A stretch of DNA of 64,000 bases, taken from the NCBI GenBank assembly GCA_031276865.1, contig JAISMF010000093.1, positions 1-64,000 on the forward strand. Reading direction: 5' to 3'. The notes under the pieces were generated by a model that saw only the letters and a program-made list of their open reading frames with translations, was not told the origin of the DNA and searched no databases. The position numbers and the translations under genes were made by a program. This DNA comes from Deltaproteobacteria bacterium (GTDB taxonomy: Bacteria > Desulfobacterota > Desulfarculia > Adiutricales > Adiutricaceae). How positions within the stretch are numbered: the stretch's first letter is position 1; each line of letters opens with the position of its first letter. Below, in pieces: positions 1 to 64,000 of the stretch.

Positions 1-230
1 CCATCCTCACGGGTGGCCACGCAAGACTCGGGGCTGACCGACTAGCTAGGTCTTAGTCATGGAAGTTCCTCCCTTCCTACGATACCTGGGTTTATCCAGT
101 CGCATCCAGTCGCATCAAAAATATCATCCCACGCTTTTTTTGGAGGCAAACTTCTTCTGGACGAAAGCCTAAATCTCAAGTATGATGCCAAGTAGCCATA
201 GGCGTCAACTCACCGTTCCGGAAGTCAAAC
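1..230. other. AT-leaning upstream flank, no gene recognised
   Basis: No open frame of useful length and no RNA gene is visible. A 10-bp unit (TCCAGTCGCA) is repeated in tandem at about 95-114. Base composition is closer to the following AT-rich gene than to the rest of the window, so this may be part of the same acquired patch. Confidence 0.3.
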
Positions 231-1961
231 ATGCGAAAAGAAATACCAAAAATTATCCAAACTTTTTCTGAAATTATCAGCGATAACATGCTTTACGCTG
301 ATAAAACCGAGTATATATATAATCTAATTAAAAAATTTAAAGTGTGTTTTCTTTGCCGTCCTAGGCGTTTCGGTAAATCTCTCCTCCTTAGCACTATCGA
401 GTCGCTGTTTTCCGGAGAAAGGGACCTTTTTAAAGGATTATGGATTGATTCCTCGGATTACACGTTTCAAAAGCATCCCGTCATCCTTCTCAGTATGGAT
501 TTCACCGACACCTCAAAACCAAGCTTACTAAAAAAACAATTATTACATAGTCTTCAGAAAATAGGCAAGTCTGAAGGTATTTCGATTTCGGATTTGACTC
601 TAGACGCCGCGCTTAGCGACCTTGTAGAAGGTCTGTTCGATAAATACAATAATTTTCAGTCAACCGCGCCGAAAGACAGGGATAGACAAGAATCGGTTCA
701 GAAAGTTGTCATTTTGATTGACGAGTATGACGCGCCTATCATTGACAATCTTGACAAATCTTCAGTGGCCAAGGCCAACCAGATAACTCTCCATAATTTT
801 TACCGCGAATTTAAAAAACTTGACAAATTTATACATTTTATCTTAGTAACCGGTATCACGCAAGCTGGTAGAGCGTCTCTAGGTCAGACCACCAACAACA
901 TTGTTGACATATCCCTTAGACCGGAGTATGCCGGAATTTGCGGCTTCACTCTCCAGGAATTGGACTCTCTCTTCGCTGATCGTTATGAAGAAACTCTTAA
1001 CGAACTCATAGCGGCGAAACAGATGCAACCAAGTTCCACGGTCGCCGATCTTAGGAAGAAAATATTACATTGGTACGATGGTTATGTTTTTGATGGGAAA
1101 ACAATGCGGGAAGAAACCGCATCGGACAAACCGATCAGAGTTTTAAACCCTTTTTCCATTGTTCAATTTTTCGAAGAAAAATCATTTGACGACTTCTGGT
1201 TCCAAGCGGGCCCCGCCTCTTTTCTGGCGAATCTCATCGCAAACGACCCTGAATCTTTTAAGTTGAAAATGCCGCCCATAGCTTCAAAACGAAGCTTAAG
1301 ATCATTTATCCCCGTCAGTGACTCGCCTATTCCTATTTTATTTCAAACAGGCTATCTGACCTTAAACAATGTTTTCCTGGAAGGCAACGAGACTACTTTT
1401 TCGCTTAAAATACCTAATATGGAAGTGGAGCGCGGCTATCCATGGTCTTTCTACCAGGCGTATTTCGGCTATGAGGATATTAGTGTATTATTTTTAAACG
1501 GGAAATCATTTAAGACCGCCATCCTCAATTGCGACGCCGCCGCAATTGAGGTAATCCTTGAAACCGCCCTGGCTAAATTATCTTCCGAACAAAATATTCC
1601 AATGGAAAAATACTATCATTCTGTAATTCAAGCTTTTATTAACGGAATGGGTATCGATGCCAGATCTCAAGTTTCATCATCCATGGGTAAATCGGATCTT
1701 GATTTGGTTTTTTCCGACAATGTTTACGTAATTATTGAAGTTAAATTTGAAAATGAACCTGAAAAATCATCTACAATGACAATCGAGGATAAGCGCGAAA
1801 AGGCCCATAGCTTAGCCAAAATGGCCCTAGAACAGATTACTAAAAAAGAGTGCTCAAATCATTATGCTTTGCAAGCGAAAAAAATTATTGAACTCGGTTT
1901 AGGAATTTTCGGCCGCTCAAAAGTCAGAGTACTCATGAGGGTCAGAAAATACGCCCGCTGA
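231..1961 (+). CDS. AAA-ATPase-like / PD-(D/E)XK nuclease family protein
   Basis: The 576-residue protein matches the two-domain family with an N-terminal AAA-ATPase-like domain and a C-terminal PD-(D/E)XK nuclease-like domain (formerly DUF1703). The Walker A-like motif RPRRFGKS is at about residues 43-50 and the Walker B motif VVILIDEYDAP at about 159-169. The C-terminal nuclease-like core reads SDLDLVF followed by IIEVKF near residues 488-505. Members are often multicopy and linked to mobile DNA; their biochemical role is poorly known. The ATG has GGAAG about 6 bases upstream. Codon use is AT-rich (many AAA, TTA, AAT codons), in sharp contrast to the GC-rich genes that follow, which suggests horizontal acquisition. 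The family is clear; the function is not. Confidence 0.88.
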   Translation: MRKEIPKIIQTFSEIISDNMLYADKTEYIYNLIKKFKVCFLCRPRRFGKSLLLSTIESLFSGERDLFKGLWIDSSDYTFQKHPVILLSMDFTDTSKPSLLKKQLLHSLQKIGKSEGISISDLTLDAALSDLVEGLFDKYNNFQSTAPKDRDRQESVQKVVILIDEYDAPIIDNLDKSSVAKANQITLHNFYREFKKLDKFIHFILVTGITQAGRASLGQTTNNIVDISLRPEYAGICGFTLQELDSLFADRYEETLNELIAAKQMQPSSTVADLRKKILHWYDGYVFDGKTMREETASDKPIRVLNPFSIVQFFEEKSFDDFWFQAGPASFLANLIANDPESFKLKMPPIASKRSLRSFIPVSDSPIPILFQTGYLTLNNVFLEGNETTFSLKIPNMEVERGYPWSFYQAYFGYEDISVLFLNGKSFKTAILNCDAAAIEVILETALAKLSSEQNIPMEKYYHSVIQAFINGMGIDARSQVSSSMGKSDLDLVFSDNVYVIIEVKFENEPEKSSTMTIEDKREKAHSLAKMALEQITKKECSNHYALQAKKIIELGLGIFGRSKVRVLMRVRKYAR

Positions 1962-1981
1962 CCATGGTCGTTTTTTAAATT

Positions 1982-2026
1982 ATTTTTCACCGTGAAACGA
2001 TATCAGCCGAAAATACGGTGAAAAAT
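1982..2026. terminator. Hairpin after the AAA/nuclease gene
   Basis: A 12-bp perfect inverted repeat (ATTTTTCACCGT / ACGGTGAAAAAT) with a 21-base loop lies 20 bases after the stop codon. The A/T-rich foot of the stem gives a short U run. This is a plausible, weak, bidirectional terminator. Confidence 0.4.
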
Positions 2027-2306
2027 TACAATGATTCACACAATTTTTGATGAATCACGTATCATGAACATTTACCCTTAAATGATATAAGTTGACACTT
2101 CAAACTTTCACGATTTCAGAGTTAACGTAAATTGAGCATATTCAATGAATTGATGCGACTCAAAAACCACAACGTATTTTTGATATCTGAAATTATCTAC
2201 TACAAGTTTTAATTATTCAAAGCAATAGTCCATATATTGTATGTTTTCTCTATCTTTCGGTTAACGCCGGACTTTTTGCAATCGTATCGATGAATTATGT
2301 TTATAA

Positions 2307-2398
2307 TATTACCCAGACGGATAAAAGTTAGAAACGTAAAAGGAAGAGATTTCCTTGAATACGTGACTTTTTCCCAATATTTAATCGCCGGGGTAATA
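2307..2398. repeat. 92-bp element with inverted ends, copy 1
   Basis: The element starts TATTACCCAGACGGATAAAA and ends TTTAATCGCCGGGGTAATA; the ends are imperfect inverted repeats of about 20 bp. It is the same length as copy 2 about 122 bp downstream, and the terminal blocks are nearly identical while the interior differs. This resembles a MITE or a dispersed palindromic repeat. It explains why the minus-strand ORFs here share the word ITPA(I/V)KYW. Confidence 0.6.
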
Positions 2399-2428
2399 TA
2401 CAACATATTTTTTCAATACCACTATATA

Positions 2429-2520
2429 TATTACCCCGACGGATAAAAGTTATAACAACGTTGGTCAGAAACCCTGTCCTTAAACGGGGCTGTTTCCAAT
2501 ATTTAACCGCCGGAGTAATA
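2429..2520. repeat. 92-bp element with inverted ends, copy 2
   Basis: Second copy of the element, beginning TATTACCCCGACGGATAAAA and ending TTTAACCGCCGGAGTAATA. The interior can form a small additional hairpin (CCCTGT..ACGGGG). It sits at the boundary where the AT-rich patch gives way to GC-rich chromosome. Confidence 0.6.
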
Positions 2521-2893
2521 ATATCCATCATGACATGCGCGAAAGTCCGAAGAGACGTTAATCTTAATCGTCCCGGGAAGCGGAAGTCCTGAATAGTTTT
2601 CCAAAGGAGACCCGAACCGGCTAATTTTTCCCCTCCCTGAACGGACGCCCGGAACTAAGTGTCCGGGGAGGCGTCCGCGACCGGACGAGCCGGAACGAAT
2701 CCGCCGGAACGTGGAAAACCTCGCTTTTTTCGCCCCCGGACGAACGCCCCCCCGGGGATCGCCTTATATGATTTTCCCCGGGTGGAAATAAAAAACATCC
2801 GCTGAAAACGGAGGGAAAAAGAGCCGCGGCTTATCGCCCCGGCGAATAAAGTCGATAAAACGTCCATCGGCGTCTTCGTCCTCATACTCGACT

Positions 2894-2924
2894 CTTTCCA
2901 TATTCAACCGCCGGAGGAATAAAA
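2894..2924. repeat. Half copy of the 92-bp element end
   Basis: The stretch TTTCCATATTCAACCGCCGG followed by AGGAATAA matches the right end of the two 92-bp elements with a few changes. No matching left end was found nearby, so this is either a remnant or an independent half-element. Confidence 0.45.
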
Positions 2925-2981
2925 CCTGCCCGGCTAAAAAAAAGGAAACAAAGCGCCATCGTTTCCGCCCTGAACGGATCG

Positions 2982-3013
2982 AAAAAAACCCCGGCGTTGG
3001 AGCGCCGGGGTTT
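2982..3013 (-). terminator. Intrinsic terminator, minus strand
   Basis: An 11-bp perfect stem (AAACCCCGGCG / CGCCGGGGTTT) with a 6-base loop is followed on the minus strand by a run of seven T. It lies about 230 bases past the stop of the minus-strand gene at 3240-3794 and is the natural end of that transcript. Confidence 0.75.
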
Positions 3014-3239
3014 CAGGGAAGAAAACAATGGAGGAATAACAATAACAAATAGGAGGAAAAATACAGATACAATGGGAAAAACAACAATACAACAATGCGA
3101 GACAAAAATAACGCGAGACGAAAACAATAAGGGAAAAAACACGAAAGGAAACAACATCAAAGCCGGACGAAAAAAGGCGGAAATATTAGCACCGGAAAAA
3201 TACGCCGGAAAAAAAACTATATCGAAACTGGCTTGTAAA

Positions 3240-3794
3240 CTAGGCTTTCAATTTCGAAAGCGGATTGTAGCCATACGAGTCTAGAAGATTCAAAAGTTTT
3301 TCGTTGGTCGAAAGGAAGTTGCCCACCTTGCTTAGAAGATCCCGCGCGGCCTCTCCCGTGGAACTCTCGGGAAGGCCATCGGCCGAGTCGTAGACCAGGA
3401 GGGGATCTTTTTTCAGGGCCTCCCGCATCTTCTCCTTTTCCTCGTCGGTCCCGCCGGAGGCTTCAATAATATCGTCCCGGCTGTAGACCCTGGCCTCCCT
3501 CTTTCCGTCGCCGTTATCGATTATGACTAAAACGTAGTCGTCTTGGAATTCGGGATAATCGGCGATGGTTTCCGCCGTGAGTCCGGCCAGATCGCTTATG
3601 AGTTTGGAGGCCACCTTGCCAAGGGAGATGTCCACCGTGTCGGTTCCGTAAGCCGAGGATGCGGGCGAGGCGAGCGAGTCGTCGGCCGAAAGATAGTCGG
3701 CCAGGTTCTCGTAGTTCTTATCCTTGGATCCTATATTTAAAAGGATCGGCTCCCGCGCCGCGGGCTGGGTGAACAGAATGGAATTTATGCTCAT
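3240..3794 (-). CDS. Protein of unknown function behind a sigma-54 promoter
   Basis: The 184-residue protein starts MSINSILFTQPA; I do not recognise a domain. It is acidic and soluble, with no signal peptide or membrane helix, and ends in a Leu-rich segment (LLNLLDSYGYNP). I chose the internal ATG at 3794 over the upstream ORF start because GGAGAG lies 6 bases before it and a -24/-12 promoter sits at 3867-3883, inside the longer frame. Its promoter type is shared with flagellar and c-di-GMP genes in this window, so a motility or surface role is a reasonable inference only. It has its own promoter and terminator and is monocistronic. Confidence 0.75.
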   Translation of the reverse strand: MSINSILFTQPAAREPILLNIGSKDKNYENLADYLSADDSLASPASSAYGTDTVDISLGKVASKLISDLAGLTAETIADYPEFQDDYVLVIIDNGDGKREARVYSRDDIIEASGGTDEEKEKMREALKKDPLLVYDSADGLPESSTGEAARDLLSKVGNFLSTNEKLLNLLDSYGYNPLSKLKA

Positions 3795-3866
3795 CTTCGC
3801 TCTCCGGAACCCTGTTTTTTCGCCCGGGGGAATTTTCCGCCGCGCGCCGGGTCCGCCGCTGAACAT

Positions 3867-3883
3867 TGCATAAGACGTGCCAA
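3867..3883 (-). promoter_or_regulatory. Sigma-54 (-24/-12) promoter
   Basis: Read on the minus strand: TTGGCACGTCTTATGCA. The -24 GG and -12 GC elements have the correct spacing, and the -24 block TGGCACG is perfect. It lies about 75 bases before the ATG at 3794. Confidence 0.7.
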
Positions 3884-3903
3884 CAAAACGGGGAGGAAAA
3901 CGG

Positions 3904-3948
3904 GAAAAAAACGCCCCTCCGAGGAAATTTTTTCGCCGAGGAGAGGCG
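3904..3948 (-). terminator. Intrinsic terminator after prepilin peptidase
   Basis: On the minus strand, CGCCTCTCC and GGAGGGGCG form a 9-bp stem with one wobble pair, followed by seven T. It is about 55 bases beyond the prepilin peptidase stop and separates that transcript from the next sigma-54-driven gene. Confidence 0.6.
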
Positions 3949-4002
3949 GAGGATTTTCAGGGGAAGCCGGGCGGCTTTTAAAATAGGTTTTCCGGCGAAT
4001 AT

Positions 4003-4881
4003 TTAGGCGACCGTGACAAGGGAGAGGTACCAGTTTATGATGGCCTCCCCGTAGAAGAGCCAGAAAAGGGCGGCCAAAACCAGGAAGGGCCCGAAGGGGA
4101 CGCGCATGGATCCCATACGCCCCCGGGCGGGGATCCTTCCCGCGGCCAGGGTGAGGATGACCGATAAAAGTCCGATGACGGAGGATAAAAAAAGGATGGG
4201 GAAGATGGAGCGCCAGCCTAGGTAAACCCCGATGAGGCCTAAAAGGGGGGGATCCCCGGCTCCGAGTCCGTCCTTGCGGCGCCAGAGCTTGTAGCAAAGC
4301 GAGGCCGCGAAGAGGCTTAAAAAACCGCAGAAGAAGCCCAAGACGGCCCCGGAAAGGCTTACGAGCCTGGGGTTCCAGCCTTTCAAAAGGAGCTTGTCCC
4401 AAAGGAAACTGCCGGTGAGGATGGGGTTGGGGCAGAGGACCGCGATTACCAGCCCCAAGAGGATGGTGGGGAGGATCAGGAGATCGGGGATGACCATGAG
4501 CTCGGAGTCGATGAAGGCCACGGCCGTCAGCGCGCACGCGAAATACCAGTAGAAAAAAAACTGGAGCGTGAAGCCGTAGACTCCGTAAAGGCTCAAGGCT
4601 AGAACGCCCGAAAGCAGCTCGACTAAGGGGTAGCGGGCGGAGATGGGGGCGCCGCAGTAGCGGCAGCGGCCTTTTAAGAGGATGTAGCTGAGGCAGGGGA
4701 TGTTGTCGCGCCAGACGAGCTGGTTTTGGCAAGCCGGACAAAAGGAGCGCCGGGGCCGCCAGACGGAGAGCCCCTCCCGCGGCAGGCGGTAGACGACCAC
4801 GTTCAGGAAGCTGCCCACGGAGAGCCCGAGGAAAAAGACGAAAGCCCCGAAAATCACGCCGGCGGCCCCGGAAAAGCTCAT
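4003..4881 (-). CDS. pilD: Type IV prepilin peptidase / N-methyltransferase (A24 family)
   Basis: This integral inner-membrane aspartyl protease cleaves type IV prepilin leaders and methylates the new N-terminus. The 292-residue length is typical. After the first membrane helix come paired cysteines CPAC and CRYC, as in the zinc-binding cytoplasmic loop of PilD. The two catalytic aspartates are in FIDSELMVIPD and GAGD. The second site reads GAGDPPLL, where most members have GxGDxK(L/M), so the residues after the aspartate differ. Substrates are likely the minor prepilins at 43.6-46.5 kb. AAGGA is 12 bases upstream of the ATG. The gene follows cheY by 42 bases and may be cotranscribed with it. 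Confidence 0.93.
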   Translation of the reverse strand: MSFSGAAGVIFGAFVFFLGLSVGSFLNVVVYRLPREGLSVWRPRRSFCPACQNQLVWRDNIPCLSYILLKGRCRYCGAPISARYPLVELLSGVLALSLYGVYGFTLQFFFYWYFACALTAVAFIDSELMVIPDLLILPTILLGLVIAVLCPNPILTGSFLWDKLLLKGWNPRLVSLSGAVLGFFCGFLSLFAASLCYKLWRRKDGLGAGDPPLLGLIGVYLGWRSIFPILFLSSVIGLLSVILTLAAGRIPARGRMGSMRVPFGPFLVLAALFWLFYGEAIINWYLSLVTVA

Positions 4882-4923
4882 AAAGAAATTGTTTCCTTAA
4901 GGCGCCGAAGCGCCCCGGGGCGT

Positions 4924-5307
4924 TTACGAGGAGAAGATCTTCTCCATCTTCTCGTTTAGGGTGTCCGCCGTGAAGGGCTTGACGATGTAATTGGAAACCT
5001 TGGCCTTGACGGCCTCGATTATGTTCTCCTGCTGCGCCTCGGCCGTCACCATTAAAAAGGGGATGTCCTTGAGGTGCTCGGTGCCCCGCACGTGCCTTAA
5101 AAGCTCGATGCCCGTCATGTTCGGCATGTTCCAGTCGGATATGATGAGATCGAACTTGTTGTTCTCCAGGATGGCCGACGCCTTCACCCCGTCCTCGGCC
5201 TCGCTTATGTTGTTTATGCCGAGCTGCCTAAGGATGTTTTTAACGATGCGCCGCATGGTCAGAAAGTCGTCCACGACCAGCACTTTCATGTTTTTGTCGT
5301 AAGCCAT
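4924..5307 (-). CDS. cheY: CheY-like chemotaxis response regulator
   Basis: The 127-residue protein is a single receiver domain. It has the acidic pair D13-D14, phospho-acceptor D58 (ISDWNMP), T88, an aromatic switch residue near Y107 and K110 (IVKPF), all as in CheY. It is expected to bind the flagellar switch when phosphorylated by CheA. The ORF-track start is too early; the ATG at 5307 has GGAG 8 bases upstream and gives the canonical CheY length. No cheA is in the window; a cheW lies far away at 60.1 kb. Confidence 0.93.
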   Translation of the reverse strand: MAYDKNMKVLVVDDFLTMRRIVKNILRQLGINNISEAEDGVKASAILENNKFDLIISDWNMPNMTGIELLRHVRGTEHLKDIPFLMVTAEAQQENIIEAVKAKVSNYIVKPFTADTLNEKMEKIFSS

Positions 5308-5825
5308 AGATGTCTCCAGAAGAATCGCAGGAAAAAGGCCCCGCTGACTAGCGTCGTTTTCCGATCCGGCCCCGGGCGCCAAGAAAGACGCCGGCGGCGC
5401 CGGAAAACCCCTTCGAGGGGAAAGGCTCCGGAACGCCTTTTCGCGGAAACGGTTAAGCCCGTTTGGCGCTTAAGAACGGGAAAAGCGCCGGGGCGTCCCG
5501 CGAAAAAACCTTATCCGCCGAATCGGCGCGGAGAAAATAAATCCCCTTTTAACCGATCCCCTGGAACTTTAGCACAGAGGCGGCTTCCTTTTCAAGAAAA
5601 ATCTATCCCGGCCCCCGCGCGGGCGGGCCTTCCCGAAAGAGCGTCAAGTCAAGGCCGGAAGCGGCGTCACGGAAGACCGGGAAACGCGCGCCCCTCGCCC
5701 CGGCGCTGAAACCCGCGCCCCGGGGGGCGCGGGAAAGACGCCTCCCCCGCCTCCCCGACGGACGGGGGCGTCCGCCGGAAAGACGGCCCCGGCGGAGGCG
5801 GACGCCCACCCTTCCGGCGGAAGCC
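5308..5825. other. Intergenic region, no gene seen
   Basis: It separates two minus-strand genes. It includes a GC-rich hairpin at 5766-5807 (11-bp arms GGGCGTCCGCC / GGCGGACGCCC) just past the stop of the 5826-6314 gene, without a T run. The rest is GC-rich with only shadow ORFs. The cheY promoter must lie here but I could not pick a convincing one. Confidence 0.4.
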
Positions 5826-6314
5826 TTATTTGCCCTTGATGAGGGTGTAGTCCTCGCTGAAACGCGCGCCTTTGTAGATGTCCCATTCCTGGGAATCTAT
5901 GTCCCGAAGGAGCCCCTGGCAGTTTTTAGAGGACAGGGCCTCTTTCACCTGCCCCTCGGCGTAGGCGTCCACGGCCGTCTTCTGCGGCACCCCGAAGCCT
6001 CCGCCCAGCTCGAACTTCTTCACCACCCGGGCCAGGGTGTTTCCGTTCCTTTTCTCGTAGCCGGTCCAGGATTTGTTTCCGCCGCAGCGGCTCGTTATCT
6101 GGTAGACGGCCTGGACGCCCCCGAAAATGCGCAGGGCGGCCTTGTACTGGAGGATGTCCGGGGCGTCCCCGTCCAGCGGCTCCAGATTGAAGGTCCCGTT
6201 TTGCGCCCCGTTCGCCTGGCCGTCCTGGGCGGCCGCGACGGAGGCGAAAGGGTTGGCCAGAAGCAAAACGGGGAGGATTCCCCAAAGAGCGAGGCCGAAG
6301 AACACTTTCCGCAT
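5826..6314 (-). CDS. Small exported protein of unknown function
   Basis: The 162-residue protein begins MRKVFFGLALWGILPVLLL and has a clear Sec signal peptide ending near ASVAAAQ. The mature part is soluble and not recognised. It contains three cysteines, two of which could pair in the periplasm. The ATG at 6314 was chosen because AAGGAT lies 7 bases upstream and it places the signal peptide at the N-terminus; the ORF-track start adds 22 implausible residues. Confidence 0.75.
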   Translation of the reverse strand: MRKVFFGLALWGILPVLLLANPFASVAAAQDGQANGAQNGTFNLEPLDGDAPDILQYKAALRIFGGVQAVYQITSRCGGNKSWTGYEKRNGNTLARVVKKFELGGGFGVPQKTAVDAYAEGQVKEALSSKNCQGLLRDIDSQEWDIYKGARFSEDYTLIKGK

Positions 6315-7153
6315 GGCTAAATCCTTATCCGGGTTGAGCGGCGCGAAAGCCGGAATTCTCCGGCGCGCCGCCGCGTCCATTCGACTTGGGGCGAAAAAGC
6401 CCCTAACCGAACCCTCCCGGGGACGCGCGTTCCCGCGCGGGAGAAAGATAATTATCTACCGGTGGCGGCGGGATTCTAAAAATTTTTATTAATCGCGGGA
6501 ATTTTCACGAAAACCGAAACCTTTCGGAAAAAGACCCGCCCGGGCGCCCGCTTTTTTTCACGCCGTCAAAATCTTTTGACGATCTAAAGCGAACCCTTTT
6601 CGGATCTTATCATTTTGACGCGGATTAGCAACAGGAGCCCGCGGCCGGTCGACCGGCCGGAGGCGCCGCGGGGCGAATTCAATCCCCTGGGAGAGGATTC
6701 CTCCCGCGCGGGGGAAAATTCAATCCCCTCCGCCTTCCCGGGCGGCTGGCCGGCCCGAAACTCTTTTTCCCTTTTTCCAGGACTACGGGGGGGGCGGCCG
6801 GACTTCTTCCGTCTAATTTAAATCTATTTTGTAAAACATAGTCTATATTATAACTGCGATATCATATTTATAACACCGGCGCGCCCGGACGCCAATCAAA
6901 CGCGGCGAAAAATCCCGGCGAAAGCCTTTTTCGGGGAAATCCGGCCGCAAACCCGATTCGGAAAGGAGAAAACGGCGCCGGGGCTTTTTCCAAAACCGGA
7001 GGGGGGAGGGGCCTTGTCCGGCGGCTCCGGCGACACTTGAACAAACATTTCCAAATATGGTAAAGTCACCCCCGAAAATAGACTTGGAAAGGCGTCCTTT
7101 GAAAGCCGGAGCTCCGGCTTTTCCGCTTTTCCGCCGCCCACGGAGGCCAGTCG
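6315..7153. other. Long intergenic region, no gene seen
   Basis: About 840 bases between divergent genes. Two near-copies of a CAATCCCCT-containing word occur around 6675-6730 (TTCAATCCCCTGGGAG and TTCAATCCCCTCCGCC). An AT-rich patch at about 6815-6880 is the only promoter-like composition. ORFs in this stretch overlap on both strands and lack ribosome sites. Confidence 0.4.
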
Positions 7154-7846
7154 ATGAGATTTTACGGAACCAACCCCTCCCGGCCCCTCTGGGTCCTTTT
7201 CGTAATCCTGGCCCTTTTCCTCTCCGCCGCCCCCCTCGAGGCCCAGGAAAAAGGGAAAAGCCCCAATCCGCCCGCGAAGGGGGCCCCGGCTCCGGAAAAA
7301 GAAAAGAGGGACCAGGACATCGCCCTGGTCCCCCCCCTGGAGGGGGAGGCGGCGGCGCCCAAGGCGGACGCGGCCCCCCCCGCGTCCGTGACCATCGCGG
7401 TCATCGACATGACCAAGGCCATAGAGGAATCCGCCACGGGAAAGTCGCTCCAGGCCAAGTTTAAAAGCGATTTCGACAAAACCTCCGAAAAGATGAACCA
7501 GCGGGGGAAGGATCTGGAAAAAAAGGTGGAGGAGTTCAACCGGACCCAGGGCGCCCTGTCCGAATCCGAGCGGGAGAAGGCCAAAACCGCCCTGGAAAAG
7601 GAGATAGGCGACTTCGAAAAGGAGACCAGGAAGGCCAGCGACGATTTTAGATCCCAGGTGGAGAAGGCCATGAGCCCCCTCTACGACCGGGCGGAGAAGA
7701 TCGCGTCCGATCTGGCCAAAACCAACAAATACACGGCCGTGGTGGAAAACGGCTCGGCCAACGCCATCATCTACGCCGAACCCCGCATAGCGGTGGTGGA
7801 CATCACCGGAGACGTGACCAAGGCCCTGAACGCCAAATCCAAGTAG
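7154..7846 (+). CDS. ompH: OmpH/Skp-family periplasmic chaperone, paralogue 1
   Basis: Skp-type chaperones hold unfolded outer-membrane proteins in the periplasm as trimers. This 230-residue protein has a signal peptide (LFVILALFLSAAPLEA), a low-complexity Pro/Ala/Glu linker of about 45 residues, the family start VTIAVIDMTKAIEES, and a long charged coiled-coil middle. It ends in a short beta segment (IAVVDITGDV). GGAGG is 8 bases before the ATG. It is longer than typical Skp (about 160 residues) because of the linker. A second paralogue follows at 8519. Placement before lpxD is typical of Gram-negatives. Confidence 0.88.
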   Translation: MRFYGTNPSRPLWVLFVILALFLSAAPLEAQEKGKSPNPPAKGAPAPEKEKRDQDIALVPPLEGEAAAPKADAAPPASVTIAVIDMTKAIEESATGKSLQAKFKSDFDKTSEKMNQRGKDLEKKVEEFNRTQGALSESEREKAKTALEKEIGDFEKETRKASDDFRSQVEKAMSPLYDRAEKIASDLAKTNKYTAVVENGSANAIIYAEPRIAVVDITGDVTKALNAKSK

Positions 7847-7856
7847 AGGAAACGAA

Positions 7857-8100
7857 AGTTGAGGAAAAGTAGGGAAAAGTTGAGGAAAAGTTGAGGATAA
7901 GTAGGAAAAAGTTGAGGAAAAGTTGAGGATAAGTAGGAAAAAGTCGCGGCAAAGTAGGGAAAAAGTAGAGGAAACGAAAGGAGAGGAAAAGTAGGTAAAT
8001 AGTAGAGGAACCGAAAGGAGAGGAAAAGTAGGTAAAAAGTAGAGGAACCGAAAGAAGAGGAAAAGCGGGGGAATAGCGGAGGAAACGAAAGCGGAGAAGG
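7857..8100. repeat. Purine-rich tandem repeats (32-bp and 37-bp units)
   Basis: Immediately after the first ompH stop, a 32-bp unit (GTTGAGGAAAAGTTGAGGAT...) occurs twice at 7879-7942. A 37-bp unit (GTAGAGGAAACGAAAGGAGA...) then repeats three times at 7965-8075 with a partial fourth. The plus strand is almost all A and G. No protein is encoded on the purine strand; the minus-strand ORF is a composition artefact. Confidence 0.8.
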
Positions 8101-8518
8101 CGAAAGGCGGAAAGCCGCTCCCCGAAACGCGCGCCCCTCCCGCTCCGGAAAATCCGGCGCCCGAAACCTTTCCCTTTTTCCGCGATTTCCGCTAAAATCA
8201 CCCCTTCCCCGGGACCGCCCCCCTTTCCGGCGGGGCTAAAACGTTCCGGCTCCCCCTTTTCGGGCTTTTACAGCCCGGATCTGAAGAAAGCGCCGGGGGG
8301 GAAAGCTCCTTTAAACCCGGGACGCCGGATCCCCCCAGCCCCCGATTTTCCTAACTTTCGCTCCCGCGCTTATGCTATATTAAAGAATTAACGCCTGGGG
8401 GCCCATTCGGGCCCCGGGCGCCCTGAAATCAACGGCTTTTAAAGCCCCGGGCTTTAATTATCGTACGGGCTTTAATTAACAATATTAGTTTTGTCCATCC
8501 GACGGAGGTATCCTTTCC
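8101..8518. other. Leader region of the second ompH
   Basis: It contains a strong GC hairpin around 8393-8424 (GGGGGCCC..GGGCCCC core) and two copies of GGGCTTTAATTA about 18 bases apart near 8449 and 8467. An extended -10 element lies at 8373. No gene is visible. Confidence 0.4.
8373..8381 (+). promoter_or_regulatory. Extended -10 element, candidate promoter
   Basis: TGCTATATT matches the TGnTATAAT extended -10 pattern. No good -35 is at the right distance. It is about 140 bases upstream of the second ompH and would make a structured leader. Confidence 0.35.
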
Positions 8519-9058
8519 ATGATCAAGTCATGCCTTGTCACCCTGGCGATTTTAAGCCTCTTCCTCCTCTCCGGCCCGAGGGACGCCGGCGCCCAGGCGC
8601 CAGCGGCCGGCGGCTACACCGTGGGCGTCGTGAACGTCATGCAGGCCATAGCCGACTCCAAGCAGGGCAAGGCGGCCAACTCCAAACTTCAGACCAAATA
8701 CGACGCCCTGAAAAAGGACCTGGAGAAGAAGTCCTCGGATCTGGAGAAGAAAAACGAGGATCTGCGGCGTCAGGCCAGCACCCTCACCCAGGACGCCTTA
8801 GACAAGAGAAACCAGGATCTTATGAAAGAGGTGGAGGACTTCAAGGTCCAGGCCCAGAAGAGCACCGACGAGATGCAGAAGGCCTATCAGGACGCCATGG
8901 CCCCCATCGGCCAGAAGGCCGAAACCATCATCGCCTCCATCGCCCGGGAGAAGGGCTTCTCCCTGGTCCTCGAGTCCGGCTCCGGCGGAGTGCTCTTCGT
9001 GGAGCCGCAATACGAGATAACCGCCGAAGTCACCAAACGCCTGGACAGCGGAAAGTGA
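8519..9058 (+). CDS. ompH: OmpH/Skp-family periplasmic chaperone, paralogue 2
   Basis: The 179-residue protein has a signal peptide (CLVTLAILSLFLLSG...GAQA), the family motif YTVGVVNVMQAIADS and a long coiled-coil (KKDLEKKSSDLEKKNEDLRR). The C-terminal segment VLFVEPQYEIT matches the end of paralogue 1. Size fits classic Skp. GGAGG lies 10 bases upstream of the ATG. It lies directly before lpxD, the usual position, so this may be the ancestral copy. Confidence 0.9.
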   Translation: MIKSCLVTLAILSLFLLSGPRDAGAQAPAAGGYTVGVVNVMQAIADSKQGKAANSKLQTKYDALKKDLEKKSSDLEKKNEDLRRQASTLTQDALDKRNQDLMKEVEDFKVQAQKSTDEMQKAYQDAMAPIGQKAETIIASIAREKGFSLVLESGSGGVLFVEPQYEITAEVTKRLDSGK

Positions 9059-9091
9059 CGGATCGGGGCCCAACCCCCGCCTAAAAACCCC

Positions 9092-9121
9092 GCCGCCCTC
9101 CGGCCGAAGCCGGAGGGCGGC
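9092..9121. other. Perfect GC hairpin between ompH and lpxD
   Basis: The 13-bp stem GCCGCCCTCCGGC / GCCGGAGGGCGGC with loop CGAA has no following T run. It could slow polymerase or stabilise the upstream mRNA. Similar hairpins occur in other spacers of this window. Confidence 0.6.
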
Positions 9122-9135
9122 CTGAAAGGCCTCCC

Positions 9136-10347
9136 TTGTTCCGCCTGGACGCGGCCCCGCCGCTTTCAAAACTCCTGGAAGACGCCTCCCGGGACCTCAA
9201 AAAGTCCCTAACCGCGGCCGGTTTCGCCCGGCTTCCGGAGCGCCTCTGGGAACTCAGCGGCCCGGATTTTCCGGTGCGCTCCTTAAGAGCCGCGGACGAG
9301 GAGGGGGATTCGGGGTCCCTCACCTTCGCGGACGGGGAGAGGCACCTCTCCCGGGCCCTGGAAAACGGCTCCGCCGGAATCATCGCCGGCGAGGGCTTGA
9401 AAGATTCCCTTTCGAAAGGGAGAAACCGGACCCTCGTCTTCACCCGGGAGCCCAGGCTGCTTTTCGCGGCCGTCTTGAACCTGGTGGAAAAAGAGCTGCG
9501 CCCGCCTCCGCCCCAAGGCGAGCCGGTCTTTAAAGATCGGGAGTCGGTGGAGATGGGCCAGGGGGTCTCCATCGGCCCCTTCACCTACATAGGCGCCGGA
9601 GTGAAAATCGGGGCCCGCGCGCTTATCGGTTCCCACGTCTTCATCGAAGACGAAGTCGAGATCGGGGAGGACACCGTGATCCACCCCGGGGTGTCCTTAA
9701 GGTGGCGGGTCCGGATCGGCTCCCGCGTCAGGATCCACGGCGGATCGGTCATTGGCGGGGACGGCTTCGGCTACACCCAGGCGCCGGTTCCGGAAACGGG
9801 CAGGCTCCTCCATTACCGCAACGCCCACCTGGGCGCGGTGGTGGTGGAGGACGACGTGGAGATAGGAACCCTCACGGCCGTCGACCGGGGCCTGGTCAAG
9901 GACACGATAATCGCCTCCGGCAGCCGCCTGGACAACCTGGTGCAGATAGGACACAACGCCCAAATCGGCCGCGACTGCGTCGTGGTTTCCCAAACCGGGG
10001 TGGCGGGCCACTCCAAGGTGGGAAACCGGGTCTTCCTTTTAGGCCAGGCCGGACTCTCCCACGGGGCGGAGGTGGGGGACGACGCCATCGTGACCGGACA
10101 GTCCGGAGTCACGGGAAAGATACCCCCGGGCCGCCGCGCCTGGGCCGGCACGCCGGCCCGGCCCATGGAGGAGCAGCTGCGCTCGCAGGGAAACGTTCGC
10201 CGCGGGCTCCCCCTGTGGAACATGTTCCTGCGGCTTTTTTTCAAAGCCCAAAGCTTCGGCGAGCTGAAAGACGCTTTCGCGAAAGAAAGGGAGAAGGCCG
10301 GAAAAGAGAAGAAGACCGGATCCCTGAAAGGGACGCCAGGCGCCTAA
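9136..10347 (+). CDS. lpxD: UDP-3-O-(3-hydroxyacyl)glucosamine N-acyltransferase
   Basis: LpxD adds the second 3-hydroxyacyl chain in lipid A synthesis in the cytosol. The left-handed beta-helix hexapeptides run from about residue 135 to 340 (IGPFTYIGAGVKIGARALIG...). The GHNAQIG and GVAGHS segments carry the histidines expected in the active site. A helical C-terminus follows. At 403 residues it is longer than the usual 330-350, with extra N-terminal sequence before the uridine-binding-like domain and a charged tail. The only start in this frame after the upstream stop is TTG at 9136, with a weak GAAAGG ribosome site; a shorter start is possible. Confidence 0.92.
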   Translation: MFRLDAAPPLSKLLEDASRDLKKSLTAAGFARLPERLWELSGPDFPVRSLRAADEEGDSGSLTFADGERHLSRALENGSAGIIAGEGLKDSLSKGRNRTLVFTREPRLLFAAVLNLVEKELRPPPPQGEPVFKDRESVEMGQGVSIGPFTYIGAGVKIGARALIGSHVFIEDEVEIGEDTVIHPGVSLRWRVRIGSRVRIHGGSVIGGDGFGYTQAPVPETGRLLHYRNAHLGAVVVEDDVEIGTLTAVDRGLVKDTIIASGSRLDNLVQIGHNAQIGRDCVVVSQTGVAGHSKVGNRVFLLGQAGLSHGAEVGDDAIVTGQSGVTGKIPPGRRAWAGTPARPMEEQLRSQGNVRRGLPLWNMFLRLFFKAQSFGELKDAFAKEREKAGKEKKTGSLKGTPGA

Positions 10348-10581
10348 AGGCGAGCCCGGGCCTAAGAGGGTCTTTTCCGCTCCTCAGCTTTTTAATTTTC
10401 CGGCTTTTATCTTCCGCTTTTACCTCTCGAGCTTTTCTTTCGTCGAGTTTTCGTTCGCGTTTTTTTTCCGGCCTCCGGTTTTTCCTTTCCGGCCATCCGG
10501 CCGCGGCTTTCGGCCTTTTCGGGTCGGCGCCGGACAGCTCCCCCCGGGTTTTCCAACAAGCCCCCGGGGCGGCGGATTCCC

Positions 10582-11049
10582 ATGACCGTCTACACCGTCA
10601 CCCAGATCCAGGAATACCTGCCCCACCGCCATCCCTTCCTCTTGGTGGACCGGATCTTGGAACTCGATCCCTGGCGGAGCATCAGCTCCTATAAAAACGT
10701 CACCTTCAACGAGCCCTTCTTCGCCGGACACTTCCCCGGCCATCCCGTGATGCCCGGGGTGTTGATCCTGGAGGCCATGGCCCAGAACGCCGCCCTCCTT
10801 TTAAGCGTCTCGTTTCGGGAGCACGCCGACAGCCGCCCCGGGGACTTGAAAGACGTGAACCTCGAGGGCAAGATCCCCTACTTCGCCAGCTGCGACAAAG
10901 TCAAATTCCGGCGCCCGGTGATTCCCGGGGACCGCCTCGATTTGCGCTCCGCCATCCTGCGGCTGGGCACCCGCGCCTGGAAGGTGAGGGCCGAAGCCTC
11001 GGTGGAGGGCCGCGCCGCCTCCGAGGCCGAGATCACGGGCACCTTTTAA
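10582..11049 (+). CDS. fabZ: 3-hydroxyacyl-ACP dehydratase FabZ
   Basis: This hotdog-fold dehydratase of fatty acid elongation competes with LpxA/LpxD for 3-hydroxyacyl-ACP. The active-site segment [21 protein letters not shown] (split by the catalytic His and Glu) is present, and [12 protein letters not shown] near the N-terminus is canonical. Its 155 residues match the family length. It sits 234 bases after lpxD behind a T-rich spacer, and 17 bases before lpxA. Confidence 0.97.
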
Positions 11050-11066
11050 GGGGGGGGAAAGGCGAC

Positions 11067-11840
11067 ATGGGCATCCACCCCAGCGCGGTGATAGACGAAT
11101 CCGCCGTGATAGCGAAAACGGCCTCCGTCGGACCCTACGCCGTCATCGGCCCGGGGGTGACGGTGGGGGACGGCACGGTGATCCTGAGTCACGCGGTGAT
11201 CGAAAGGGACACCTCCATCGGCCGGAACTGCAAAATACACCCCTTCAGCTCCCTGGGGGCGGACCCCCAGGATATGAAGTACCAGGGGGAGTCCACCCGC
11301 CTGGAGATCGGCGACCGGGTGATCGTGCGGGAGTCTGCGACCGTGCACCGGGGCACCGCCGGAGGCGGCGGCGTCACCAGGATTGGCGACGGCTGCCTCA
11401 TCATGGCCACCTGCCACGTGGCCCACGACTGCCAGATCGCGGAGGAGGTGATCCTCTCCAGCTTCGCGGTCCTGGCCGGTCACGTGGAATTGGGGAAGGG
11501 GGCGGTGGTGAGCGGCTCCTCGGCCGTGCACCAGTTCGTGAAAGTGGGCCCCTACGCCTTCATCGGCGGCATGTCCGGGGTGGTGAAAGACGTGCCGCCT
11601 TTCATGATCGTGGCCGGAGTGCGGGACAAGATGCTGGTCGCGCCCAATTTGGTGGGTTTGAAGCGCCGGGGATTTCCCCCGGAGGCCTTGGAGGTCATCA
11701 CCGGAGCGCACCGCCTGCTCCGCAACCACCGCCCCCTGGAGGAGGTCTTGCGGGAAATAGAAGAAAGATACCCCGCCTCGAAGGAGGCGGAACGGATCGT
11801 GGAGTTCTACCGCTCCTCGGAAAGGGGGGTGTACAGGTGA
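11067..11840 (+). CDS. lpxA: UDP-N-acetylglucosamine acyltransferase
   Basis: LpxA catalyses the first step of lipid A synthesis. The 257-residue length is typical. Hexapeptide repeats start at residue 2 (IHPSAVIDESAVI). The HVAHDC motif carries the catalytic histidine, and the helical C-terminus ends with RIVEFYRSSERG. It overlaps lpxI by 4 bases (GTGA), indicating translational coupling. Confidence 0.97.
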   Translation: MGIHPSAVIDESAVIAKTASVGPYAVIGPGVTVGDGTVILSHAVIERDTSIGRNCKIHPFSSLGADPQDMKYQGESTRLEIGDRVIVRESATVHRGTAGGGGVTRIGDGCLIMATCHVAHDCQIAEEVILSSFAVLAGHVELGKGAVVSGSSAVHQFVKVGPYAFIGGMSGVVKDVPPFMIVAGVRDKMLVAPNLVGLKRRGFPPEALEVITGAHRLLRNHRPLEEVLREIEERYPASKEAERIVEFYRSSERGVYR

Positions 11841-12685
11841 CGGACGACCAACCCGTGGGCCTCATCGCCGGAAACCGCCAGCTCCCCCTGATCGCCGCCC
11901 GGGCGGTGAAGAAGAGGGGGGGCTCCCTCGCGGTCTGCGGCATTTCGGGGGAGACCGAAAGCGAGCTGAGAAAGCTCGCGGACCACCACACCGAGCTCCC
12001 CTTGGGGCAGCTGAAGCCCATAGCCGACTTTTTCCTCCAAGCGGGCGTCAAAACCCTGGCCATGGCCGGAGGCGTGAGCCGGGCGAACATCCTGGAGAAC
12101 TACCGCCCGGACGAGGCGGCGGTGAAACTCATGGAGAGCCTCTCGGACTTTCAGACGGACACCATTTTAAGGGCCTTGGCGGGCTACTTGGAATCCCGTG
12201 GCCTCGCCCTCATCTCGGTGAGCGAACTGGCCCCGGAGCTGATGGCCCGTCCGGGTCAGATGGGCGCCCATTCCCCCGCGCCCGAACTCGAGGCGGATCT
12301 GGCCTTGGCCTTCAAAGTGGCGAAAGAGCTGGGCCGGCTCGGCGTGGGTCAGACGGTCGTGGTCTCGGACAAGATCTGCGTGGCCCTGGAGGGCGCCGAC
12401 GGCACGGATCCCACCATTTTGCGGGGGGCGGCCCTGTCCAAAAGGCCCGTGGCCGTGGCCAAGGTCGTGAAGCCCGGCCAAGACACCCGCTTCGATCTGC
12501 CGGTGGTGGGACCCCCCACCCTCGAGCTCTTGACCCGGGTGAAGGCGGGGGGCCTCGTTTTGGACGCCGGAGGCGTTTTGATTCTAGACGAGCCCCGCTG
12601 CGTGGAGATAGCCGACCAGGGCGGGCTCGCCCTGTTAGGCTGGCGGGAAGCCCCCGCCCCGAAGCGGGAAGAAGAGGGTGCCTAA
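11837..12685 (+). CDS. lpxI: UDP-2,3-diacylglucosamine pyrophosphatase LpxI
   Basis: LpxI hydrolyses UDP-2,3-diacylglucosamine to lipid X, replacing LpxH in alphaproteobacteria and many deltaproteobacteria. The 282 residues have the family layout: VGLIAGNRQLPLIAARAVK at the N-terminus, AGGVSR, and the C-terminal VVKPGQDTRFDLPVVG and GGVLILD segments. The start is GTG, overlapping lpxA. No lpxH is seen here. Confidence 0.93.
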   Translation: MTDDQPVGLIAGNRQLPLIAARAVKKRGGSLAVCGISGETESELRKLADHHTELPLGQLKPIADFFLQAGVKTLAMAGGVSRANILENYRPDEAAVKLMESLSDFQTDTILRALAGYLESRGLALISVSELAPELMARPGQMGAHSPAPELEADLALAFKVAKELGRLGVGQTVVVSDKICVALEGADGTDPTILRGAALSKRPVAVAKVVKPGQDTRFDLPVVGPPTLELLTRVKAGGLVLDAGGVLILDEPRCVEIADQGGLALLGWREAPAPKREEEGA

Positions 12686-13841
12686 AGGCGGGGGCGGCCC
12701 CTTGGTGTTCTGCTCCGCGGGGGAGATCTCGGGAGACATCCACTTGGGAGAGGTCCTGGAGCGCGTTAGGGAACGCTCGCCGGACTGCCGTTTCACGGGC
12801 CTGGGCGGAGACTCGATGCGGGAGCGGGGCTGCGAGCTCCTTTACCACCTCCAGGACACCGCGGTCATGGGCTTCACCGAGCTTTTCGGCTCTTTAGGCC
12901 GCGTCCTCAAAGCGCGGCGGGGCCTGAAAAAGGCCATGAGGGCTCTAAAACCGGATCTGGTCATACTGACGGACTTTCCGGACTTCAACCTCCCGTTGGC
13001 CCGGGCCGCGGCGGAAACGGGAATTCCGGTGATCTACTACGTCTGCCCCCAGATATGGGCCTGGCGGCCCCGTAGAATCGAGCTTTTACGGCGCCACACC
13101 CGGCGCCGGGCCCTCATCTTCCCCTTCGAGAAGCGCTACTACGAGGAGAGGGGTCTCTCCTGCGACTTCGTGGGAAACCCGGTTTTAGACGAGATCGCCC
13201 GCGGGGAAAAAGAACCGCGCCGAAAAAAGCTCGAAACGCCCCCGGGCTCGCTTCCCCTGGCCATCCTTCCCGGAAGCCGCCTTAGGCTCTTTCAAAGGCT
13301 CGCGCCCGTCTTCTTCGCCGCCGCGGAGATGGTGCTAAACGAGATTCCGGAAACCCTCCCCCTTTTGGCCCTCTCGCCCCTGATAAGCCCAAAGGCCTTA
13401 GACGAGGCCCTTCTACCCTTCCCCCGCCTCAAAGAGAAGATGATCGTCCGGGTCTCCCGCTCCCGGGAGATCCTCCAGGCCGGAAAGGCGGCCCTTCTGG
13501 CCTCGGGCACCGCGGCGATCGAGGCCGCGGTCCTGGGCGTCCCCATGGTCGCGGGCTACAAGGCCAGCGCCCTCAGCTGGCTCATCGCCCGGGCCCTGGT
13601 GCGCGTCCCCTTCGCGGCGCCGGCCAACCTCGTGGCGGGAAGGATGATAGTCCCGGAGCTCCTCCAGGAGGACTGCGTTCCGGTAAAGCTCGCCCGGGCG
13701 CTTTTCCCCCTTCTCGGAGACGGCCCGGAGAGGAGGCTCGCCCTCTTCGAGCTGGAAAAGGTCAAAAACTCCCTGGGCGGCCCCGGGGCCGCGGCCCGGG
13801 TCGCGGACATCGTCTTGGAGGAGCTGGAAAAAAAGAAATGA
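12678..13841 (+). CDS. lpxB: Lipid-A-disaccharide synthase
   Basis: This GT19 glycosyltransferase joins lipid X and UDP-diacylglucosamine. The N-terminal CSAGEISGDIHLGEVLE is the family signature. YYVCPQIWAWRPRRI and the C-terminal SGTAAIEAAVLGVPMV are also diagnostic. It has 387 residues. The GTG start overlaps lpxI by 8 bases, and the stop overlaps msbA (ATGA). Confidence 0.97.
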   Translation: MPKGGGGPLVFCSAGEISGDIHLGEVLERVRERSPDCRFTGLGGDSMRERGCELLYHLQDTAVMGFTELFGSLGRVLKARRGLKKAMRALKPDLVILTDFPDFNLPLARAAAETGIPVIYYVCPQIWAWRPRRIELLRRHTRRRALIFPFEKRYYEERGLSCDFVGNPVLDEIARGEKEPRRKKLETPPGSLPLAILPGSRLRLFQRLAPVFFAAAEMVLNEIPETLPLLALSPLISPKALDEALLPFPRLKEKMIVRVSRSREILQAGKAALLASGTAAIEAAVLGVPMVAGYKASALSWLIARALVRVPFAAPANLVAGRMIVPELLQEDCVPVKLARALFPLLGDGPERRLALFELEKVKNSLGGPGAAARVADIVLEELEKKK

Positions 13842-15727
13842 GTCTCAAGGGAGGGGCGGGCGACGCTGGGCGCGGGGGAAAGCCCGAAACGAACGGACGG
13901 CCAAAAGGAGCGCCGGATGGCGAAAAGCCGCGAGACGGAAAGCCGGAAGGCCGAAGGTCGAACAAAAGCGGGGACGTTCGCCGGCTCCTAAGCTACCTTA
14001 AGCCGCACTGGCGGACCATGGCCCTCGCGGTTTTGTCCATGATCCTGGCCGCCCTCTCCACCGCCGCCATGGCCTGGCTCATAAAACCCCTTTTGGATCA
14101 CGTCTTTTTTGAAAAGAACCTCTCCCTTTTAAACTCCCTCACTTTTCTGACCATCCTGGTCTACTCGTCCACCGGCGTCTTCTCCTTTTTCCAGTCCTAT
14201 TTCATGAACAAGTGCGGCTACACCGTGGTGAACGACATCAGGGTGGAGCTCTTCGCGCATATCGAGGGCCAATCCCTGGTCTTTTTTCACCGCCACCCCT
14301 CGGGCGAGCTCATAAGCCGCGTGGTGAACGACGTGACCATGGTGCAGAGCTCGGTCACCCAGGTGGTGACCGCGCTCGTCATGGACACCTGCAAGGTCCT
14401 GGGCCTCGCGGCGGTTTTGATCATGCGGGATCCCGTGCTCTCCCTTTTCGGGCTCGTGGCCGCCCCCTTCGCCGTCTTCCCCATCGCCCGCTTCGGCCGG
14501 CGTTTACGGCGCCTCGCGACCGGCTCCCAGGAGATCATGGGGGCGCTGGTCTCGGTTTTAACCGAAGCCTTCCAGGGCGTGCGGGTGGTGCAGTCCAACA
14601 ACCGGGTGGAGCGGGAGATCCGCCGCTTCGCGCGGGTCTGCAAGGAGAACGTGGACAACTTGATGCGCGCGGTGACCGTTAGGAGCCTCTCGTCCTCCTT
14701 GATGGAAATCCTGGGCGGCGTCTGCGTGACCGCGGTCATCTGGTACGGCGGCCGGGAGGTGATAGCCGGACGCTCCACGCCCGGGACTTTTTTTTCCTTC
14801 ATGACGGCCATTTTGTTAATCTACGAGCCCTTGAAGCGCTTAACCAGGCTCCATAACGAGGCCCAGAACGGTCTTTCCGCCGCCCGGCGCGTCTTCGAAA
14901 TTTTGGACCTGGAGCCCGAAATCAAAAACCCGGAAAACCCCGTGACCTTTTCGCCGGTCAAAGGCGAGGTGGAGTTTAAAAACGTCTCCTTTTCCTACGG
15001 TCCGGAAAAGGAGACCCTCGCGGGGATAAATTTTAAAATCGCCCCGGGGGAGACGGTGGCCTTGGCCGGACCATCCGGAGCCGGCAAAACCTCCCTCGCC
15101 AACCTTTTATGCCGCTTCTACGATCCAAGCGCCGGAGAGATCCTTTTCGACGGCGCGGACTTGAAGACCCTGGATCTGAAATTCCTGCGCTCCCAAATAG
15201 CCCTGGTGAGCCAGGATACCATCCTTTTCGACGCGACCGCCAAGGAGAACATCTCGTATCCGCGGCCGGAGGCCTCGGATGACGAGATAAGGGAGGCGGC
15301 CCGGGCCTCCCTTTCCGATCTCTTCATAGAGGAGCTCCCGGGAGCCTACGACGCGAGGATTGGCGAGAACGGCTCCAAGCTCTCCGGCGGACAGCGCCAG
15401 CGCCTGGCCATAGCCCGGGCGATTTTGAAAAACGCGCCGGTTCTGGTTTTAGACGAGGCCACCTCGGCTTTGGACGCCGAGTCCGAAAAACAGGTGCGAA
15501 CCGCCCTGGACAACCTCTCCCGAGGCCGCAGCACCCTGGTCATCGCCCACCGCCTCTCCACCATCCGCGAAGCCGACCGCATCCTGGTCTTAAAGGAGGG
15601 GAGGATCGTGGAGGAGGGCTCCCACCGGGAGCTCCTAAACCGCCGGGGGGAGTATTACCGCCTCTACAGCGCCCAGCACGCCATGGAGGAGGAGGGAGCT
15701 TCGGACCTGGGGGACGAAACGCTTTAA
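13838..15727 (+). CDS. msbA: Lipid A flippase, ABC transporter MsbA
   Basis: This half-transporter flips lipid A-core across the inner membrane. After about 45 charged, low-complexity residues comes a six-helix ABC membrane domain (LKPHWRTMALAVLSM...) and then the nucleotide-binding domain. Walker A is GPSGAGKTS near residue 412, the signature is LSGGQRQRLAIARA, Walker B is VLVLDEATSALD and the switch is IAHRLS. It has 629 residues against about 580-600 in most MsbA; the excess is the N-terminal tail. It is the last gene of the lipid A operon. Confidence 0.95.
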   Translation: MSLKGGAGDAGRGGKPETNGRPKGAPDGEKPRDGKPEGRRSNKSGDVRRLLSYLKPHWRTMALAVLSMILAALSTAAMAWLIKPLLDHVFFEKNLSLLNSLTFLTILVYSSTGVFSFFQSYFMNKCGYTVVNDIRVELFAHIEGQSLVFFHRHPSGELISRVVNDVTMVQSSVTQVVTALVMDTCKVLGLAAVLIMRDPVLSLFGLVAAPFAVFPIARFGRRLRRLATGSQEIMGALVSVLTEAFQGVRVVQSNNRVEREIRRFARVCKENVDNLMRAVTVRSLSSSLMEILGGVCVTAVIWYGGREVIAGRSTPGTFFSFMTAILLIYEPLKRLTRLHNEAQNGLSAARRVFEILDLEPEIKNPENPVTFSPVKGEVEFKNVSFSYGPEKETLAGINFKIAPGETVALAGPSGAGKTSLANLLCRFYDPSAGEILFDGADLKTLDLKFLRSQIALVSQDTILFDATAKENISYPRPEASDDEIREAARASLSDLFIEELPGAYDARIGENGSKLSGGQRQRLAIARAILKNAPVLVLDEATSALDAESEKQVRTALDNLSRGRSTLVIAHRLSTIREADRILVLKEGRIVEEGSHRELLNRRGEYYRLYSAQHAMEEEGASDLGDETL

Positions 15728-15965
15728 CCGGATTCATCAAGCGTCCCAAATACGGAAACAACTTGTCCGGGCCAGGGCGAAAACCCCGTATAATCGGGCT
15801 TTCAGACATCCCGTCCCCAAAACGCTCCGAAACTCCATTTTTAAAGTCGCACTTGTTTAACCTCGTCATCCACCATCCAGCAATACTGATTAAAGTTATT
15901 ATCCATATGTCGCCTTCGGGTGGACTCCAGATATTTATTTAGGACGCCGGAGAACCGGATTATTC

Positions 15966-18002
15966 ATGCTCGTGGAATACCTGAAAGACGGAAACTTCAT
16001 CCTCTCCTTCGCCCGGAAGGCGGAGGACGGCGAAAACCGCTGCCTCGTGGAGGACGGCGGAACGCTTACGAGGCTGCGCCCGAACCGCGTCCTCGTGGAA
16101 AGCTTGGAAGAGGAGCCGGCGGGAAGGGAGGACAAGCTTAAACTCATCGAAGAGACGGGAAAACGCCGGGACGCCCTCGCTAAGATGGTGGATCTGGAAA
16201 CCCTGTGGGACATCCTGGAAGGGGAGGGCGAAAGCTTCCCCTACCCCTACCTGGCCGAGCTCGCCTTCGGCGCCGGAAGCGGTCCGGACGAGACCTCCGC
16301 CGTCATGCGGGCGGTTTCGCGGGAGGGGACGCGTTTCCGCTTCACGCCGGGGGAGGCGCTCCGGAACTCCCAAGAGGAGATGGAGGCGATGAAATCGCGC
16401 CGGGAGGCGGAGGAGGCGAAACAACGCTCCTTTTCCGAAGGCGAGAAATGGCTGCGGCTCTCTCTGAAGGCCGAAACTCCCGCTGATTTGGCCGCCGTTC
16501 CGGCCCCGTCCAAGGGGGTGGAGGAGCATTTCCTGAAAAACCTCATCGATTTCGCCTTAAGCGAGCAGGAGAAAAAGGAGTTTTTGAAATACCGGGACCT
16601 CTTGGAGTCCATGGGCTTCCCGCCCGATCCCGGGGGGGCCCGGGATCTCTTGAAGAGGACGGGCGTCTTCTCGCCTCACGAGAACATCGAGTTACGGCGC
16701 CTGAGGCTTCCTTTGGAGTTTCCGGCGGAGGTTATGAAAGAGGCCGAGGAGCTTTCCCTAAACCAGGGCTACCTGGAAGAGCGGCGCCTGGATCTAAGCG
16801 GGGTCTTCACCCTCGCGGTGGACTCCCCCGGGGCCATGGAGTACGACGACGCCTTGAGCCTGGAGCCCCGGGAGCACGGCGGCTGGATTTTGGGGATCCA
16901 CATCGCGGATCCGGCGGGCTTCATCCTCCCCGGAAGCGCCCTGGACAGGCACGCCAGGGTTAGGACCTCTTCCATCTATCTTCCCGAGACGTCCCACCCC
17001 ATGCTCCCCAGGGTCTTAACCGAGGGTCTTTTGAGCCTCAAAAAGGACTCCGCCCCCCGCCCCAGCCTCGTCCTCTTAATCGAGCTGGGGGAGGACATGA
17101 GGCTTTTAAACTTCTCCTTCCTGCCGGGTTTGACCCGGGTGGACGCGCACCTCACCTTCCAGGAGGCGGACGAGGCTTTGGCCTCGGCGGGTCACGTCAC
17201 GGAAAAGCTTAAAGGGCTCTTGGAGATATCGCGAAGCTTCTTAAAAAAACGCCTGGGCCAGGGCGGCTACCTCTTCAACCTCCCCCAAAGGCAGATAAGG
17301 GTGGACGAAAAGGGCGACGTGGAGTTTTCCCTTTTAACCTTCGACTCCCTTTCCTACAACATGCTGGGCGAACTCATGATCCTCGCGAACAATCTCGCGG
17401 CCTTGAACCTCAAGCATAAAAACCTCCCCTGCCCCTACCGCTTCCAGAGCCTCTTCAAATCCCAAAGCGTCAACGCCGCCGAAAAGGCCCCGGAGGACCC
17501 CTTCGAGCGCTTCGTCTGGAACCTCTCCTTAAGGAGGCGCCTGGGCCGCTCGGGCGTGAGCCTGGAGCCCTCCCGGCACCGGGGCCTGGGACTTCCGGTC
17601 TACACCTACTTCAGCTCCCCCATGCGCCGCTACTTCGACATGCTGACGCACCGCCAGCTGCGCTCCCTCGCGGCCGGAAAAGATTCCCGCCACCCGGCCT
17701 ACGGCCGCGCCGCCATGGAGGCGGAGATCCTCTACGCCGAAAAGACCTTGAAGGCCGTCCACCGCGCCCAGCAGGCCCGGGAACGCTACTGGCTCACCTG
17801 GCTCCTTCAGGGAAAGAAGGGGGAGAGTTTCAAAGCCGTGGTCTACGAGCGCCGGGGCGACAAAGCGCAGATTTGCCTTCCGGATTACATGCTGGACGTG
17901 GAGCTCCAGGACCCCTCCCTCGCTCCGGGGACTTTAATCAGCCTCGTTTTAAAAGAGGCGGACGCGGGAAAAAACATCCTCCGCTTCGCTTTAGGATCCT
18001 AA
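15966..18002 (+). CDS. rnb: RNase II/R (RNB) family exoribonuclease
   Basis: This is a 3'-5' exoribonuclease. The RNB catalytic domain begins around residue 280 with LAVDSPGAMEYDDALSLE, which carries the magnesium-binding aspartates, and continues through SPMRRYFDMLTHRQL near residue 550. The first 270 residues resemble the N-terminal region of deltaproteobacterial VacB/RNase II proteins rather than clear cold-shock domains. A short OB/S1-like tail ends the protein. At 678 residues it is closer to RNase II (about 640) than RNase R (about 800). It has its own 238-base upstream spacer. Confidence 0.9.
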   Translation: MLVEYLKDGNFILSFARKAEDGENRCLVEDGGTLTRLRPNRVLVESLEEEPAGREDKLKLIEETGKRRDALAKMVDLETLWDILEGEGESFPYPYLAELAFGAGSGPDETSAVMRAVSREGTRFRFTPGEALRNSQEEMEAMKSRREAEEAKQRSFSEGEKWLRLSLKAETPADLAAVPAPSKGVEEHFLKNLIDFALSEQEKKEFLKYRDLLESMGFPPDPGGARDLLKRTGVFSPHENIELRRLRLPLEFPAEVMKEAEELSLNQGYLEERRLDLSGVFTLAVDSPGAMEYDDALSLEPREHGGWILGIHIADPAGFILPGSALDRHARVRTSSIYLPETSHPMLPRVLTEGLLSLKKDSAPRPSLVLLIELGEDMRLLNFSFLPGLTRVDAHLTFQEADEALASAGHVTEKLKGLLEISRSFLKKRLGQGGYLFNLPQRQIRVDEKGDVEFSLLTFDSLSYNMLGELMILANNLAALNLKHKNLPCPYRFQSLFKSQSVNAAEKAPEDPFERFVWNLSLRRRLGRSGVSLEPSRHRGLGLPVYTYFSSPMRRYFDMLTHRQLRSLAAGKDSRHPAYGRAAMEAEILYAEKTLKAVHRAQQARERYWLTWLLQGKKGESFKAVVYERRGDKAQICLPDYMLDVELQDPSLAPGTLISLVLKEADAGKNILRFALGS

Positions 18003-18528
18003 AAAAAACCAGGCGCCCCCGCCTAAGATCTTTTGGTCCGGTTTTGAAGATCCGCCTTTCTCCCTCTTCAGCGTTTAGCTAAAAGACGCCTTCGTTTTTT
18101 AAAAGCGCCGCGAGCTAAAAGACGCCTTCGTTTTTTAAAAAACGCTAATCGATCGAATTCGCCTGAAAGCCCAGCGAAAAGCGCCGGAGGCGGCGAAAAA
18201 AAACTTCCGAAAGCGGCGGGCGTTTCCGGCCGCGCCCGCCCCCCCCGAGCGGACGGACGCCTTATAAAACCGGGAAGCACGCGTTTTGTAAACGACGCCT
18301 CCCAAAAAACTCGCCGGAAAAGTTTGAGGGCGTTCACTCCGCCCGCGTGAAAGCCCCGAAGGCTTTTCAGAGAAAAAACAAAGCCCCGCAAAAAGGGGAC
18401 GCCGGAAAAATCCTTACGCCAAGAGGGAAGGCGACACGCCCTCCCCCTCGACTTCGGCCCCGCGGACCTTGAGCCCTGACGGCTTTCTCTCCTCCGACGC
18501 TTCAAGCGTTCGTTGAAATTCAGGCGCC
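18003..18528. other. Intergenic region with a 28-bp direct repeat
   Basis: The 28-bp sequence AGCTAAAAGACGCCTTCGTT... occurs exactly twice, at 18077-18104 and 18113-18140. The pair is framed by AGCGTTT and AAACGCT as an outer inverted repeat. Otherwise this stretch is GC-rich noncoding DNA with only shadow ORFs. Confidence 0.7.
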
Positions 18529-18605
18529 TTCGACCAATGTTCGATAAACGTTCGATAAACGTTCGATAATTGTTCGACCAATGTTCGATAATTGTTCGAC
18601 CAATG
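18529..18605. repeat. 11-bp tandem array, seven copies
   Basis: Seven uninterrupted 11-bp units of the form TTCGA(CC/TA)AA(T/C/T)G run from 18529 to 18605. Three variants alternate: TTCGACCAATG, TTCGATAAACG and TTCGATAATTG. Degenerate GTTCGGC/GTTCAA words continue to about 18720. Period 11 is close to a helical turn, so the units present on one face of DNA. It could be an iteron-like protein-binding array; no adjacent regulator identifies one. Confidence 0.85.
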
Positions 18606-19369
18606 TTCGACCGGTTCGGCCTTCCGGATCGGCATCGCTGTTCGGCTTCCCGTACTTACTTTCCGGATCGGCTTCAACGTTCAATTTCCCGCGTCGGCTT
18701 CGGCGTTCAACTTCCCCAGGGCGGCGCGGCGCCGAAAGCGGAAAGCGGAGCGCCGGAGCGCCGGAGCGCCGCGGGAAAAACACTTTTGGCGGAGGCGAAA
18801 CAAAGACGCGGGCCTCGCCGAAGTTTTTTTTAATCTTTTCCCGCTTCCACCCAAAGCCTTTAGAGCTCTTTGACAACCCTCCGTTTCAAGATTTCCCGAA
18901 ATTCCCGCCTTTTTTTCTCAAAAGCCCTTCTTCTCTTTTCGAAGTTTCCACCCCCGCCGGAAAGACCCGCCAAAAAGCTCGAAGGATCCCCAGCGGCTTT
19001 CCCCCCTCCGGTTAGGCTCCGGCGCTTTTAAAGGCTCCGGCGCGCTTTTTTCCGCCGGACGGGATCCGTAAGCTCCCTTAGCCGGGCGCCCCGATTTTCC
19101 GGCCGGAAAAAAATCCGAAAATCCCGTTTTCCACCTCAATCCCCCTCCGGATGTGGTACAATCTCGTCACTTGCCGCTTCCAAAGACGACTTTCCGGCGC
19201 CTCCGGCCAAGACATCCGCGGAAAAAATTTTAAGCCGACTAAAATTAAGCTCTTTAGGTTTAATTTTATCTCTTATTTAATAATACAAGTTATTATATAT
19301 TATTTTTTCACCCAACGCCTATAAAATATTATAAATTAAAAACCCCTCTTTACTCCCCGGAGAAGAGAA
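18606..19369. other. Intergenic region before the DUF4416 operon
   Basis: Degenerate continuation of the array, then GC-rich DNA, then an AT-rich leader (19220-19350). The only clear signal is an extended -10 at 19154. No gene is supported. Confidence 0.4.
19154..19162 (+). promoter_or_regulatory. Extended -10 promoter element
   Basis: TGGTACAAT matches TGnTATAAT with one mismatch in the hexamer. It would start the DUF4416-yicC-remA transcript with a leader of about 200 bases that is AT-rich from 19220. Confidence 0.4.
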
Positions 19370-19930
19370 TTGAGCGTCCTGAAAAAACCACCCCTCATGA
19401 AATTTTTCCTGGCCGCCTACAGCGGCGACCCCGGATTCATGGACGAGGGCGTGCTGGCCCTGGCCAGGGGTTTCGAGGGGGGGATCCTGGGGGAGCCGGA
19501 CATCCAGAGCCGGGACATCCCCATGACGGACACCGACTACTACACCCCCGAAATGGGCCCTGGCCTCATGAAGCGCTATCTCTCCTTTCCCAACCACCTC
19601 CCGCCGGAGGCCTTGGTGGATCTGAAGCTTTGGGCCATGGAGGAGGAGAGGCGGGGGGCGGTGAACGGAAAAAGGCGCCTCAATCTGGATCCGGGCTACG
19701 TCTTCTCCGGCGGGCTGGTGCTCTCCACCGGCAAGTTCTCCGGACACCGCCTCTATCTGGGCCGGGGCGTCTGGGGCGAGCTCACCCTCCTTTACCGCGA
19801 CAAATCCTTCCGCGCCCTTCCCTGGAGCTACAAGGACTACCTGACCCGGGAGGTGACGGAAACGCTGTCGCGGATGCGGGCGATCTACTTCGAGAAGGAA
19901 AAACAGGAAAAGCTAAACAGACATGATTAA
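19370..19930 (+). CDS. DUF4416 family protein
   Basis: The 186-residue soluble protein has family-like segments KFFLAAYSGDP, TDYYTPEMGPGL, KRRLNLDPGYV and YKDYL. DUF4416 is a conserved protein common in deltaproteobacteria and related phyla, without assigned function. The start is TTG, with GGAG 9 bases upstream. It overlaps yicC by 8 bases, so the two are translationally coupled. Conserved linkage to yicC suggests an RNA-related role, by inference only. Confidence 0.85.
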   Translation: MSVLKKPPLMKFFLAAYSGDPGFMDEGVLALARGFEGGILGEPDIQSRDIPMTDTDYYTPEMGPGLMKRYLSFPNHLPPEALVDLKLWAMEEERRGAVNGKRRLNLDPGYVFSGGLVLSTGKFSGHRLYLGRGVWGELTLLYRDKSFRALPWSYKDYLTREVTETLSRMRAIYFEKEKQEKLNRHD

Positions 19931-20816
19931 ATCCATGACCGGCTTCGGCAGCGCCGCCGGCGAGATCAAGGGTTACCGCGCCAGGCTGGAAATCAAGACC
20001 CTGAACAACCGCTACCGGGAGTTCATCGTCCGCGTGCCCCACTTCCTCGGGGCGCAGGAGGAGCCCTTAAAAAAGCTCATCAACCGCAAAATCAGCCGGG
20101 GGCGGGTGGAACTGTGGCTGCATCTGGATCTGGCGAGCGGCCGGGAGGGGCCGGAAATAAATTTCAGCCTGACTCTGGCCAAAAGACTCAAGGAAATCTT
20201 GGAAAACCTCCAAAGCGAGCTGGGCCTCTCCGGCGGGATCACCTTGGAGAACCTCCTTCGGCTTGAGCGGCTCTTCTTCAACTCCGAACCGCCCCACGTC
20301 TTGGAGGATGCCGACCCCAGGAGCCTCTGGGAGGATCTGAAGGTCCTAGCCGAGGAGGCCCTGGAGCAGCTCTGGAACATGCGCGGAAACGAGGGCTCGC
20401 TACTCCAGGACGACATCTTCCTCCACCTGGACAACATGTCCCGCAGCCTCAAGGAGCTGAAGGCCGCCGCCACCGGCCAGCCCGCCGCCGTCACCAAGCG
20501 CTACCAGGCTAGGTTGGAGGAGCTGGCCGAGACCATCGTGGACCCCTCCCGCCTGGCCCAGGAGGCGGCCATCCTCGCGGAAAAGCTGGACATAACCGAG
20601 GAGATCACCCGTTTCGCGAGCCACATGAAAAATTTCCGCGCCCTTTTGGAGCTCTCCGAGCCCGTGGGGCGCCGCATGGAGTTCCTCCTCCAGGAGCTTT
20701 TAAGGGAGGCCAACACCATGGGATCCAAGTCCCAGTCCCTGCAGATAACCGAGCTGGTTCTTTCTTTAAAATCGGAGCTGGAAAAAATCCGCGAACAGGT
20801 GTTAAATGTCGAATAG
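19923..20816 (+). CDS. yicC: YicC family endoribonuclease
   Basis: The 297-residue protein has the full YicC signature: MIKSMTGFG at the start, NNRYREFIVRVP and the C-terminal GRRMEFLLQELLREANTMGSK. E. coli YicC is an RNase acting on small RNAs such as RyhB. Neighbours are conserved: DUF4416 upstream, remA overlapping downstream (11 bases). Confidence 0.97.
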   Translation: MIKSMTGFGSAAGEIKGYRARLEIKTLNNRYREFIVRVPHFLGAQEEPLKKLINRKISRGRVELWLHLDLASGREGPEINFSLTLAKRLKEILENLQSELGLSGGITLENLLRLERLFFNSEPPHVLEDADPRSLWEDLKVLAEEALEQLWNMRGNEGSLLQDDIFLHLDNMSRSLKELKAAATGQPAAVTKRYQARLEELAETIVDPSRLAQEAAILAEKLDITEEITRFASHMKNFRALLELSEPVGRRMEFLLQELLREANTMGSKSQSLQITELVLSLKSELEKIREQVLNVE

Positions 20817-21090
20817 CGGCGCCCGCCGCCTCGTGAACATCGGCTTCAACAACTACGTCGAAGCGGGCCAGGTGGTGGCGGTGGTGAACCCCGGATCCGC
20901 TCCGGTGAAGCGGCTCCGCGACGAGGCCCGCAAATCGGGACGCCTCATCGACGCCTGCCAGGGGCACCGCACGCGCGCGGTCATCGTCACCTCCTCCAAC
21001 CACGTGATAGAGGCGGCCGCGGACATAAAGACCCTAACCGAGAGGTACAACACGGCCTTCAGCCGCGGCGCCCCCGACCCGAGGGAATGA
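20806..21090 (+). CDS. remA: RemA-like protein (DUF370)
   Basis: The 94-residue protein carries LVNIGFNNYVEAGQVVAVVNPGSAPVKRL and SSNHVIEAA, the conserved DUF370/RemA core. Bacillus RemA is a ring-forming DNA-binding regulator of biofilm matrix genes; in Gram-negative deltaproteobacteria the role is not established. It starts inside the yicC stop region and ends with a short charged tail. Confidence 0.93.
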   Translation: MSNSGARRLVNIGFNNYVEAGQVVAVVNPGSAPVKRLRDEARKSGRLIDACQGHRTRAVIVTSSNHVIEAAADIKTLTERYNTAFSRGAPDPRE

Positions 21091-21098
21091 GGCGGCGC

Positions 21099-21131
21099 TC
21101 CGGCGGAGGCGGCCTTCCCGCCTCCGCCGGA
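21099..21131. other. Perfect GC hairpin between remA and gmk
   Basis: The 14-bp stem TCCGGCGGAGGCGG / CCGCCTCCGCCGGA with loop CCTTC has no T run downstream. It may attenuate or protect transcript ends. It is of the same kind as those at 9092, 31063 and 33121. Confidence 0.6.
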
Positions 21132-21178
21132 AGGAAAAGCGATCCGGCCGGATTAGCGGCCCCGGGACGAAGTCGCAC

Positions 21179-21790
21179 ATGAAAGAAAAGGGCAGACTAA
21201 TAGTCATCAGCGCACCCTCGGGGTCCGGCAAATCCTCTTTGATCAACGCCGTCAGGAAAGAGCTGGGGGAGGATAAGGTGGCCTACTCGGTCTCCCACAC
21301 CACGCGCCCCCCCCGCCCCGGGGAAATCGAGGGGAAGGACTACCACTTCGTCTCCCAAGAGGAGTTCGACCGGATGGTCGCCGAGGGCGAGTTTCTGGAG
21401 TGGAACAGCGCCTTCGGCTCCTCTTACGGCACCAGCGGAACGCTTATCGCGAAGATGCTCGAAAACGGCCTCCACGTCGTCTGCGACGTGGACGTCCTGG
21501 GGGCCTCCAACATTAAAAAGCGCTTCCCCGAGGCCGTCATGGTCTTCATCGCGCCGCCGGACTTCGCGATTTTAAAAGAGAGGCTCATGGCCCGCAACAC
21601 CGACAGTCCGGAAAGCGTCCGCCGGCGCCTGGAGAGGGCCGAAGAGGAGATCGCCCAAAGCCCCATGTTCCACTTCCTGGTCATAAACGACGACTTTCAC
21701 AAGGCCAAAAAAGAGCTCGTCGAAATCATCACCACCGGAAAAGGCCCCCCCATGAAGGGCGCCGACTTCCGGAGGGAATTCTTCGGCTGA
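21179..21790 (+). CDS. gmk: Guanylate kinase
   Basis: It phosphorylates GMP to GDP with ATP. The P-loop SAPSGSGKSSL is at residues 10-20, followed by SHTTRPPRPGEIEGKDYHFV for GMP binding, and RNTDSPESVRRRLERAEEE in the lid. The 203-residue length is normal. It completes the DUF4416-yicC-remA-gmk block. Confidence 0.97.
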   Translation: MKEKGRLIVISAPSGSGKSSLINAVRKELGEDKVAYSVSHTTRPPRPGEIEGKDYHFVSQEEFDRMVAEGEFLEWNSAFGSSYGTSGTLIAKMLENGLHVVCDVDVLGASNIKKRFPEAVMVFIAPPDFAILKERLMARNTDSPESVRRRLERAEEEIAQSPMFHFLVINDDFHKAKKELVEIITTGKGPPMKGADFRREFFG

Positions 21791-21794
21791 AGCT

Positions 21795-22703
21795 TTGAAG
21801 GAGAATCGAGGACGCCCGCCGGGGAAAAGGGGGGGGACGGGAAAGACGCGGCCGCCGGAAAAAAGAAGACCCCCCCGCCAAGACGGAGGGGGGGCCCGGG
21901 GAAAGAGGGAGGGGTCCCTTCCGGAGGGCTTCCTCCTTTCGGAAACGGATCCATCCTCCCCCTTTTTCACCGGAGAGGGCGAGGAGCTGGTCTTGGGACC
22001 CGTGGGAGTCCTGGAGGCCTTAAAGGCCAGGGGCGGCCTTCTCGTAAGACTCTTTTTAAAAGAGAGACGCCGGGGCCCCCTGATTCCGGAAATCCTGGAA
22101 CGGACCCGCCGGGCGGGCCGCGAACCCTCGTTTCTTCCGGCCTCCTCCTTTCCGGAGCTCTCCGGTTTGAACCACCAGGGAATCTCCGCCGTCTTCAGAA
22201 AACAAAGGTCCCCGTCCTTAGACGAGCTTCTGGAAAGCCTCCCTGCGGACGGGGACTCCCTCATCCTGGCCCTGGATCACCTCCAGGATCCGGGGAACCT
22301 GGGGGCGCTCCTGCGCTCGGCTCACGCCTTCGGGGCCGACGCCGTCGTAAGCTCCGGCGACCGCAGCGCGTCTTTGAGCCCGGGGGCGGTGAAGGCCTCC
22401 CAGGGGGCGGCGGAGCGCGTGCCCTTCCTGCGGGCGAAGAATTTAAATTCCGCTCTCAAAACCCTCAAATCCCGAGGCTACTGGGTGGCGGGCGCCCGCC
22501 AGGACGGCGCCCTCCCCCTTCCCGCCTTCAAATTTCCGCGGCGAACGATCCTCGTTTTGGGATCGGAGTCCCGCGGACTCTCCAGACTCACGGAGGAGCT
22601 CTGCGACTTTCTGGTTTCCATTCCCATGGCGGCCGGAGACTCCTTAAACGTCGCGGCCGCCGGCGCCATCCTCCTCTACGCCTACCGAAACGCCCCGGCC
22701 TAG
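21795..22703 (+). CDS. rlmB: TrmH/SpoU family rRNA 2'-O-methyltransferase (RlmB-like)
   Basis: This SPOUT-fold methyltransferase probably acts on 23S rRNA. The three family motifs are LDHLQDPGNLGALLRSA, LVLGSESRGLSRL and SIPMAAGDSLNVAAAGAILLY. A substrate-binding domain precedes them, starting about residue 65 (LVLGPVGVLEAL). The first 55 residues are a basic low-complexity tail. The frame starts at TTG 21795, with no good ribosome site; translation might begin later, for example inside the low-complexity tail. RlmB versus another TrmH-type enzyme cannot be settled here. Confidence 0.9.
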   Translation: MKENRGRPPGKRGGTGKTRPPEKRRPPRQDGGGARGKREGSLPEGFLLSETDPSSPFFTGEGEELVLGPVGVLEALKARGGLLVRLFLKERRRGPLIPEILERTRRAGREPSFLPASSFPELSGLNHQGISAVFRKQRSPSLDELLESLPADGDSLILALDHLQDPGNLGALLRSAHAFGADAVVSSGDRSASLSPGAVKASQGAAERVPFLRAKNLNSALKTLKSRGYWVAGARQDGALPLPAFKFPRRTILVLGSESRGLSRLTEELCDFLVSIPMAAGDSLNVAAAGAILLYAYRNAPA

Positions 22704-22939
22704 AGCTCAGGCTTCGGGCGGACTTCCGCTTGGCCGCCAGGGTTTCGCCCGCGGCTCCCTCGAGGCGCGGGGAAAAGTCCGGCGGGCTTTCTTTTTTTCC
22801 TCACGCCGGGAAAAGGTTTCCGTCCGGTAAGGGTCGGTCGGCAGGACGAAAAAAGAGGCGGGAAACGACTCGCCTCCCCGCCGGCACGACCGGAAGGGCT
22901 GGGTCGGGAGGGGATTGGCCCCTCCGGCTTTCCTCCCCG

Positions 22940-23335
22940 CTATTTTTCATCCTCCGGATTAACGTTCAAAGCTTCTTCGACGCAGGCGAGGGAGTCTTTG
23001 GAGGCCTGATCAAGTTTGCGGGAATAATACGCCTCGTCCATTCCCGCGGGTTTGACGAACAGCTCCCGCATCTCACGCTCGGAAAACCGGCTCCGCACGA
23101 CGGAGTTGAGGCACTGCTTGACGATGAAGCGGTCCCGATCGGAATATCCGTTTCCCGGATTCGCGCTGAGAAGATACGCCATGGATCTGTCCACGTGAAG
23201 CTCGTAGAGCTCGTCCGCGGTGAGGGAGTCCACGTATTTTTTCCGCTCCTCCGCCGTCGTCCCCGCCGCGGCGGCGTGGAGCGCGCCGGAACAAAACAGC
23301 AGGGAACAAAGCGCCGTAAGGAAAAATTTTTTCAT
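22940..23335 (-). CDS. Small exported protein of unknown function
   Basis: The 131-residue protein starts MKKFFLTALCSLLFCSG, a clear signal peptide ending near ALHAAAAG. The mature part is mostly helical and acidic with two cysteines (KQCLNS and LACVEE). No family was recognised. The ATG at 23335 has AGGAGG at 8-base spacing; the upstream ATG at 23341 would have only 2 bases, so it is less likely. Hairpin ACCGCGGC / GCCGCGGT at 23361-23385 lies just upstream. Confidence 0.75.
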   Translation of the reverse strand: MKKFFLTALCSLLFCSGALHAAAAGTTAEERKKYVDSLTADELYELHVDRSMAYLLSANPGNGYSDRDRFIVKQCLNSVVRSRFSEREMRELFVKPAGMDEAYYSRKLDQASKDSLACVEEALNVNPEDEK

Positions 23336-23641
23336 CGCCATTTCCTCCTCAAGCTTAAAAACCGCGGCTTTTCTTCCGCCGCGGTCGTTTTTCACGATCC
23401 CGGGTCGAGTATCGTCCGCCGCGTTCCGGAGTTTTCAGACCTCCGCCCCCCAAAATCCGCGCCAAAAATCTTCGGGGACGGATCTCTTCGCCCGACGGGG
23501 CGTTAAAAACCCGAGACCGAATAAGGCGTTTAAGAAAACTCGGAAGGCGCGGAAAAAAACCGGCGCTTTCCCGGGGAAGACTCGGGCGGGCCCTCGACGG
23601 TGCGTTTCGGGCCGGAAAATAATTGTTCCGGCTGAAAGCGA

Positions 23642-24307
23642 TCATATCTTTTTCTTGAAAAAGCGTTTCAGCCGGGGGTGGAAGAAGTCGCTGTCCACCA
23701 CGTAGCTCACGTGATCGTGACCGGAAACTATTTCGAGCTCGGAGTTGGGGATGGCGTCGGCGATGGTTTGAAAGGTCTCGGGAGAAAAGATGTCGTTTTC
23801 GCCTCCCGCCACCAGGGTGGGAATTTTCACGCGTTTAAGCTCCTCCGCCTCGATATGGGGCTCTTCGAAAACGAGCTTCAAAAGGCGGGTGGGGGTTTTT
23901 TCGTAGAGATCCTCGATTAGCTTCCGCCCCTCCGCGGTCAGATCCGCGGGTTTGAGATTCGGGCCCAGGAGGGCCATCCTTCCTATCAGCTCCGGCCTTT
24001 TCAAGGCCACTTTCAAAGCGAGGATGGCCCCGTCGGAAAAACCCAGAACGTCGGCGCCGGAAAGGCCCAGACGCGTGATGAAGGCCTCCAGATCCTGGGC
24101 CATGATCTCGTAGTCGTAGAGCTCCGTCGTCTCGCTTTGGCCGTGGTTGCGGCTGTCGGGGAGGTAAAGGGAGAAGTCCTTTTCCAGTTTCCGGGCGAGC
24201 TTGTCGAAAATAGAGTGATCCTCGCTGTTTCCGTGGATCAGGATCATGGGAGATCCGGTTCCCCGGGTCTCGTAGTAGATGGAAGCGCCGTTCACAGTGA
24301 CGAACAT
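23642..24307 (-). CDS. Alpha/beta hydrolase
   Basis: The 221-residue protein is an alpha/beta-fold hydrolase without signal peptide. It has the oxyanion segment LIHGNSEDHS and the nucleophile elbow LGFSDGA, where Ser is followed by Asp. GGENDIF supplies the likely catalytic acid, and SGHDHVSYV the histidine. Substrate is unknown. AAGGGG is about 8 bases upstream of the ATG. Confidence 0.9.
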   Translation of the reverse strand: MFVTVNGASIYYETRGTGSPMILIHGNSEDHSIFDKLARKLEKDFSLYLPDSRNHGQSETTELYDYEIMAQDLEAFITRLGLSGADVLGFSDGAILALKVALKRPELIGRMALLGPNLKPADLTAEGRKLIEDLYEKTPTRLLKLVFEEPHIEAEELKRVKIPTLVAGGENDIFSPETFQTIADAIPNSELEIVSGHDHVSYVVDSDFFHPRLKRFFKKKI

Positions 24308-24384
24308 GGACTAAACCCCTTGAAAACGTCCCCCGGCGAAGCCGGAGTCAGGCCTCTCTTACGATTCTACCACGATGGGAGGTT

Positions 24385-24597
24385 CTACTCTTTGCGGAAA
24401 AGCCTTCTTTTCGCGTGGACGGCCAGAGCGGCGCCAAAGAAGACCTGGAGCGCTCCGGCCAGGGCCGCGACCGGGCTCCCCCTGGCGTGGGCGTGGGCCA
24501 GGGCCATGTAGAGGCTCAAAATCCCAGTTTCAATGAAAAAAAGCCCCAGAAGGCCGTAAACCAGGGCGAAAAAGACGTCCTTCTTGGTTGTGGCCAC
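24385..24597 (-). CDS. Small two-helix membrane protein
   Basis: A 70-residue protein with two predicted membrane helices (VFFALVYGLLGLFFIETGIL and VAALAGALQVFFGAALAV) joined by AHAHARG, and a basic C-terminus. The start is GTG with GGAGG 7 bases upstream, which supports translation. It is not recognised. It lies between an alpha/beta hydrolase and the Bax-inhibitor gene on the same strand. Confidence 0.65.
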   Translation of the reverse strand: MATTKKDVFFALVYGLLGLFFIETGILSLYMALAHAHARGSPVAALAGALQVFFGAALAVHAKRRLFRKE

Positions 24598-24684
24598 GGG
24601 TTTTCCTCCGCCCCGGGGAAAAAACCAGGAAGGCGGGGGGACCGCCTCCGGGCGCTTTTAAAGCTTTAAAACACCGGGCGCCGA

Positions 24685-24737
24685 TAAAAAAACCGCGTTC
24701 TTCGGAGAGCGGCGTCCGCCGTCCGGAGAACGCGGTT
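24685..24737 (-). terminator. Intrinsic terminator of the Bax-inhibitor gene
   Basis: On the minus strand the 11-bp arms AACCGCGTTCT / AGAACGCGGTT enclose a GC-rich loop that can pair further, followed by seven T. It lies 55 bases past the stop at 24792. Confidence 0.8.
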
Positions 24738-24791
24738 CGGGAAAAAAGGAGAAAACAGCCAGGAATCAACCCGCGGAGAGGAAGGAGGCCC

Positions 24792-25736
24792 CTACTCCCG
24801 GCCGAAGAGCCGGACCAGAAAGAGGAAGAGGTTGATGAAGTCGAGATAGAGGGTCAGGGCGCCGTAGGTTACCAGATTCGCCTGCTGCTCGGTGTAGATC
24901 GTCTCCGAGCCGGCGGGATAGTTGTAGGAATCCTGGAAGTTGCTCGCGAAAAGCACCCGCAGCTTCTGATGGTCGTAGGCGGTGAGCCCGGCGAAGACTA
25001 TCACTCCGACCCAGCAGATGACGTAGTCCATGGCCGGGGAGTGGAGGAACAGGTTGATAACGGAAGCCGCGATGAGTCCTATCAGCCCCATGAAAAGGAA
25101 AGCCCCCCAGGCCTTCAGGCTCTTCTTCGTGACGAGCCCGAAGATCGCCATGGCGGCGTAGACTATGGCCGTGGTGAAGAAGGCCTTGGCTATGGCCCCC
25201 GAGGGGTAGGCCAGGAGCACGATCGAGGTCGTGAACCCCATGGAGATGGCGAAGGCCCCGAAAAGCACCTTGATGACGGCGCTCGAGACCTTGTTCATCA
25301 GGGCGTTAATCGCGATGACCAGGCCGATCTGCACTCCGAGGATCAAAAAGATGGTGATCTTGGAGTAGGTCAGAAAGTGGAACCAGGCGTACGACTTGGA
25401 CAGGAAATAGCCGGTGAGGCCCGTCACCACCAGGGCGCCGCACATCCAGAAATAGATCTTCTGGAAGAAAACCCTCTCCTGCTCCTGGGCCAGGAGCTCG
25501 GTCTGCTCGAAGCTCTGATAGCCCGCCTGCTGGTACTGGCCGGACTGCTGATACTGGTACTGCTGCTGATTGGGCTGCTGGTACTGGTACTGCTGGTTGG
25601 GCTGCTGATACTGCTGCTGGCCGGGCTGCTGATAGGGTTGCTGGTACTGCTGCTGGCCGGGCTGCTGGTACTGCTGCTGGCCGGGCTGCTGTTGGCCCGG
25701 AGCCGGCGGTTTGGGTGGCTTGGTGAGATCCTGCAT
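24792..25736 (-). CDS. Bax inhibitor-1 / YccA family protein with Gln/Tyr-rich N-terminus
   Basis: The last 230 residues are a seven-helix BI-1 membrane domain, starting about residue 90 (IYFWMCGALVVTGLTGYFLS). It ends with the family hallmark TAYDHQKLRVL and LTLYLDFINLFLFLVRLFG. Bacterial members act as pH-gated calcium leaks or interact with FtsH; the role here is unknown. The first 75 residues are an unusual cytosolic repeat of QQPGQQQYQQP-type units. The DNA under it is a CTG-rich tandem repeat that may vary in length. AGGAG lies 5-6 bases before the ATG. Confidence 0.93.
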   Translation of the reverse strand: MQDLTKPPKPPAPGQQQPGQQQYQQPGQQQYQQPYQQPGQQQYQQPNQQYQYQQPNQQQYQYQQSGQYQQAGYQSFEQTELLAQEQERVFFQKIYFWMCGALVVTGLTGYFLSKSYAWFHFLTYSKITIFLILGVQIGLVIAINALMNKVSSAVIKVLFGAFAISMGFTTSIVLLAYPSGAIAKAFFTTAIVYAAMAIFGLVTKKSLKAWGAFLFMGLIGLIAASVINLFLHSPAMDYVICWVGVIVFAGLTAYDHQKLRVLFASNFQDSYNYPAGSETIYTEQQANLVTYGALTLYLDFINLFLFLVRLFGRE

Positions 25737-26330
25737 TTTTACTCCTGTTGCGGAAAAAGTCGTGAAAAACGATAAAAAATTATGTTGGCGCCTAAGCGTC
25801 CGCTTAGGGACGTTTTACGGGCCTGAACTCGCGAAAAAAATCAACGGAAAGGAGAAGAGCGGGAAAACCCCAGCCTTTTCCGGCCGCCCTAGGGGGGATT
25901 CGCCTGAAAATTTCTGGGGACTCGGAAAAAGGCGGAGATGGATGAAGACCCCGAAAAACCCGCCGCGCGAAGCGTCCGGGGCTTTTCGGAATGAATCGAG
26001 GGAAAAAAACCGCGCCGGGAACCCGGCTTATATAAATATAAGACGCGCCCGGGTAAAAATCAAGACCTTGGCGCGAATATACATGAAAAGGTTTTTTCTT
26101 TCTACGGAGGGCGGCCCCGCGGGGAACTTCGCGCCCGTCCGGGCGGACCATCCCGCCCTGGAGCTCCCCAAGGCGGAAAAAGGGAGCGCCCGTAAAACGC
26201 GTCGACCCGGGCCCTTTCAGGCGCGGCCGGCCGTCCCCGGCCGGTCTTTAACGTCCTTTCGCCCTTTTCCCGTATTGAAAAGGTAGCGAATTAGATGTTA
26301 AGATAAGCGATTATGGCGGAGGCCTACATC
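25737..26330. other. Divergent intergenic region, no gene seen
   Basis: About 590 bases between the Bax-inhibitor gene and ruvX. An AT-rich patch (26028-26045, TATATAAATATAAG) could hold a promoter. ORFs on both strands overlap each other and lack ribosome sites. Confidence 0.4.
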
Positions 26331-26747
26331 ATGCCGAGACTCCTCGCCCTGGATCCCGGGACCGTCACCGTGGGCCTGGCCGTGACGGATCCCACCGGCG
26401 CCCTCGCGCGGCCTTTGGCCGCCATCCCCAGGCGGCCCCACGGGGCCTTTTTAGAGAGGCTCGCAAGCTATTTAGAAGAGTACGGGGTGGAGGAGATCAT
26501 CCTGGGTCTCCCTTTGGAGACGGACGGAAAAAAGGGCAAAGCCGCCCAGCGGGCCCTCTCTTTGGCTTTCGAGCTCGAAAAACGCCTGAAACTCCCCGTG
26601 CGCGCGGTGGACGAGAGCTACACCACCCTCGAGGCGGAGGAGCTCTTGCGCGGACCCCTGAAAAAGAGGGCCGGCGACCCCGGCGCCAAAGACAAGATAG
26701 CCGCCGCCCTCATCCTCGAACGCCACCTCGGCCTCCGGCGCTCCTAA
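26331..26747 (+). CDS. ruvX: Holliday-junction resolvase-like / pre-16S rRNA nuclease YqgF
   Basis: This RNase H-fold nuclease acts in 16S rRNA 5'-end maturation in E. coli. It has the catalytic aspartate in LALDPGTVTVGLAV, ILGLPLETDGKKG, VRAVDESYTT and the C-terminal DKIAAALILERHL. The ATG at 26331 has GGAGG at 8 bases; the ATG at 26313 overlaps that site, so the ORF-track start is 6 residues too long. It has 138 residues. mltG follows after 27 bases. Confidence 0.93.
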   Translation: MPRLLALDPGTVTVGLAVTDPTGALARPLAAIPRRPHGAFLERLASYLEEYGVEEIILGLPLETDGKKGKAAQRALSLAFELEKRLKLPVRAVDESYTTLEAEELLRGPLKKRAGDPGAKDKIAAALILERHLGLRRS

Positions 26748-26774
26748 AAGCGCCGCCGTTTTCCGGAAGGCACC

Positions 26775-27848
26775 TTGACCAGACTCGTAGAAAAAAAGAA
26801 GGCCCCGGTTAAGATCAAGACCGGCCCCGGGGCGGCCGGCAGAATCATAGGGTTTCTGGGGATAGCCGCCACCCTGGCCCTCCTTTTCGCCTTCCTCGGC
26901 CTCCTCCAGTACGCCAAGAAGTTCACGGCCCCGGAGACGGAGAGCCGCGAGGTGCTGGTTACCATACCCCAGGGGGCGGGCTATCCGGAGATCGCCCGGA
27001 TCTTGAGGGAAAAGGGCCTCATCCGCGACGAGGGGGCCTTCCTCTGGGCGGTGCGGATTAAAAGCAAGCTCCGGCAGCCCGTGGACGTCAAGGCCGGAGA
27101 GCAGACCCTGGACCCCAGCCTCAACGCCTGGGAGGTGATAAGCTCCCTGGTCAAGGGCAACTTCAAGTTCTACCCCTTCACCATCCCCGAGGGCCGCAAC
27201 CTAAGGGAGATAGCCATGACGGTGGAGAACGCCGGACTCGGCTCGGCCCAGGATTTCCTGAACCTCTGCTACGATAGAGACTTCATCAAATCCCTGGGGA
27301 TAGAGGCCGATTCCCTGGAGGGCTACCTCTTCCCCGAGACCTACAACTTTCCCAAAAACACCCCCCTGAAGACCATCGCCAAGAGCATGACGGACCAGTT
27401 TTTCAAGGTCTGGGACAAATACAAAACCCTGGCCGCGGCGAGGGGCCTCACCCTAAACGAGGCGCTCACCATGGCCTCCATCGTGGAAAAGGAGACCGGG
27501 GCCCCCCAGGAGAGGCCGCTCATCGCGGCCGTCTTCTTCAACCGCCTGGACAAGAAGATGCGCCTCCAGACGGATCCCACCGTCATTTACGGCCTAAGGG
27601 ACTTCAACGGCAACATCACCCGGGCCGATCTGGAGAACCCGCACCCCTACAACACCTATGTGCACCAGGGTCTTCCCCCGGGACCCATAGCCAGCCCCGG
27701 CGAGGACGCCATCAAGGCGGTCCTGAACCCGGCCAAGACCAAGTACCTCTACTTCGTCTCCAAAAACGACGGCACCCACCACTTCTCCACCACCTTGGCG
27801 GAGCACAACAAGATGGTGGCGCGCTACCAGAAGGGCGGAAACGGCTAA
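26775..27848 (+). CDS. mltG: Endolytic murein transglycosylase MltG
   Basis: MltG cleaves nascent glycan strands and is anchored in the inner membrane by one N-terminal helix (about residues 18-40, IIGFLGIAATLALLFAFLGL). The YceG catalytic domain includes ASIVEKETGAP with the catalytic glutamate, AAVFFNRLDKKMRLQTDPTV and PYNTYVHQGLPPGPIASPG. It has 357 residues, normal length. The start is TTG with GGAAGG 5 bases upstream. It pairs with ruvX, as in many bacteria. Confidence 0.96.
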   Translation: MTRLVEKKKAPVKIKTGPGAAGRIIGFLGIAATLALLFAFLGLLQYAKKFTAPETESREVLVTIPQGAGYPEIARILREKGLIRDEGAFLWAVRIKSKLRQPVDVKAGEQTLDPSLNAWEVISSLVKGNFKFYPFTIPEGRNLREIAMTVENAGLGSAQDFLNLCYDRDFIKSLGIEADSLEGYLFPETYNFPKNTPLKTIAKSMTDQFFKVWDKYKTLAAARGLTLNEALTMASIVEKETGAPQERPLIAAVFFNRLDKKMRLQTDPTVIYGLRDFNGNITRADLENPHPYNTYVHQGLPPGPIASPGEDAIKAVLNPAKTKYLYFVSKNDGTHHFSTTLAEHNKMVARYQKGGNG

Positions 27849-28508
27849 ACGCGGCCCGGAGCCGGGAAAAGAACCCTGTGGCCTTTTCAGGCTTTCCCGA
27901 GGCTATTAAAGCGCTTTAAGCGCGTTTTCACGAGCGCCAAGATATTTTAATACGATCTAAAACGGTTTATCGCATACTTATTCAGACCAATATGCACTAA
28001 AATATTTTAATATAAATTTAATTAATCTAATATACTTTTAAAAAGTCTAATATACCTTTAAGATGTCTAATATACTTTTAAGATGTCTAATATACTTTTA
28101 AGAGGTCTAATATACTTTTAAACGGTCTAATATAATTTTAAACGGTCTAATATAATTTTAAGAGGTCTAATATATTTTTAAGAAGTCTAATATATTTTTA
28201 ACTAATCTAATATATTTTAATAAGTCTGAAATATTTTTAAGTATCCTGATATATATTTAAAAAAAATAATATATTTTTAAAAAAGTATGAAATATTTTTA
28301 ATAACCTAATATACTTTTAAAAATTTTAATATATTATAGTATTATAATATTATTTTAAGTAATTTAATATATAATTAAATATTTTAACATATTTTTAAGT
28401 AGTTTAAATAGTTTTAAATGCTTTTATATATAAAAAATTAATTAATATATAATAAAATAAATAATAAAAAAAACCCATCCCCATAGGTCTCCAAGGAATC
28501 CCGAGCCA
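27849..28508. other. AT-rich spacer before lptF
   Basis: Composition drops abruptly from GC-rich coding DNA to almost pure A/T, with no ORF. It begins with a weak hairpin and T run after mltG (AAGCGC..GCGC then GTTTTC near 27908-27936). The middle is occupied by the 20-bp array described separately. The lptF promoter must lie here; many sequences resemble -10 boxes, so none can be singled out. Confidence 0.6.
28025..28345. repeat. 20-bp AT-rich tandem array
   Basis: Nine consecutive 20-bp units run from 28025 to 28204, of the form GTCTAATATACTTTTAAGAT with variation mostly at positions 11 and 18-20. Six or more degenerate units follow to about 28345. The invariant core is TCTAATATA and TTTTAA. 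The array lies immediately upstream of lptF. The regular period with conserved cores fits repeated protein-binding or bent DNA better than random AT sequence. Confidence 0.9.
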
Positions 28509-29690
28509 GTGCGACCGGCCATCATCCACCGCAACATACTCCTGGAGACGGTTCCCTCCTTTCTGGTGAACCTGGCCGTCTTCACCTTCATCCTCCTCAT
28601 GGCGAGGATCATGACCTTCGCCGATTTGGTGATAACCAACGGCGTATCCTCGAGGGAGGTCCTGTGGGTGTTCGCGCTCATCATGCCCAAGATGCTGTCC
28701 ATGTCCATCCCCATGGCCACCCTTTTGAGCACCCTCACCACCTTCCTGCGCATGAGCGCGGACAGCGAGCTCACGGTGCTCAAGGCCTCCGGGGTCTCCC
28801 TTTTGGGGCTCCTCCCCCCGGTCCTGATCTTCGGCGCCGCGGCCGCCATCCTCACCGGATTCCACACCGTCTACCTCACCCCGATCTCGAACGCCAGATT
28901 CCGGGAGGAGACCCTGGCCCTGGCCAAGGCCCGGGCGGATCTGGCCATTAAGGAGCAGGTCTTCGTGCGGGACTTTCCCGGGCTCACCATCTACGTGGGC
29001 CAAATCCCCATAGGCGCCCAGGCCATGTCCAACATCGTCATAAACGACCTGCGCTCGCCGGGCGAGAACACCTTCATCGCCGCGGAGAAGGGGATACTGG
29101 ATCTGGACTTAAGCGAGGGGCTCCTCCTCTTCCGCCTCCAAGACGGGGTCATCGACCGCTTTTACCAGAACAAAAAGAGCGTCGACTCCATCTTTTTCGA
29201 CACCTACGAGCTTAAAATCTCCCCCGGCGCCGAATTCGAGGGCGAAGAGGAGAGCCTAAGCTTCGGCCGCAACGAGCTCCCCACCTCGAGGCTCCCCTCC
29301 CGGGCGGAGGAGCTTAAAAGGGACGGCTCGAAGCTCTGGGTGTACTACGTGATGGAGTACCACCGACGGCTCTCCCTTCCGCTCACGGCCTTCCTCATGC
29401 CCCTGATCGGCATGCCCCTAGGCGCCGGCTTCCGCGCCCGGGGCCGCAACTTCGGGCTTTTGATCGGCCTTCTGGTATTCCTCCTCTACTACTCGGTCTT
29501 CACCCTGGGCTGGACTTTGGGGGGGAACTTCGTGATCCCTCCGTTCGCGGCCGCCTGGACGCCTTTCGTCCTGGTCCTCTTGGCGAGTTTGTTTTTTCTC
29601 AAAAACATCGACCGCGCGGCCTCCATCGACATCGGGGCCTCCCGCCGGAGGTTTTTAAGAAGCCTCAGGGGTCCGACCGGAAAAGCATGA
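28509..29690 (+). CDS. lptF: LPS export permease LptF (YjgP/YjgQ family)
   Basis: This is one of two transmembrane subunits of the LptB2FG transporter that extracts LPS from the inner membrane. It has membrane helices near residues 10-35, 50-75 and 95-120, a large periplasmic beta-jellyroll domain (about 130-260), and three C-terminal helices (LPLTAFLMPLIGMPLGAGF...). The GTG start at 28509 has only a distant AAGGAA. It overlaps lptG by 4 bases (ATGA). 393 residues. Confidence 0.92.
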   Translation: MRPAIIHRNILLETVPSFLVNLAVFTFILLMARIMTFADLVITNGVSSREVLWVFALIMPKMLSMSIPMATLLSTLTTFLRMSADSELTVLKASGVSLLGLLPPVLIFGAAAAILTGFHTVYLTPISNARFREETLALAKARADLAIKEQVFVRDFPGLTIYVGQIPIGAQAMSNIVINDLRSPGENTFIAAEKGILDLDLSEGLLLFRLQDGVIDRFYQNKKSVDSIFFDTYELKISPGAEFEGEEESLSFGRNELPTSRLPSRAEELKRDGSKLWVYYVMEYHRRLSLPLTAFLMPLIGMPLGAGFRARGRNFGLLIGLLVFLLYYSVFTLGWTLGGNFVIPPFAAAWTPFVLVLLASLFFLKNIDRAASIDIGASRRRFLRSLRGPTGKA

Positions 29691-30790
29691 GCGTCATCTC
29701 CCGCTACCTTTTAAGCCTCTTCCTCAAAAACCTAGGGCTCTGCCTTTTGGGCTTCCTGGCTTTGTACTTCGTGGTGGACTTCATCGAGAAGTTCTCGGGC
29801 TTCATGGAGAACGCCACCCCCCTGGGCTCGGTCTTAATCTACTTCCTGGCCCAGATCCCCACGGTCGCGGCCTTAATCCTCCCCGTCGCCACCCTGGCCT
29901 CGGTTTTGATAACTTTGGTGGTCCTGGCCCGCAACTCGGAGATCGTGGCCTTCAAGGGATCGGGGGTGAGCCTCTGGAAGCTCTCGGCGCCCTTCATCGG
30001 CGTGGGCGCCGCCCTTTCGCTTTTGGTCTTCCTCATGGGAAACACCGTCACCCCCAAGGCCGCGGAGACGGCCAACCGGATCTGGGACGTCGAGGTGAAA
30101 AAGCGGGGGACGACGGAAAAGGAGCGGGAGGTCAAAGACGTCTGGAGCCGGGATTTAAGGCTCATCGAGCACTTCGGGACTTACGACGAGTCCCTAGGCG
30201 AGGCCGGGGAGGTCTCGATTCTTTTCTTCGACGAGAATCTGCGCCTTTCCAGCCGCCTGGAGGCCCAAAGGGTCTTCTTCTCTCCGGAGGGGGCGACCTT
30301 CTTCGAGGCGGCCGTGAAAAGCTACCGCGCCCCATCCCCGCAAGGCCCCCGCGGCTTCACCTTCGAGAGGATCCCGAAATATTTCCGCCCCGGCTTCCCC
30401 TCCCCCCCGCCGGGCCTGGGAAGGCGCTCCAACGTGAACCCGGAGGAGCAGAGCGTGGGGGAGCTCGCGGAGAGCGTGAAGCTTTTAGAGGCCGAGGGCT
30501 ACAACCCGGTGCGCCAGGTGGTGGATCTCAACTTCAAGTTCTCCCGGCCCTTCACCACCCTCATCATGATCTTCGTGGGCCTCCCCATAGGCTTCTGGCG
30601 GGAGAAGGGGGGGAGCATCGCCATGGGCCTCGTGCCCGGGCTCCTCCTCTCCTTTTTGTACCTGGTGACCCTGGAGCTCTCCCGCAGCGTGGGCTACGCC
30701 GGCTACCTCCCCCCCTTCATCGCGGCCTGGCTCCCCAACTGCTTTTTCTTCCTTTTGGGGCTCTACCTCTTCTCCTACGTGCGGCAGTGA
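29687..30790 (+). CDS. lptG: LPS export permease LptG (YjgP/YjgQ family)
   Basis: Partner of LptF in the LPS exporter. The N-terminal helix follows ISRYLLSLFLKNL, with the family-typical FVVDFIEKFSGF, then helices and the periplasmic domain. C-terminal helices include PFTTLIMIFVGLPIGFW. 367 residues, normal length. No lptB, lptC or lptA is in this window. Confidence 0.92.
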   Translation: MSVISRYLLSLFLKNLGLCLLGFLALYFVVDFIEKFSGFMENATPLGSVLIYFLAQIPTVAALILPVATLASVLITLVVLARNSEIVAFKGSGVSLWKLSAPFIGVGAALSLLVFLMGNTVTPKAAETANRIWDVEVKKRGTTEKEREVKDVWSRDLRLIEHFGTYDESLGEAGEVSILFFDENLRLSSRLEAQRVFFSPEGATFFEAAVKSYRAPSPQGPRGFTFERIPKYFRPGFPSPPPGLGRRSNVNPEEQSVGELAESVKLLEAEGYNPVRQVVDLNFKFSRPFTTLIMIFVGLPIGFWREKGGSIAMGLVPGLLLSFLYLVTLELSRSVGYAGYLPPFIAAWLPNCFFFLLGLYLFSYVRQ

Positions 30791-30843
30791 GAGGGGTCCC
30801 TTTCCGGCTTCGCCGGAGGACCTTCGCCTCCCCCTTTTCCCGA

Positions 30844-30899
30844 ATCGCCTTATCGCCTTATCGCCTTATCGCTTTATCGCCCCATCGCTTTATCGCCTT
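30844..30899. repeat. 8-bp tandem repeat abutting a promoter
   Basis: Seven tandem copies of ATCGCCTT (two ATCGCTTT and one ATCGCCCC variants) end exactly at the -35 hexamer TTGATC. Such arrays are prone to slippage and could shift upstream contacts of the promoter. Confidence 0.85.
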
Positions 30900-30926
30900 G
30901 ATCCCTTAGACCCGGGGGCCTATAAT
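30898..30926 (+). promoter_or_regulatory. Sigma-70 promoter for the TrpXYZ-type importer
   Basis: TTGATC, 17 bases, TATAAT. The -10 is perfect. The predicted leader of about 245 bases contains GGGCGGA/TCCGCCC pairing near the start and a 15-bp hairpin at 31063. Confidence 0.75.
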
Positions 30927-31062
30927 GGGCGGACGATTTCCTTAAGGGACTAATCCGCCCCCGCCCCACCCGACGGCCGCGATCCGGCCCCGTCGACCGA
31001 TTCCGAAAAGGCCGGGGCGAACGGCTCCCCGAAATCTCACCGGAGAGCCGCGGATTTAAGAT

Positions 31063-31096
31063 CCCTCGCTCCGCCGGGTTTCCGGCGGAGCGAGGG
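31063..31096 (+). other. 15-bp perfect hairpin in importer leader
   Basis: CCCTCGCTCCGCCGG and CCGGCGGAGCGAGGG flank loop GTTT, 85 bases before the first importer gene. There is no U tract, so it is not a classic terminator; an attenuator or RNA-stability element is possible. Confidence 0.6.
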
Positions 31097-31180
31097 GGTT
31101 CGGCCGCCCAACCCGTTCGTTTTTTTCCCCCCGTCTCGACATCGCCATAAAGGAGGCGCCGGCGCGTAGGCTCCGGCAGT

Positions 31181-32131
31181 ATGAAATTATTAAAAATTCT
31201 CTTCCTTTCCGCCGCGTTCCTCTTCACCCTCCAGGCGGGGAAGCTTCCCGCCTACGAAATCGCCATCCACCTCTACGTGGAGCATCCCGCGCTGGAGCAG
31301 GCCGTTCTAGGCTTCCAGAACTACTTACAGGAAGCCGGACTGAACGCGACCTACAAACTGCGCACCGCCCAGGCCCGGGCCGACGCCGCCAACCAGATCG
31401 TGAGCCAGATAATCGGCGACAAGCCCGATCTGATCTTCGTCTTGGCCACCCCCTCGGCCCAGGCCACGGTGAACGCCGTGAAAGACATTCCCGTGCTCTT
31501 CACCGCGGTGACCGATCCCGTGGGCGCCAAACTGGTATCCTCATGGGAAAAACCGGGGGCGAACGTCACCGGCACCTCGGATATGAATCCGGTCGCGGAT
31601 CAGATAGCGCTCATTAAAGAGATCCAGCCGGATCTTAAAACCCTCGGGATAATCTACAACAGCGGCGAGGCCAACTCGACCGTGCAGGTGAAACTGGCCG
31701 AGGAGAAGGCCGCGGAGCTGGGAATCGAGCTCGTGAAGGCGCTCACGGTGAACACCGCCGGAGTCAACGCCGCGGCCCAGTCCCTGGTGGGAAAGGTTCA
31801 GGCCATCTACCTCCCCACGGACAACACCGTGATTTCCAGTTTGGAGTCGGTCATCGCCGTGTGTCTAGACCAGAAGATCCCCCTCTATCCGGCGGAGGAC
31901 GACTCCATCCGGAAGGGCGGGGTCGCGGTCATCTCCCTCAACTACTACCAGCTGGGAAAACAGACCGGCCGGATGGCCGAGAGGATCCTGAAAGACAAGA
32001 CCCCTCCGGGATCCATTCCGGTGGAGGGCCAGGAGTCTCCCAAACTGATAGTCAACAAGAAATTCGCCGACGCCTTGGGCCTCAGCGTGCCCGAATCCGT
32101 TTTAAGCCGGGCGGACGAGATATTGGAATAG
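31181..32131 (+). CDS. trpX: ABC transporter substrate-binding protein (TrpX-like)
   Basis: Periplasmic binding protein of the family that includes streptococcal TrpX and other tryptophan/tyrosine importers. The signal peptide is ILFLSAAFLFTLQAG. Family-typical segments are FVLATPSAQAT, PVLFTAVTDPVGAKLV, ANVTGTSDMNPV and IPLYPAEDDSIRKGGVA. It has 316 residues. It starts a three-gene ABC operon with permease 10 bases downstream. Aromatic amino acid specificity is inferred from family, not proven. Confidence 0.85.
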   Translation: MKLLKILFLSAAFLFTLQAGKLPAYEIAIHLYVEHPALEQAVLGFQNYLQEAGLNATYKLRTAQARADAANQIVSQIIGDKPDLIFVLATPSAQATVNAVKDIPVLFTAVTDPVGAKLVSSWEKPGANVTGTSDMNPVADQIALIKEIQPDLKTLGIIYNSGEANSTVQVKLAEEKAAELGIELVKALTVNTAGVNAAAQSLVGKVQAIYLPTDNTVISSLESVIAVCLDQKIPLYPAEDDSIRKGGVAVISLNYYQLGKQTGRMAERILKDKTPPGSIPVEGQESPKLIVNKKFADALGLSVPESVLSRADEILE

Positions 32132-32141
32132 GCCTTATTCC

Positions 32142-33032
32142 GTGTCCCTTTACGCCTTCCAAGGGGCCGTGAGCCTGGGGCTCGGCTACGGGCTCATGGT
32201 TCTCGGCGTCTACATAACCTTTCGGGTCTTGGATTTCCCCGATTTAACCGTCGACGGCAGCCTCCCCTTGGGAGGCGCCGTCTCCTCGGTTTTGATAAGC
32301 CGCGGCCTCGACCCCTTCCTCTCCCTCCTTCCGGCCTTCCTGGCCGGCTTTCTGGCGGGAACGGTGACGGGCTTTTTGTCCGCGAGGCTGAAGATCCTGA
32401 ATCTTTTAGCCTCCATCATCACCATGACGGCGCTCTACAGCGTGAACATCCGCGTCATGGGCGGGCCCAACGTCTCCTTAATAAACGAGCCCACGGTCTT
32501 CCTGCCCCTTAGGGGCCTGGGGCTCAGCCCCATGCTGTCCTCGAATCTGGTCTTCCTGGGCTTCATCCTCGTCATCGCGTCGCTTTTGATCTGGCTGATG
32601 AAGACCGAGTACGGCCAGGCCCTCATCGCCACCGGCGACAACCCGAAGATGATAACCAGCCTGGGCGTCAACACCAGCTTCACCGTCGTCACGGGCGTGG
32701 GCCTCTCCAACGCCCTGGTGGCCCTCTCCGGAGCCTTGATCGCCCAGAATCAGGGCTCCGCCGACGTGGGCTCGGGCATCGGCACCATCGTGGCGGGCTT
32801 GGCCTCCATCGTCATCGGGGAGACCCTCTTTCCCAGCCGCCGGGTGAGCGCCGCCATCGTCGCGGTCGTCTTAGGCTCCTTTCTCTACCGCCTGGTGATA
32901 GCCCTGGCCTTAAACGTCCGCTTCAAAGGCTTCTCTTTAACCGCCTCGGATCTGCAGCTCATAACGGCCGCGTTGGTGGTGGCCGCCCTCATCCTCCCCC
33001 GCCTCAAACGCGGTTTCGGCGAAAAGAAGTGA
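32142..33032 (+). CDS. trpY: ABC transporter permease (TrpY-like)
   Basis: Inner-membrane permease of the branched-chain-type family. FRVLDFPDLTVDGSLPLGGAV near residue 30 and GLSNALVALSGALIAQNQGSADVG are diagnostic of the TrpY/YufP-like group. About eight membrane helices; 296 residues. The start is GTG. Confidence 0.88.
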   Translation: MSLYAFQGAVSLGLGYGLMVLGVYITFRVLDFPDLTVDGSLPLGGAVSSVLISRGLDPFLSLLPAFLAGFLAGTVTGFLSARLKILNLLASIITMTALYSVNIRVMGGPNVSLINEPTVFLPLRGLGLSPMLSSNLVFLGFILVIASLLIWLMKTEYGQALIATGDNPKMITSLGVNTSFTVVTGVGLSNALVALSGALIAQNQGSADVGSGIGTIVAGLASIVIGETLFPSRRVSAAIVAVVLGSFLYRLVIALALNVRFKGFSLTASDLQLITAALVVAALILPRLKRGFGEKK

Positions 33033-33120
33033 GCCTTCCCGCCTCCGCCGGGGGCGGCCACGCTAAAAGCTCTCTCATCCCGCTAAAATTCAGCCCCGAA
33101 TCCGGACGGAAGGATCGCCC

Positions 33121-33147
33121 GGCCGGAGGCCTCCGTGGCCTCCGGCC
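33121..33147. other. Hairpin between permease and ATPase genes
   Basis: The 11-bp stem GGCCGGAGGCC / GGCCTCCGGCC with loop TCCGT ends about 18 bases before the ATPase start. Together with the GGAGG just after it, it could modulate ATPase translation. Confidence 0.55.
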
Positions 33148-33165
33148 GGAGGAAATGGACAAGTC

Positions 33166-33966
33166 TTGCTGAAAATCAGGCGAATCTCCAAATACTTCGG
33201 CAAAGGGACGGTAAACGAGGTCGCCGCCATCAGGAATCTGAGCCTGGAGGTGCGCCCGGGCGAGTTCGTCTGCGTCATCGGCTCCAACGGGGCGGGGAAG
33301 ACCACCCTTTTAAACTGCGTCTCCGGCACCATCATCCCGGACGAGGGGGAGGTGCTTTTAGACGGCCGGGACGTCACCCGCTGGCCGGAACACGAGCGGG
33401 CCGCGCTTATAGGCCGGGTTTTCCAGGATCCGCTCTCGGGCACCTGCGCCTCCATGAGCATAGAGGAGAACCTGGCCTTGGCCAACCGCCGGGGGAAGAG
33501 GCGCACCCTGGCCCGGGGCCTCAAAAGCGCCGAACGCGCCCTCTTCGCCCAGATCCTGGGAAAGCTGGATCTCGGGTTGGAGGTCCGCCTAGGCGACCCG
33601 GCGGGACTCCTCTCCGGAGGGCAGCGGCAGGCCCTGACCCTGGTGATGGCCACCCTCCAGCGCCCCACGCTGCTCCTTTTAGACGAGCACACCGCGGCCC
33701 TGGACCCCAAGACCGCGGGGCTCATCATGGATCTCACCCTCGAGTTGGTGGAAAGGGACAAGCTCACCACCTTCATGATCACCCACAACATGCAGCAGGC
33801 CCTAAACTACGGAGACCGCCTCGTCATGATACACAACGGAGAGATCATCCTGGATCTCGGCCGGACGGAAAAGGAGCGGCTCACGGTGGGCGATCTCCTG
33901 GATCACTTCAACGAGTCCAAAAACGGCCTCGGCGGCGTCTTAAACGACCGCCTGGTTTTGGGCTGA
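33166..33966 (+). CDS. trpZ: ABC transporter ATP-binding protein (TrpZ-like)
   Basis: The 266-residue ATPase has Walker A GSNGAGKTTLLN (about residue 43), signature LLSGGQRQALTLV, Walker B LLLLDEHTAALDP and switch FMITHN. The Glu-His pair after the Walker B aspartate (DEH) is typical of this family. It follows the permease by 133 bases. The TTG start is preceded by a weak site; the strong GGAGG belongs to an out-of-frame five-codon ORF (ATG at 33155) that overlaps this start. Confidence 0.9.
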   Translation: MLKIRRISKYFGKGTVNEVAAIRNLSLEVRPGEFVCVIGSNGAGKTTLLNCVSGTIIPDEGEVLLDGRDVTRWPEHERAALIGRVFQDPLSGTCASMSIEENLALANRRGKRRTLARGLKSAERALFAQILGKLDLGLEVRLGDPAGLLSGGQRQALTLVMATLQRPTLLLLDEHTAALDPKTAGLIMDLTLELVERDKLTTFMITHNMQQALNYGDRLVMIHNGEIILDLGRTEKERLTVGDLLDHFNESKNGLGGVLNDRLVLG

Positions 33967-33977
33967 ACCGCTTCGGC

Positions 33978-34706
33978 GTGGAAGAAGGCGTCGCCTCCAA
34001 GGAGGCTAGTTTCGTAGCGGGCCTGGCCCGGGGCTCGCCCATACTCATGGGGCTCCTACCCTTCGGGCTGATCTACGGGGCCGCGGCCAGGGACGCCGGA
34101 CTCTCCTTTTCCCAGACCGCCCTCATGAGCGTTTTGGTCTTCGCGGGCTCCGCCCAGCTGGTTTTCGTGAACCTCTGGAACGAGGGCGTGAACTCCCTGG
34201 CCCTGGCCCTCACCGTGGTTCTGGTGAACCTCAGGCTCTTAGTCTACGGCTCGTCCATCGGACCCTTCCTGGAGCGGAACCAGGGGCTTTTTTGGCGTCT
34301 CGCCCGCTCCTACCTCCTAACCGACGAGAGCTACGCGGCGAGCCTCTCGGCCTTCGCGAGCCCCGCCTTCAAATACCGCCCCGCCTTTTTCTACCTGGGG
34401 GCGGGATTCCCCACCTGGCTGGGCTGGCAGGCCTCCGGGGCGGCGGGCTATCTCTCGGGGAGCTTTCTTCCCGAAAGCGTCCCTTTGGAGATGGCCGCGC
34501 CGCTGGTCTTCCTCGCCCTCCTCCTCTCCATGCTCAAATCCGGCCGCACCGCGCTCACCCCCAGGCTCTGCTCCCTTTTCACCGCCGGAATATCCGCGGT
34601 GCTCTTAAACTCCCTCCCCTACAACCTCGGACTCCTTTTAAGCATCCTTCTCGGCGTGCTGGCCGGAGTGGCCTCCTCCAGGGCGAAAAGGAGGCGGGGT
34701 GTCTGA
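33978..34706 (+). CDS. azlC: AzlC family branched-chain amino acid exporter subunit
   Basis: Large subunit of the AzlCD exporter. Family-typical segments are FVAGLARGSPILMGLLPFGLIYGA, VFAGSAQLVFVNLW and NLRLLVYGSSIGPFL. The proper start is uncertain because the frame is open far upstream through trpZ. GTG at 33978, 12 bases past the trpZ stop, gives 242 residues, a normal length. It overlaps azlD by 8 bases. Confidence 0.88.
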   Translation: MEEGVASKEASFVAGLARGSPILMGLLPFGLIYGAAARDAGLSFSQTALMSVLVFAGSAQLVFVNLWNEGVNSLALALTVVLVNLRLLVYGSSIGPFLERNQGLFWRLARSYLLTDESYAASLSAFASPAFKYRPAFFYLGAGFPTWLGWQASGAAGYLSGSFLPESVPLEMAAPLVFLALLLSMLKSGRTALTPRLCSLFTAGISAVLLNSLPYNLGLLLSILLGVLAGVASSRAKRRRGV

Positions 34707-35007
34707 CTTCCTCCCCGCTTTGGCGCTCAGCTGTCTCGGCACCATGTTTTTACGGCTCTTCTTCCTCGGCCGCGGCGAGCCCGTTCCGGCTCCGGAATTC
34801 CTAAAAGGCGCGATGGAGTTCGTTCCGGTCTCCATTTTGGGCGCCCTGGTCTTTCTGGAGTTCCACCACGGACCCGCCCAGCCGGTTCCCAAAATCCTCG
34901 CCGCCCTCGCGGCCATCCTCCTCTCCTTTTCCCTGGGAAGGGACCTTTTAACCATCCTGGGTGGCCTTTTGGTCTACTGGCTGGCGGTTAATTTCCCCCC
35001 CTTGTGA
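34699..35007 (+). CDS. azlD: AzlD family small transport subunit
   Basis: The 102-residue membrane protein has four short helices typical of AzlD. It starts at GTG inside the end of azlC and is expected to form the exporter with it. Position after an amino acid importer suggests joint control of amino acid flux. Confidence 0.85.
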   Translation: MSDFLPALALSCLGTMFLRLFFLGRGEPVPAPEFLKGAMEFVPVSILGALVFLEFHHGPAQPVPKILAALAAILLSFSLGRDLLTILGGLLVYWLAVNFPPL

Positions 35008-35607
35008 TTATTTCCGCCTCACGCGGCCTTAAGCCCCCTCAAAGCGCGGGTCCTCGTCATCCCGCCGAGATTTTTCCGTTTCTTCATTCCCTGTCTTCCC
35101 CCCCCTTCAACCCCTCTTTCATTCAAAATTCGAACCCCTCCCTCCTTAATTCCCGGCGTCCCCGTCCCTTCATCCGCCGTCATCCTTCCCCATGCTTGAA
35201 ACTTCGGACCGCGAACATCCGCCCGCGAGCTTCGGCGCGCGGCCTTCCAGCTTCGGCGTCTAAGCGCCGGCGTTAGGCCTTCGGCGTTCGGCCTCGATTA
35301 AGGAAAAGCGCCGAAGTTTTCCCCGGAGGAAAAGCTCCGGACGCCTCCCCGGCGCTCTTGTCGAGACGATCCGCCCCGGGGTTTTCGGGCTTAGGCGATT
35401 CTCTTAAAGAGGCGAAGCGGCCGGAGAGAAAAAAAGGGGAGAGGGCGGAAAACGATGGAGGCGCATCTCCGGCGGATCTTAAGGAAAAGCTTGAGCCGAA
35501 GCCGCCCGGAAGCCCGCGGAAACTTGGAAAAAAGCTGGCACGGTAGTTGCTTTTCCGCTGTCGGTTCCAGTTCCCGCCGCCGGCGGGAGCGGAAAAGGAG
35601 AATTCCC
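35008..35607. other. Intergenic region before flgB
   Basis: About 600 bases of GC-rich DNA with CTTCGGCG words near 35210-35300 and no supported gene. It ends with the sigma-54 promoter and ribosome site of flgB. Confidence 0.5.
35536..35552 (+). promoter_or_regulatory. Sigma-54 (-24/-12) promoter of flgB
   Basis: TGGCACGGTAGTTGCTT fits the consensus TGGCACG-N4-TTGCW exactly. It is about 55 bases before the GTG start of flgB, as expected for a class II/III flagellar operon. Confidence 0.9.
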
Positions 35608-36048
35608 GTGATAAGAGACTTCAACAGCAACCTGTTTTCCGGCCAGTTCGGAATAATGGAGGGGACCCTGGGGCTTAGGCTGGCCCGCCACGACTTCACC
35701 TCCACCAACCTGGCCAACAAGGACGTTCCCGGTTTCAGGGCCCGGCACCTCAACTTCGAAAAGGTCCTGGCCCAGAACCTTCCTGGAAACGCGATGGAGC
35801 TGGACGTGCGCCAGACCAACCTGCGCCACATACCGTCCAGGGACACCTTTTCAGCCTTCCGCCGGGCCGCCCAGGCCGTGAAAAAGTCTCCCTACGGCTA
35901 CGACGAATACGACGACGACAAGCTGGACATCGACAAGGAGATGACCCTCCTCACCAAAAACCAGCTCATTTACAACACCACGGTGCAGATGCTCGCCAAA
36001 GAATTCGACAATCTTAAATACGCCATCGGCGAAGGCGGATCGAGGTAA
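35608..36048 (+). CDS. flgB: Flagellar basal-body rod protein FlgB
   Basis: Proximal rod protein. It has LARHDFTSTNLANKDVPGFRARHLNFEKVL at the N-terminus and a C-terminal rod motif (NQLIYNTTVQMLAKEFDNLKYAI). The GTG at 35608 has AAGGAG 7 bases upstream. The ORF-track start at 35455 would overlap the promoter and is rejected. It has 146 residues. flgC follows after 3 bases. Confidence 0.95.
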   Translation: MIRDFNSNLFSGQFGIMEGTLGLRLARHDFTSTNLANKDVPGFRARHLNFEKVLAQNLPGNAMELDVRQTNLRHIPSRDTFSAFRRAAQAVKKSPYGYDEYDDDKLDIDKEMTLLTKNQLIYNTTVQMLAKEFDNLKYAIGEGGSR

Positions 36049-36051
36049 CAG

Positions 36052-36486
36052 ATGGATTTTCTCAACTCAATGGACATAAGCCAGTCCGGACTTACCAGCC
36101 AGCGTCAGCGCATGAACCTGGTGGCCATGAACTTGAGCCACATGAACACGACCAGGACCCCCGACGGCGGACCCTACCGGCGCAAGGTGCCCATCTTCGA
36201 GACCGCCCCCTATTTCAGCGGACCCATGGGACAGCGGCCCCGTCTGGACGGCCAGCTGAAAGACGTGCAGGTGCGGGAGATCATGGAGGATAGGCGGGAC
36301 TTCAAACTCATCTTCGATCCCTCGCATCCCGAGGCCGACGAGTTCGGCTACGCCCTGGCCCCCAATATAAACGTGGTCCAGGAGATGGTGGACATGATAT
36401 CCTCCAAGGGATCCTACGAGGCCAACATCACGGCGGCCACCGCCGCCCAGAACATGGCCCTTAAATCTCTTGATCTTCTGAGATAA
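36052..36486 (+). CDS. flgC: Flagellar basal-body rod protein FlgC
   Basis: Proximal rod protein, 144 residues. The N-terminus has SMDISQSGLTSQRQRMNLVAMNLSHMNT and the C-terminus EMVDMISSKGSYEANITAATAAQNMALKSLDLLR, both typical. A 10-base-loop hairpin (GGGCTTTT / AAAAGCCC, 36494-36519) starts 8 bases after the stop. Confidence 0.96.
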   Translation: MDFLNSMDISQSGLTSQRQRMNLVAMNLSHMNTTRTPDGGPYRRKVPIFETAPYFSGPMGQRPRLDGQLKDVQVREIMEDRRDFKLIFDPSHPEADEFGYALAPNINVVQEMVDMISSKGSYEANITAATAAQNMALKSLDLLR

Positions 36487-36829
36487 GGCTCAAGGGCTTT
36501 TCGAGGCTGTCAAAAGCCCCCTCGTGAAGGCGCCGGAAATCTCCCCGCCCCCCCCTTGGCGCGCCCTCCGGAAACGGGGACCCCCGGATGATTTGAAGCC
36601 CATCCGGAACCGTTTTCCAAAAACGAATCCGGAAACGAGGCGTCCTTCCGTCAAACGCTTGGGCCGTCCGCCTAAACGTTTCCGGAACGCGGACGATCGC
36701 TTTTTACGAAAGTCGAGCGATCGTTAAAAGAGCGTCGGGCGGCGCCCGCCGGAGGCGGCTTCGGGAAAAAAAGGAAAGCCGGAAAAACCCCCGCGGTCTA
36801 AGAAACGGCTTCAGGAAAGGAAAGAAATA
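36487..36829. other. Spacer between flgC and fliE with hairpins
   Basis: The 343 bases contain the hairpin after flgC (36494-36519) and another inverted repeat ACGATCGC / GCGATCGT near 36693-36724. These genes are usually packed tightly, so the gap suggests separate control or differential expression of fliE. No gene is seen. Confidence 0.5.
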
Positions 36830-37123
36830 ATGTTAGGACCCGTCAAAACCTTCGGCGCCCCCCTCACGCTCGCCATGCCCGCCAAGTGCAACGTCGACAC
36901 GCGGCCGGGATTCGCGGAGCACCTGAAGGCGACCTTCGCCAAAACCAACGACATGCAGTTCCAGGCCAAAAGCGCCATGGAGGAGCTATCCACCGGCCGC
37001 AGCGGAAACATCCACGAGACCCTCATCTCCATGAGCAAGGCGGAGACCTCGTTTAAGATGCTCATGCAGGTGAGAAACAAGGTTTTGAACGCCTACCAGG
37101 AGATCCAGCGGATGCAGATGTAA
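36830..37123 (+). CDS. fliE: Flagellar hook-basal body protein FliE
   Basis: Links the MS ring to the rod. The 97 residues have the conserved C-terminal half (NIHETLISMSKAETSFKMLMQVRNKVLNAYQEIQRMQM, quoted in part). AAGGAA is about 8 bases upstream. It is the last flagellar gene here; fliF and the rest are not in the window. Confidence 0.95.
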   Translation: MLGPVKTFGAPLTLAMPAKCNVDTRPGFAEHLKATFAKTNDMQFQAKSAMEELSTGRSGNIHETLISMSKAETSFKMLMQVRNKVLNAYQEIQRMQM

Positions 37124-37190
37124 AAAAAACCCCGAAGCCGCCCCTCCCTCCGGTTGCGGAAAACCGAAGGGAGGGGCGGCTTCGGGGTTT
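37121..37190 (-). terminator. Large terminator between fliE and dtd
   Basis: A 22-bp perfect outer stem (AACCCCGAAGCCGCCCCTCC... with its complement at 37168-37189) encloses CGGTT/AACCG. On the minus strand it is followed by eight T, making a strong terminator for dtd. On the plus strand only three T follow. Confidence 0.85.
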
Positions 37191-37230
37191 GAGGTCCCGA
37201 AGGATTCGGGGGACGGGGCGTCTTCGGCGG

Positions 37231-37677
37231 TCAGCCGGGAGGGTCCTCCAGCATCAGGGTCAAGGGACCGTCGTTTACGAGCCGCACCGCCATGGCGGCG
37301 CGGAAGCGCCCCTTTTCCACCCGGGGGATGAACTTTTCCGCGCTTTTCACGAAGCGGAGGTAGAGCGCCTCGGCCGTTTCCGGATCCGCCGCCTCCGTGA
37401 AACTGGGCCTCCTCCCGTGGCGGGCGTCGCAAACGAGCGTGAACTGGCTCACGACCAAAAGGCCTCCGGACACGTCCATAAGGGAGAGGTTGAGTTTCCC
37501 GCCTTGGTCTTCGAAGATCCTCAGACGCGCGATCTTTTCGGCCAGGTAGTCCGCGTTATTTTCCGCGTCCCCCTTTTTGACGCCCAGAAAAACCAGAATC
37601 CCCCGTTCAATGGAGGCCACCTTTTCCCCGTCCGTCACAACCTCCGCCTCCCTCACCCTCTGTATCAAAGCCCTCAT
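37231..37677 (-). CDS. dtd: D-aminoacyl-tRNA deacylase
   Basis: Removes D-amino acids mischarged on tRNA. The 148 residues include the signature SQFTL and the C-terminal NDGPLTLMLE, where most have NDGPVT. It overlaps the end of rfbC by 4 bases and so is translated from the same mRNA. Confidence 0.96.
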   Translation of the reverse strand: MRALIQRVREAEVVTDGEKVASIERGILVFLGVKKGDAENNADYLAEKIARLRIFEDQGGKLNLSLMDVSGGLLVVSQFTLVCDARHGRRPSFTEAADPETAEALYLRFVKSAEKFIPRVEKGRFRAAMAVRLVNDGPLTLMLEDPPG

Positions 37678-38321
37678 GAAGACCTCCCCGTTTTAAAAAC
37701 CCCGGACTCTTCGCGGGCGAGCCAGTTTTCGAGGCTCTCGGCCGTCCGGTCCTTTTCGGAGAGGACGGCGCCGCCTAAGACCAGGCGGTCGAACTCGGCT
37801 TTCAAAGGGGATCCTTCCGCGAGCGAGAAGTCTATGTCCGCGGCTAGAGGCGAAATTCCGGACTCCCCCTGGGGATTGTAAGAGGCGGTGCAGAAATACT
37901 CTATGGAGGCTTCGGCCGGATAGAAGTTGCCGTGGGCGAAGCCCGGGGGTATCCAGATCCACTCCCCGAAATCGCCCTCCGGATCGAAGGGCATGTCGTA
38001 GAGGATGGCTTTCCCCAGGGTGGGGGAGCCGGGTCTAACGTCCAGCATGATGTCCACCATGCGTCCGTACACGGTGCGCACGAGTTTTCCCATGACGGGG
38101 TTCCACTGGAAATGCAGACCGCGGATCACCCCTTTTCGGGAGCGGCTCTCGTTGGCCTGAAAAAATCCCGGGAAAGGAAAACCCAGCTCCTCTTGAAAGA
38201 GCCTCTTAAAGTCCTCTTCCCGAAAATGTTCGGCGAAGTAGCCTCTGTGATCCCTGTAGCGCTGGTATCTCACGACTTTGCAGTCGGGTATCGCCAAAGG
38301 CTTTACGGAAATGATCTTCAT
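37674..38321 (-). CDS. rfbC: dTDP-4-dehydrorhamnose 3,5-epimerase family protein
   Basis: Cupin-fold epimerase of dTDP-rhamnose or related sugar synthesis. YFAEHFREEDFK, SRKGVIRGLHFQ with the catalytic His, IMLDVRPGSPTLGKAI and IPPGFAHGNF are present. It has 215 residues, slightly long, with a 30-residue tail. rfbA, rfbB and rfbD are not nearby. Pairing with dtd is unusual. Confidence 0.9.
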   Translation of the reverse strand: MKIISVKPLAIPDCKVVRYQRYRDHRGYFAEHFREEDFKRLFQEELGFPFPGFFQANESRSRKGVIRGLHFQWNPVMGKLVRTVYGRMVDIMLDVRPGSPTLGKAILYDMPFDPEGDFGEWIWIPPGFAHGNFYPAEASIEYFCTASYNPQGESGISPLAADIDFSLAEGSPLKAEFDRLVLGGAVLSEKDRTAESLENWLAREESGVFKTGRSS

Positions 38322-39200
38322 AGGACGGACCCGGAACCGTTAAAAACATCTGCTCGTGAATAATCAAAGGGCTTTTCCGCCGGAAAAGCCCGGAAACGCC
38401 GAATATGCCGAATTGTAGTGGAAAGACCCCAGGTAGGCAAGCGGAAAAACCCAGCGTCCCCTTCCGGAAACGGCTTTCCGTTCATCGCCAAAAGGCCCGC
38501 CCGAAGGCCGTCGGGTTTTCCGGAAGGCCGTCTAAAAAATATTCCATCCCCCGAAACGGAAGCTCCGCCCTATTTCCGGGCCGCCCTCTCTCTTAAAAAA
38601 ACCTAAAACGCGCCAAAAAAACTAAAACGATTCCCCCGCGGAAAGCGTCGGCCTCGACCCCGCTTTCGCCTCCCTTTTTCGCTTCGGCTCCGCCGCCTCC
38701 CGGCCCTTGTCTTCCCCCCGCCTCCCTTCCCTCTCTTTCCCCTTTCTTCCGCTTCTCCGTCTCCGTCTCCATAACCATCGTCTTCCATCGACCCTCCTCG
38801 CTTCCTCCTCGTTTCCGCCTCGCCTCCTTCCCGCCTCCTTACTCTGGCCTCGTTATTTCTTCGCTCTCATTTTTCCTCTTTTTCTCCTTCCGTTTTAACG
38901 AACTTTTCTCCGTCTCCCCAAAAAGGCCCCGGAGCGCCTTTTAGGCGCCTTTCCGCCTCTCTTGTCCCGGAGCCGCCCCGGACGCGGTCTTTCAAAGGTG
39001 ACAAATAACACGTCACGAACCCGGGCTCGGGTTCGAACGCGGGAAAAAAAAGGTATCTCTTTTCCCGCGGGATGGACTTTTTTTCCCTACGGACCCGTAT
39101 ATATTGGCTTTTCGATGGTAATTCCGAATTTGGCACAAAAGGTGCTTTCAGGTTCGCTAGGGAAGAACGGTTCACACGCGCCGTATTCATGGAGGAAACA
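38322..39200. other. Intergenic region with a polypyrimidine tract
   Basis: It contains a perfect 10-bp hairpin GGGCTTTTCC / GGAAAAGCCC (38369-38391). From about 38640 to 38890 the plus strand is almost entirely C and T. The region ends at the sigma-54 promoter of the next gene. No gene is supported. Confidence 0.55.
39131..39149 (+). promoter_or_regulatory. Sigma-54-like promoter of the diguanylate cyclase gene
   Basis: TGGCACAAAAGGTGCTTTC has a perfect -24 block and a -12 block with GTGC for TTGC. It is about 60 bases before the ATG at 39201 and lies inside the longer ORF-track frame, which argues against that start. Confidence 0.65.
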
Positions 39201-40538
39201 ATGAGAACATCGACGATACTGGTCCTGGACGCCTGGCGAGACAACGCGCCCAAGATAGCCCAGGCCGCGAGGCCCTTTTCCGCGAGGATAATGTGGGCGG
39301 AGAACTATAACGAGGCCAAGAGGCTCATAGCCGAGGCCAGGCCCCAGGTCATTCTCGCGGCGGACGATCTCCCCGGCCTCTCCCGGCCCGAGGAGCTGGT
39401 GGATCTGGTCAACACCTACCGCCTTCCGGCGCAGATCGTGGTCCTGACCAGGAACCCCGACTTCGAAAGGGGCATGCGGATGGTCCTTCACGGCGTCTTC
39501 ATGGTCCTCGAGACGCCCTTTCCGATGGAGAAGCTGCGCGTGGTGTTGAAGAAGATTCTGGACAGCTACGACATCTTCCACAGCATCACCGCGAAGAGCC
39601 CCCTGGACATCGAAAAGGAGCTGGCCATTTACAAGTGCCTGGCCTCCCACGAGGACATCCCGTATCTGGTGGAGACCATCCGCCAGGCCGCCTCCCATCT
39701 CTGCGAGGGGGCGAAAATCGAGGTGGAGCTGGCGCCCGGGCTCTCCGGAGCCGGAGAACGGCCGGCGGCCCAGGATGAGCCCATCATCAGTTTCGAGAGC
39801 CTCAAGCGTCCCGATCCCGGGGTGGAGACCCACAAGTTCTCCTGGAAGGGGGAATCCTTGGGCTCCCTCAACATCACCTTTCCCGATGGGCGCTCCGAAA
39901 CGCCCCCCCTGGATCAGGACACCTTGGACGAGCTGGTCTGGGCGGCCTCGCTGCACCTCTACCAGGCGAAAAGGTACCAAGACGCCCTGCGGCTCGCCTC
40001 CCTGGATCATCTGACCGGGCTTTTAAACCGCCGGGCCTTCTCGGAGAACCTGGCCAGGGAGTTCGCCAAGGCCGAGAGGCACAACACCCCCTTGAGCCTC
40101 CTCATGCTGGACATCGACCACTTCAAGAGCATCAACGACACCTTCGGGCACCAGGCCGGAGACGAGATCCTCAAATGGCTCGCCCGGATGATCAACCAGA
40201 ACATCCGGATGGGGGATCTGGCCTTCAGGATAGGCGGCGAGGAGTTCGCCGTGATTTTGCCCTGGGCCGACGAGGAGCAGGCTAAAATACTCGCCGAACG
40301 GCTCAAGAGCGCCCTCATGGAGGACGGAGGCGTGAAGATCCAATCGCTCACGCGCCCCACCGTCTCCCAGGGTATAGCCACCATGAAGCATTTTCTTATA
40401 AAAACGCCGGAGGATTTGATATACTGGTCCGACCAGGCGATGTACCTTTCCAAAAAGGAGGGACGCAACACCATCCGCCTGCTCACCGATCTGCGGGATA
40501 AGACCAAATTCGAGGATACCAGCTATGTCTTCCAATGA
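39201..40538 (+). CDS. Receiver-like / GGDEF diguanylate cyclase
   Basis: Makes c-di-GMP from GTP. A receiver-like domain (residues 1-125) has a degenerate acidic pocket (LVLDAWRDN) but keeps LAADDLPG, so phosphorylation is uncertain. A middle region of about 130 residues follows, then the GGDEF domain from about residue 270 (DHLTGLLNRRAF). The active-site motif is GGEEF near residue 345, preceded by RMGD five residues upstream, a product-inhibition I-site. It has 446 residues. The ATG at 39201 has GGAGG 5-6 bases upstream. It overlaps the PilZ gene by 14 bases, so the enzyme and a likely receptor are made together. Confidence 0.93.
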   Translation: MRTSTILVLDAWRDNAPKIAQAARPFSARIMWAENYNEAKRLIAEARPQVILAADDLPGLSRPEELVDLVNTYRLPAQIVVLTRNPDFERGMRMVLHGVFMVLETPFPMEKLRVVLKKILDSYDIFHSITAKSPLDIEKELAIYKCLASHEDIPYLVETIRQAASHLCEGAKIEVELAPGLSGAGERPAAQDEPIISFESLKRPDPGVETHKFSWKGESLGSLNITFPDGRSETPPLDQDTLDELVWAASLHLYQAKRYQDALRLASLDHLTGLLNRRAFSENLAREFAKAERHNTPLSLLMLDIDHFKSINDTFGHQAGDEILKWLARMINQNIRMGDLAFRIGGEEFAVILPWADEEQAKILAERLKSALMEDGGVKIQSLTRPTVSQGIATMKHFLIKTPEDLIYWSDQAMYLSKKEGRNTIRLLTDLRDKTKFEDTSYVFQ

Positions 40539-41073
40539 AGAGCGCCGCAAGGGGCTGCGGGCCATGATGCCCACCCAGATGCTGTTCAACGTCCTTGACA
40601 GCCCGGCCGACTATATCCGGGGGCAGAACTCCACCGTCAAGAGGCTGGCGGCCCTCGACGCCGAGCCCACCCCCAATCCCAAGACGGAGTCCCATATCCT
40701 CCTCTCCAGGATCGACCGCAAACTATCCTTAATCTTAAGCATCTTAGCCGAAAGCAGCACCCGCAAGACCTACATGAACCAGGCCATGGTGCAGGATATC
40801 TCGGAGTTCGGCCTCTCCTTCGGTCACTACTCGGACTTCGCCATCGGATCCTATTTGGAGATCGGCTTGGTGCTTCCCTACTCCGAGGCCCGCATGATGG
40901 ACATCGCCGGCCGGGTGGTGCGCAACCTGGGCCAGGACGAGAACACCAGCTTCGAGCGCTACATGTACGGCTTCGAATTCACCGACATCCTCGGATCCGA
41001 CCAAAACGAGATAGTCCAGTGGATCTTCACGAAACAGCGCGAAGAGATAAGAAGGCGGAGGGAGAACGTCTAA
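40525..41073 (+). CDS. PilZ-domain c-di-GMP receptor protein
   Basis: The 182-residue protein has both c-di-GMP-binding motifs: RKGLR (RxxxR) near residues 9-13 and DISEFG (D/NxSxxG) near 92-97. The roughly 75-residue gap between them is far longer than usual and contains a helical segment (LLSRIDRKLSLILSILAES), reminiscent of helix insertions in tetrameric PilZ proteins. The barrel continues to residue 165. It is translationally coupled to the diguanylate cyclase. Partner is unknown. Confidence 0.85.
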   Translation: MSSNEERRKGLRAMMPTQMLFNVLDSPADYIRGQNSTVKRLAALDAEPTPNPKTESHILLSRIDRKLSLILSILAESSTRKTYMNQAMVQDISEFGLSFGHYSDFAIGSYLEIGLVLPYSEARMMDIAGRVVRNLGQDENTSFERYMYGFEFTDILGSDQNEIVQWIFTKQREEIRRRRENV

Positions 41074-42035
41074 ACCATCGCCAGGGCATTTCCCAAGGCT
41101 TCTTTTAATTCCCTTGTCTGTTTAGATAATTTAACCATATTTAAATGTTTAAAAGTCATAATATTTCCGTTTGAAAATTTTTCGCTAAAAAGAGAACGAA
41201 ATACGGCCAAATATACGACTCGTATTATAAAAAACTTCCGCCCCCCGGCCTGAAAGATCGGCCCCGGTTTCGCGGGCCGGCCCATCCCCGGGGCAGCTGA
41301 AAAAAACTCTCCGCCGCGGGCGGAAGCCGTTAAAAAAAACCTGAAACTTTTTCAAGAGCGGAAGCCCCCGCTCTTTTTTTTCAGCCCCGCCCCCCCGAAA
41401 GACGACGGGCGGAGGGACGGAAAAAAAAGGCGCCGGCCGCGGAAATTTTTCCTTTTTTTCACGAAATCCCGTTCTTTTTCATCCGGCGCGTTTTTTTCAC
41501 CACCCCCAAATCCTTCCGGACGATCCCGCGCCGGCCAAGGAAGGCGTCCACGCGCGCGGGCTTCGAAACGGCCCGCCGGGGCGAGGGACGCGTATAGCGG
41601 GGCCTTTCTTGGTCCATGAAAGGCCACGACCGCGTCTTTCCGCCAAATGACGGCCCGCCGCCGCCTTGGGCCGCGCCCGCCGCCTTAAACAATAGTTTCA
41701 CGACGGACGGATAGTCCCCAAAGCCGCGGTCCGGATCAAGACGAAAAGGCCGTTTCGGACGGCGAATCGTTTCCGGTTCCGCCCGGCGCCCCGGGGAAGG
41801 CCCGGACCCGGGACGGGGGCCTCCGGAACAAAAAAGAGTCCCTTAGGGCCCCGCCGCCGTGGACGCGCGCCTTCCCCGGATTTTCACCTTCGCCGCCGAC
41901 CGGACCGGAGGTTTTCCGCTCGTCCGCCCTTCAGCGCGGTTTTCCCCGCGACCCCGCCCGGAGGGACCTTCCCGGGCGGAAGATTTTCCGGAGCGGTCCG
42001 GCGCGGTCCGCGACGCTCCGTAACGGTCCGGACCT

Positions 42036-42052
42036 TGGCACGGCAATTGCTG
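42036..42052 (+). promoter_or_regulatory. Orphan sigma-54 (-24/-12) promoter
   Basis: TGGCACGGCAATTGCTG matches TGGCACG-N4-TTGCW perfectly. The nearest plus-strand gene starts 650 bases away and has its own sigma-70 promoter. The expected transcript start is near 42062. Confidence 0.85.
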
Positions 42053-42061
42053 TCATATTCG

Positions 42062-42140
42062 TCAAGGTTCCTTCCGCGGGGGCGGATATGTCCGCCCCCT
42101 GGAGGGGGTCTTCCGGGGCTTGGCCCCGGTCCTCCGCGAG
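42062..42140 (+). ncRNA. Possible structured RNA after the sigma-54 promoter
   Basis: Two stem-loops follow the predicted start: a perfect 9-bp stem GGGGGCGGA / TCCGCCCCC at 42078-42099 with loop TATG, and CCGGGGC / GCCCCGG at 42113-42129 extended by GGAGG / CCTCC. No ribosome-bound ORF follows closely. It could be a small RNA or the leader of a long pilin mRNA. The 3' end is unknown; the end given covers only the hairpins. Confidence 0.25.
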
Positions 42141-42463
42141 CCGGAGTCTTTCAGACGGAAGCCCATGTTCCACGGTCCGGCGCTTTTGGCGGAAGGGCGT
42201 CCCCGGGAGGCGGAAAGTTTCATTTTTTCCGTTTAGGATATTTTTAGTTCACCAGAACTTCTTAAAAATTTCCTCCCCGGCCCCTCTTCTCCCGGCCCCG
42301 CTTTGGGGCGTCTGAAAGAATCAGCCTTCCAGCCTCTTTCCCCTGGCAGGATTTCCGCTTTGACGGCCGTCCGGTTTTTCCGCTGAAATTACTTCAAAAT
42401 AGGCCAAATATCTTTAATTTACTTAAATTATTGAAACTTTTCGCCTAATAGAGTGGAAAAAAC

Positions 42464-42492
42464 TTGACAAACAGGCCTCCCGACATTATGAT
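42464..42492 (+). promoter_or_regulatory. Sigma-70 promoter of the minor-pilin operon
   Basis: TTGACA, 17 bases, TATGAT. Near-consensus, with an A/T-rich upstream flank. It lies about 215 bases before the zinc-ribbon gene. Confidence 0.8.
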
Positions 42493-42706
42493 TTAAGCGG
42501 AAGCTTTCCGCCCCCCGTTGGCGGAAAAAAAATTCAGGGCCGCTCCAAGTCCTTGAAAGCCGGAACTCGAAAACCGGCCTATGGGAGAAGATTCCGGAAG
42601 GAATATTCTCCAAATTCCGCCTCCGGCGCCGCGACTCCTCATTTCCGAAACGAGGAACGCCCTTCGCTCCGGAGCGGATGGAGCCCGCCAAGGGAGCCTT
42701 CTGAAT

Positions 42707-43480
42707 ATGTTGCTACACTGTCCCGGCTGCAGAACTAAATTGCGCCTCTCGGACGAGTACCAGAACAAGAAGGAAATTTGGATTAAATGTCCTAAATGCG
42801 GCGAACGCTTCAGGCCCCAGACGGAGGATCTGACCCTGCGACCGAGCGCGAAGCCCGGGGATTCCTGCCCCTTCCCCCAGAGACGGAAGGACGTGGAGGA
42901 CCTCCTGAGCCGCATGGATCTCGGCAAGCTGGATCGGGAGCGCCGGGAGGATGTCGACTTCTCCCTGGACGCGATTCCGGTCATACCGGACTCGCCGCCC
43001 AGGACGCGCGTCTACACGGCCGTGACCGTCTTCTCGGTGGCGCTGGTGCTGGTGGCCCTGGGGCTCATCTTCCACCACTCGGGCGCGGCCGAGGTTCAGC
43101 CGCCTCCGGACGGAACGCCGCCGCCCCTGGATTACGGCCAGGACATGCTTCTTTTCGACATGATGGGTCTCAGGGGGGACATCCTCCGCCTGCGCCACGT
43201 CGACAGGACCATAAACTACCGCGGCCGGGAATCAAGGATCTACAAGTACTTCGTGAGCAACCTGGCCCCGGACCTCTGCCAGGACATAACGAACCTACAC
43301 CTGTGGTCGCCTCGGACCGCGGAGGGCTTCAAAATGGTGGCCACCTGCCTGGACGCCAAAAAAGAGGCGGCGACTTTGGTGGTGAACTGGGACGTCGGGA
43401 CGGCCACCATAAAGGTCGCCGGGCGGCCCTTGGAAGTGGATCTGCCGCTGCCCCGTCCGGGCCGGGCGGGCGGCGGGTGA
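42707..43480 (+). CDS. Zinc-ribbon membrane protein heading the minor pilin operon
   Basis: The 257-residue protein starts MLLHCPGCRTKLRL and has CPGC and CPKC separated by about 22 residues, an MJ0042-type zinc ribbon. One membrane helix (VYTAVTVFSVALVLVALGLIF) is near residues 105-126. The C-terminal 110 residues are probably periplasmic with three cysteines, and are not recognised. The ATG at 42707 has GGGAG about 10 bases upstream; the ORF-track start is 42 residues too long. Position before the prepilins suggests a role in pilus assembly or its control, by inference. Confidence 0.75.
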   Translation: MLLHCPGCRTKLRLSDEYQNKKEIWIKCPKCGERFRPQTEDLTLRPSAKPGDSCPFPQRRKDVEDLLSRMDLGKLDRERREDVDFSLDAIPVIPDSPPRTRVYTAVTVFSVALVLVALGLIFHHSGAAEVQPPPDGTPPPLDYGQDMLLFDMMGLRGDILRLRHVDRTINYRGRESRIYKYFVSNLAPDLCQDITNLHLWSPRTAEGFKMVATCLDAKKEAATLVVNWDVGTATIKVAGRPLEVDLPLPRPGRAGGG

Positions 43481-43611
43481 GGCTGTTTCCAGCCGCCCGG
43501 GGGATTTCGTCACACCCCTTTCCGCCCCTTCCCGCCCGCCTTTTTTCGATGATTTTACCGGAACTTTTCATCCCTTCGGCTCCGGCGCCTCAGACAGCAA
43601 GGATTAAAACC

Positions 43612-44739
43612 GTGAAACCAACCGCCTGGGACATTTTTAAATCGCGAACGATTGTTTCCGCCCCGAAGAGGACCCGCGGCTGCGAAAGCGGGCTCACCCT
43701 GGTGGAACTCCTGGTCGTCCTGGTCATCGCCCTCATCGTTTCCGGAGTGGCCTTTTCCGTCTACCGGGTGAACGCCAGCTACTATTACAAAGAGGACGCC
43801 TACCTCCAGCTGTACCAGAACCTCAGAGTCGCGCTCTACACCGTGTCCCGGGACGTGAGGATGGCGGGAAACGGCTTTTCGGTCCTTAACACCGGCAACA
43901 AGCGCATAGACGTCTTCTCCCCCACCCGGGAGACTTTGACGGGGATCTCGCCTCCCACCGCCACCAACGTCACGCCGGCCTTATTCTCCCACGCCGACGC
44001 CGAGCCCGGAAAGACCGGGGCGAGGGGCATCTTCGGCGTCGACGGGGGCGATAACGACCCCGATTCGCTCACCATATTCCGGGCGGAGCTGGAAACGGGA
44101 AGCTATCTGGGACATTTGGACGGAGACCCCTCGGGGAACGTCGTCACCATAGACAAAGACGTGGACCCCAAGGCTCTGCTTCCCGGCGACATCATCGCCC
44201 TGTCCAACGGCGAAAGGGCCATGGTTCTGGAGGTGGACCCCTCCTACACCCCGGGCGAGAGAGACATTCCCATTAAAACCGGCGGACGCTTCACCCCCGT
44301 CACTCTGCCCACCGACTTCCCCTATAACGGAGCCTCCCTCTACAATTTCCGCGACATAGTCTTCGTGACCTACTACGTGGATCAGGGCTCCAACACCCTC
44401 ATGGCCGATTATCACGACAACAGCCGGACGCTCTACGACGACGCGGCCAGGAAGTCCGTGGTCGTCTCCGGAAACATCGAGGATCTGGAGGTCTATTACT
44501 TCTTCTCGAACAACTCCATCGATATGACCACGGTGAGCTCCGATCCGGCCATCAGCTCCGCCCATTTAGACGGCGAGGACGTGAACGCCGTGGCCATCGG
44601 CATGACGGCCATCGCCCCCTACGGGGAAGGCGCCAACAACAAGGTCAGACCCGCCCTCTTCAACCGCCACGCGGGCGTCGTCAAGGACAACCGCCAACGC
44701 AGCACGCTGGTGCAGACCATAAACTTGAGGAACTATTAA
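43612..44739 (+). CDS. pilW: Type IV pilus minor prepilin, PilW-like
   Basis: The prepilin cleavage/methylation motif is G|LTLVELLVVLVIALIVSG, after a basic leader of about 25 residues. The 375-residue size and DVRMAGNGFSV fit PilW, the largest minor pilin, of the pilus-priming set. The frame is open far upstream; the GTG at 43612 has AAGGA 9 bases before it and gives a sensible leader. It overlaps the next gene by one base (TAATG). Confidence 0.85.
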   Translation: MKPTAWDIFKSRTIVSAPKRTRGCESGLTLVELLVVLVIALIVSGVAFSVYRVNASYYYKEDAYLQLYQNLRVALYTVSRDVRMAGNGFSVLNTGNKRIDVFSPTRETLTGISPPTATNVTPALFSHADAEPGKTGARGIFGVDGGDNDPDSLTIFRAELETGSYLGHLDGDPSGNVVTIDKDVDPKALLPGDIIALSNGERAMVLEVDPSYTPGERDIPIKTGGRFTPVTLPTDFPYNGASLYNFRDIVFVTYYVDQGSNTLMADYHDNSRTLYDDAARKSVVVSGNIEDLEVYYFFSNNSIDMTTVSSDPAISSAHLDGEDVNAVAIGMTAIAPYGEGANNKVRPALFNRHAGVVKDNRQRSTLVQTINLRNY

Positions 44740-45329
44740 TGAGCCGCCCTGACAAACGGACTTCCGGCGCGGCCAAGGGGAATATCCTTAAGGGATTCAC
44801 CCTCTTGGAGCTGATCGTGGTCATATCCATCCTGGGCATTTTGGCCGTGGTGGCCTACCCGGCTATGAGCCGCTTCGTTCCCAACCAGAAGGTCTCAAAC
44901 GAGGCCAAGAGGGTGGAGAGCTTTCTGCAAAAGGCCAGGGTCAACGCCTCCACCAAACAGAGGCCCATAAGGGTGGTGATAAACTGCGTCGCCAGCCCCT
45001 GCTGGATCGAGTCCCAAAAGGCGGTCTACAACGGGGCGAGCGTGGACTCCTGGACGCCCGAGGGCGACAGGCGCTACTTCAACACCATGGTGTCGTTGGT
45101 CAACAGCACCACCACCGGCGGACGCGACGGGGCGCGCGAGGTGCCCGGAGTGCGCTACGCCATCTACATGCCGGACGGCCGCGTCTACTCGGATCCCCGG
45201 CCTTTCGACATCTTCCTCTTCTCCAACCAGGTGGATTCCGCCGTCAACCCCAAGGAGGGCTGGCGGATCTCCGTCACCAAGGATTCCGGAAGGGTCGCCA
45301 CCAAACGGACCGAGCTCACCACCAGCTGA
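44739..45329 (+). CDS. fimT: Type IV minor prepilin, FimT/GspH-like
   Basis: The prepilin motif is KGFTLLELIVVISILGILAVV, at residues 18-37 (leader of 18). The pattern AYPAMSRFVPNQKVSNEAKRVES fits the FimT/GspH group. 196 residues. Peptidase substrate of PilD. Confidence 0.85.
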   Translation: MSRPDKRTSGAAKGNILKGFTLLELIVVISILGILAVVAYPAMSRFVPNQKVSNEAKRVESFLQKARVNASTKQRPIRVVINCVASPCWIESQKAVYNGASVDSWTPEGDRRYFNTMVSLVNSTTTGGRDGAREVPGVRYAIYMPDGRVYSDPRPFDIFLFSNQVDSAVNPKEGWRISVTKDSGRVATKRTELTTS

Positions 45330-45361
45330 AAATCCCTTAAAGGGATCGCCACGGGGATAAA

Positions 45362-45850
45362 ATGCCTCTTCATTCCGACATAGGGCTTAAACCCCTCCCA
45401 CCCGGTCCGGGCGCCGTCAAACCCGGGTTCACCCTGGTGGAGGTCATCATAACCGTGCTCATCATCTCCATCGGCTGCCTGGCGGCCATGGTCATGCAGA
45501 CCAACGCCTTGAAGGGGAACACCCTGGCCGACAACTTGACCGTCGCCACCTTCCTGGCCGAATCGGAAGCGGAACGATTGGACTCGCTAAGCTTCGAGCA
45601 GCTGACCGCGGAGGTGGACGACGCGGCCGTCACCGACGGCAAGAAGGTGAAATACCTTAACCGCCAGTTCTTGAAGTGCCCCAACGACACCCCCGCGGAC
45701 TGCCCCGATTACCTGTACAAGATGGAGACAAGCTACTTTAAGAACTTCCCCACCAACTGGTCGCATCAGGTGGAGATAAAGGTGGACTGGCAAGACAACG
45801 TGGGCGCCCACGAAGTGGTCTACAGCAGCGTGTTCACGGATCTGCTCTGA
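45362..45850 (+). CDS. pilV: Type IV minor prepilin, PilV-like
   Basis: The prepilin motif is KPGFTLVEVIITVLIISIG after a 21-residue leader. GCLAAMVMQTNALKGN and the 162-residue length fit PilV. Three cysteines include a CPNDTPADC loop, a possible disulfide. Confidence 0.83.
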   Translation: MPLHSDIGLKPLPPGPGAVKPGFTLVEVIITVLIISIGCLAAMVMQTNALKGNTLADNLTVATFLAESEAERLDSLSFEQLTAEVDDAAVTDGKKVKYLNRQFLKCPNDTPADCPDYLYKMETSYFKNFPTNWSHQVEIKVDWQDNVGAHEVVYSSVFTDLL

Positions 45851-45884
45851 AACGGGCGGCTTTTAAACCCGACCCTCCCAAAAC

Positions 45885-46541
45885 ATGATGAAAACACACA
45901 GCGTGAAATATTTGGAACCCGCCCCGTCTCGGGGGAACAGAAGCGGCATGATCCTGGCCTTCGCTCTGGTCATCCTCCTTTTAATGAGCCTCATGGGGAT
46001 AATAATCCTCTCCAGCACCCAGACCGAACTTAAGATCACCTCGAATTCGCGTCTGGGCCGCGACGCCTTCAACTCGGCGGACTCCTGCGCCAGGATAGCC
46101 ACCTACCTGACCCTGGTCAAGCTCCAGAATAAATCCGCCTCCTGGAGGGACGTCCTCACGACTCTCCCCGATCCGAGCCCGCGGTTTCCTTTGGAAGTGG
46201 AGGCCACGTCCAGGTTTGACGACGATTTGGAAATGGGCATCAACAATTTCGACTACGCCGCCCGCTATCTCCAAACCGGCCTGGGATCGGAACCGGCGGA
46301 TCCCCATCTCATCTTCAAGATCAACGGCAAAACCGTGGCCACGGCCGTGGTGTCTTTGGAGACTAAAAATCTTATACCGCCCGGCGCCTCCATCGATGGG
46401 GGGGAACCCCATGATTCCAGCGGAGGGTCGAGCCTCGAAGTGGGAATCATCGTGTCGGTCACCGGACGCACCCCCACCGTCACCGCGTCGGGGGACGAAC
46501 CGGCCTCGGTCGTGACCCTCATGTACCGCCACAAAATATAA
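45885..46541 (+). CDS. pilX: Type IV pilus minor protein, PilX-like
   Basis: The N-terminus has RSGMILAFALVILLLMSLMG and SSTQTELKITSNSRLGRDAFNSADS, as in PilX family proteins, which have a pilin-like helix without the strict FTLxE motif. 218 residues. It closes the pilW-fimT-pilV-pilX set; no pilY1 follows, unlike the usual order. Confidence 0.82.
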   Translation: MMKTHSVKYLEPAPSRGNRSGMILAFALVILLLMSLMGIIILSSTQTELKITSNSRLGRDAFNSADSCARIATYLTLVKLQNKSASWRDVLTTLPDPSPRFPLEVEATSRFDDDLEMGINNFDYAARYLQTGLGSEPADPHLIFKINGKTVATAVVSLETKNLIPPGASIDGGEPHDSSGGSSLEVGIIVSVTGRTPTVTASGDEPASVVTLMYRHKI

Positions 46542-46573
46542 CGGCGTCCGGAACGGGGACTCCGGAATAATTC

Positions 46574-46607
46574 AAAGCTCTTCGGGAATCCGAAGAGCTT
46601 TTTTTTT
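46574..46607 (+). terminator. Intrinsic terminator of the minor-pilin operon
   Basis: An 11-bp perfect stem (AAAGCTCTTCG / CGAAGAGCTTT) with loop GGAATC, followed by a long T run. It lies 33 bases past pilX. Confidence 0.92.
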
Positions 46608-46719
46608 CACCGGACGCGCCCTCCCCTTCGCCGGCGAAAACCGGGGCGGAGCGTGAAGGCCAAGGCCCGTCGGGCGCCCCGAATCCGCCCGGAAAGACGC
46701 CCTCAACCCTCGAATCCGG

Positions 46720-46940
46720 CCCCTCCGTCAAGACGGAGGAACCCCGTGAATCCGGCGGAGGGTCGAGCCGCGAATTGGAATCATCCTCAGGGTCGCCGGA
46801 CGCGCCTCCGCCGTCGCCACGTCGGGGTACGAACCGGCCGCGGCCCGCGGCCCGCGCGCGCCGCGGCTGTTTATAACGGCCTAGGGAACGCGTCGCCGGG
46901 AAAAATTAAAAGCTTTGACGGATTTCCGCAGAGTTTTTTT
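46720..46940 (+). pseudogene. Decayed partial duplicate of the pilX 3' end
   Basis: From about 46738, GAACCCCGTGAATCCGGCGG then AGGGTCGAGCC parallels GAACCCCATGATTCCAGCGG then AGGGTCGAGCC at 46405 in pilX, at a constant offset near 335 bases. The match continues through GACGAACCGGCC, the stop region (ATAACGGC) and a ruined version of the terminator. The copy has many substitutions and indels and no intact frame. It is a tandem-duplication remnant. Confidence 0.75.
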
Positions 46941-47038
46941 GGGGAAAGGCGGACGAACCCCGCCCTTATGAAAGCGCCTGGGGCCGGAGGGAAGCGGAAA
47001 GGCCCCGGCCCCTTCGCCGAAAAAGACGCGCGCGGCCT

Positions 47039-49294
47039 TCAGAGCTTGTTTTTTTTGAGAAAAACCTTGAGCTCCCTGGCCTTCTTCTCGTCGTTTTTTT
47101 TAGCGATCAACAGCGACAGGGCGGCGGCCGCCCTCCGGAGGGATTTTTTCAAAAGCTTGGGGTCGCAGACCCGGGGAATGGTCTTTAAGAGATCCAGCGC
47201 CTTTTCGGGCTTTTCCCGCTTGATGAGCCCGCGCATGAGCTTGATTCCGGCCTTCCCGCGGTAGAGATCCACCTCTTTCACCGATTTCAAGGCGGAAAGG
47301 GAGTCGTAGACCTCCCTGGCCTCCCTGAGGTGCCCCTTGGCGGCGAAGTCGGCCACTATCCAGGCGCCGGTTTTAGCCTTGCTGACGGCGGCCCCCCGGG
47401 AATCCCCCGCCGCCGAAATGGCGTGGTAGAGGGCCAAAGTCTCCTTCACCCGGCCGGCCTTGGACAGGCCCTCGGCTAAAAAGAAGCCTAAATGTCCCGC
47501 CTCCCGCGCCTCCTTGGCGCTCTTGGCCGGATCCGGAAGCTTCGCGAAAAGGGAGAGGGCCTTTCCCCAGAGCTTGTGTTCCAGAAAACCCTTGAGCGCC
47601 TCCCGGGCGATCTTGTAGAGCTTCGCCCGGTGCCGGTTTTTTTTCGCGATCTCCCGCCTGAGCTTCTCGTAGACCTTCTCCATGCGGGAAAGCTTGTTCT
47701 CCCGCCGAAGGCTCCGGACGAGTTCGCCGGCGAGTTCGACCCACTCCCCGCTCAGCCTGCCTTTCAGGAAAAACCCGGCCCGGGTGAAAAATATCCGCTC
47801 GGCGGCTTCCAGGGCGCCATCCTCGATTAAGGACTCGAGCACCCGGGTTTCGGCCTCGGCTAAGGGAAGGGGATAGTCATCCTCCGACATGGGAAGCGAG
47901 GCGGTTAAGCCGGCGTAGATTTCCAAAGCGTCCTCGATCTGATCGGATTCGCATTTGGCGCAGAGGAGGGCCAAGGTCATGTCGAGGTAAAGCTCGGCGA
48001 AGCCGGGGCTTTCCCTTTCGGGGTGAAAGGATTCGTAGAAGTTCTCCACCACGTCGTAGAGGCCGTCCTCCAAACAGACGCTCATCTCGGCGAACATGCT
48101 CCGGGCGAAGTCCAGGGCCTCTTTTTCGGAGGCCGCCAGGGCGTACATGATCTTGTAGACTTCCTCGCCTTTTTTGGGCTTCCCCTCCTCGGCGGAGTTC
48201 AAAAGGAAGATCAAGGCGGCGTTGTACAGAGAGGAGTAAGCCGCGCCGCGGACCCCGACCCGGGGAAGCTCCGTGAAGATCTTCCAGGCCTTCTCCGTCA
48301 TTTCGCGCTCCAAGAGTTTGTCCATGATCAAGGCGGCGCTTTTGACGACCACGGGATTGAAGAGCCGGGGGTTTCCAAGCCCGGGTCCGCGGAGGAAATC
48401 GTAGAAGCCCACGGCCTCCACCGCGTCGTCCTCCTTCAGGACCTCCCGCGCGAAGTCGAGGGCGGCTTCGGAGAGGATCCTCGCCTCCGCGGGCGTCTTC
48501 TTTTTTTCGGACAGAATGGAGGTTAGATAAAGGTAGCCGTCATGGCCGCCCTCGCCGGAGAAGGGCCCCAAGAGGCTGAAAGCGGAAAGGTAGCGGTGGC
48601 GGGCGCATTCGGGAGGCCCGAAAACATCCTCCCTTTTCAGGAGCGCCAAAGCCTCGTCCCTTTCGCCGTTATTTTTCAGAACCCGCAAGTACTCGTAGGC
48701 CCCGGCGGCCATATGGCGGTTGACGGAACGCGGCAAAAACAATTGCCTGGCGGCCCGGTTCCGGCTTTTTTCCATCATGGCGAAGACGGCGCCGGAGAGT
48801 TTTCCGCCTCCGGAATCCTTCAGGGAGGATAGAAGCTCCGCGCCGGTTTGGAGGAAGGCCTCCTCCCGCATCACTTTGCCGGTGAATTCCCCGTACTCCC
48901 CGTAGGTGGAAAGAAGCTCCTCGAAACGGCGGCAGTAGGCCAGATCCTTTAAAATCTTGTCCGCGGCCTTGATGAAGACGTCGGGAAAAAGCGAGAAGGG
49001 AAGTTTTTTCAGATCCCGGTATATTTCCAAAGCGAGCTCGATGTCGCCCGCGTCCGAGGCCTGGGAGACGGCGGAGAGGTAGCATTCCCCCATAACCGCG
49101 CGTTTTTCTATTTTCAGCCACTGCCAATCGACCCGGCTTAGATCCGCCGCGAGGCCTTTAAGCCTCTCCAAGCGGGCGTCCTGACCCTCCGCCTTCCTGA
49201 AGGAGGCCCGCGGGCCGTTTAGCTCCTCCAATATCATGTCGATCCTCCTCCAGCCGTCCGGCGGAAAAAAGATCTTCGGGGGTTCCTTTGGCAT
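47039..49294 (-). CDS. Large helical-repeat protein, PPR/TPR-like
   Basis: A 751-residue cytosolic-looking protein made almost entirely of paired helices. Repeated A-L-x-L/I-Y/F-x-x-L signatures recur: ALEIYRDLKKLP, AWKIFTELPRVG, ALEIYAGLTASLP, ALSLFAKLPDPA, TLALYHAISAAG, AREVYDSLSALK and ALDLLKTIPRV. The segment EGLSKAGRVKETLALYHAI resembles a pentatricopeptide (35-residue) repeat more than a classic TPR. PPR proteins bind RNA in organelles and are rare in bacteria; TPR-like repeats bind proteins. No signal peptide or membrane helix. AAGGAG is 11 bases before the ATG. It is monocistronic. Confidence 0.8.
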   Translation of the reverse strand: MPKEPPKIFFPPDGWRRIDMILEELNGPRASFRKAEGQDARLERLKGLAADLSRVDWQWLKIEKRAVMGECYLSAVSQASDAGDIELALEIYRDLKKLPFSLFPDVFIKAADKILKDLAYCRRFEELLSTYGEYGEFTGKVMREEAFLQTGAELLSSLKDSGGGKLSGAVFAMMEKSRNRAARQLFLPRSVNRHMAAGAYEYLRVLKNNGERDEALALLKREDVFGPPECARHRYLSAFSLLGPFSGEGGHDGYLYLTSILSEKKKTPAEARILSEAALDFAREVLKEDDAVEAVGFYDFLRGPGLGNPRLFNPVVVKSAALIMDKLLEREMTEKAWKIFTELPRVGVRGAAYSSLYNAALIFLLNSAEEGKPKKGEEVYKIMYALAASEKEALDFARSMFAEMSVCLEDGLYDVVENFYESFHPERESPGFAELYLDMTLALLCAKCESDQIEDALEIYAGLTASLPMSEDDYPLPLAEAETRVLESLIEDGALEAAERIFFTRAGFFLKGRLSGEWVELAGELVRSLRRENKLSRMEKVYEKLRREIAKKNRHRAKLYKIAREALKGFLEHKLWGKALSLFAKLPDPAKSAKEAREAGHLGFFLAEGLSKAGRVKETLALYHAISAAGDSRGAAVSKAKTGAWIVADFAAKGHLREAREVYDSLSALKSVKEVDLYRGKAGIKLMRGLIKREKPEKALDLLKTIPRVCDPKLLKKSLRRAAAALSLLIAKKNDEKKARELKVFLKKNKL

Positions 49295-49565
49295 GCGTTT
49301 TTCGGCTCCTTAAAAAACTCTCATGAACAGGGCGAGGGGGAGCGCCTCTTTAGGTGAAAGCCACGGAGGGCTATTTGAGCGGAAAGACTATTTAGGTCCC
49401 GGCCCTTCCCAGGGAGGCCTTAGCCTAAGGCGGGCCGGAAAAGCGGGCTTTCCGCGTCCGCCCCGGGGCGGGGAACTATCGCCGGGAGGCCCGGGCCCCT
49501 TTTCCAGGGGGCCGGAGCCCCCTGGAAAAAGACCGAAGAGACCGTAAGACCCGGGGGGTCGTCTC

Positions 49566-50135
49566 CTACAGGGAGGCCGCGATCCGGGAAACCTCCCGGT
49601 AGTGCTTCTCCAGCGCTTCTTCCACCAGGGCCGGGTCGTGCGGAATCACGGCCGCGAGGGAGGCGCACTTAAGACCGTGGGAGGAGAAGTAGTTCACGTA
49701 CTTCTCCGTGATCCCGCTCCGGTAGCAGTCCGGATCGGGGTTTCCCTGGGTGAGGATGAAGAGGAGCTTTTTTCCCGCGGGAAGCCTCGAGGGGTTGGGG
49801 TTCGTGATGAAATCCGGCTTGTACCAGGCGTAGCTGCGGTCCACGAAGAGCTTCAGCTGGGCGCTTATCTCTCCGATGTAGACCGGGCTCGCGACAACGA
49901 GGACGTCGGATTCCTGACAGGCGACCAGAACCTGGTTCATCTCGTCTTTGACGACGCAGGTCTCGGTTTTTTTCTTGCAGCTGTCGCAGCCCTGACAACC
50001 CCTGGCGCCGAGCTGGTTTATAACGAACTTCCGCACCTCTTTGTCTCCGCCCGGAAGGGCGGAGACGGCCTTTTCGGCGATTTTCGCCGAATTCGAGGTC
50101 GCCCGGGGCGATCCCAAAATCAAAGCTATTTTCAT
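49566..50135 (-). CDS. NAD(P)H-dependent FMN reductase / iron-sulfur flavoprotein-like
   Basis: Flavodoxin-fold protein. The FMN phosphate loop is LGSPRATSNSAKIAE at residues 7-21. A cysteine cluster GCQGCDSCKKKTETC near residues 45-60 matches the iron-sulfur flavoprotein type. SPVYIGEISAQLKLFVDRS is family-typical. The ATG at 50135 has GGGAG 5-6 bases upstream and gives 189 residues; the ORF-track GTG is 4 codons earlier. Electron partners are unknown. Confidence 0.88.
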   Translation of the reverse strand: MKIALILGSPRATSNSAKIAEKAVSALPGGDKEVRKFVINQLGARGCQGCDSCKKKTETCVVKDEMNQVLVACQESDVLVVASPVYIGEISAQLKLFVDRSYAWYKPDFITNPNPSRLPAGKKLLFILTQGNPDPDCYRSGITEKYVNYFSSHGLKCASLAAVIPHDPALVEEALEKHYREVSRIAASL

Positions 50136-50228
50136 AACGTCTCCCACTTTGCTTGTTTTTAGATAAACGGGCGGATGACGCCCGGGAAGAAAAAAAGCTA
50201 AAAAAACGCCTCCCCGGCCTAAAGGCGC

Positions 50229-51362
50229 TTAAAAACAACCGATGGTCTCTTTTAGGGCCGCAACCACCTCCTCCTGCGCCTCCCTGGCGATTCCCGGCCA
50301 GACGGGAAGGCAGATCTGCCGCCTGGAGGCCGCCAGGGATCCGGGAAAGCCCTGGCGCGGGCCGTTTAAAAGCTCCCCGTGTTTTTTCCAGAAGGGTTGC
50401 GAGTGGAGGGGGGTGGCGTAAACCTCGCCCGGGAGGGAAAGGGAGTGTTTTCTCCCCAGAAGGACCTTGAACTCGTCTCGGGGAACCTCCGGGGGGAGGA
50501 GGCACGGGTACTTGTAATAGGACGGCCGCGCGCCCGGGGCCGGATGTACGATCTTGAAAGGCGAGCCGGATAAAAGATCGTCGTAGCGCGAGGCGGCCTC
50601 CCGCCTTTGGGAAATCAAACGCTCCGCCCTTCTTAAGACGTTTAAACCCAGGACGGAGTGGATTTCCGAGGGGCGGAAGTTCAAGCCGAAGGATTCGTGG
50701 ACGTTGGAGCCGGGGCGGCTCTGCCCGTGCTGGCGGATCTTCAGCATGAGATCTTTGAGCTCCCCGTCGGAGGTCGCGACCATCCCCCCCTCCCCGGTGG
50801 GCAACACCTTGGTGGCGTAAAAGGAGAAGGCCGCGGCGTCCCCCAGGGAGCCGGCCGGACGGCCGTCGATGACGCTTCCGTGGGCGTGGGCCGCGTCCTC
50901 CAGGAAGCGGGCCCCGTTTTTACGGGCGATCTCCCTGATCTCGGCGTGGCGGGGGCTTATGAAGCCGCCCAGATGGACCAGGATCACCGCCCGCACGTCC
51001 GGGCGCATCTTGTCTTCCAGATCCCCGGGGTCCATCTGCAAAGTCTCCAAATCGACGTCCACCAAGATCACCTTGGCTCCGGCCGCGACGGGGGCGAAGG
51101 CCGTGGCCATGAAGGTCAGATCGGGAATCATCACGGAGGCGCCGGAGAGATCCAGGGAGCGGCAAATAAGCTCCAGGGCCTGGGTGCCGCTTCCCACCGC
51201 GACGGCGTGGCGGGAGCCGACGAAGCGGGCGAACTCCCTTTCAAAGGCCAGGGTCTTCTCCCCCATGGCCAGGCGGCCGCTTACGAGGAGCTCCCTTATT
51301 TCCCCGGCGATGGAAGAGGCTTCGGACTCGTCGAAGGGCAATCTGACTGCGGGCACGTTCAT
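50229..51362 (-). CDS. DegT/DnrJ/EryC1 family PLP aminotransferase
   Basis: Sugar aminotransferase-type fold. GSGTQALEL, EDAAHAHGS and FYATKVLPTGEGGMV carry the PLP-binding residues, with Lys in the last as the Schiff-base residue. 377 residues from the ATG at 51362; the ORF-track start adds 55 low-complexity residues. The ribosome site is weak. The substrate is probably a nucleotide-linked keto-sugar for surface polysaccharide, inferred from family. Confidence 0.9.
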   Translation of the reverse strand: MNVPAVRLPFDESEASSIAGEIRELLVSGRLAMGEKTLAFEREFARFVGSRHAVAVGSGTQALELICRSLDLSGASVMIPDLTFMATAFAPVAAGAKVILVDVDLETLQMDPGDLEDKMRPDVRAVILVHLGGFISPRHAEIREIARKNGARFLEDAAHAHGSVIDGRPAGSLGDAAAFSFYATKVLPTGEGGMVATSDGELKDLMLKIRQHGQSRPGSNVHESFGLNFRPSEIHSVLGLNVLRRAERLISQRREAASRYDDLLSGSPFKIVHPAPGARPSYYKYPCLLPPEVPRDEFKVLLGRKHSLSLPGEVYATPLHSQPFWKKHGELLNGPRQGFPGSLAASRRQICLPVWPGIAREAQEEVVAALKETIGCF

Positions 51363-51557
51363 ACCCGTATAGTAGCCTAAAAAGCCGCCATCCGCAACAT
51401 ACGGGCGGGGCCCGGCCGCCGGCCGAGAGGGCCCCGCCCTTGGGCGGACGCCCCGGGTTAAAGGGCCTCCCCGGATAAAGCGGCCTCCCGGCGGAAAAAT
51501 CGGAAGAACTAAAATAACGAAAAACAACGAAGAAAAGAGGCTCTTTTCCGCCGGGGC

Positions 51558-51586
51558 TGGATAAAAGAGCCTTGAGCCTCTATAAT
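51558..51586 (+). promoter_or_regulatory. Sigma-70 promoter of rpe
   Basis: TGGATA, 17 bases, TATAAT; perfect -10 and a 4/6 -35. It is about 50 bases before the rpe start. Confidence 0.6.
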
Positions 51587-51636
51587 CTCCTCACAGCCGA
51601 ACCCCCGGGCTAAAACTCCTTTGAAAGGCCCCACGC

Positions 51637-52311
51637 ATGCGGGTTGTCCACATCGCCCCCTCCATCCTCTCCGCGGACTTCGGATCCCTTTTTCAAGAAA
51701 TGAGCGCCCTCGCCTCCGCCGGAGCGGATTTCATCCATCTGGACGTCATGGACGGAAACTTCGTCCCCAACATCACCTTCGGCCCCTGGATGCTGAAGCT
51801 GGCCAAAAAGGCCGCGCCCCGAACGCCGGTGGACGTGCACCTCATGGTGGAGGATCCCCTTTACTGGGCCCCCGTCTTCGCCGGGGCCGGAGCCGACTAC
51901 GTCTCCTTCCACGTGGAGAGAGCCGTCCACCTCCACAAGATCATCCATTCCGTCAAAGAGAAGGGGGCCAAGGCCGGCCTCGCCCTCAACCCCGGAACCC
52001 CTCCCTGCCTCTTGGACTCGGCCCTTCCCCACCTGGACATGATAGTGGTCATGGGCGTGAACCCGGGCTTCTCCGGACAGCCCTACATCCCCGAAACCGG
52101 AGAGAAGGTCGGAAAGGTCCGGGAGCTTTTAAAGGAGCGGGGTTTGAGCGAAAAGATCCTGGTCGAGGTGGACGGAGGCGTCGGGGGGGAGAACATTGGC
52201 GAACTTTCCCGGGCCGGAGCCCACGTCTTCGTCAGCGGCTCGTATCTGTTCAGCCGCGGCTCCTACGAGGAGACCATCGCCTTTCTGAAACGGAAGGCCC
52301 TGGAACCGTGA
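51637..52311 (+). CDS. rpe: Ribulose-phosphate 3-epimerase
   Basis: Interconverts ribulose-5-phosphate and xylulose-5-phosphate in the pentose phosphate pathway. APSILSADF, HLDVMDGNFVPNI, VMGVNPGFSGQPYIP and LVEVDGGV are all canonical, with metal-binding His and Asp residues present. 224 residues. GAAAGG precedes the ATG. Confidence 0.97.
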   Translation: MRVVHIAPSILSADFGSLFQEMSALASAGADFIHLDVMDGNFVPNITFGPWMLKLAKKAAPRTPVDVHLMVEDPLYWAPVFAGAGADYVSFHVERAVHLHKIIHSVKEKGAKAGLALNPGTPPCLLDSALPHLDMIVVMGVNPGFSGQPYIPETGEKVGKVRELLKERGLSEKILVEVDGGVGGENIGELSRAGAHVFVSGSYLFSRGSYEETIAFLKRKALEP

Positions 52312-52546
52312 GGGAACCGGTCTTTCCGGATTCCCCGCCGCGGCCGACAGCCCCTTCATCCGCTCTGAAGCGGCGTTAGATCCCCTGGAAGGGTTTTCCC
52401 TTCCCGGCCCGACGCGTTTTTTTCCTCCGTCGGCTCTTTTCATCCTCCCAAAGGGCGTTCGACCCCCGCGCGGGGACTTTTTCATCGACTCCGGCGAAAT
52501 CCGCTCTTTTCGAATTCCTCCCCGGCGCTTTTTTTAAGAGGCATCC

Positions 52547-53527
52547 ATGAAAACCTGGCCCTGTTACTCCCCCGAGGAGCTCCTGAAACGCTCCCTGGAG
52601 CTTAAACGCGAGTGGCACGAGAATTATTTCGTCATGTACTCCTCCGTGTGGAACGGCTTCTCCACGAATCCGGAACTCTGGGGCGTTCCCGCGGACGACC
52701 ACATGGTCCACCGGGCCGACGGCGTCTTCGAGGCCTTCAAATGCGTCAAGGGCCGCGTCTACTGCCTAAACGAGCATTTGGAAAGGCTCCGGCGCTCGGC
52801 CGCGGCGCTGAGTTTAAAACTCCCCCCCGTCCTGGACGACGTTTTGGACGTCTTGAAGCAGGCCTACGTCCTGGGAGGCAAAAGGGACTTCCAGGGAAGG
52901 ATCTGCGTCTCCCGCGGTCCGGGGAGCTTTTCGGTGAACCCTTACGAATCCAAGGGGCCGGAACTCTACCTGGTCACTTTGCGCCTGAAAAAAATCCCCC
53001 GGGAGACCATTTTACAAGGCGTCACCATGGCCACCTCGCCCTTCCCCGCCAAAACGGAGTTCGCCGGCGTCAAGTCGGTGGACTACCTGCACAACGCCCT
53101 GGCCAGGAAGGCGGCATTGGATCTGGGGGCGGAATACGCCGCGAGCTTCGATCGGGAGGGATGCCTCACCGAAGGCCCCACGGAGAACATCGTGGTGGTC
53201 ACCAAGGACGGGGAGCTCGTGGTTCCGGAGTGGAAGCGCATCCTCAAGGGGATCACTTTAGGGAGGGTCCTGGAGAGGGCCGGGGAGCTAATTGAGAAAG
53301 GCCTCCTTAAAAGCGCCGGAAACCGCGATCTGCGCCGTGAGGAGCTGCCGGGAATCGCCCAAGAGGTCTTCCTCACGGCCACCACCTACGACGTGCTGCC
53401 GGTGAGGAGCTGGGACGGCGCGCCCGTGGGGAGCGGAAAAAGCGGGCCCGTGGCCCTGGAGTTCGCGCGCCTCTTGGAAGAGGAGGCGCTAAGCGACAAC
53501 CCCCACACCGTCTCCCTGGAGTCGTGA
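52547..53527 (+). CDS. Class IV PLP aminotransferase (branched-chain type)
   Basis: Fold-type IV enzyme of the IlvE / D-amino-acid transaminase / ADC lyase family. VFEAFKCVKGRVYCLNEHLERLRRSA is the N-terminal hallmark. VKSVDYLHNALARKAAL carries the PLP lysine, and LTEGPTENIVVV binds cofactor phosphate. It has 326 residues. It could be a branched-chain aminotransferase, but class members are hard to separate by eye. AGAGG lies 7 bases before the ATG. Confidence 0.88.
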   Translation: MKTWPCYSPEELLKRSLELKREWHENYFVMYSSVWNGFSTNPELWGVPADDHMVHRADGVFEAFKCVKGRVYCLNEHLERLRRSAAALSLKLPPVLDDVLDVLKQAYVLGGKRDFQGRICVSRGPGSFSVNPYESKGPELYLVTLRLKKIPRETILQGVTMATSPFPAKTEFAGVKSVDYLHNALARKAALDLGAEYAASFDREGCLTEGPTENIVVVTKDGELVVPEWKRILKGITLGRVLERAGELIEKGLLKSAGNRDLRREELPGIAQEVFLTATTYDVLPVRSWDGAPVGSGKSGPVALEFARLLEEEALSDNPHTVSLES

Positions 53528-53639
53528 GCCCCGGACGCCTAAGGCCGGGCCCGGGGGGCCCGGCCCTCCGGCTACCCCCTTCCCCCAGCCGGAAGCGATT
53601 TATGCGAAAACCCCTTCCCCTCGCCGGGAGACCCTCCTA

Positions 53640-54725
53640 GTGGATACGGAAACGGGCGCCACCCCCCCCTCCGGCGGGGACGCCCCCCGCCGGAGGGGCC
53701 TCTCCCGCCTCAGGATAGCCCTCAGCCTTTGCCTCACCCTCCTCTTCCTCCTCCTCCTCCTCCGCTACGTTTCCAATCATCTAGACGAGTTTAAAGAGCT
53801 CCTCCGCCGCCCCCTTTCCCGCTCCCGCCTTTCCCTTTTGGCCCTCGCGCTGTTTTCAGTCTACCTCGTGAACGCCGAGATCTTCCGGAAGGCCCTCCGG
53901 GCCCACCGGGTCTTCCTCCCCTTCGCCGAAAACCTCTCTTTAAGCTACGCCACCACCGCCCTCAACTATTTTCTGCCCTTCAAGGGGGCGGTGGGATTGC
54001 GGGCCCTCTACCTGAGCCGCCGCCACTCCCTTTCCCTGACGGATTTCCTCTCCCAGCTCTTCGTCATCTCGTTTACAACCCTGACGGTCTCCTCCCTCTT
54101 GGCCCTTCCGGGGCTCGCGCTCCTCTCCGGCGGACGAGATGGCGGCCGGGCGGCCTTCGTCTGCGCCCTCTACTTCGCCCTCGTCCCCGCCTTGTGCCTG
54201 GCCTCCCTCTTCTCCGGCAAGCTCCAGAATCTGGCTCCGGCCAAAATCAAGGTCTTCCTCTCCAGCTGGGATCGCTACCGCCGGAACCCGGCCCTGCTGG
54301 GCGAGCTCGTCTTCTGGAACCTCCTCTACTACCTCGCCTGGTGCCTGGCAAACCACCTGGCCCTGGGCGCCTTCCAGGTGCGGCTGGGTCCTTTGGAGGT
54401 CTTTTTCTACACGAGCCTCCAGATCCACGGGCTCATCATAAACCTCACCCCGGCCGGACTAGGCGTGGTGGAGGCCGCGGGCGTCTTCGCGGGAAGCATC
54501 CTGGACTTCAGCCCCGCCGAGGCCCTCCTGGCCCAGGGCCTGAGCCGCCTCACGGCGGTGGCGGTGCTCGGCCTGGCGGGGATCGTCTCCTGGTTCCACC
54601 TGCTCGCTTTAAAGAAAGCCGGAGGAGGATCCGGGAAAGAAGCCGGAGGAGGAGTAAAGGAAGAGACCGATAAAAGCGGAAAAAAAACGGAGGGGAACGG
54701 AGCTGAAAAAGCCCCCCGCGGCTAA
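53640..54725 (+). CDS. UPF0104 / lysylphosphatidylglycerol synthetase TM-domain family membrane protein
   Basis: Integral membrane protein of 361 residues with about eight helices, starting near residue 25 (LRIALSLCLTLLFLLLLLR). Family-like segments are ALNYFLPFKGAVGLRALYLSRR and GLIINLTPAGLGVVEAAG. The family includes flippase-like proteins of unknown substrate. The N- and C-terminal tails are charged low complexity. The GTG start has GGGAGA 9 bases upstream. Confidence 0.85.
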   Translation: MDTETGATPPSGGDAPRRRGLSRLRIALSLCLTLLFLLLLLRYVSNHLDEFKELLRRPLSRSRLSLLALALFSVYLVNAEIFRKALRAHRVFLPFAENLSLSYATTALNYFLPFKGAVGLRALYLSRRHSLSLTDFLSQLFVISFTTLTVSSLLALPGLALLSGGRDGGRAAFVCALYFALVPALCLASLFSGKLQNLAPAKIKVFLSSWDRYRRNPALLGELVFWNLLYYLAWCLANHLALGAFQVRLGPLEVFFYTSLQIHGLIINLTPAGLGVVEAAGVFAGSILDFSPAEALLAQGLSRLTAVAVLGLAGIVSWFHLLALKKAGGGSGKEAGGGVKEETDKSGKKTEGNGAEKAPRG

Positions 54726-54851
54726 ACCGCGGCGCCTTCCCCCAACGCGTCGGGGCCCGGGGTCCCCAGGCGTTTAGAAACGATCGCGTTTTCCGCGCCC
54801 GAAACGCCGAAACCCCGGGGGATCCCCGCGAGGCGGAAAGGCGTTTTATCC

Positions 54852-54881
54852 TTGACAAGAAAAATTTTTCCGCTGTAAAAT
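54852..54881 (+). promoter_or_regulatory. Sigma-70 promoter of the hisHF operon
   Basis: TTGACA, 18 bases, TAAAAT, in a locally AT-rich stretch. The start would be about 150 bases before hisH. The spacer 54726-55042 contains nothing else. Confidence 0.75.
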
Positions 54882-55042
54882 AGCCTTCACCGCCATCTTT
54901 CAAATTCGGACCGCGCCGCTTTCTTCCGCCGCGCCCCCCCTTTTTCCGGGCGGCGGTCGATTTTTTTTTGTTTCCCCCTTTTTTCAGCCGCGCTCCGGCG
55001 GAAACGGAGTCGACCGCCCCTCCGGGGACGTGCGGAAGCGAA

Positions 55043-55699
55043 ATGAAAAGCGAATTTCTGGCCATCATCGACTACAAGGCGGGCAACCAGACCTCGGTGC
55101 GCCGGGCCCTCCGGCATTTGAAGATCCCGGCGGAGGTCACCGCCGATCCGGAACGCTTGAAAGACGCCTCCGGCATCATCTTCCCCGGGGTGGGCGCGGC
55201 CGGCCAGGCCATGGCCGCTTTAAAGGAGGCGGGCCTGGATTGCGCCATCCGGGAGCTCGTGGGCGCGGGGCGGCCCTTTCTCGGCATCTGCCTTGGCTGC
55301 CAGATCATGCTGGACTACAGCGAGGAGAACGACACCCGCACCCTGGGCCTCTTTCCCGGAAAGAACCTCCGCTTCGATAAAAACAGCCGGGACGAAAGCG
55401 GCCGGACCATCCGCGTCCCCCACATGGGCTGGAACACCATCCGGGTCAAATCCTCGAGCGCCCTCTTCGACGGCGTGGAGGAGGGCCACCAGTTCTACTT
55501 CGTGCACAGCTACTACCCCAACCCCGAACTCAAACACCTCCTGGCCACCACCTACCACGGCGGCGAATTCTGCTCGGTCTTCGGCCGGGAGGGCACCTGG
55601 GCGGTGCAGTTCCATCCCGAAAAAAGCGGGCGTCCGGGGCTTCGCATGCTGCGAAACTTCTACGAATACGCGAGGAGGGGGGGCGGATCCGGATGCTAA
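55043..55699 (+). CDS. hisH: Imidazole glycerol phosphate synthase, glutaminase subunit
   Basis: Class I glutamine amidotransferase giving ammonia to HisF in histidine synthesis. [36 protein letters not shown] with the catalytic Cys, FVHSYYP and QFHPEKSG with His-Glu are canonical. The ATG at 55043 has GGAAG 5 bases upstream; the track start is 25 residues too long. 218 residues. It overlaps hisF by 7 bases. Confidence 0.96.
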
Positions 55700-56469
55700 G
55701 TAAAAGACTCATACCCTGCCTGGACGTGAGAGACGGCCTCCTCACCAAGGGCGTCAAATTTCAAAACAATCAAGACCTAGGCGATCCGGTGGAGGCCGCC
55801 CGCCTCTACTACGAGGCGGGCGCGGACGAGATAGTCTTCTACGACATCACGGCCTCGGCCGAGGGGCGCTCCCTCTTTCTCAACGTGGTGGAGAGGGTGG
55901 CGGAGGCGATCTTCATCCCCTTCAGCGTGGGGGGGGGCGTCTCCACGGTGAAGCGCATGCGCGACGTCCTTTTATGCGGGGCGGAGAAGGTCTCCCTCAA
56001 CAGCGCCGCGGTGCGAAACCCCGGACTGATCGCGGAGGCGGCCGAGGCCTTCGGGTCCCAGGCCGTGGTCCTGGGCCTGGACGCCAAAAAGGTCCCCCAA
56101 AGCGCCCGCGTGCCCTCGGGCTACGAGGTGGTGACGGACGGGGGCCGCAGCCCCGCCAAGCTGGACGCCCTGGCCTGGGCCTTGAAGGCCGAGAAGCTGG
56201 GGATAGGCGAGATCTGCCTCAACTCCATCGACGCCGACGGCACCCGGGACGGCTACGAGCTCGAGCTCACCCGCCTCATCGCCGAGAACGTGGAGGTGCC
56301 GGTCATAGCCTCCGGCGGGGCCGGAAGCCCCAGGCATCTTTTGGACGCCCTCACCGAGGGCCAAGCCTCGGCCGCCCTCTTCGCCTCCATAGTCCACTAC
56401 AAGCAGTACACCATAACGGATCTTAAACGCTACCTCCACGATCACGGCTGCCCTGTGCGCCTGGTGTGA
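55693..56469 (+). CDS. hisF: Imidazole glycerol phosphate synthase, cyclase subunit
   Basis: TIM-barrel synthase making IGP and [23 protein letters not shown] with the catalytic Asp, [25 protein letters not shown] and [10 protein letters not shown] are canonical. The second catalytic Asp is in LGLDAKKV. The style ([30 protein letters not shown]) is like deltaproteobacterial HisF. 258 residues. Confidence 0.96.
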
Positions 56470-57218
56470 GGATGGCTGGGGAAAAAAAGCTCCTCATCCT
56501 CGCCGCGGGGAGGATTCCCGCCCGCTACGGCCTGAAAGAGGACTTTCCCCGGCAATTCCTCCGCCTGGGCGGCATCGATCCGGCCAAATGCCTGATCGTC
56601 GACGCCCCCCGGCGCCCCCTTCCCGGGGATCTCTCCCCCTTCCTCGGAGCGATCGTGACGGGCTCGCTTTCCATGGTGACCGATCGTCCGCTCTGGAGCC
56701 TCAAGCTGGGGGATTTCCTCCTGCGCCTCCTGGACGCCGGGCTCCCCCTCCTGGGGGTCTGCTACGGCCACCAGCTCCTGGCCTCCGCCCTGGGGGGCCG
56801 GGTGGACTACAATCCCCAAGGGATCGAGTTGGGCACCTTCACCGTCGCCCTGAAGCCCGGGGCCCGGCGGATAAGTCTTTTAAGAGGCCTCCCCCCCTCC
56901 TTTCCGGCCAACCTCTGCCACGCGCAGTCGGTGGTGGAAGCCCCGGCCGGGGCGAAGGTCCTGGGGGAAAGCTCGCTCGACCCTTGCCAGATATTATCCT
57001 ACGGAAACCACGTCCTCACCGTGCAGTTCCACCCCGAGTTCGACTATTGGACCACGAAGGCCTTCGTCGAGCGCGCGGCCTATGGAAAAAAGAGGCGCTT
57101 TCGGGACGTCTATTTGGGGGTTCCCCTCGCGGACACCCCGGAGTCGGCCTCCGTCTTGGAAAACTTCGCCGCGCGCCTAGGCGTCCGGAAAAGGGGGGGG
57201 AACTTTTCCGCCCCGTGA
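56466..57218 (+). CDS. Class I glutamine amidotransferase (GMP-synthase-like)
   Basis: Stand-alone glutaminase of about 250 residues. The triad is visible: Cys in [12 protein letters not shown], and His-Glu in [10 protein letters not shown]. It resembles GuaA glutaminase-like GATases rather than HisH. It overlaps hisF: the start is GTG at 56466 or ATG at 56472, and neither has a good ribosome site. Coupling to hisHF is unusual and its acceptor is unknown. Confidence 0.87.
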
Positions 57219-57990
57219 GCGGCCCTCCCGCGAAAGCCGAGAAAAAAAGCGGCCCGTCTTTTTTTCTTGCAATCCGCCTTCTTTTAGTGTAAGTAGTTAG
57301 CTATCCGCCTCTAAAGCGCCGGCGCCCCGAGCGGCCCCGACCATGCGGGCCGGACCCCGGAGGGTTCCGCTTTCGGGAAACTCTTTTTTTTAACCACGTT
57401 TTCAACCACGTTTTTCAGCCGCGCTTTCAAACGGACCCTCGCCGCCTCTTTTCACCGCGGACAAAAAAAACCGACCGCTTTTAAATCTTTCCCCCCCCCG
57501 ACGGAAAAAAACCTAGTTTTTCCTTCCGCTTTCATACCCGCGGGCCGCGGTCAAACCGGCGATCATCGAATATTCGGACTTATGGCCTCTTCCGCCTCAA
57601 AGAGCTCCTCAAGGCTTGCCATCGCCGGCTTCAATCCCAGCGGAACCCACAGCGCCTTCGGAATTTCAACCCCTCCGCCGCCCGCTCCTTCGAGCGGGAG
57701 CGGATTTTTTTCGTCCTCTTTCCGGCCGGAAGGGTCCTTCCGCCGGCCGTTTTCACGGTTGCTGAATGTTTTCCCGCCTTCGGTTTGCCGCGAAGGGAAG
57801 GCGTCCGGCTGAACGTTCTCCGGCGCCGGCCTTCTTTTCACCCGGAACGGAAACGTTCCGGAAGGGATCCGGAAAGACCCCGGAGGGGTCTTAACTTTTC
57901 ACCTGGGTTCGCGTTTCCGCTTCGAAGCTGAATCTGAACCTTTTTCCACCCCCGACCGCTCGTCAGGGATTTTTCTCGGGTTAATTCAAT
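57219..57990. other. Intergenic region before the RRM gene
   Basis: About 770 bases without a supported gene. Related words AACCACGTTTTC and AACCACGTTTTTCAGC occur near 57390-57420. Several T runs are present (57249, 57383) but no clean terminator hairpin was found. The RRM gene may have a long leader. Confidence 0.4.
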
Positions 57991-58284
57991 ATGAAAACAA
58001 CGATTTATGTCGGCAATCTTCCTTTCACCTCAACTCAGGCCGAAATCAGCGATCTTTTCGGCAAGTACGGAACCGTGAACTCGGTCAACGTCATCAGCGA
58101 CAAGGAAACCGGACGCCCCAGGGGCTTCGCCTTCGTGGAGATGGCGGATCCCGACGCCGCCGTCAAAGCCATCGAATCCTTGAACGGCACCGATCTGGGG
58201 GGCCGCTCCCTCAGGGTGAACGAGGCCAGGAACCGCGAGGACCGCGGAGGCGGCGGCCGCGGAGGCTCCCACTACCGCGACTAG
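57991..58284 (+). CDS. RNA-recognition-motif (RRM) RNA-binding protein
   Basis: The 97-residue protein is one RRM: RNP2 is IYVGNL at residues 5-10, and RNP1 is RGFAFVEM at about 44-51. It has a Gly/Arg-rich tail (RGGGGRGG). Such small RRM proteins occur in cyanobacteria and some proteobacteria and are often cold-induced. The ribosome site is weak (no clear GGAG) and the leader is long, which would fit post-transcriptional control. Confidence 0.95.
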   Translation: MKTTIYVGNLPFTSTQAEISDLFGKYGTVNSVNVISDKETGRPRGFAFVEMADPDAAVKAIESLNGTDLGGRSLRVNEARNREDRGGGGRGGSHYRD

Positions 58285-58320
58285 CGTCATACCGGAAAAA
58301 CGGAACTTCAGCCTTAAGGT

Positions 58321-58360
58321 TTCGGGAAATCCGGCGGCGCCGGATATCCCGAAGCCTCTT
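58321..58360 (+). terminator. Intrinsic terminator of the RRM gene
   Basis: A 14-bp stem with one A-A mismatch (TTCGGGAAATCCGGC / GCCGGATATCCCGAA), loop GGC, then GCCTCTTTTT. It lies 37 bases past the stop. Confidence 0.8.
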
Positions 58361-60142
58361 TTTCAACCGTCTCCGGCGGCCGGGCCGCCCTTTTCGCTCC
58401 GGCGGAGGGGCTTTCCTCTTCCGGCTCCCGTTTTTCGGACGCGCCGAAAAAGCCTGGATAAGCCTCCGCCGGTAAACCGCGCCCCCCCTCCTCGCCGGAT
58501 CGGGGCCCTCGCCGCTTCCTTTCAGCCACCAGCCCGCCCGGACTCCCCTCCGTCGCGGGCCTTCTTTTTTCGCGGCCCCTAAACGCTCTTGGCCGGACTC
58601 CATCCCTCCGGCGGCTCCAAGAGGCGCCTTTTCCGGCGCCCCTCTCCCGCAAAAAATCGTCCGGCTGAAAATCCCCCCGCCCGCCCCCCCGAAAACGGGC
58701 CTTCCCCCTCGAAAAGCCGTTCCCTACGGACCATTCCGGATTTTTCCCTCGAAAAGCCCCTCCCGGGATCCCTCCAATGGCCGAAAAACCGCGCCTTCAC
58801 GCCCAGGAAGCGCTCCAAGCGCCGGAAAAGGCGCCAGGCGTTCCCCTGGAGCCGTCCGGACCCGCTTTTTACGGATTTGACGCTCGCCCCGGAACCCTTC
58901 CGCGCTTTCACGTTCGCGAAACAACCGAAATTTTACGATTTTTTGGCGCGCGCGCCGTATTTTTCACATATTTTTTAAGGATTTGTTAAAAAGATTTCAA
59001 TTCCGGACTTTTTTTTCGCCGGGGCGTCAAGGGTTTGAAAAACAAAAACCGCGGGGCTTTGATGAACAACCAGCCGTCAAGCGATCCGGAATCCGTCCTT
59101 TTTTAAAGCGGATTTCTCCTTTCGGTTTCGAAACGGGTTGGAAAATTTTTTCATCCCGGGGCGCGGCCAAAAAAAAATTCCGTCAAAAAATTTCCTTTCG
59201 TGTTTTCCGGCGAAGCGTCTCTCGAGGCCGCGTCGACTTCGCGGCGAATTTCGCTTCGCCGCCCGGGGGCGCCTCGTCTTCCCCGACTTTTCCCGCCGGA
59301 GACGCGTCGGCGGCTTCCGTTTTTTTCTTCGGCCGACCGCGAGACTAAAGCTTCGACGGACGGCGACAGGCCCCCAAGTCGATTATTATTCAGCCGTCTC
59401 ATGCGAAGGAATAAATATAAAAATTTTTTCCCGGAAAGTAGTTCGTTTTAAATTCTAAAAAGGCCGGGCTTTTAGGTGAGGAGCTACTTTCCCGGATAAA
59501 TATTTCCGGTCGTCAAACCGGATCCCGGGGGGAAATATTGAACGCCGGGTTAAAAATTTGTAAAATAATTTACTTTCTTGAAAAACTTCCGGGCGTTTTT
59601 TTTCGCCGCCGCCGGATCCGGACGACGCCCGTTCTTTCCGTAAGGGATGAAATAACTTTCGCCGAATACGGAAAGCCCGCCGAAAAATTTTACCGAAGCT
59701 TTGGCGCCCGGCGCGTTCGGATTGTCGCACCGCGTTCGGCGTATCGCCGCGGCGAGGAGAAAATTTCGCCGCGGCCCCCGGCGAAAGCCCTCGAACCCGG
59801 AAAAAACACCCCCCCGTTTCGGACGCCCCGGCGCCGGAAAAACGCTTTGACCCGGGGAACCCGGTCGCTCCCTTCGGGGGACGCGGGAACCGGTGTTTTA
59901 AAAATAACTCTAGTTTTATAATTTATTTGATTTCAAACTAAATTAGATTTAATAAACATTTTTTCTTATCTTTTACCTGATTTTTGTTGAAAAAATTTGC
60001 CTCCCCCTCCAAAGTGGGATACTATATGGCTCACAATTCGGGGACGAGGCCTTTCATCCCGTTTTCAGGCCCCCCGCCGGAACCCGGCCCCGAGCGGCCT
60101 CCGGGCGCGGAATCCCCCTGAAATTAAAACGCGAGGCGGTTA
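58361..60142. other. Long noncoding region, nothing recognised
   Basis: About 1.8 kb. The first half is GC-rich with overlapping shadow ORFs on both strands. From 58900 it becomes richer in A/T runs. A loose inverted repeat (GGAAAGTAG / CTACTTTCC) flanks 59431-59490. The cheW promoter is at its end. No tmRNA, RNase P, SRP or 6S signature was seen. Confidence 0.5.
59997..60025 (+). promoter_or_regulatory. Sigma-70 promoter of cheW
   Basis: TTGCCT, 17 bases, TACTAT, downstream of an AT-rich stretch. It gives a leader of about 110 bases. Confidence 0.5.
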
Positions 60143-60643
60143 ATGTCTGAAGCAACCCAAAAAGCTGAACCGGTAAACACCCCGAACACGGAAAACGACG
60201 GCAAGTACCTCACCTTCCAGCTGGCGGGGGAGGGTTACGGAATAGGCATCCTCAAGGTGAGGGAGATCATCGGCATGCTCCCGGTGACCCCCGTCCCCCA
60301 GACCCCCCACTTTCTCAAAGGGGTGATAAACCTCCGGGGCCAGGTCATCCCGGTGGTGGATCTGCGCTTGAAGTTCAACCTCCCCGAGGAGGAGTACACC
60401 GAGCGCACCAGCATCATCGTGGTGGAGGTCAAGGGCCTGGCCGGAAACATCCCCATAGGCATAGTGGTGGACACCGTCTCCGAGGTGATAAACATCCAGG
60501 CCCACGAGATCGAGCCCGCCCCGGCCTTCGGCTCCACCATAGACATGAACTTCATCCTAGGCATGGCCAAGACCGCGGACGGGGTGAAGATCCTCCTCAA
60601 TATCGATCTGGTCCTCTCCGCCGAGGAGCTGGGCGCCATGTGA
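60143..60643 (+). CDS. cheW: Chemotaxis coupling protein CheW
   Basis: Couples chemoreceptors to CheA. The 166 residues carry YLTFQLAGEGYGIGILKVREII, TPHFLKGVINLRGQVIPVVDLRLKF and VDTVSEVINI, all CheW hallmarks. A short N-terminal tail precedes the domain. GAGGCGG is close upstream. It stands alone, far from cheY. Confidence 0.97.
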   Translation: MSEATQKAEPVNTPNTENDGKYLTFQLAGEGYGIGILKVREIIGMLPVTPVPQTPHFLKGVINLRGQVIPVVDLRLKFNLPEEEYTERTSIIVVEVKGLAGNIPIGIVVDTVSEVINIQAHEIEPAPAFGSTIDMNFILGMAKTADGVKILLNIDLVLSAEELGAM

Positions 60644-60878
60644 CGGCGCGGATTTTTTTAAGCTCCCGCTGGTTTTTTAAAATGTTTTGTTAATTTTCCT
60701 AAATCTCCTCTTAATTTAAATAAAATCAATTTAATTTTACAAACATACCGGCGTTTATTCTAAATTCGGCCCGGCCCGCCGGACGCGCTCCGGCCGTCCA
60801 GCGGGAATTTCCCCGCCGGTCTTTCTTTTCCGCCCCGCCAGCCCCGGGCCCGTCCGGGTCCGGCCCGTAGGAGATCCC

Positions 60879-61637
60879 ATGCGGCCCCGCGTCAACCATC
60901 GTTTCCGCCCCCGGCGAAGCTCGGCGGCCACCGCCCTCCTGGCGGCGCTCTTCTTAGTCTTCGCTCCGGCCTGCGCCCCCCAGTACCGCTACAAGCCCAT
61001 ACCCGTGAAGGCCTTGGAGGATTACCCGGGAAAGGCCTCCGCCGACGGGGTGACGGTGGGAGCCGAGGCCTTCTACGATTCCGCCCGCCTGGCCGAGCTC
61101 TTCGGCTTCGATCTGAAAAAGGCCGGAGTGGTGCCGGTGCAGATCAAGATCCGCAACTCCGGAACCAAGACCGTGACGGTGGAGCCGGGCTCCACCCTCA
61201 CCGACGCGAAAGGGCTCACCTGGGAGGTGCTGCCCTCTTCGGTCGTATTCCAGCGCATAGACGAGTACACCTCCGGCGGCCTGTCCATGGGCCAAGGCGC
61301 TAAAAGGACCCTGCTCTGGGGTCTGGCCGGCGCCGTGGTGGGCGCCGCCGTGGGCGTCGCCACGGGCACCAGCGTGGGCGAGGGCGCCGGCAAGGGGGCC
61401 GCGGTGGGTGGCGCCATGGGCGCCTCCACGGCCATCCTCGGCATGGGTCCGGAGGAGGACACCTCCGGAGACGTGGTGCGGGACTTCTCGTCCCGGTCCA
61501 TCGATCACGCCTCCATCGCCCCCGGGGAGGAGGCCAGCGGATTTTTGTACTTTCCGGCGGAAAGCGCGGCCCCCGAAAACCTGCGGCTGAACCTGGCCGG
61601 AGACGGTCCGGCCCGGACGCTGCAGATTGCCTTCTGA
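60879..61637 (+). CDS. Exported glycine-zipper protein in the Mla-like operon
   Basis: The 252-residue protein has a basic N-terminus and a hydrophobic signal (ALLAALFLVFAPAC) with a Cys that may be a lipobox of poor fit. The middle has a beta-like domain (VVPVQIKIRNSGTKTVTVEPG). A glycine-zipper follows (GLAGAVVGAAVGVATG...GAAVGGAMGAST). It overlaps the permease gene, so a role in outer-membrane lipid transport is inferred from context. Confidence 0.8.
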   Translation: MRPRVNHRFRPRRSSAATALLAALFLVFAPACAPQYRYKPIPVKALEDYPGKASADGVTVGAEAFYDSARLAELFGFDLKKAGVVPVQIKIRNSGTKTVTVEPGSTLTDAKGLTWEVLPSSVVFQRIDEYTSGGLSMGQGAKRTLLWGLAGAVVGAAVGVATGTSVGEGAGKGAAVGGAMGASTAILGMGPEEDTSGDVVRDFSSRSIDHASIAPGEEASGFLYFPAESAAPENLRLNLAGDGPARTLQIAF

Positions 61638-62481
61638 CCTAGGACGGGGCCCGGAGGCCGGCAAACTTAAAAACTCCCCGGTCTTCTCCAACATCTGGGG
61701 AAGAACGGGGCGTTTTTTTATCAAGCTCGTCATCCGCCGCCTGAACCAGACGGCCTGGATCGGGCGGGTTTTAATCCTGGCCTTTCGGGATCTAAGGGGA
61801 AACGCCAACCGCCGGAGGCTCGTCTGGTCGCAGATCCTCCTCCAGATAGCCAGAACCTTTCAAACCGCGATCTACCCGGTGATCCTTCTGGGCTTCCTCA
61901 CCGGCGTGCTCTGGACCGTCATCTGGTACGCCCTTTTACGCAACATCGGCGGGGTGGAGTCCTTCGTTAGCGTCCTTGTGACCGTGCAGTTCCAGGAGGT
62001 TTCCCCCTTCCTCACCTTCATGGTGGCCCTGGCCGCCTACATGGGGCCCATGATCCTGGAGATCATCCTCATGAAGACCAACGGCCAGTTCGACAATTTG
62101 ATCATGATGGGCATCCCCCCCGCCCACGTGGTGGCCTGGCCTAGGGTGATCGGGCCGGTTTTGGCCTTTCCCCTGCTTCTCGTGGTCACCAACGTCTGCG
62201 TTTTAACCGGCGCCCTCATCGGCTCCTGGTTCGCCGTGCGGGCGCCGGTCACGGACTTCGTCTACGAGATTTATTTGAAGATCAAGGTCTTCAAGCTTTT
62301 CAAGCTCTTGCTGCAGGGGGTCCTTATGGCCTTCACCATGGGCTTCTTCTCCCTCTACAGCGCCTGGACCTACGACTCCAGGGATCTCTCTTTGGCGCCG
62401 CGGGCTTTACGACGGGGCATCATAGAGGCCGCGGTCGTCTCCGCCCTGGTGGGCGTCCTGGTGACGGTTTTCTATGCCTGA
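61627..62481 (+). CDS. mlaE: MlaE/YrbE-family lipid ABC transporter permease
   Basis: Inner-membrane permease of the phospholipid/MCE transporter family. About 284 residues with helices from residue 80. The family segments AYMGPMILEIILMKTNGQFDNLIMMGI and VIGPVLAFPLLLVV match the MlaE conserved core. The TTG start overlaps the previous gene and has no good ribosome site; the true start is uncertain. It overlaps the next gene by 8 bases. Confidence 0.88.
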   Translation: MPSDLGRGPEAGKLKNSPVFSNIWGRTGRFFIKLVIRRLNQTAWIGRVLILAFRDLRGNANRRRLVWSQILLQIARTFQTAIYPVILLGFLTGVLWTVIWYALLRNIGGVESFVSVLVTVQFQEVSPFLTFMVALAAYMGPMILEIILMKTNGQFDNLIMMGIPPAHVVAWPRVIGPVLAFPLLLVVTNVCVLTGALIGSWFAVRAPVTDFVYEIYLKIKVFKLFKLLLQGVLMAFTMGFFSLYSAWTYDSRDLSLAPRALRRGIIEAAVVSALVGVLVTVFYA

Positions 62482-63190
62482 AACGCCTTCGGAAAAGGAA
62501 AGCCCGCCGGACTTTCCCCGAAACAAGCCCCGGCCGCCCGTGCTCGCGCTGGAAAACATCAAGGTCCCGGACGAGGGAGGCCTGGTCTACGGCCCTTTGA
62601 ACCTCTCATTGGATCCGGGGGAAAAGGTCCTCGTCCGCACGGACAACACCAGCGTGGTCGCGGCCCTCATCCGGGTGATCCTCGCGACCCGCGGCCCCCT
62701 CGAGGGCCGGGTCTTTTTCCAGAATAAAAGGATGGAGACGCGCCTGGACACCCTGGAGCGCGCCGGACTGTACAAAAAAATAGGCCTGGTCTGCGATTTC
62801 CTGGGCCTCATCGCGCGCCTCACCGTCCATGACAACATCCTGGCCTACTATCTCTACCACAGCCCGGAAAACCCCAGGGAGCTGGAGCGGCGGACCCGGG
62901 ATCTTCTCCACGGCTTGGGTTTTTCCCAATCCCTCATGGACGCCTCCTTCGCCTCGCTGCACAAGGTGCAGAAGAACCTGGCCTCGCTCGCGCTGACCCT
63001 CGCGAAGGAGCCGCCCCTCATGCTTTTGGAACGCCCGAAATACCGCCTGGGGCGTTTCTTCCCCCGCTCCTGGGAGAGGATCCTCGAGTGCTCCGCCGCC
63101 AGCGGCGGCGCCATCCTGGCTCTGGCCCTGCAGTCGGAAGACTACCAGGATCTGGGTTTCGACAAGACGATCGATCTTTTAGGCGGCTGA
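62474..63190 (+). CDS. ABC ATPase-like protein lacking Walker motifs (MlaF position)
   Basis: The 238-residue protein occupies the MlaF slot and follows the ABC fold: LALENIKVP, NLSLDPGEKVLV, PLEGRVFFQNKRM, then LTVHDNILAYYL. The P-loop is replaced by VRTDNTSVVAALIR, with no GxxGxGK(S/T). The signature region reads LHKVQKNLASLALTLAKEP, and the Walker B segment is LMLLERP without the Asp-Glu pair. It therefore should not hydrolyse ATP in the usual way. The frame is intact and coding-like, so it is unlikely to be a pseudogene. Confidence 0.85.
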   Translation: MPETPSEKESPPDFPRNKPRPPVLALENIKVPDEGGLVYGPLNLSLDPGEKVLVRTDNTSVVAALIRVILATRGPLEGRVFFQNKRMETRLDTLERAGLYKKIGLVCDFLGLIARLTVHDNILAYYLYHSPENPRELERRTRDLLHGLGFSQSLMDASFASLHKVQKNLASLALTLAKEPPLMLLERPKYRLGRFFPRSWERILECSAASGGAILALALQSEDYQDLGFDKTIDLLGG

Positions 63191-63236
63191 AAAGGAAAAG
63201 CCCCGGCCTTTTTCCAAGGCGGGGCGGGAGGCTCAC

Positions 63237-64000
63237 ATGAAAGGAGACGAGGATATCGGAGCGACCGGAAAAGATCGCCTAGGGGATTTCGGGGAAAACG
63301 AAGCCGCCAAAGGGGGCGGATTTCCGGATGACGATCCTTTCGGAGCGGAGGCGCCGAAAAGACCAGAGACGAAGTCCCGCGCCTCCTCTCCGGAACGGAC
63401 GGAAAGCGCCTCCGGCCCGGGGGCGGGCGCCGAGGGCCGCGGGGGCGAACCCGTCCCGGAGGCCTATTCCGCCCTGGAGCGCTTCACCGGCATCATCCTC
63501 TTCGTGGTCTTCACCATCCTGATTTTAAGCGCCATCATCATCGGGGCGGGCCGCGACTTTTTGCGCAGCTACGACAGCTTCTTCGTGATCTTCCAAGAGG
63601 GCTACGGCCTCCTCCCCGGAGTCAAGGTGCGCTTCAAGGGCATCGACATAGGCTCGGTCACCCGGGTGGATCTCATGGACAACAACAAGATCCGCATGGA
63701 GCTTAGAGTGCTTTCCGAGTACAGCTCCCGGGTGAAGGGCGACTCCCTGGCCACCATCAAAAGCCCCACCATCATCGGTTCCGAATACATAGAGATCCAG
63801 ACGGGCTCCGCGGAGAGCCTCCCCATACCCCCGGGAGGACAGATTCCGGCGACCGATCCCAAAACGGTGGATCAGGTGTTGAACGCCTTGCAGTGGGAGG
63901 ACAAATTGAACCAGTTCAACCAGATCCTGGCCGACTTAAACTCCCTCACCTTCCAGCTGCAGGATAAAAACGGACCCATCATAGGAACCTTCGCCAATCT
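63237..64000 (+). CDS. mlaD: MCE/MlaD-family substrate-binding protein (partial, runs off window)
   Basis: It is absent from the ORF track because no stop lies in the window. The ATG at 63237 has GGGAGG 6 bases upstream. An acidic, disordered cytosolic tail of about 80 residues precedes one membrane helix (GIILFVVFTILILSAIIIG). The MCE domain follows: GYGLLPGVKVRFKGIDIGSV and SPTIIGSEYIEI. It is probably longer than the 254 residues seen. It binds lipids in the periplasm as part of an Mla-like transporter. Confidence 0.9.
   Translation, partial: MKGDEDIGATGKDRLGDFGENEAAKGGGFPDDDPFGAEAPKRPETKSRASSPERTESASGPGAGAEGRGGEPVPEAYSALERFTGIILFVVFTILILSAIIIGAGRDFLRSYDSFFVIFQEGYGLLPGVKVRFKGIDIGSVTRVDLMDNNKIRMELRVLSEYSSRVKGDSLATIKSPTIIGSEYIEIQTGSAESLPIPPGGQIPATDPKTVDQVLNALQWEDKLNQFNQILADLNSLTFQLQDKNGPIIGTFAN

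Follow-up and report, generated by a model that had tools for sequence, protein, structure and literature searches.

A conserved pseudo-ATPase occupies the MlaF position of an MCE operon in Desulfobacterota

The window, by which we mean the whole 64,000-nucleotide stretch of DNA that was analysed, belongs to contig C14 of a 4.03 Mb assembly (111 contigs, 85% complete) and carries toward its 3′ end a five-gene operon that runs on past the window and encodes, in order, a glycine-zipper protein, an MlaE permease, an ABC-type protein that we titled "pseudo-MlaF," an MCE protein and a TPR lipoprotein. The pseudo-MlaF start overlaps the MlaE stop by 8 bp and the MCE gene comes next, at 63237, placing an MlaE-family permease and an MCE-domain protein beside pseudo-MlaF. 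The features of this locus are as follows:

60879..61637, forward strand: first operon gene, lipoprotein-like protein with a glycine-zipper segment (weak Pfam Gly-zipper_YMGG match, below cut-off)
61627..62481, forward strand: MlaE-family permease of the pseudo-ATPase clade (pMlaE), TTG start (Pfam MlaE, 76.6 bits, above cut-off)
62050..62154, forward strand: predicted coupling-helix segment of pMlaE, approximately residues 142-176, conservation above the average of the protein
62474..63190, forward strand: pseudo-MlaF, 238 aa, ABC nucleotide-binding-domain (NBD) fold without catalytic motifs (Pfam, alignment, AF2, Foldseek)
62639..62662, forward strand: Walker A position, residues 56-63, TDNTSVVA versus GRSGGGKS in intact MlaF
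62795..62797, forward strand: Q-loop Gln position, Asp108 instead (alignment to intact MlaF)
62957..62971, forward strand: ABC signature position (LSGGE/Q in intact proteins), LHKVQ, residues 162-166
63029..63037, forward strand: Walker B Asp-Glu-Pro position, ERP (Glu-Arg-Pro), residues 186-188, ERP being conserved in the family
63237..64000 in the window, forward strand: MCE/MlaD protein of 375 aa, a single MCE domain followed by a long helical C-terminal region (gene end at contig position 64364, past the window)

The partners of pseudo-MlaF are recognizable members of their families, with the permease being a distant one. TIGR00056 scores 55.8 bits on the window pMlaE, below its cut-off of 212, and pMlaE shares 20-21% identity with canonical MlaE; its coupling helix corresponds to the TM2-TM3 loop, by the E. 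coli MlaE structure (PMC7790496). The MCE protein matches Pfam MlaD at 59.9 bits (59.2 bits on the full protein), and its MCE domain is preceded by a hydrophobic N-terminal segment that, judging from its sequence, probably serves as an inner-membrane anchor. The TPR lipoprotein gene lies 3′ of the MCE gene, its TPR domain having been identified on the same-genus orthologue.

The original prediction held that this open reading frame encodes a pseudo-ATPase in the MlaF position whose P-loop, LSGG signature and Walker B Asp-Glu are all replaced while its reading frame and operon overlap are intact, and this was borne out by alignment to our reference for reading the motifs, an intact MlaF encoded on contig C53 of the window's genome. 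Beyond the substitutions listed above, the H-loop His position is occupied by Leu, such that Walker A, signature, Walker B Asp-Glu, Q-loop Gln and H-loop His are all replaced, and the Pfam ABC_tran match (residues 42-185) reaches 28.1 bits, just above its cut-off of 25. No P-loop occurs in any frame on either strand of the pseudo-MlaF stretch, and therefore no frameshift could restore one.

Pseudo-MlaF is nevertheless clearly an ABC NBD, and its fold is predicted to be intact. The structure prediction and alignment to MlaF that had been proposed as a check gave an AF2 model with a pLDDT of 95.2 and a pTM of 0.88 (input of 68 aligned family members), whose Foldseek matches were ABC NBDs throughout, with LolD and FtsE slightly above MlaF and the E. 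coli MlaF structures (6xgz, 6xbd, 6xgy) superposing at 2.4-3.0 Å over approximately 200 residues. The claimed MlaF-type alignment thus stands as regards the fold, whereas the name does not follow from the sequence alone: a profile search of PDB sequences ranked several NBD types above MlaF, and the best NCBIfam matches were CcmA and FtsE (approximately 35 bits). In a tree the pseudo-NBDs grouped weakly with MlaF (support 85/79), and the label "MlaF" as used here is a statement on position and partners, i.e., place in the operon, MlaE and MCE neighbors and this weak grouping.

Relatives were gathered by aligning the MCE protein against an 84,980-species genome collection, so that no selection was made on the NBD, which rules out a chance pick of odd orthologues. 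Among the best 80 MCE loci, 72 possessed a detectable NBD gene near MlaE/MCE (2 of them, L105 and L141, cut by contig ends), and Walker A was found in 0/72. Counting motifs in the family alignment (window protein plus 72 rows) revealed that the Walker Lys was kept in 0/71 and the Gly before it in 0/71, the second signature Gly in 1/73, the Q-loop Gln in 3/71 and the H-loop His in 6/72, while the catalytic Glu was present in 0/73, its position being Arg in 54/73 and followed by the Pro of ERP in 67/73. ISGGN-like motif matches in some orthologues proved to lie in a C-terminal strand, away from the signature position. A search of 60 relatives that used the pseudo-NBD itself as query matched 33 genomes, nearly all without motifs; exceptions such as L040 and L046 were ordinary NBDs caught by similarity.

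This gene set is broadly distributed, with hosts in Adiutricales, Desulfobacterales (including the isolate Desulfosarcina alkanivorans), Syntrophales and others. Judging from these loci, the closest named relatives are Deltaproteobacteria MAGs and Candidatus Adiutrix (order Adiutricales, class Desulfarculia), and the window's genome presumably has its place near them. MCE gene orthologues were found in 35/37 genomes of the window's family and are rare in another family of the same class (one carrier being G053). Most of the 17 neighborhoods examined show the same gene order (glycine-zipper, MlaE, pseudo-NBD, MCE, TPR lipoprotein), and a glycine-zipper orthologue sits directly 5′ of MlaE in most related operons examined. 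In a permease tree, one branch with 100/100 support separated 39 pseudo-system MlaE from 12 canonical MlaE, although the tree is unrooted and a single origin is not proven by it. The pseudo-ATPase is conserved in at least 70 other bacteria of the phylum, which marks it as a design that has been retained rather than a gene that has broken down, and the orthologues with normal Walker motifs that might have undone the prediction did not appear in the family set.

Across 51 close pairs, the pseudo-NBD returned dN/dS values of 0.09-0.43, mostly 0.12-0.25 (Nei-Gojobori type count), which were not far above those of its MlaE and MCE neighbors, showing that the gene is under purifying selection; the expectation that orthologues would share the same losses under such selection was met by these data. 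Conservation is unevenly spread over the protein, as the mean information per column of 1.75 bits is exceeded at the Q-loop/coupling groove (2.21), the post-signature helix (2.33) and around ERP (2.37), while the values across the nucleotide site are 1.76 (Walker A), 1.54 (signature), 1.48 (D-loop) and 1.55 (H-loop). On the permease side, the coupling-helix segment carries 2.56 bits versus a protein average of 2.22 (67 pMlaE rows). These patterns suggest that the permease-docking face has been kept and the nucleotide site has drifted, as expected of a structural subunit.

Four genomes (G064, G066, G067, G070) were found in which the pseudo-system MlaE is the only MlaE. All are metagenome assemblies of unstated completeness, with the absence of MlaF being strongest for G064 (CP070660), a single 1.68 Mb chromosome record with some bases masked. 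There, all ABC_tran matches were listed and the ABC-type ones, other than two long ORFs of 593-610 aa, were read, with no MlaF among them; two of the G064 ABC proteins are LolD by best NCBIfam match, and the others, besides the pseudo-NBD, we take from their sequences to be LptB, FtsE, several Liv-type, BtuD/FecE-like and ABC-2 type proteins. An MlaF-query search detected no MlaF in G066, G067 and G070, where the best matches are presumably GlnQ-, MacB- and PotA-like; the same search did find canonical MlaF beside most canonical MlaE in other genomes.

We consider the best explanation, and a somewhat probable one, to be that pseudo-MlaF is a structural pseudo-ATPase in an ATP-independent MCE lipid conduit. 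Seated in the place of MlaF with its ABC NBD fold kept, pseudo-MlaF would use its Q-loop groove to dock on the coupling helix that the partner MlaE presents on the cytoplasmic side, helping to keep the MlaE dimer and the MCE ring together, with stoichiometry modeled on E. coli MlaFEDB. The loss of the motifs for ATP argues against ATP binding or hydrolysis in the ABC manner and therefore against an ATP-driven pump, such that ATP-driven transport by the pseudo-MlaF/MlaE/MCE complex appears unlikely. The complex most likely forms instead a passive or otherwise driven conduit from the inner membrane to the periplasm or outer membrane, presumably for lipids, at the far side of which the TPR lipoprotein and the long C-terminus of the MCE protein would be located. 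Among the options originally raised, a transporter that would work without ATP hydrolysis survives best.

Precedents for such behavior exist within the MCE field. MlaD passes lipid to MlaC in vitro without ATP, and ATP hydrolysis has been described as preventing spontaneous transfer (review PMC10212509). PqiABC is an MCE system with no known ATPase, in which PqiA, if it is a transporter, could be passive, driven by proton motive force or served by an unidentified ATPase (PMC10897342). Conversely, in A. baumannii an ATPase-dead Walker-Lys mutant of MlaF is dominant negative (PMC6365058), indicating that canonical Mla needs hydrolysis and that the pseudo system must therefore differ. An evenly balanced proposal in our view is the broader one, that a phylum-wide MlaE/MCE branch abandoned ATP hydrolysis in the distant past while its NBD persisted as a structural pseudo-enzyme, forming an ABC-architecture lipid bridge that would be a third MCE type beside ATP-driven Mla/Mce and ATPase-free Pqi/Let.

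Of the competing explanations, the one that fares best, though we regard it as unlikely, is that a catalytic MlaF acts in trans, with a homodimer of an orphan MlaF or of another Mla system's MlaF energizing pMlaE under some condition and pseudo-MlaF being a displaced placeholder or inhibitor. The search for a second MlaF with intact Walker motifs that had been suggested for this genome returned two canonical Mla systems, both complete and with an intact MlaF (contigs C53 and C46), and one orphan MlaF at G000:C101:19108-19908 (L048:5109-5909), which is flanked by a Lys/Pro-rich gene and a gene for a phosphopantetheinyl transferase and has no detected MlaE neighbor. With these possible energizers of pMlaE at hand, a trans-acting ATPase that displaces the pseudo-subunit is conceivable in the window genome, and in mycobacteria one ATPase, MceG, is apparently common to the Mce transporters (PMC10517005). 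The orphan, likewise lacking a detected MlaE neighbor, is found in 26/37 genomes of the family (the window's plus L149-L173) with Walker A (of the unusual form GE[SN]S[SC]GK[ST]), Walker B and signature intact, but in 26/26 of these its H-loop His is Ser, Thr or Ala. Also against a supply in trans, a strong orphan match is absent from a 91% complete genome (G018) in which the pseudo-operon MCE gene is present, no clear orphan orthologue was established outside the order, and the four genomes described above have no detected MlaF.

A less probable alternative still is that the complex is energized otherwise, e.g., by proton motive force acting via the diverged MlaE or through nucleotide bound at a non-canonical site. 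This draws on the strong divergence of pMlaE from canonical MlaE noted above and on the conserved ERP at Walker B, which may have acquired a new role.

Each composite site of an ABC transporter is built from the Walker A/B of one subunit and the signature of the other, and transporters with one degenerate site, such as TAP, are well known. With intact MlaF genes in the window genome, pseudo-MlaF could be imagined to pair along these lines with a catalytic MlaF from elsewhere in a true heterodimer, as the original prediction had offered. We consider it very improbable, as the known cases keep one complete composite site, whereas pseudo-MlaF has lost Walker A/B and signature alike and neither site of a mixed dimer would therefore be complete; the four genomes without detected MlaF count against it as well.

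At least as doubtful, and to us marginally more so, is the reading that pseudo-MlaF regulates or poisons the canonical Mla systems of the cell. The dominant-negative Walker-dead MlaF of A. baumannii offers a precedent (PMC6365058), but in nearly all loci pseudo-MlaF is accompanied by an MCE protein and a permease of its own clade, and it also occurs where that permease is the sole MlaE, including the four genomes that have no canonical Mla to regulate. Finally, gene decay and errors of sequencing or assembly can be virtually dismissed: while the pseudo-NBD is the fastest-evolving core gene of the operon (44% identity to its same-genus orthologue versus 69% for MlaE and 74% for MCE), its frames are open in approximately 70 genomes, its dN/dS is far below 1, the same class of losses occurs everywhere and no frame holds a P-loop.

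Comparing the operon to known systems, the closest is MlaFED(B) (E. coli, A. baumannii, Veillonella MlaEFD), which likewise has MlaE, an NBD-fold subunit and MCE as adjacent overlapping genes, of the same subunit families as far as tested. In contrast to MlaFED(B), the system described here has an NBD subunit free of ATPase motifs, no MlaB/STAS gene in the operon, a separate permease clade and two extra genes, for the glycine-zipper protein and the TPR lipoprotein. PqiABC and LetAB (YebST) are also MCE lipid-transport systems with no known ATPase, but their membrane proteins, PqiA/LetA, are unrelated to MlaE and they lack an NBD-fold subunit, where the operon here pairs MlaE with a dead NBD. 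Mycobacterial Mce systems similarly combine MlaE-like permeases (YrbE) with MCE proteins and have one ATPase common to several transporters, though this MceG is catalytic and the only NBD, with no dead NBD encoded alongside YrbE/Mce. In the heterodimeric transporters TAP, BmrCD and MsRv1273c/72c, one NBD has likewise lost catalytic residues, but one of the ATP sites stays complete, whereas pseudo-MlaF has no motif left and its operon supplies no partner NBD.

No description of a conserved or natural inactive MlaF was found in the literature searched (preprints not covered). A phylogenomic study of Mla, which identified MlaF by combining synteny with an HMM of the active family, acknowledged that the annotation of MlaF is uncertain (PMC10665443), and pseudo operons could have been counted in that survey as MlaDE without MlaF. 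Whether MCE systems move lipid forward or backward, and what ATP does there, is a standing dispute, for which an Mla-type complex whose dead ATPase is natural and conserved, and which is the sole MlaE system in some genomes, offers a convenient means of testing transport without ATP. An NBD turned purely structural across a phylum would, in addition, be rare among ABC transporters.

Several loci depart from the common arrangement. In Ca. Adiutrix intracellularis (L097) and at L099 the MCE gene lacks MlaE and pseudo-MlaF upstream, and no remnant of either was found upstream of the Ca. Adiutrix intracellularis MCE gene, whose operon is apparently rearranged; the operon appears to have been split in the Adiutrix lineage, with a 3 kb gap between MlaE/pseudo-MlaF and the MCE gene at L057. 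A canonical-type MlaE with no MlaF-like ORF detected directly beside it in the fetched stretch was seen at L189 (G063) and at L183 and L185 (G062). In a Desulfobaccales MAG (L132), a rearranged operon has pseudo-NBD and MlaE on the strand opposite to the MCE gene. Within the window genome, the canonical MlaD on C53 (L050:3675-5060, 461 aa) has a C-terminal part that, judged by eye, resembles an outer-membrane beta-barrel, comparable to the long Veillonella MlaD.
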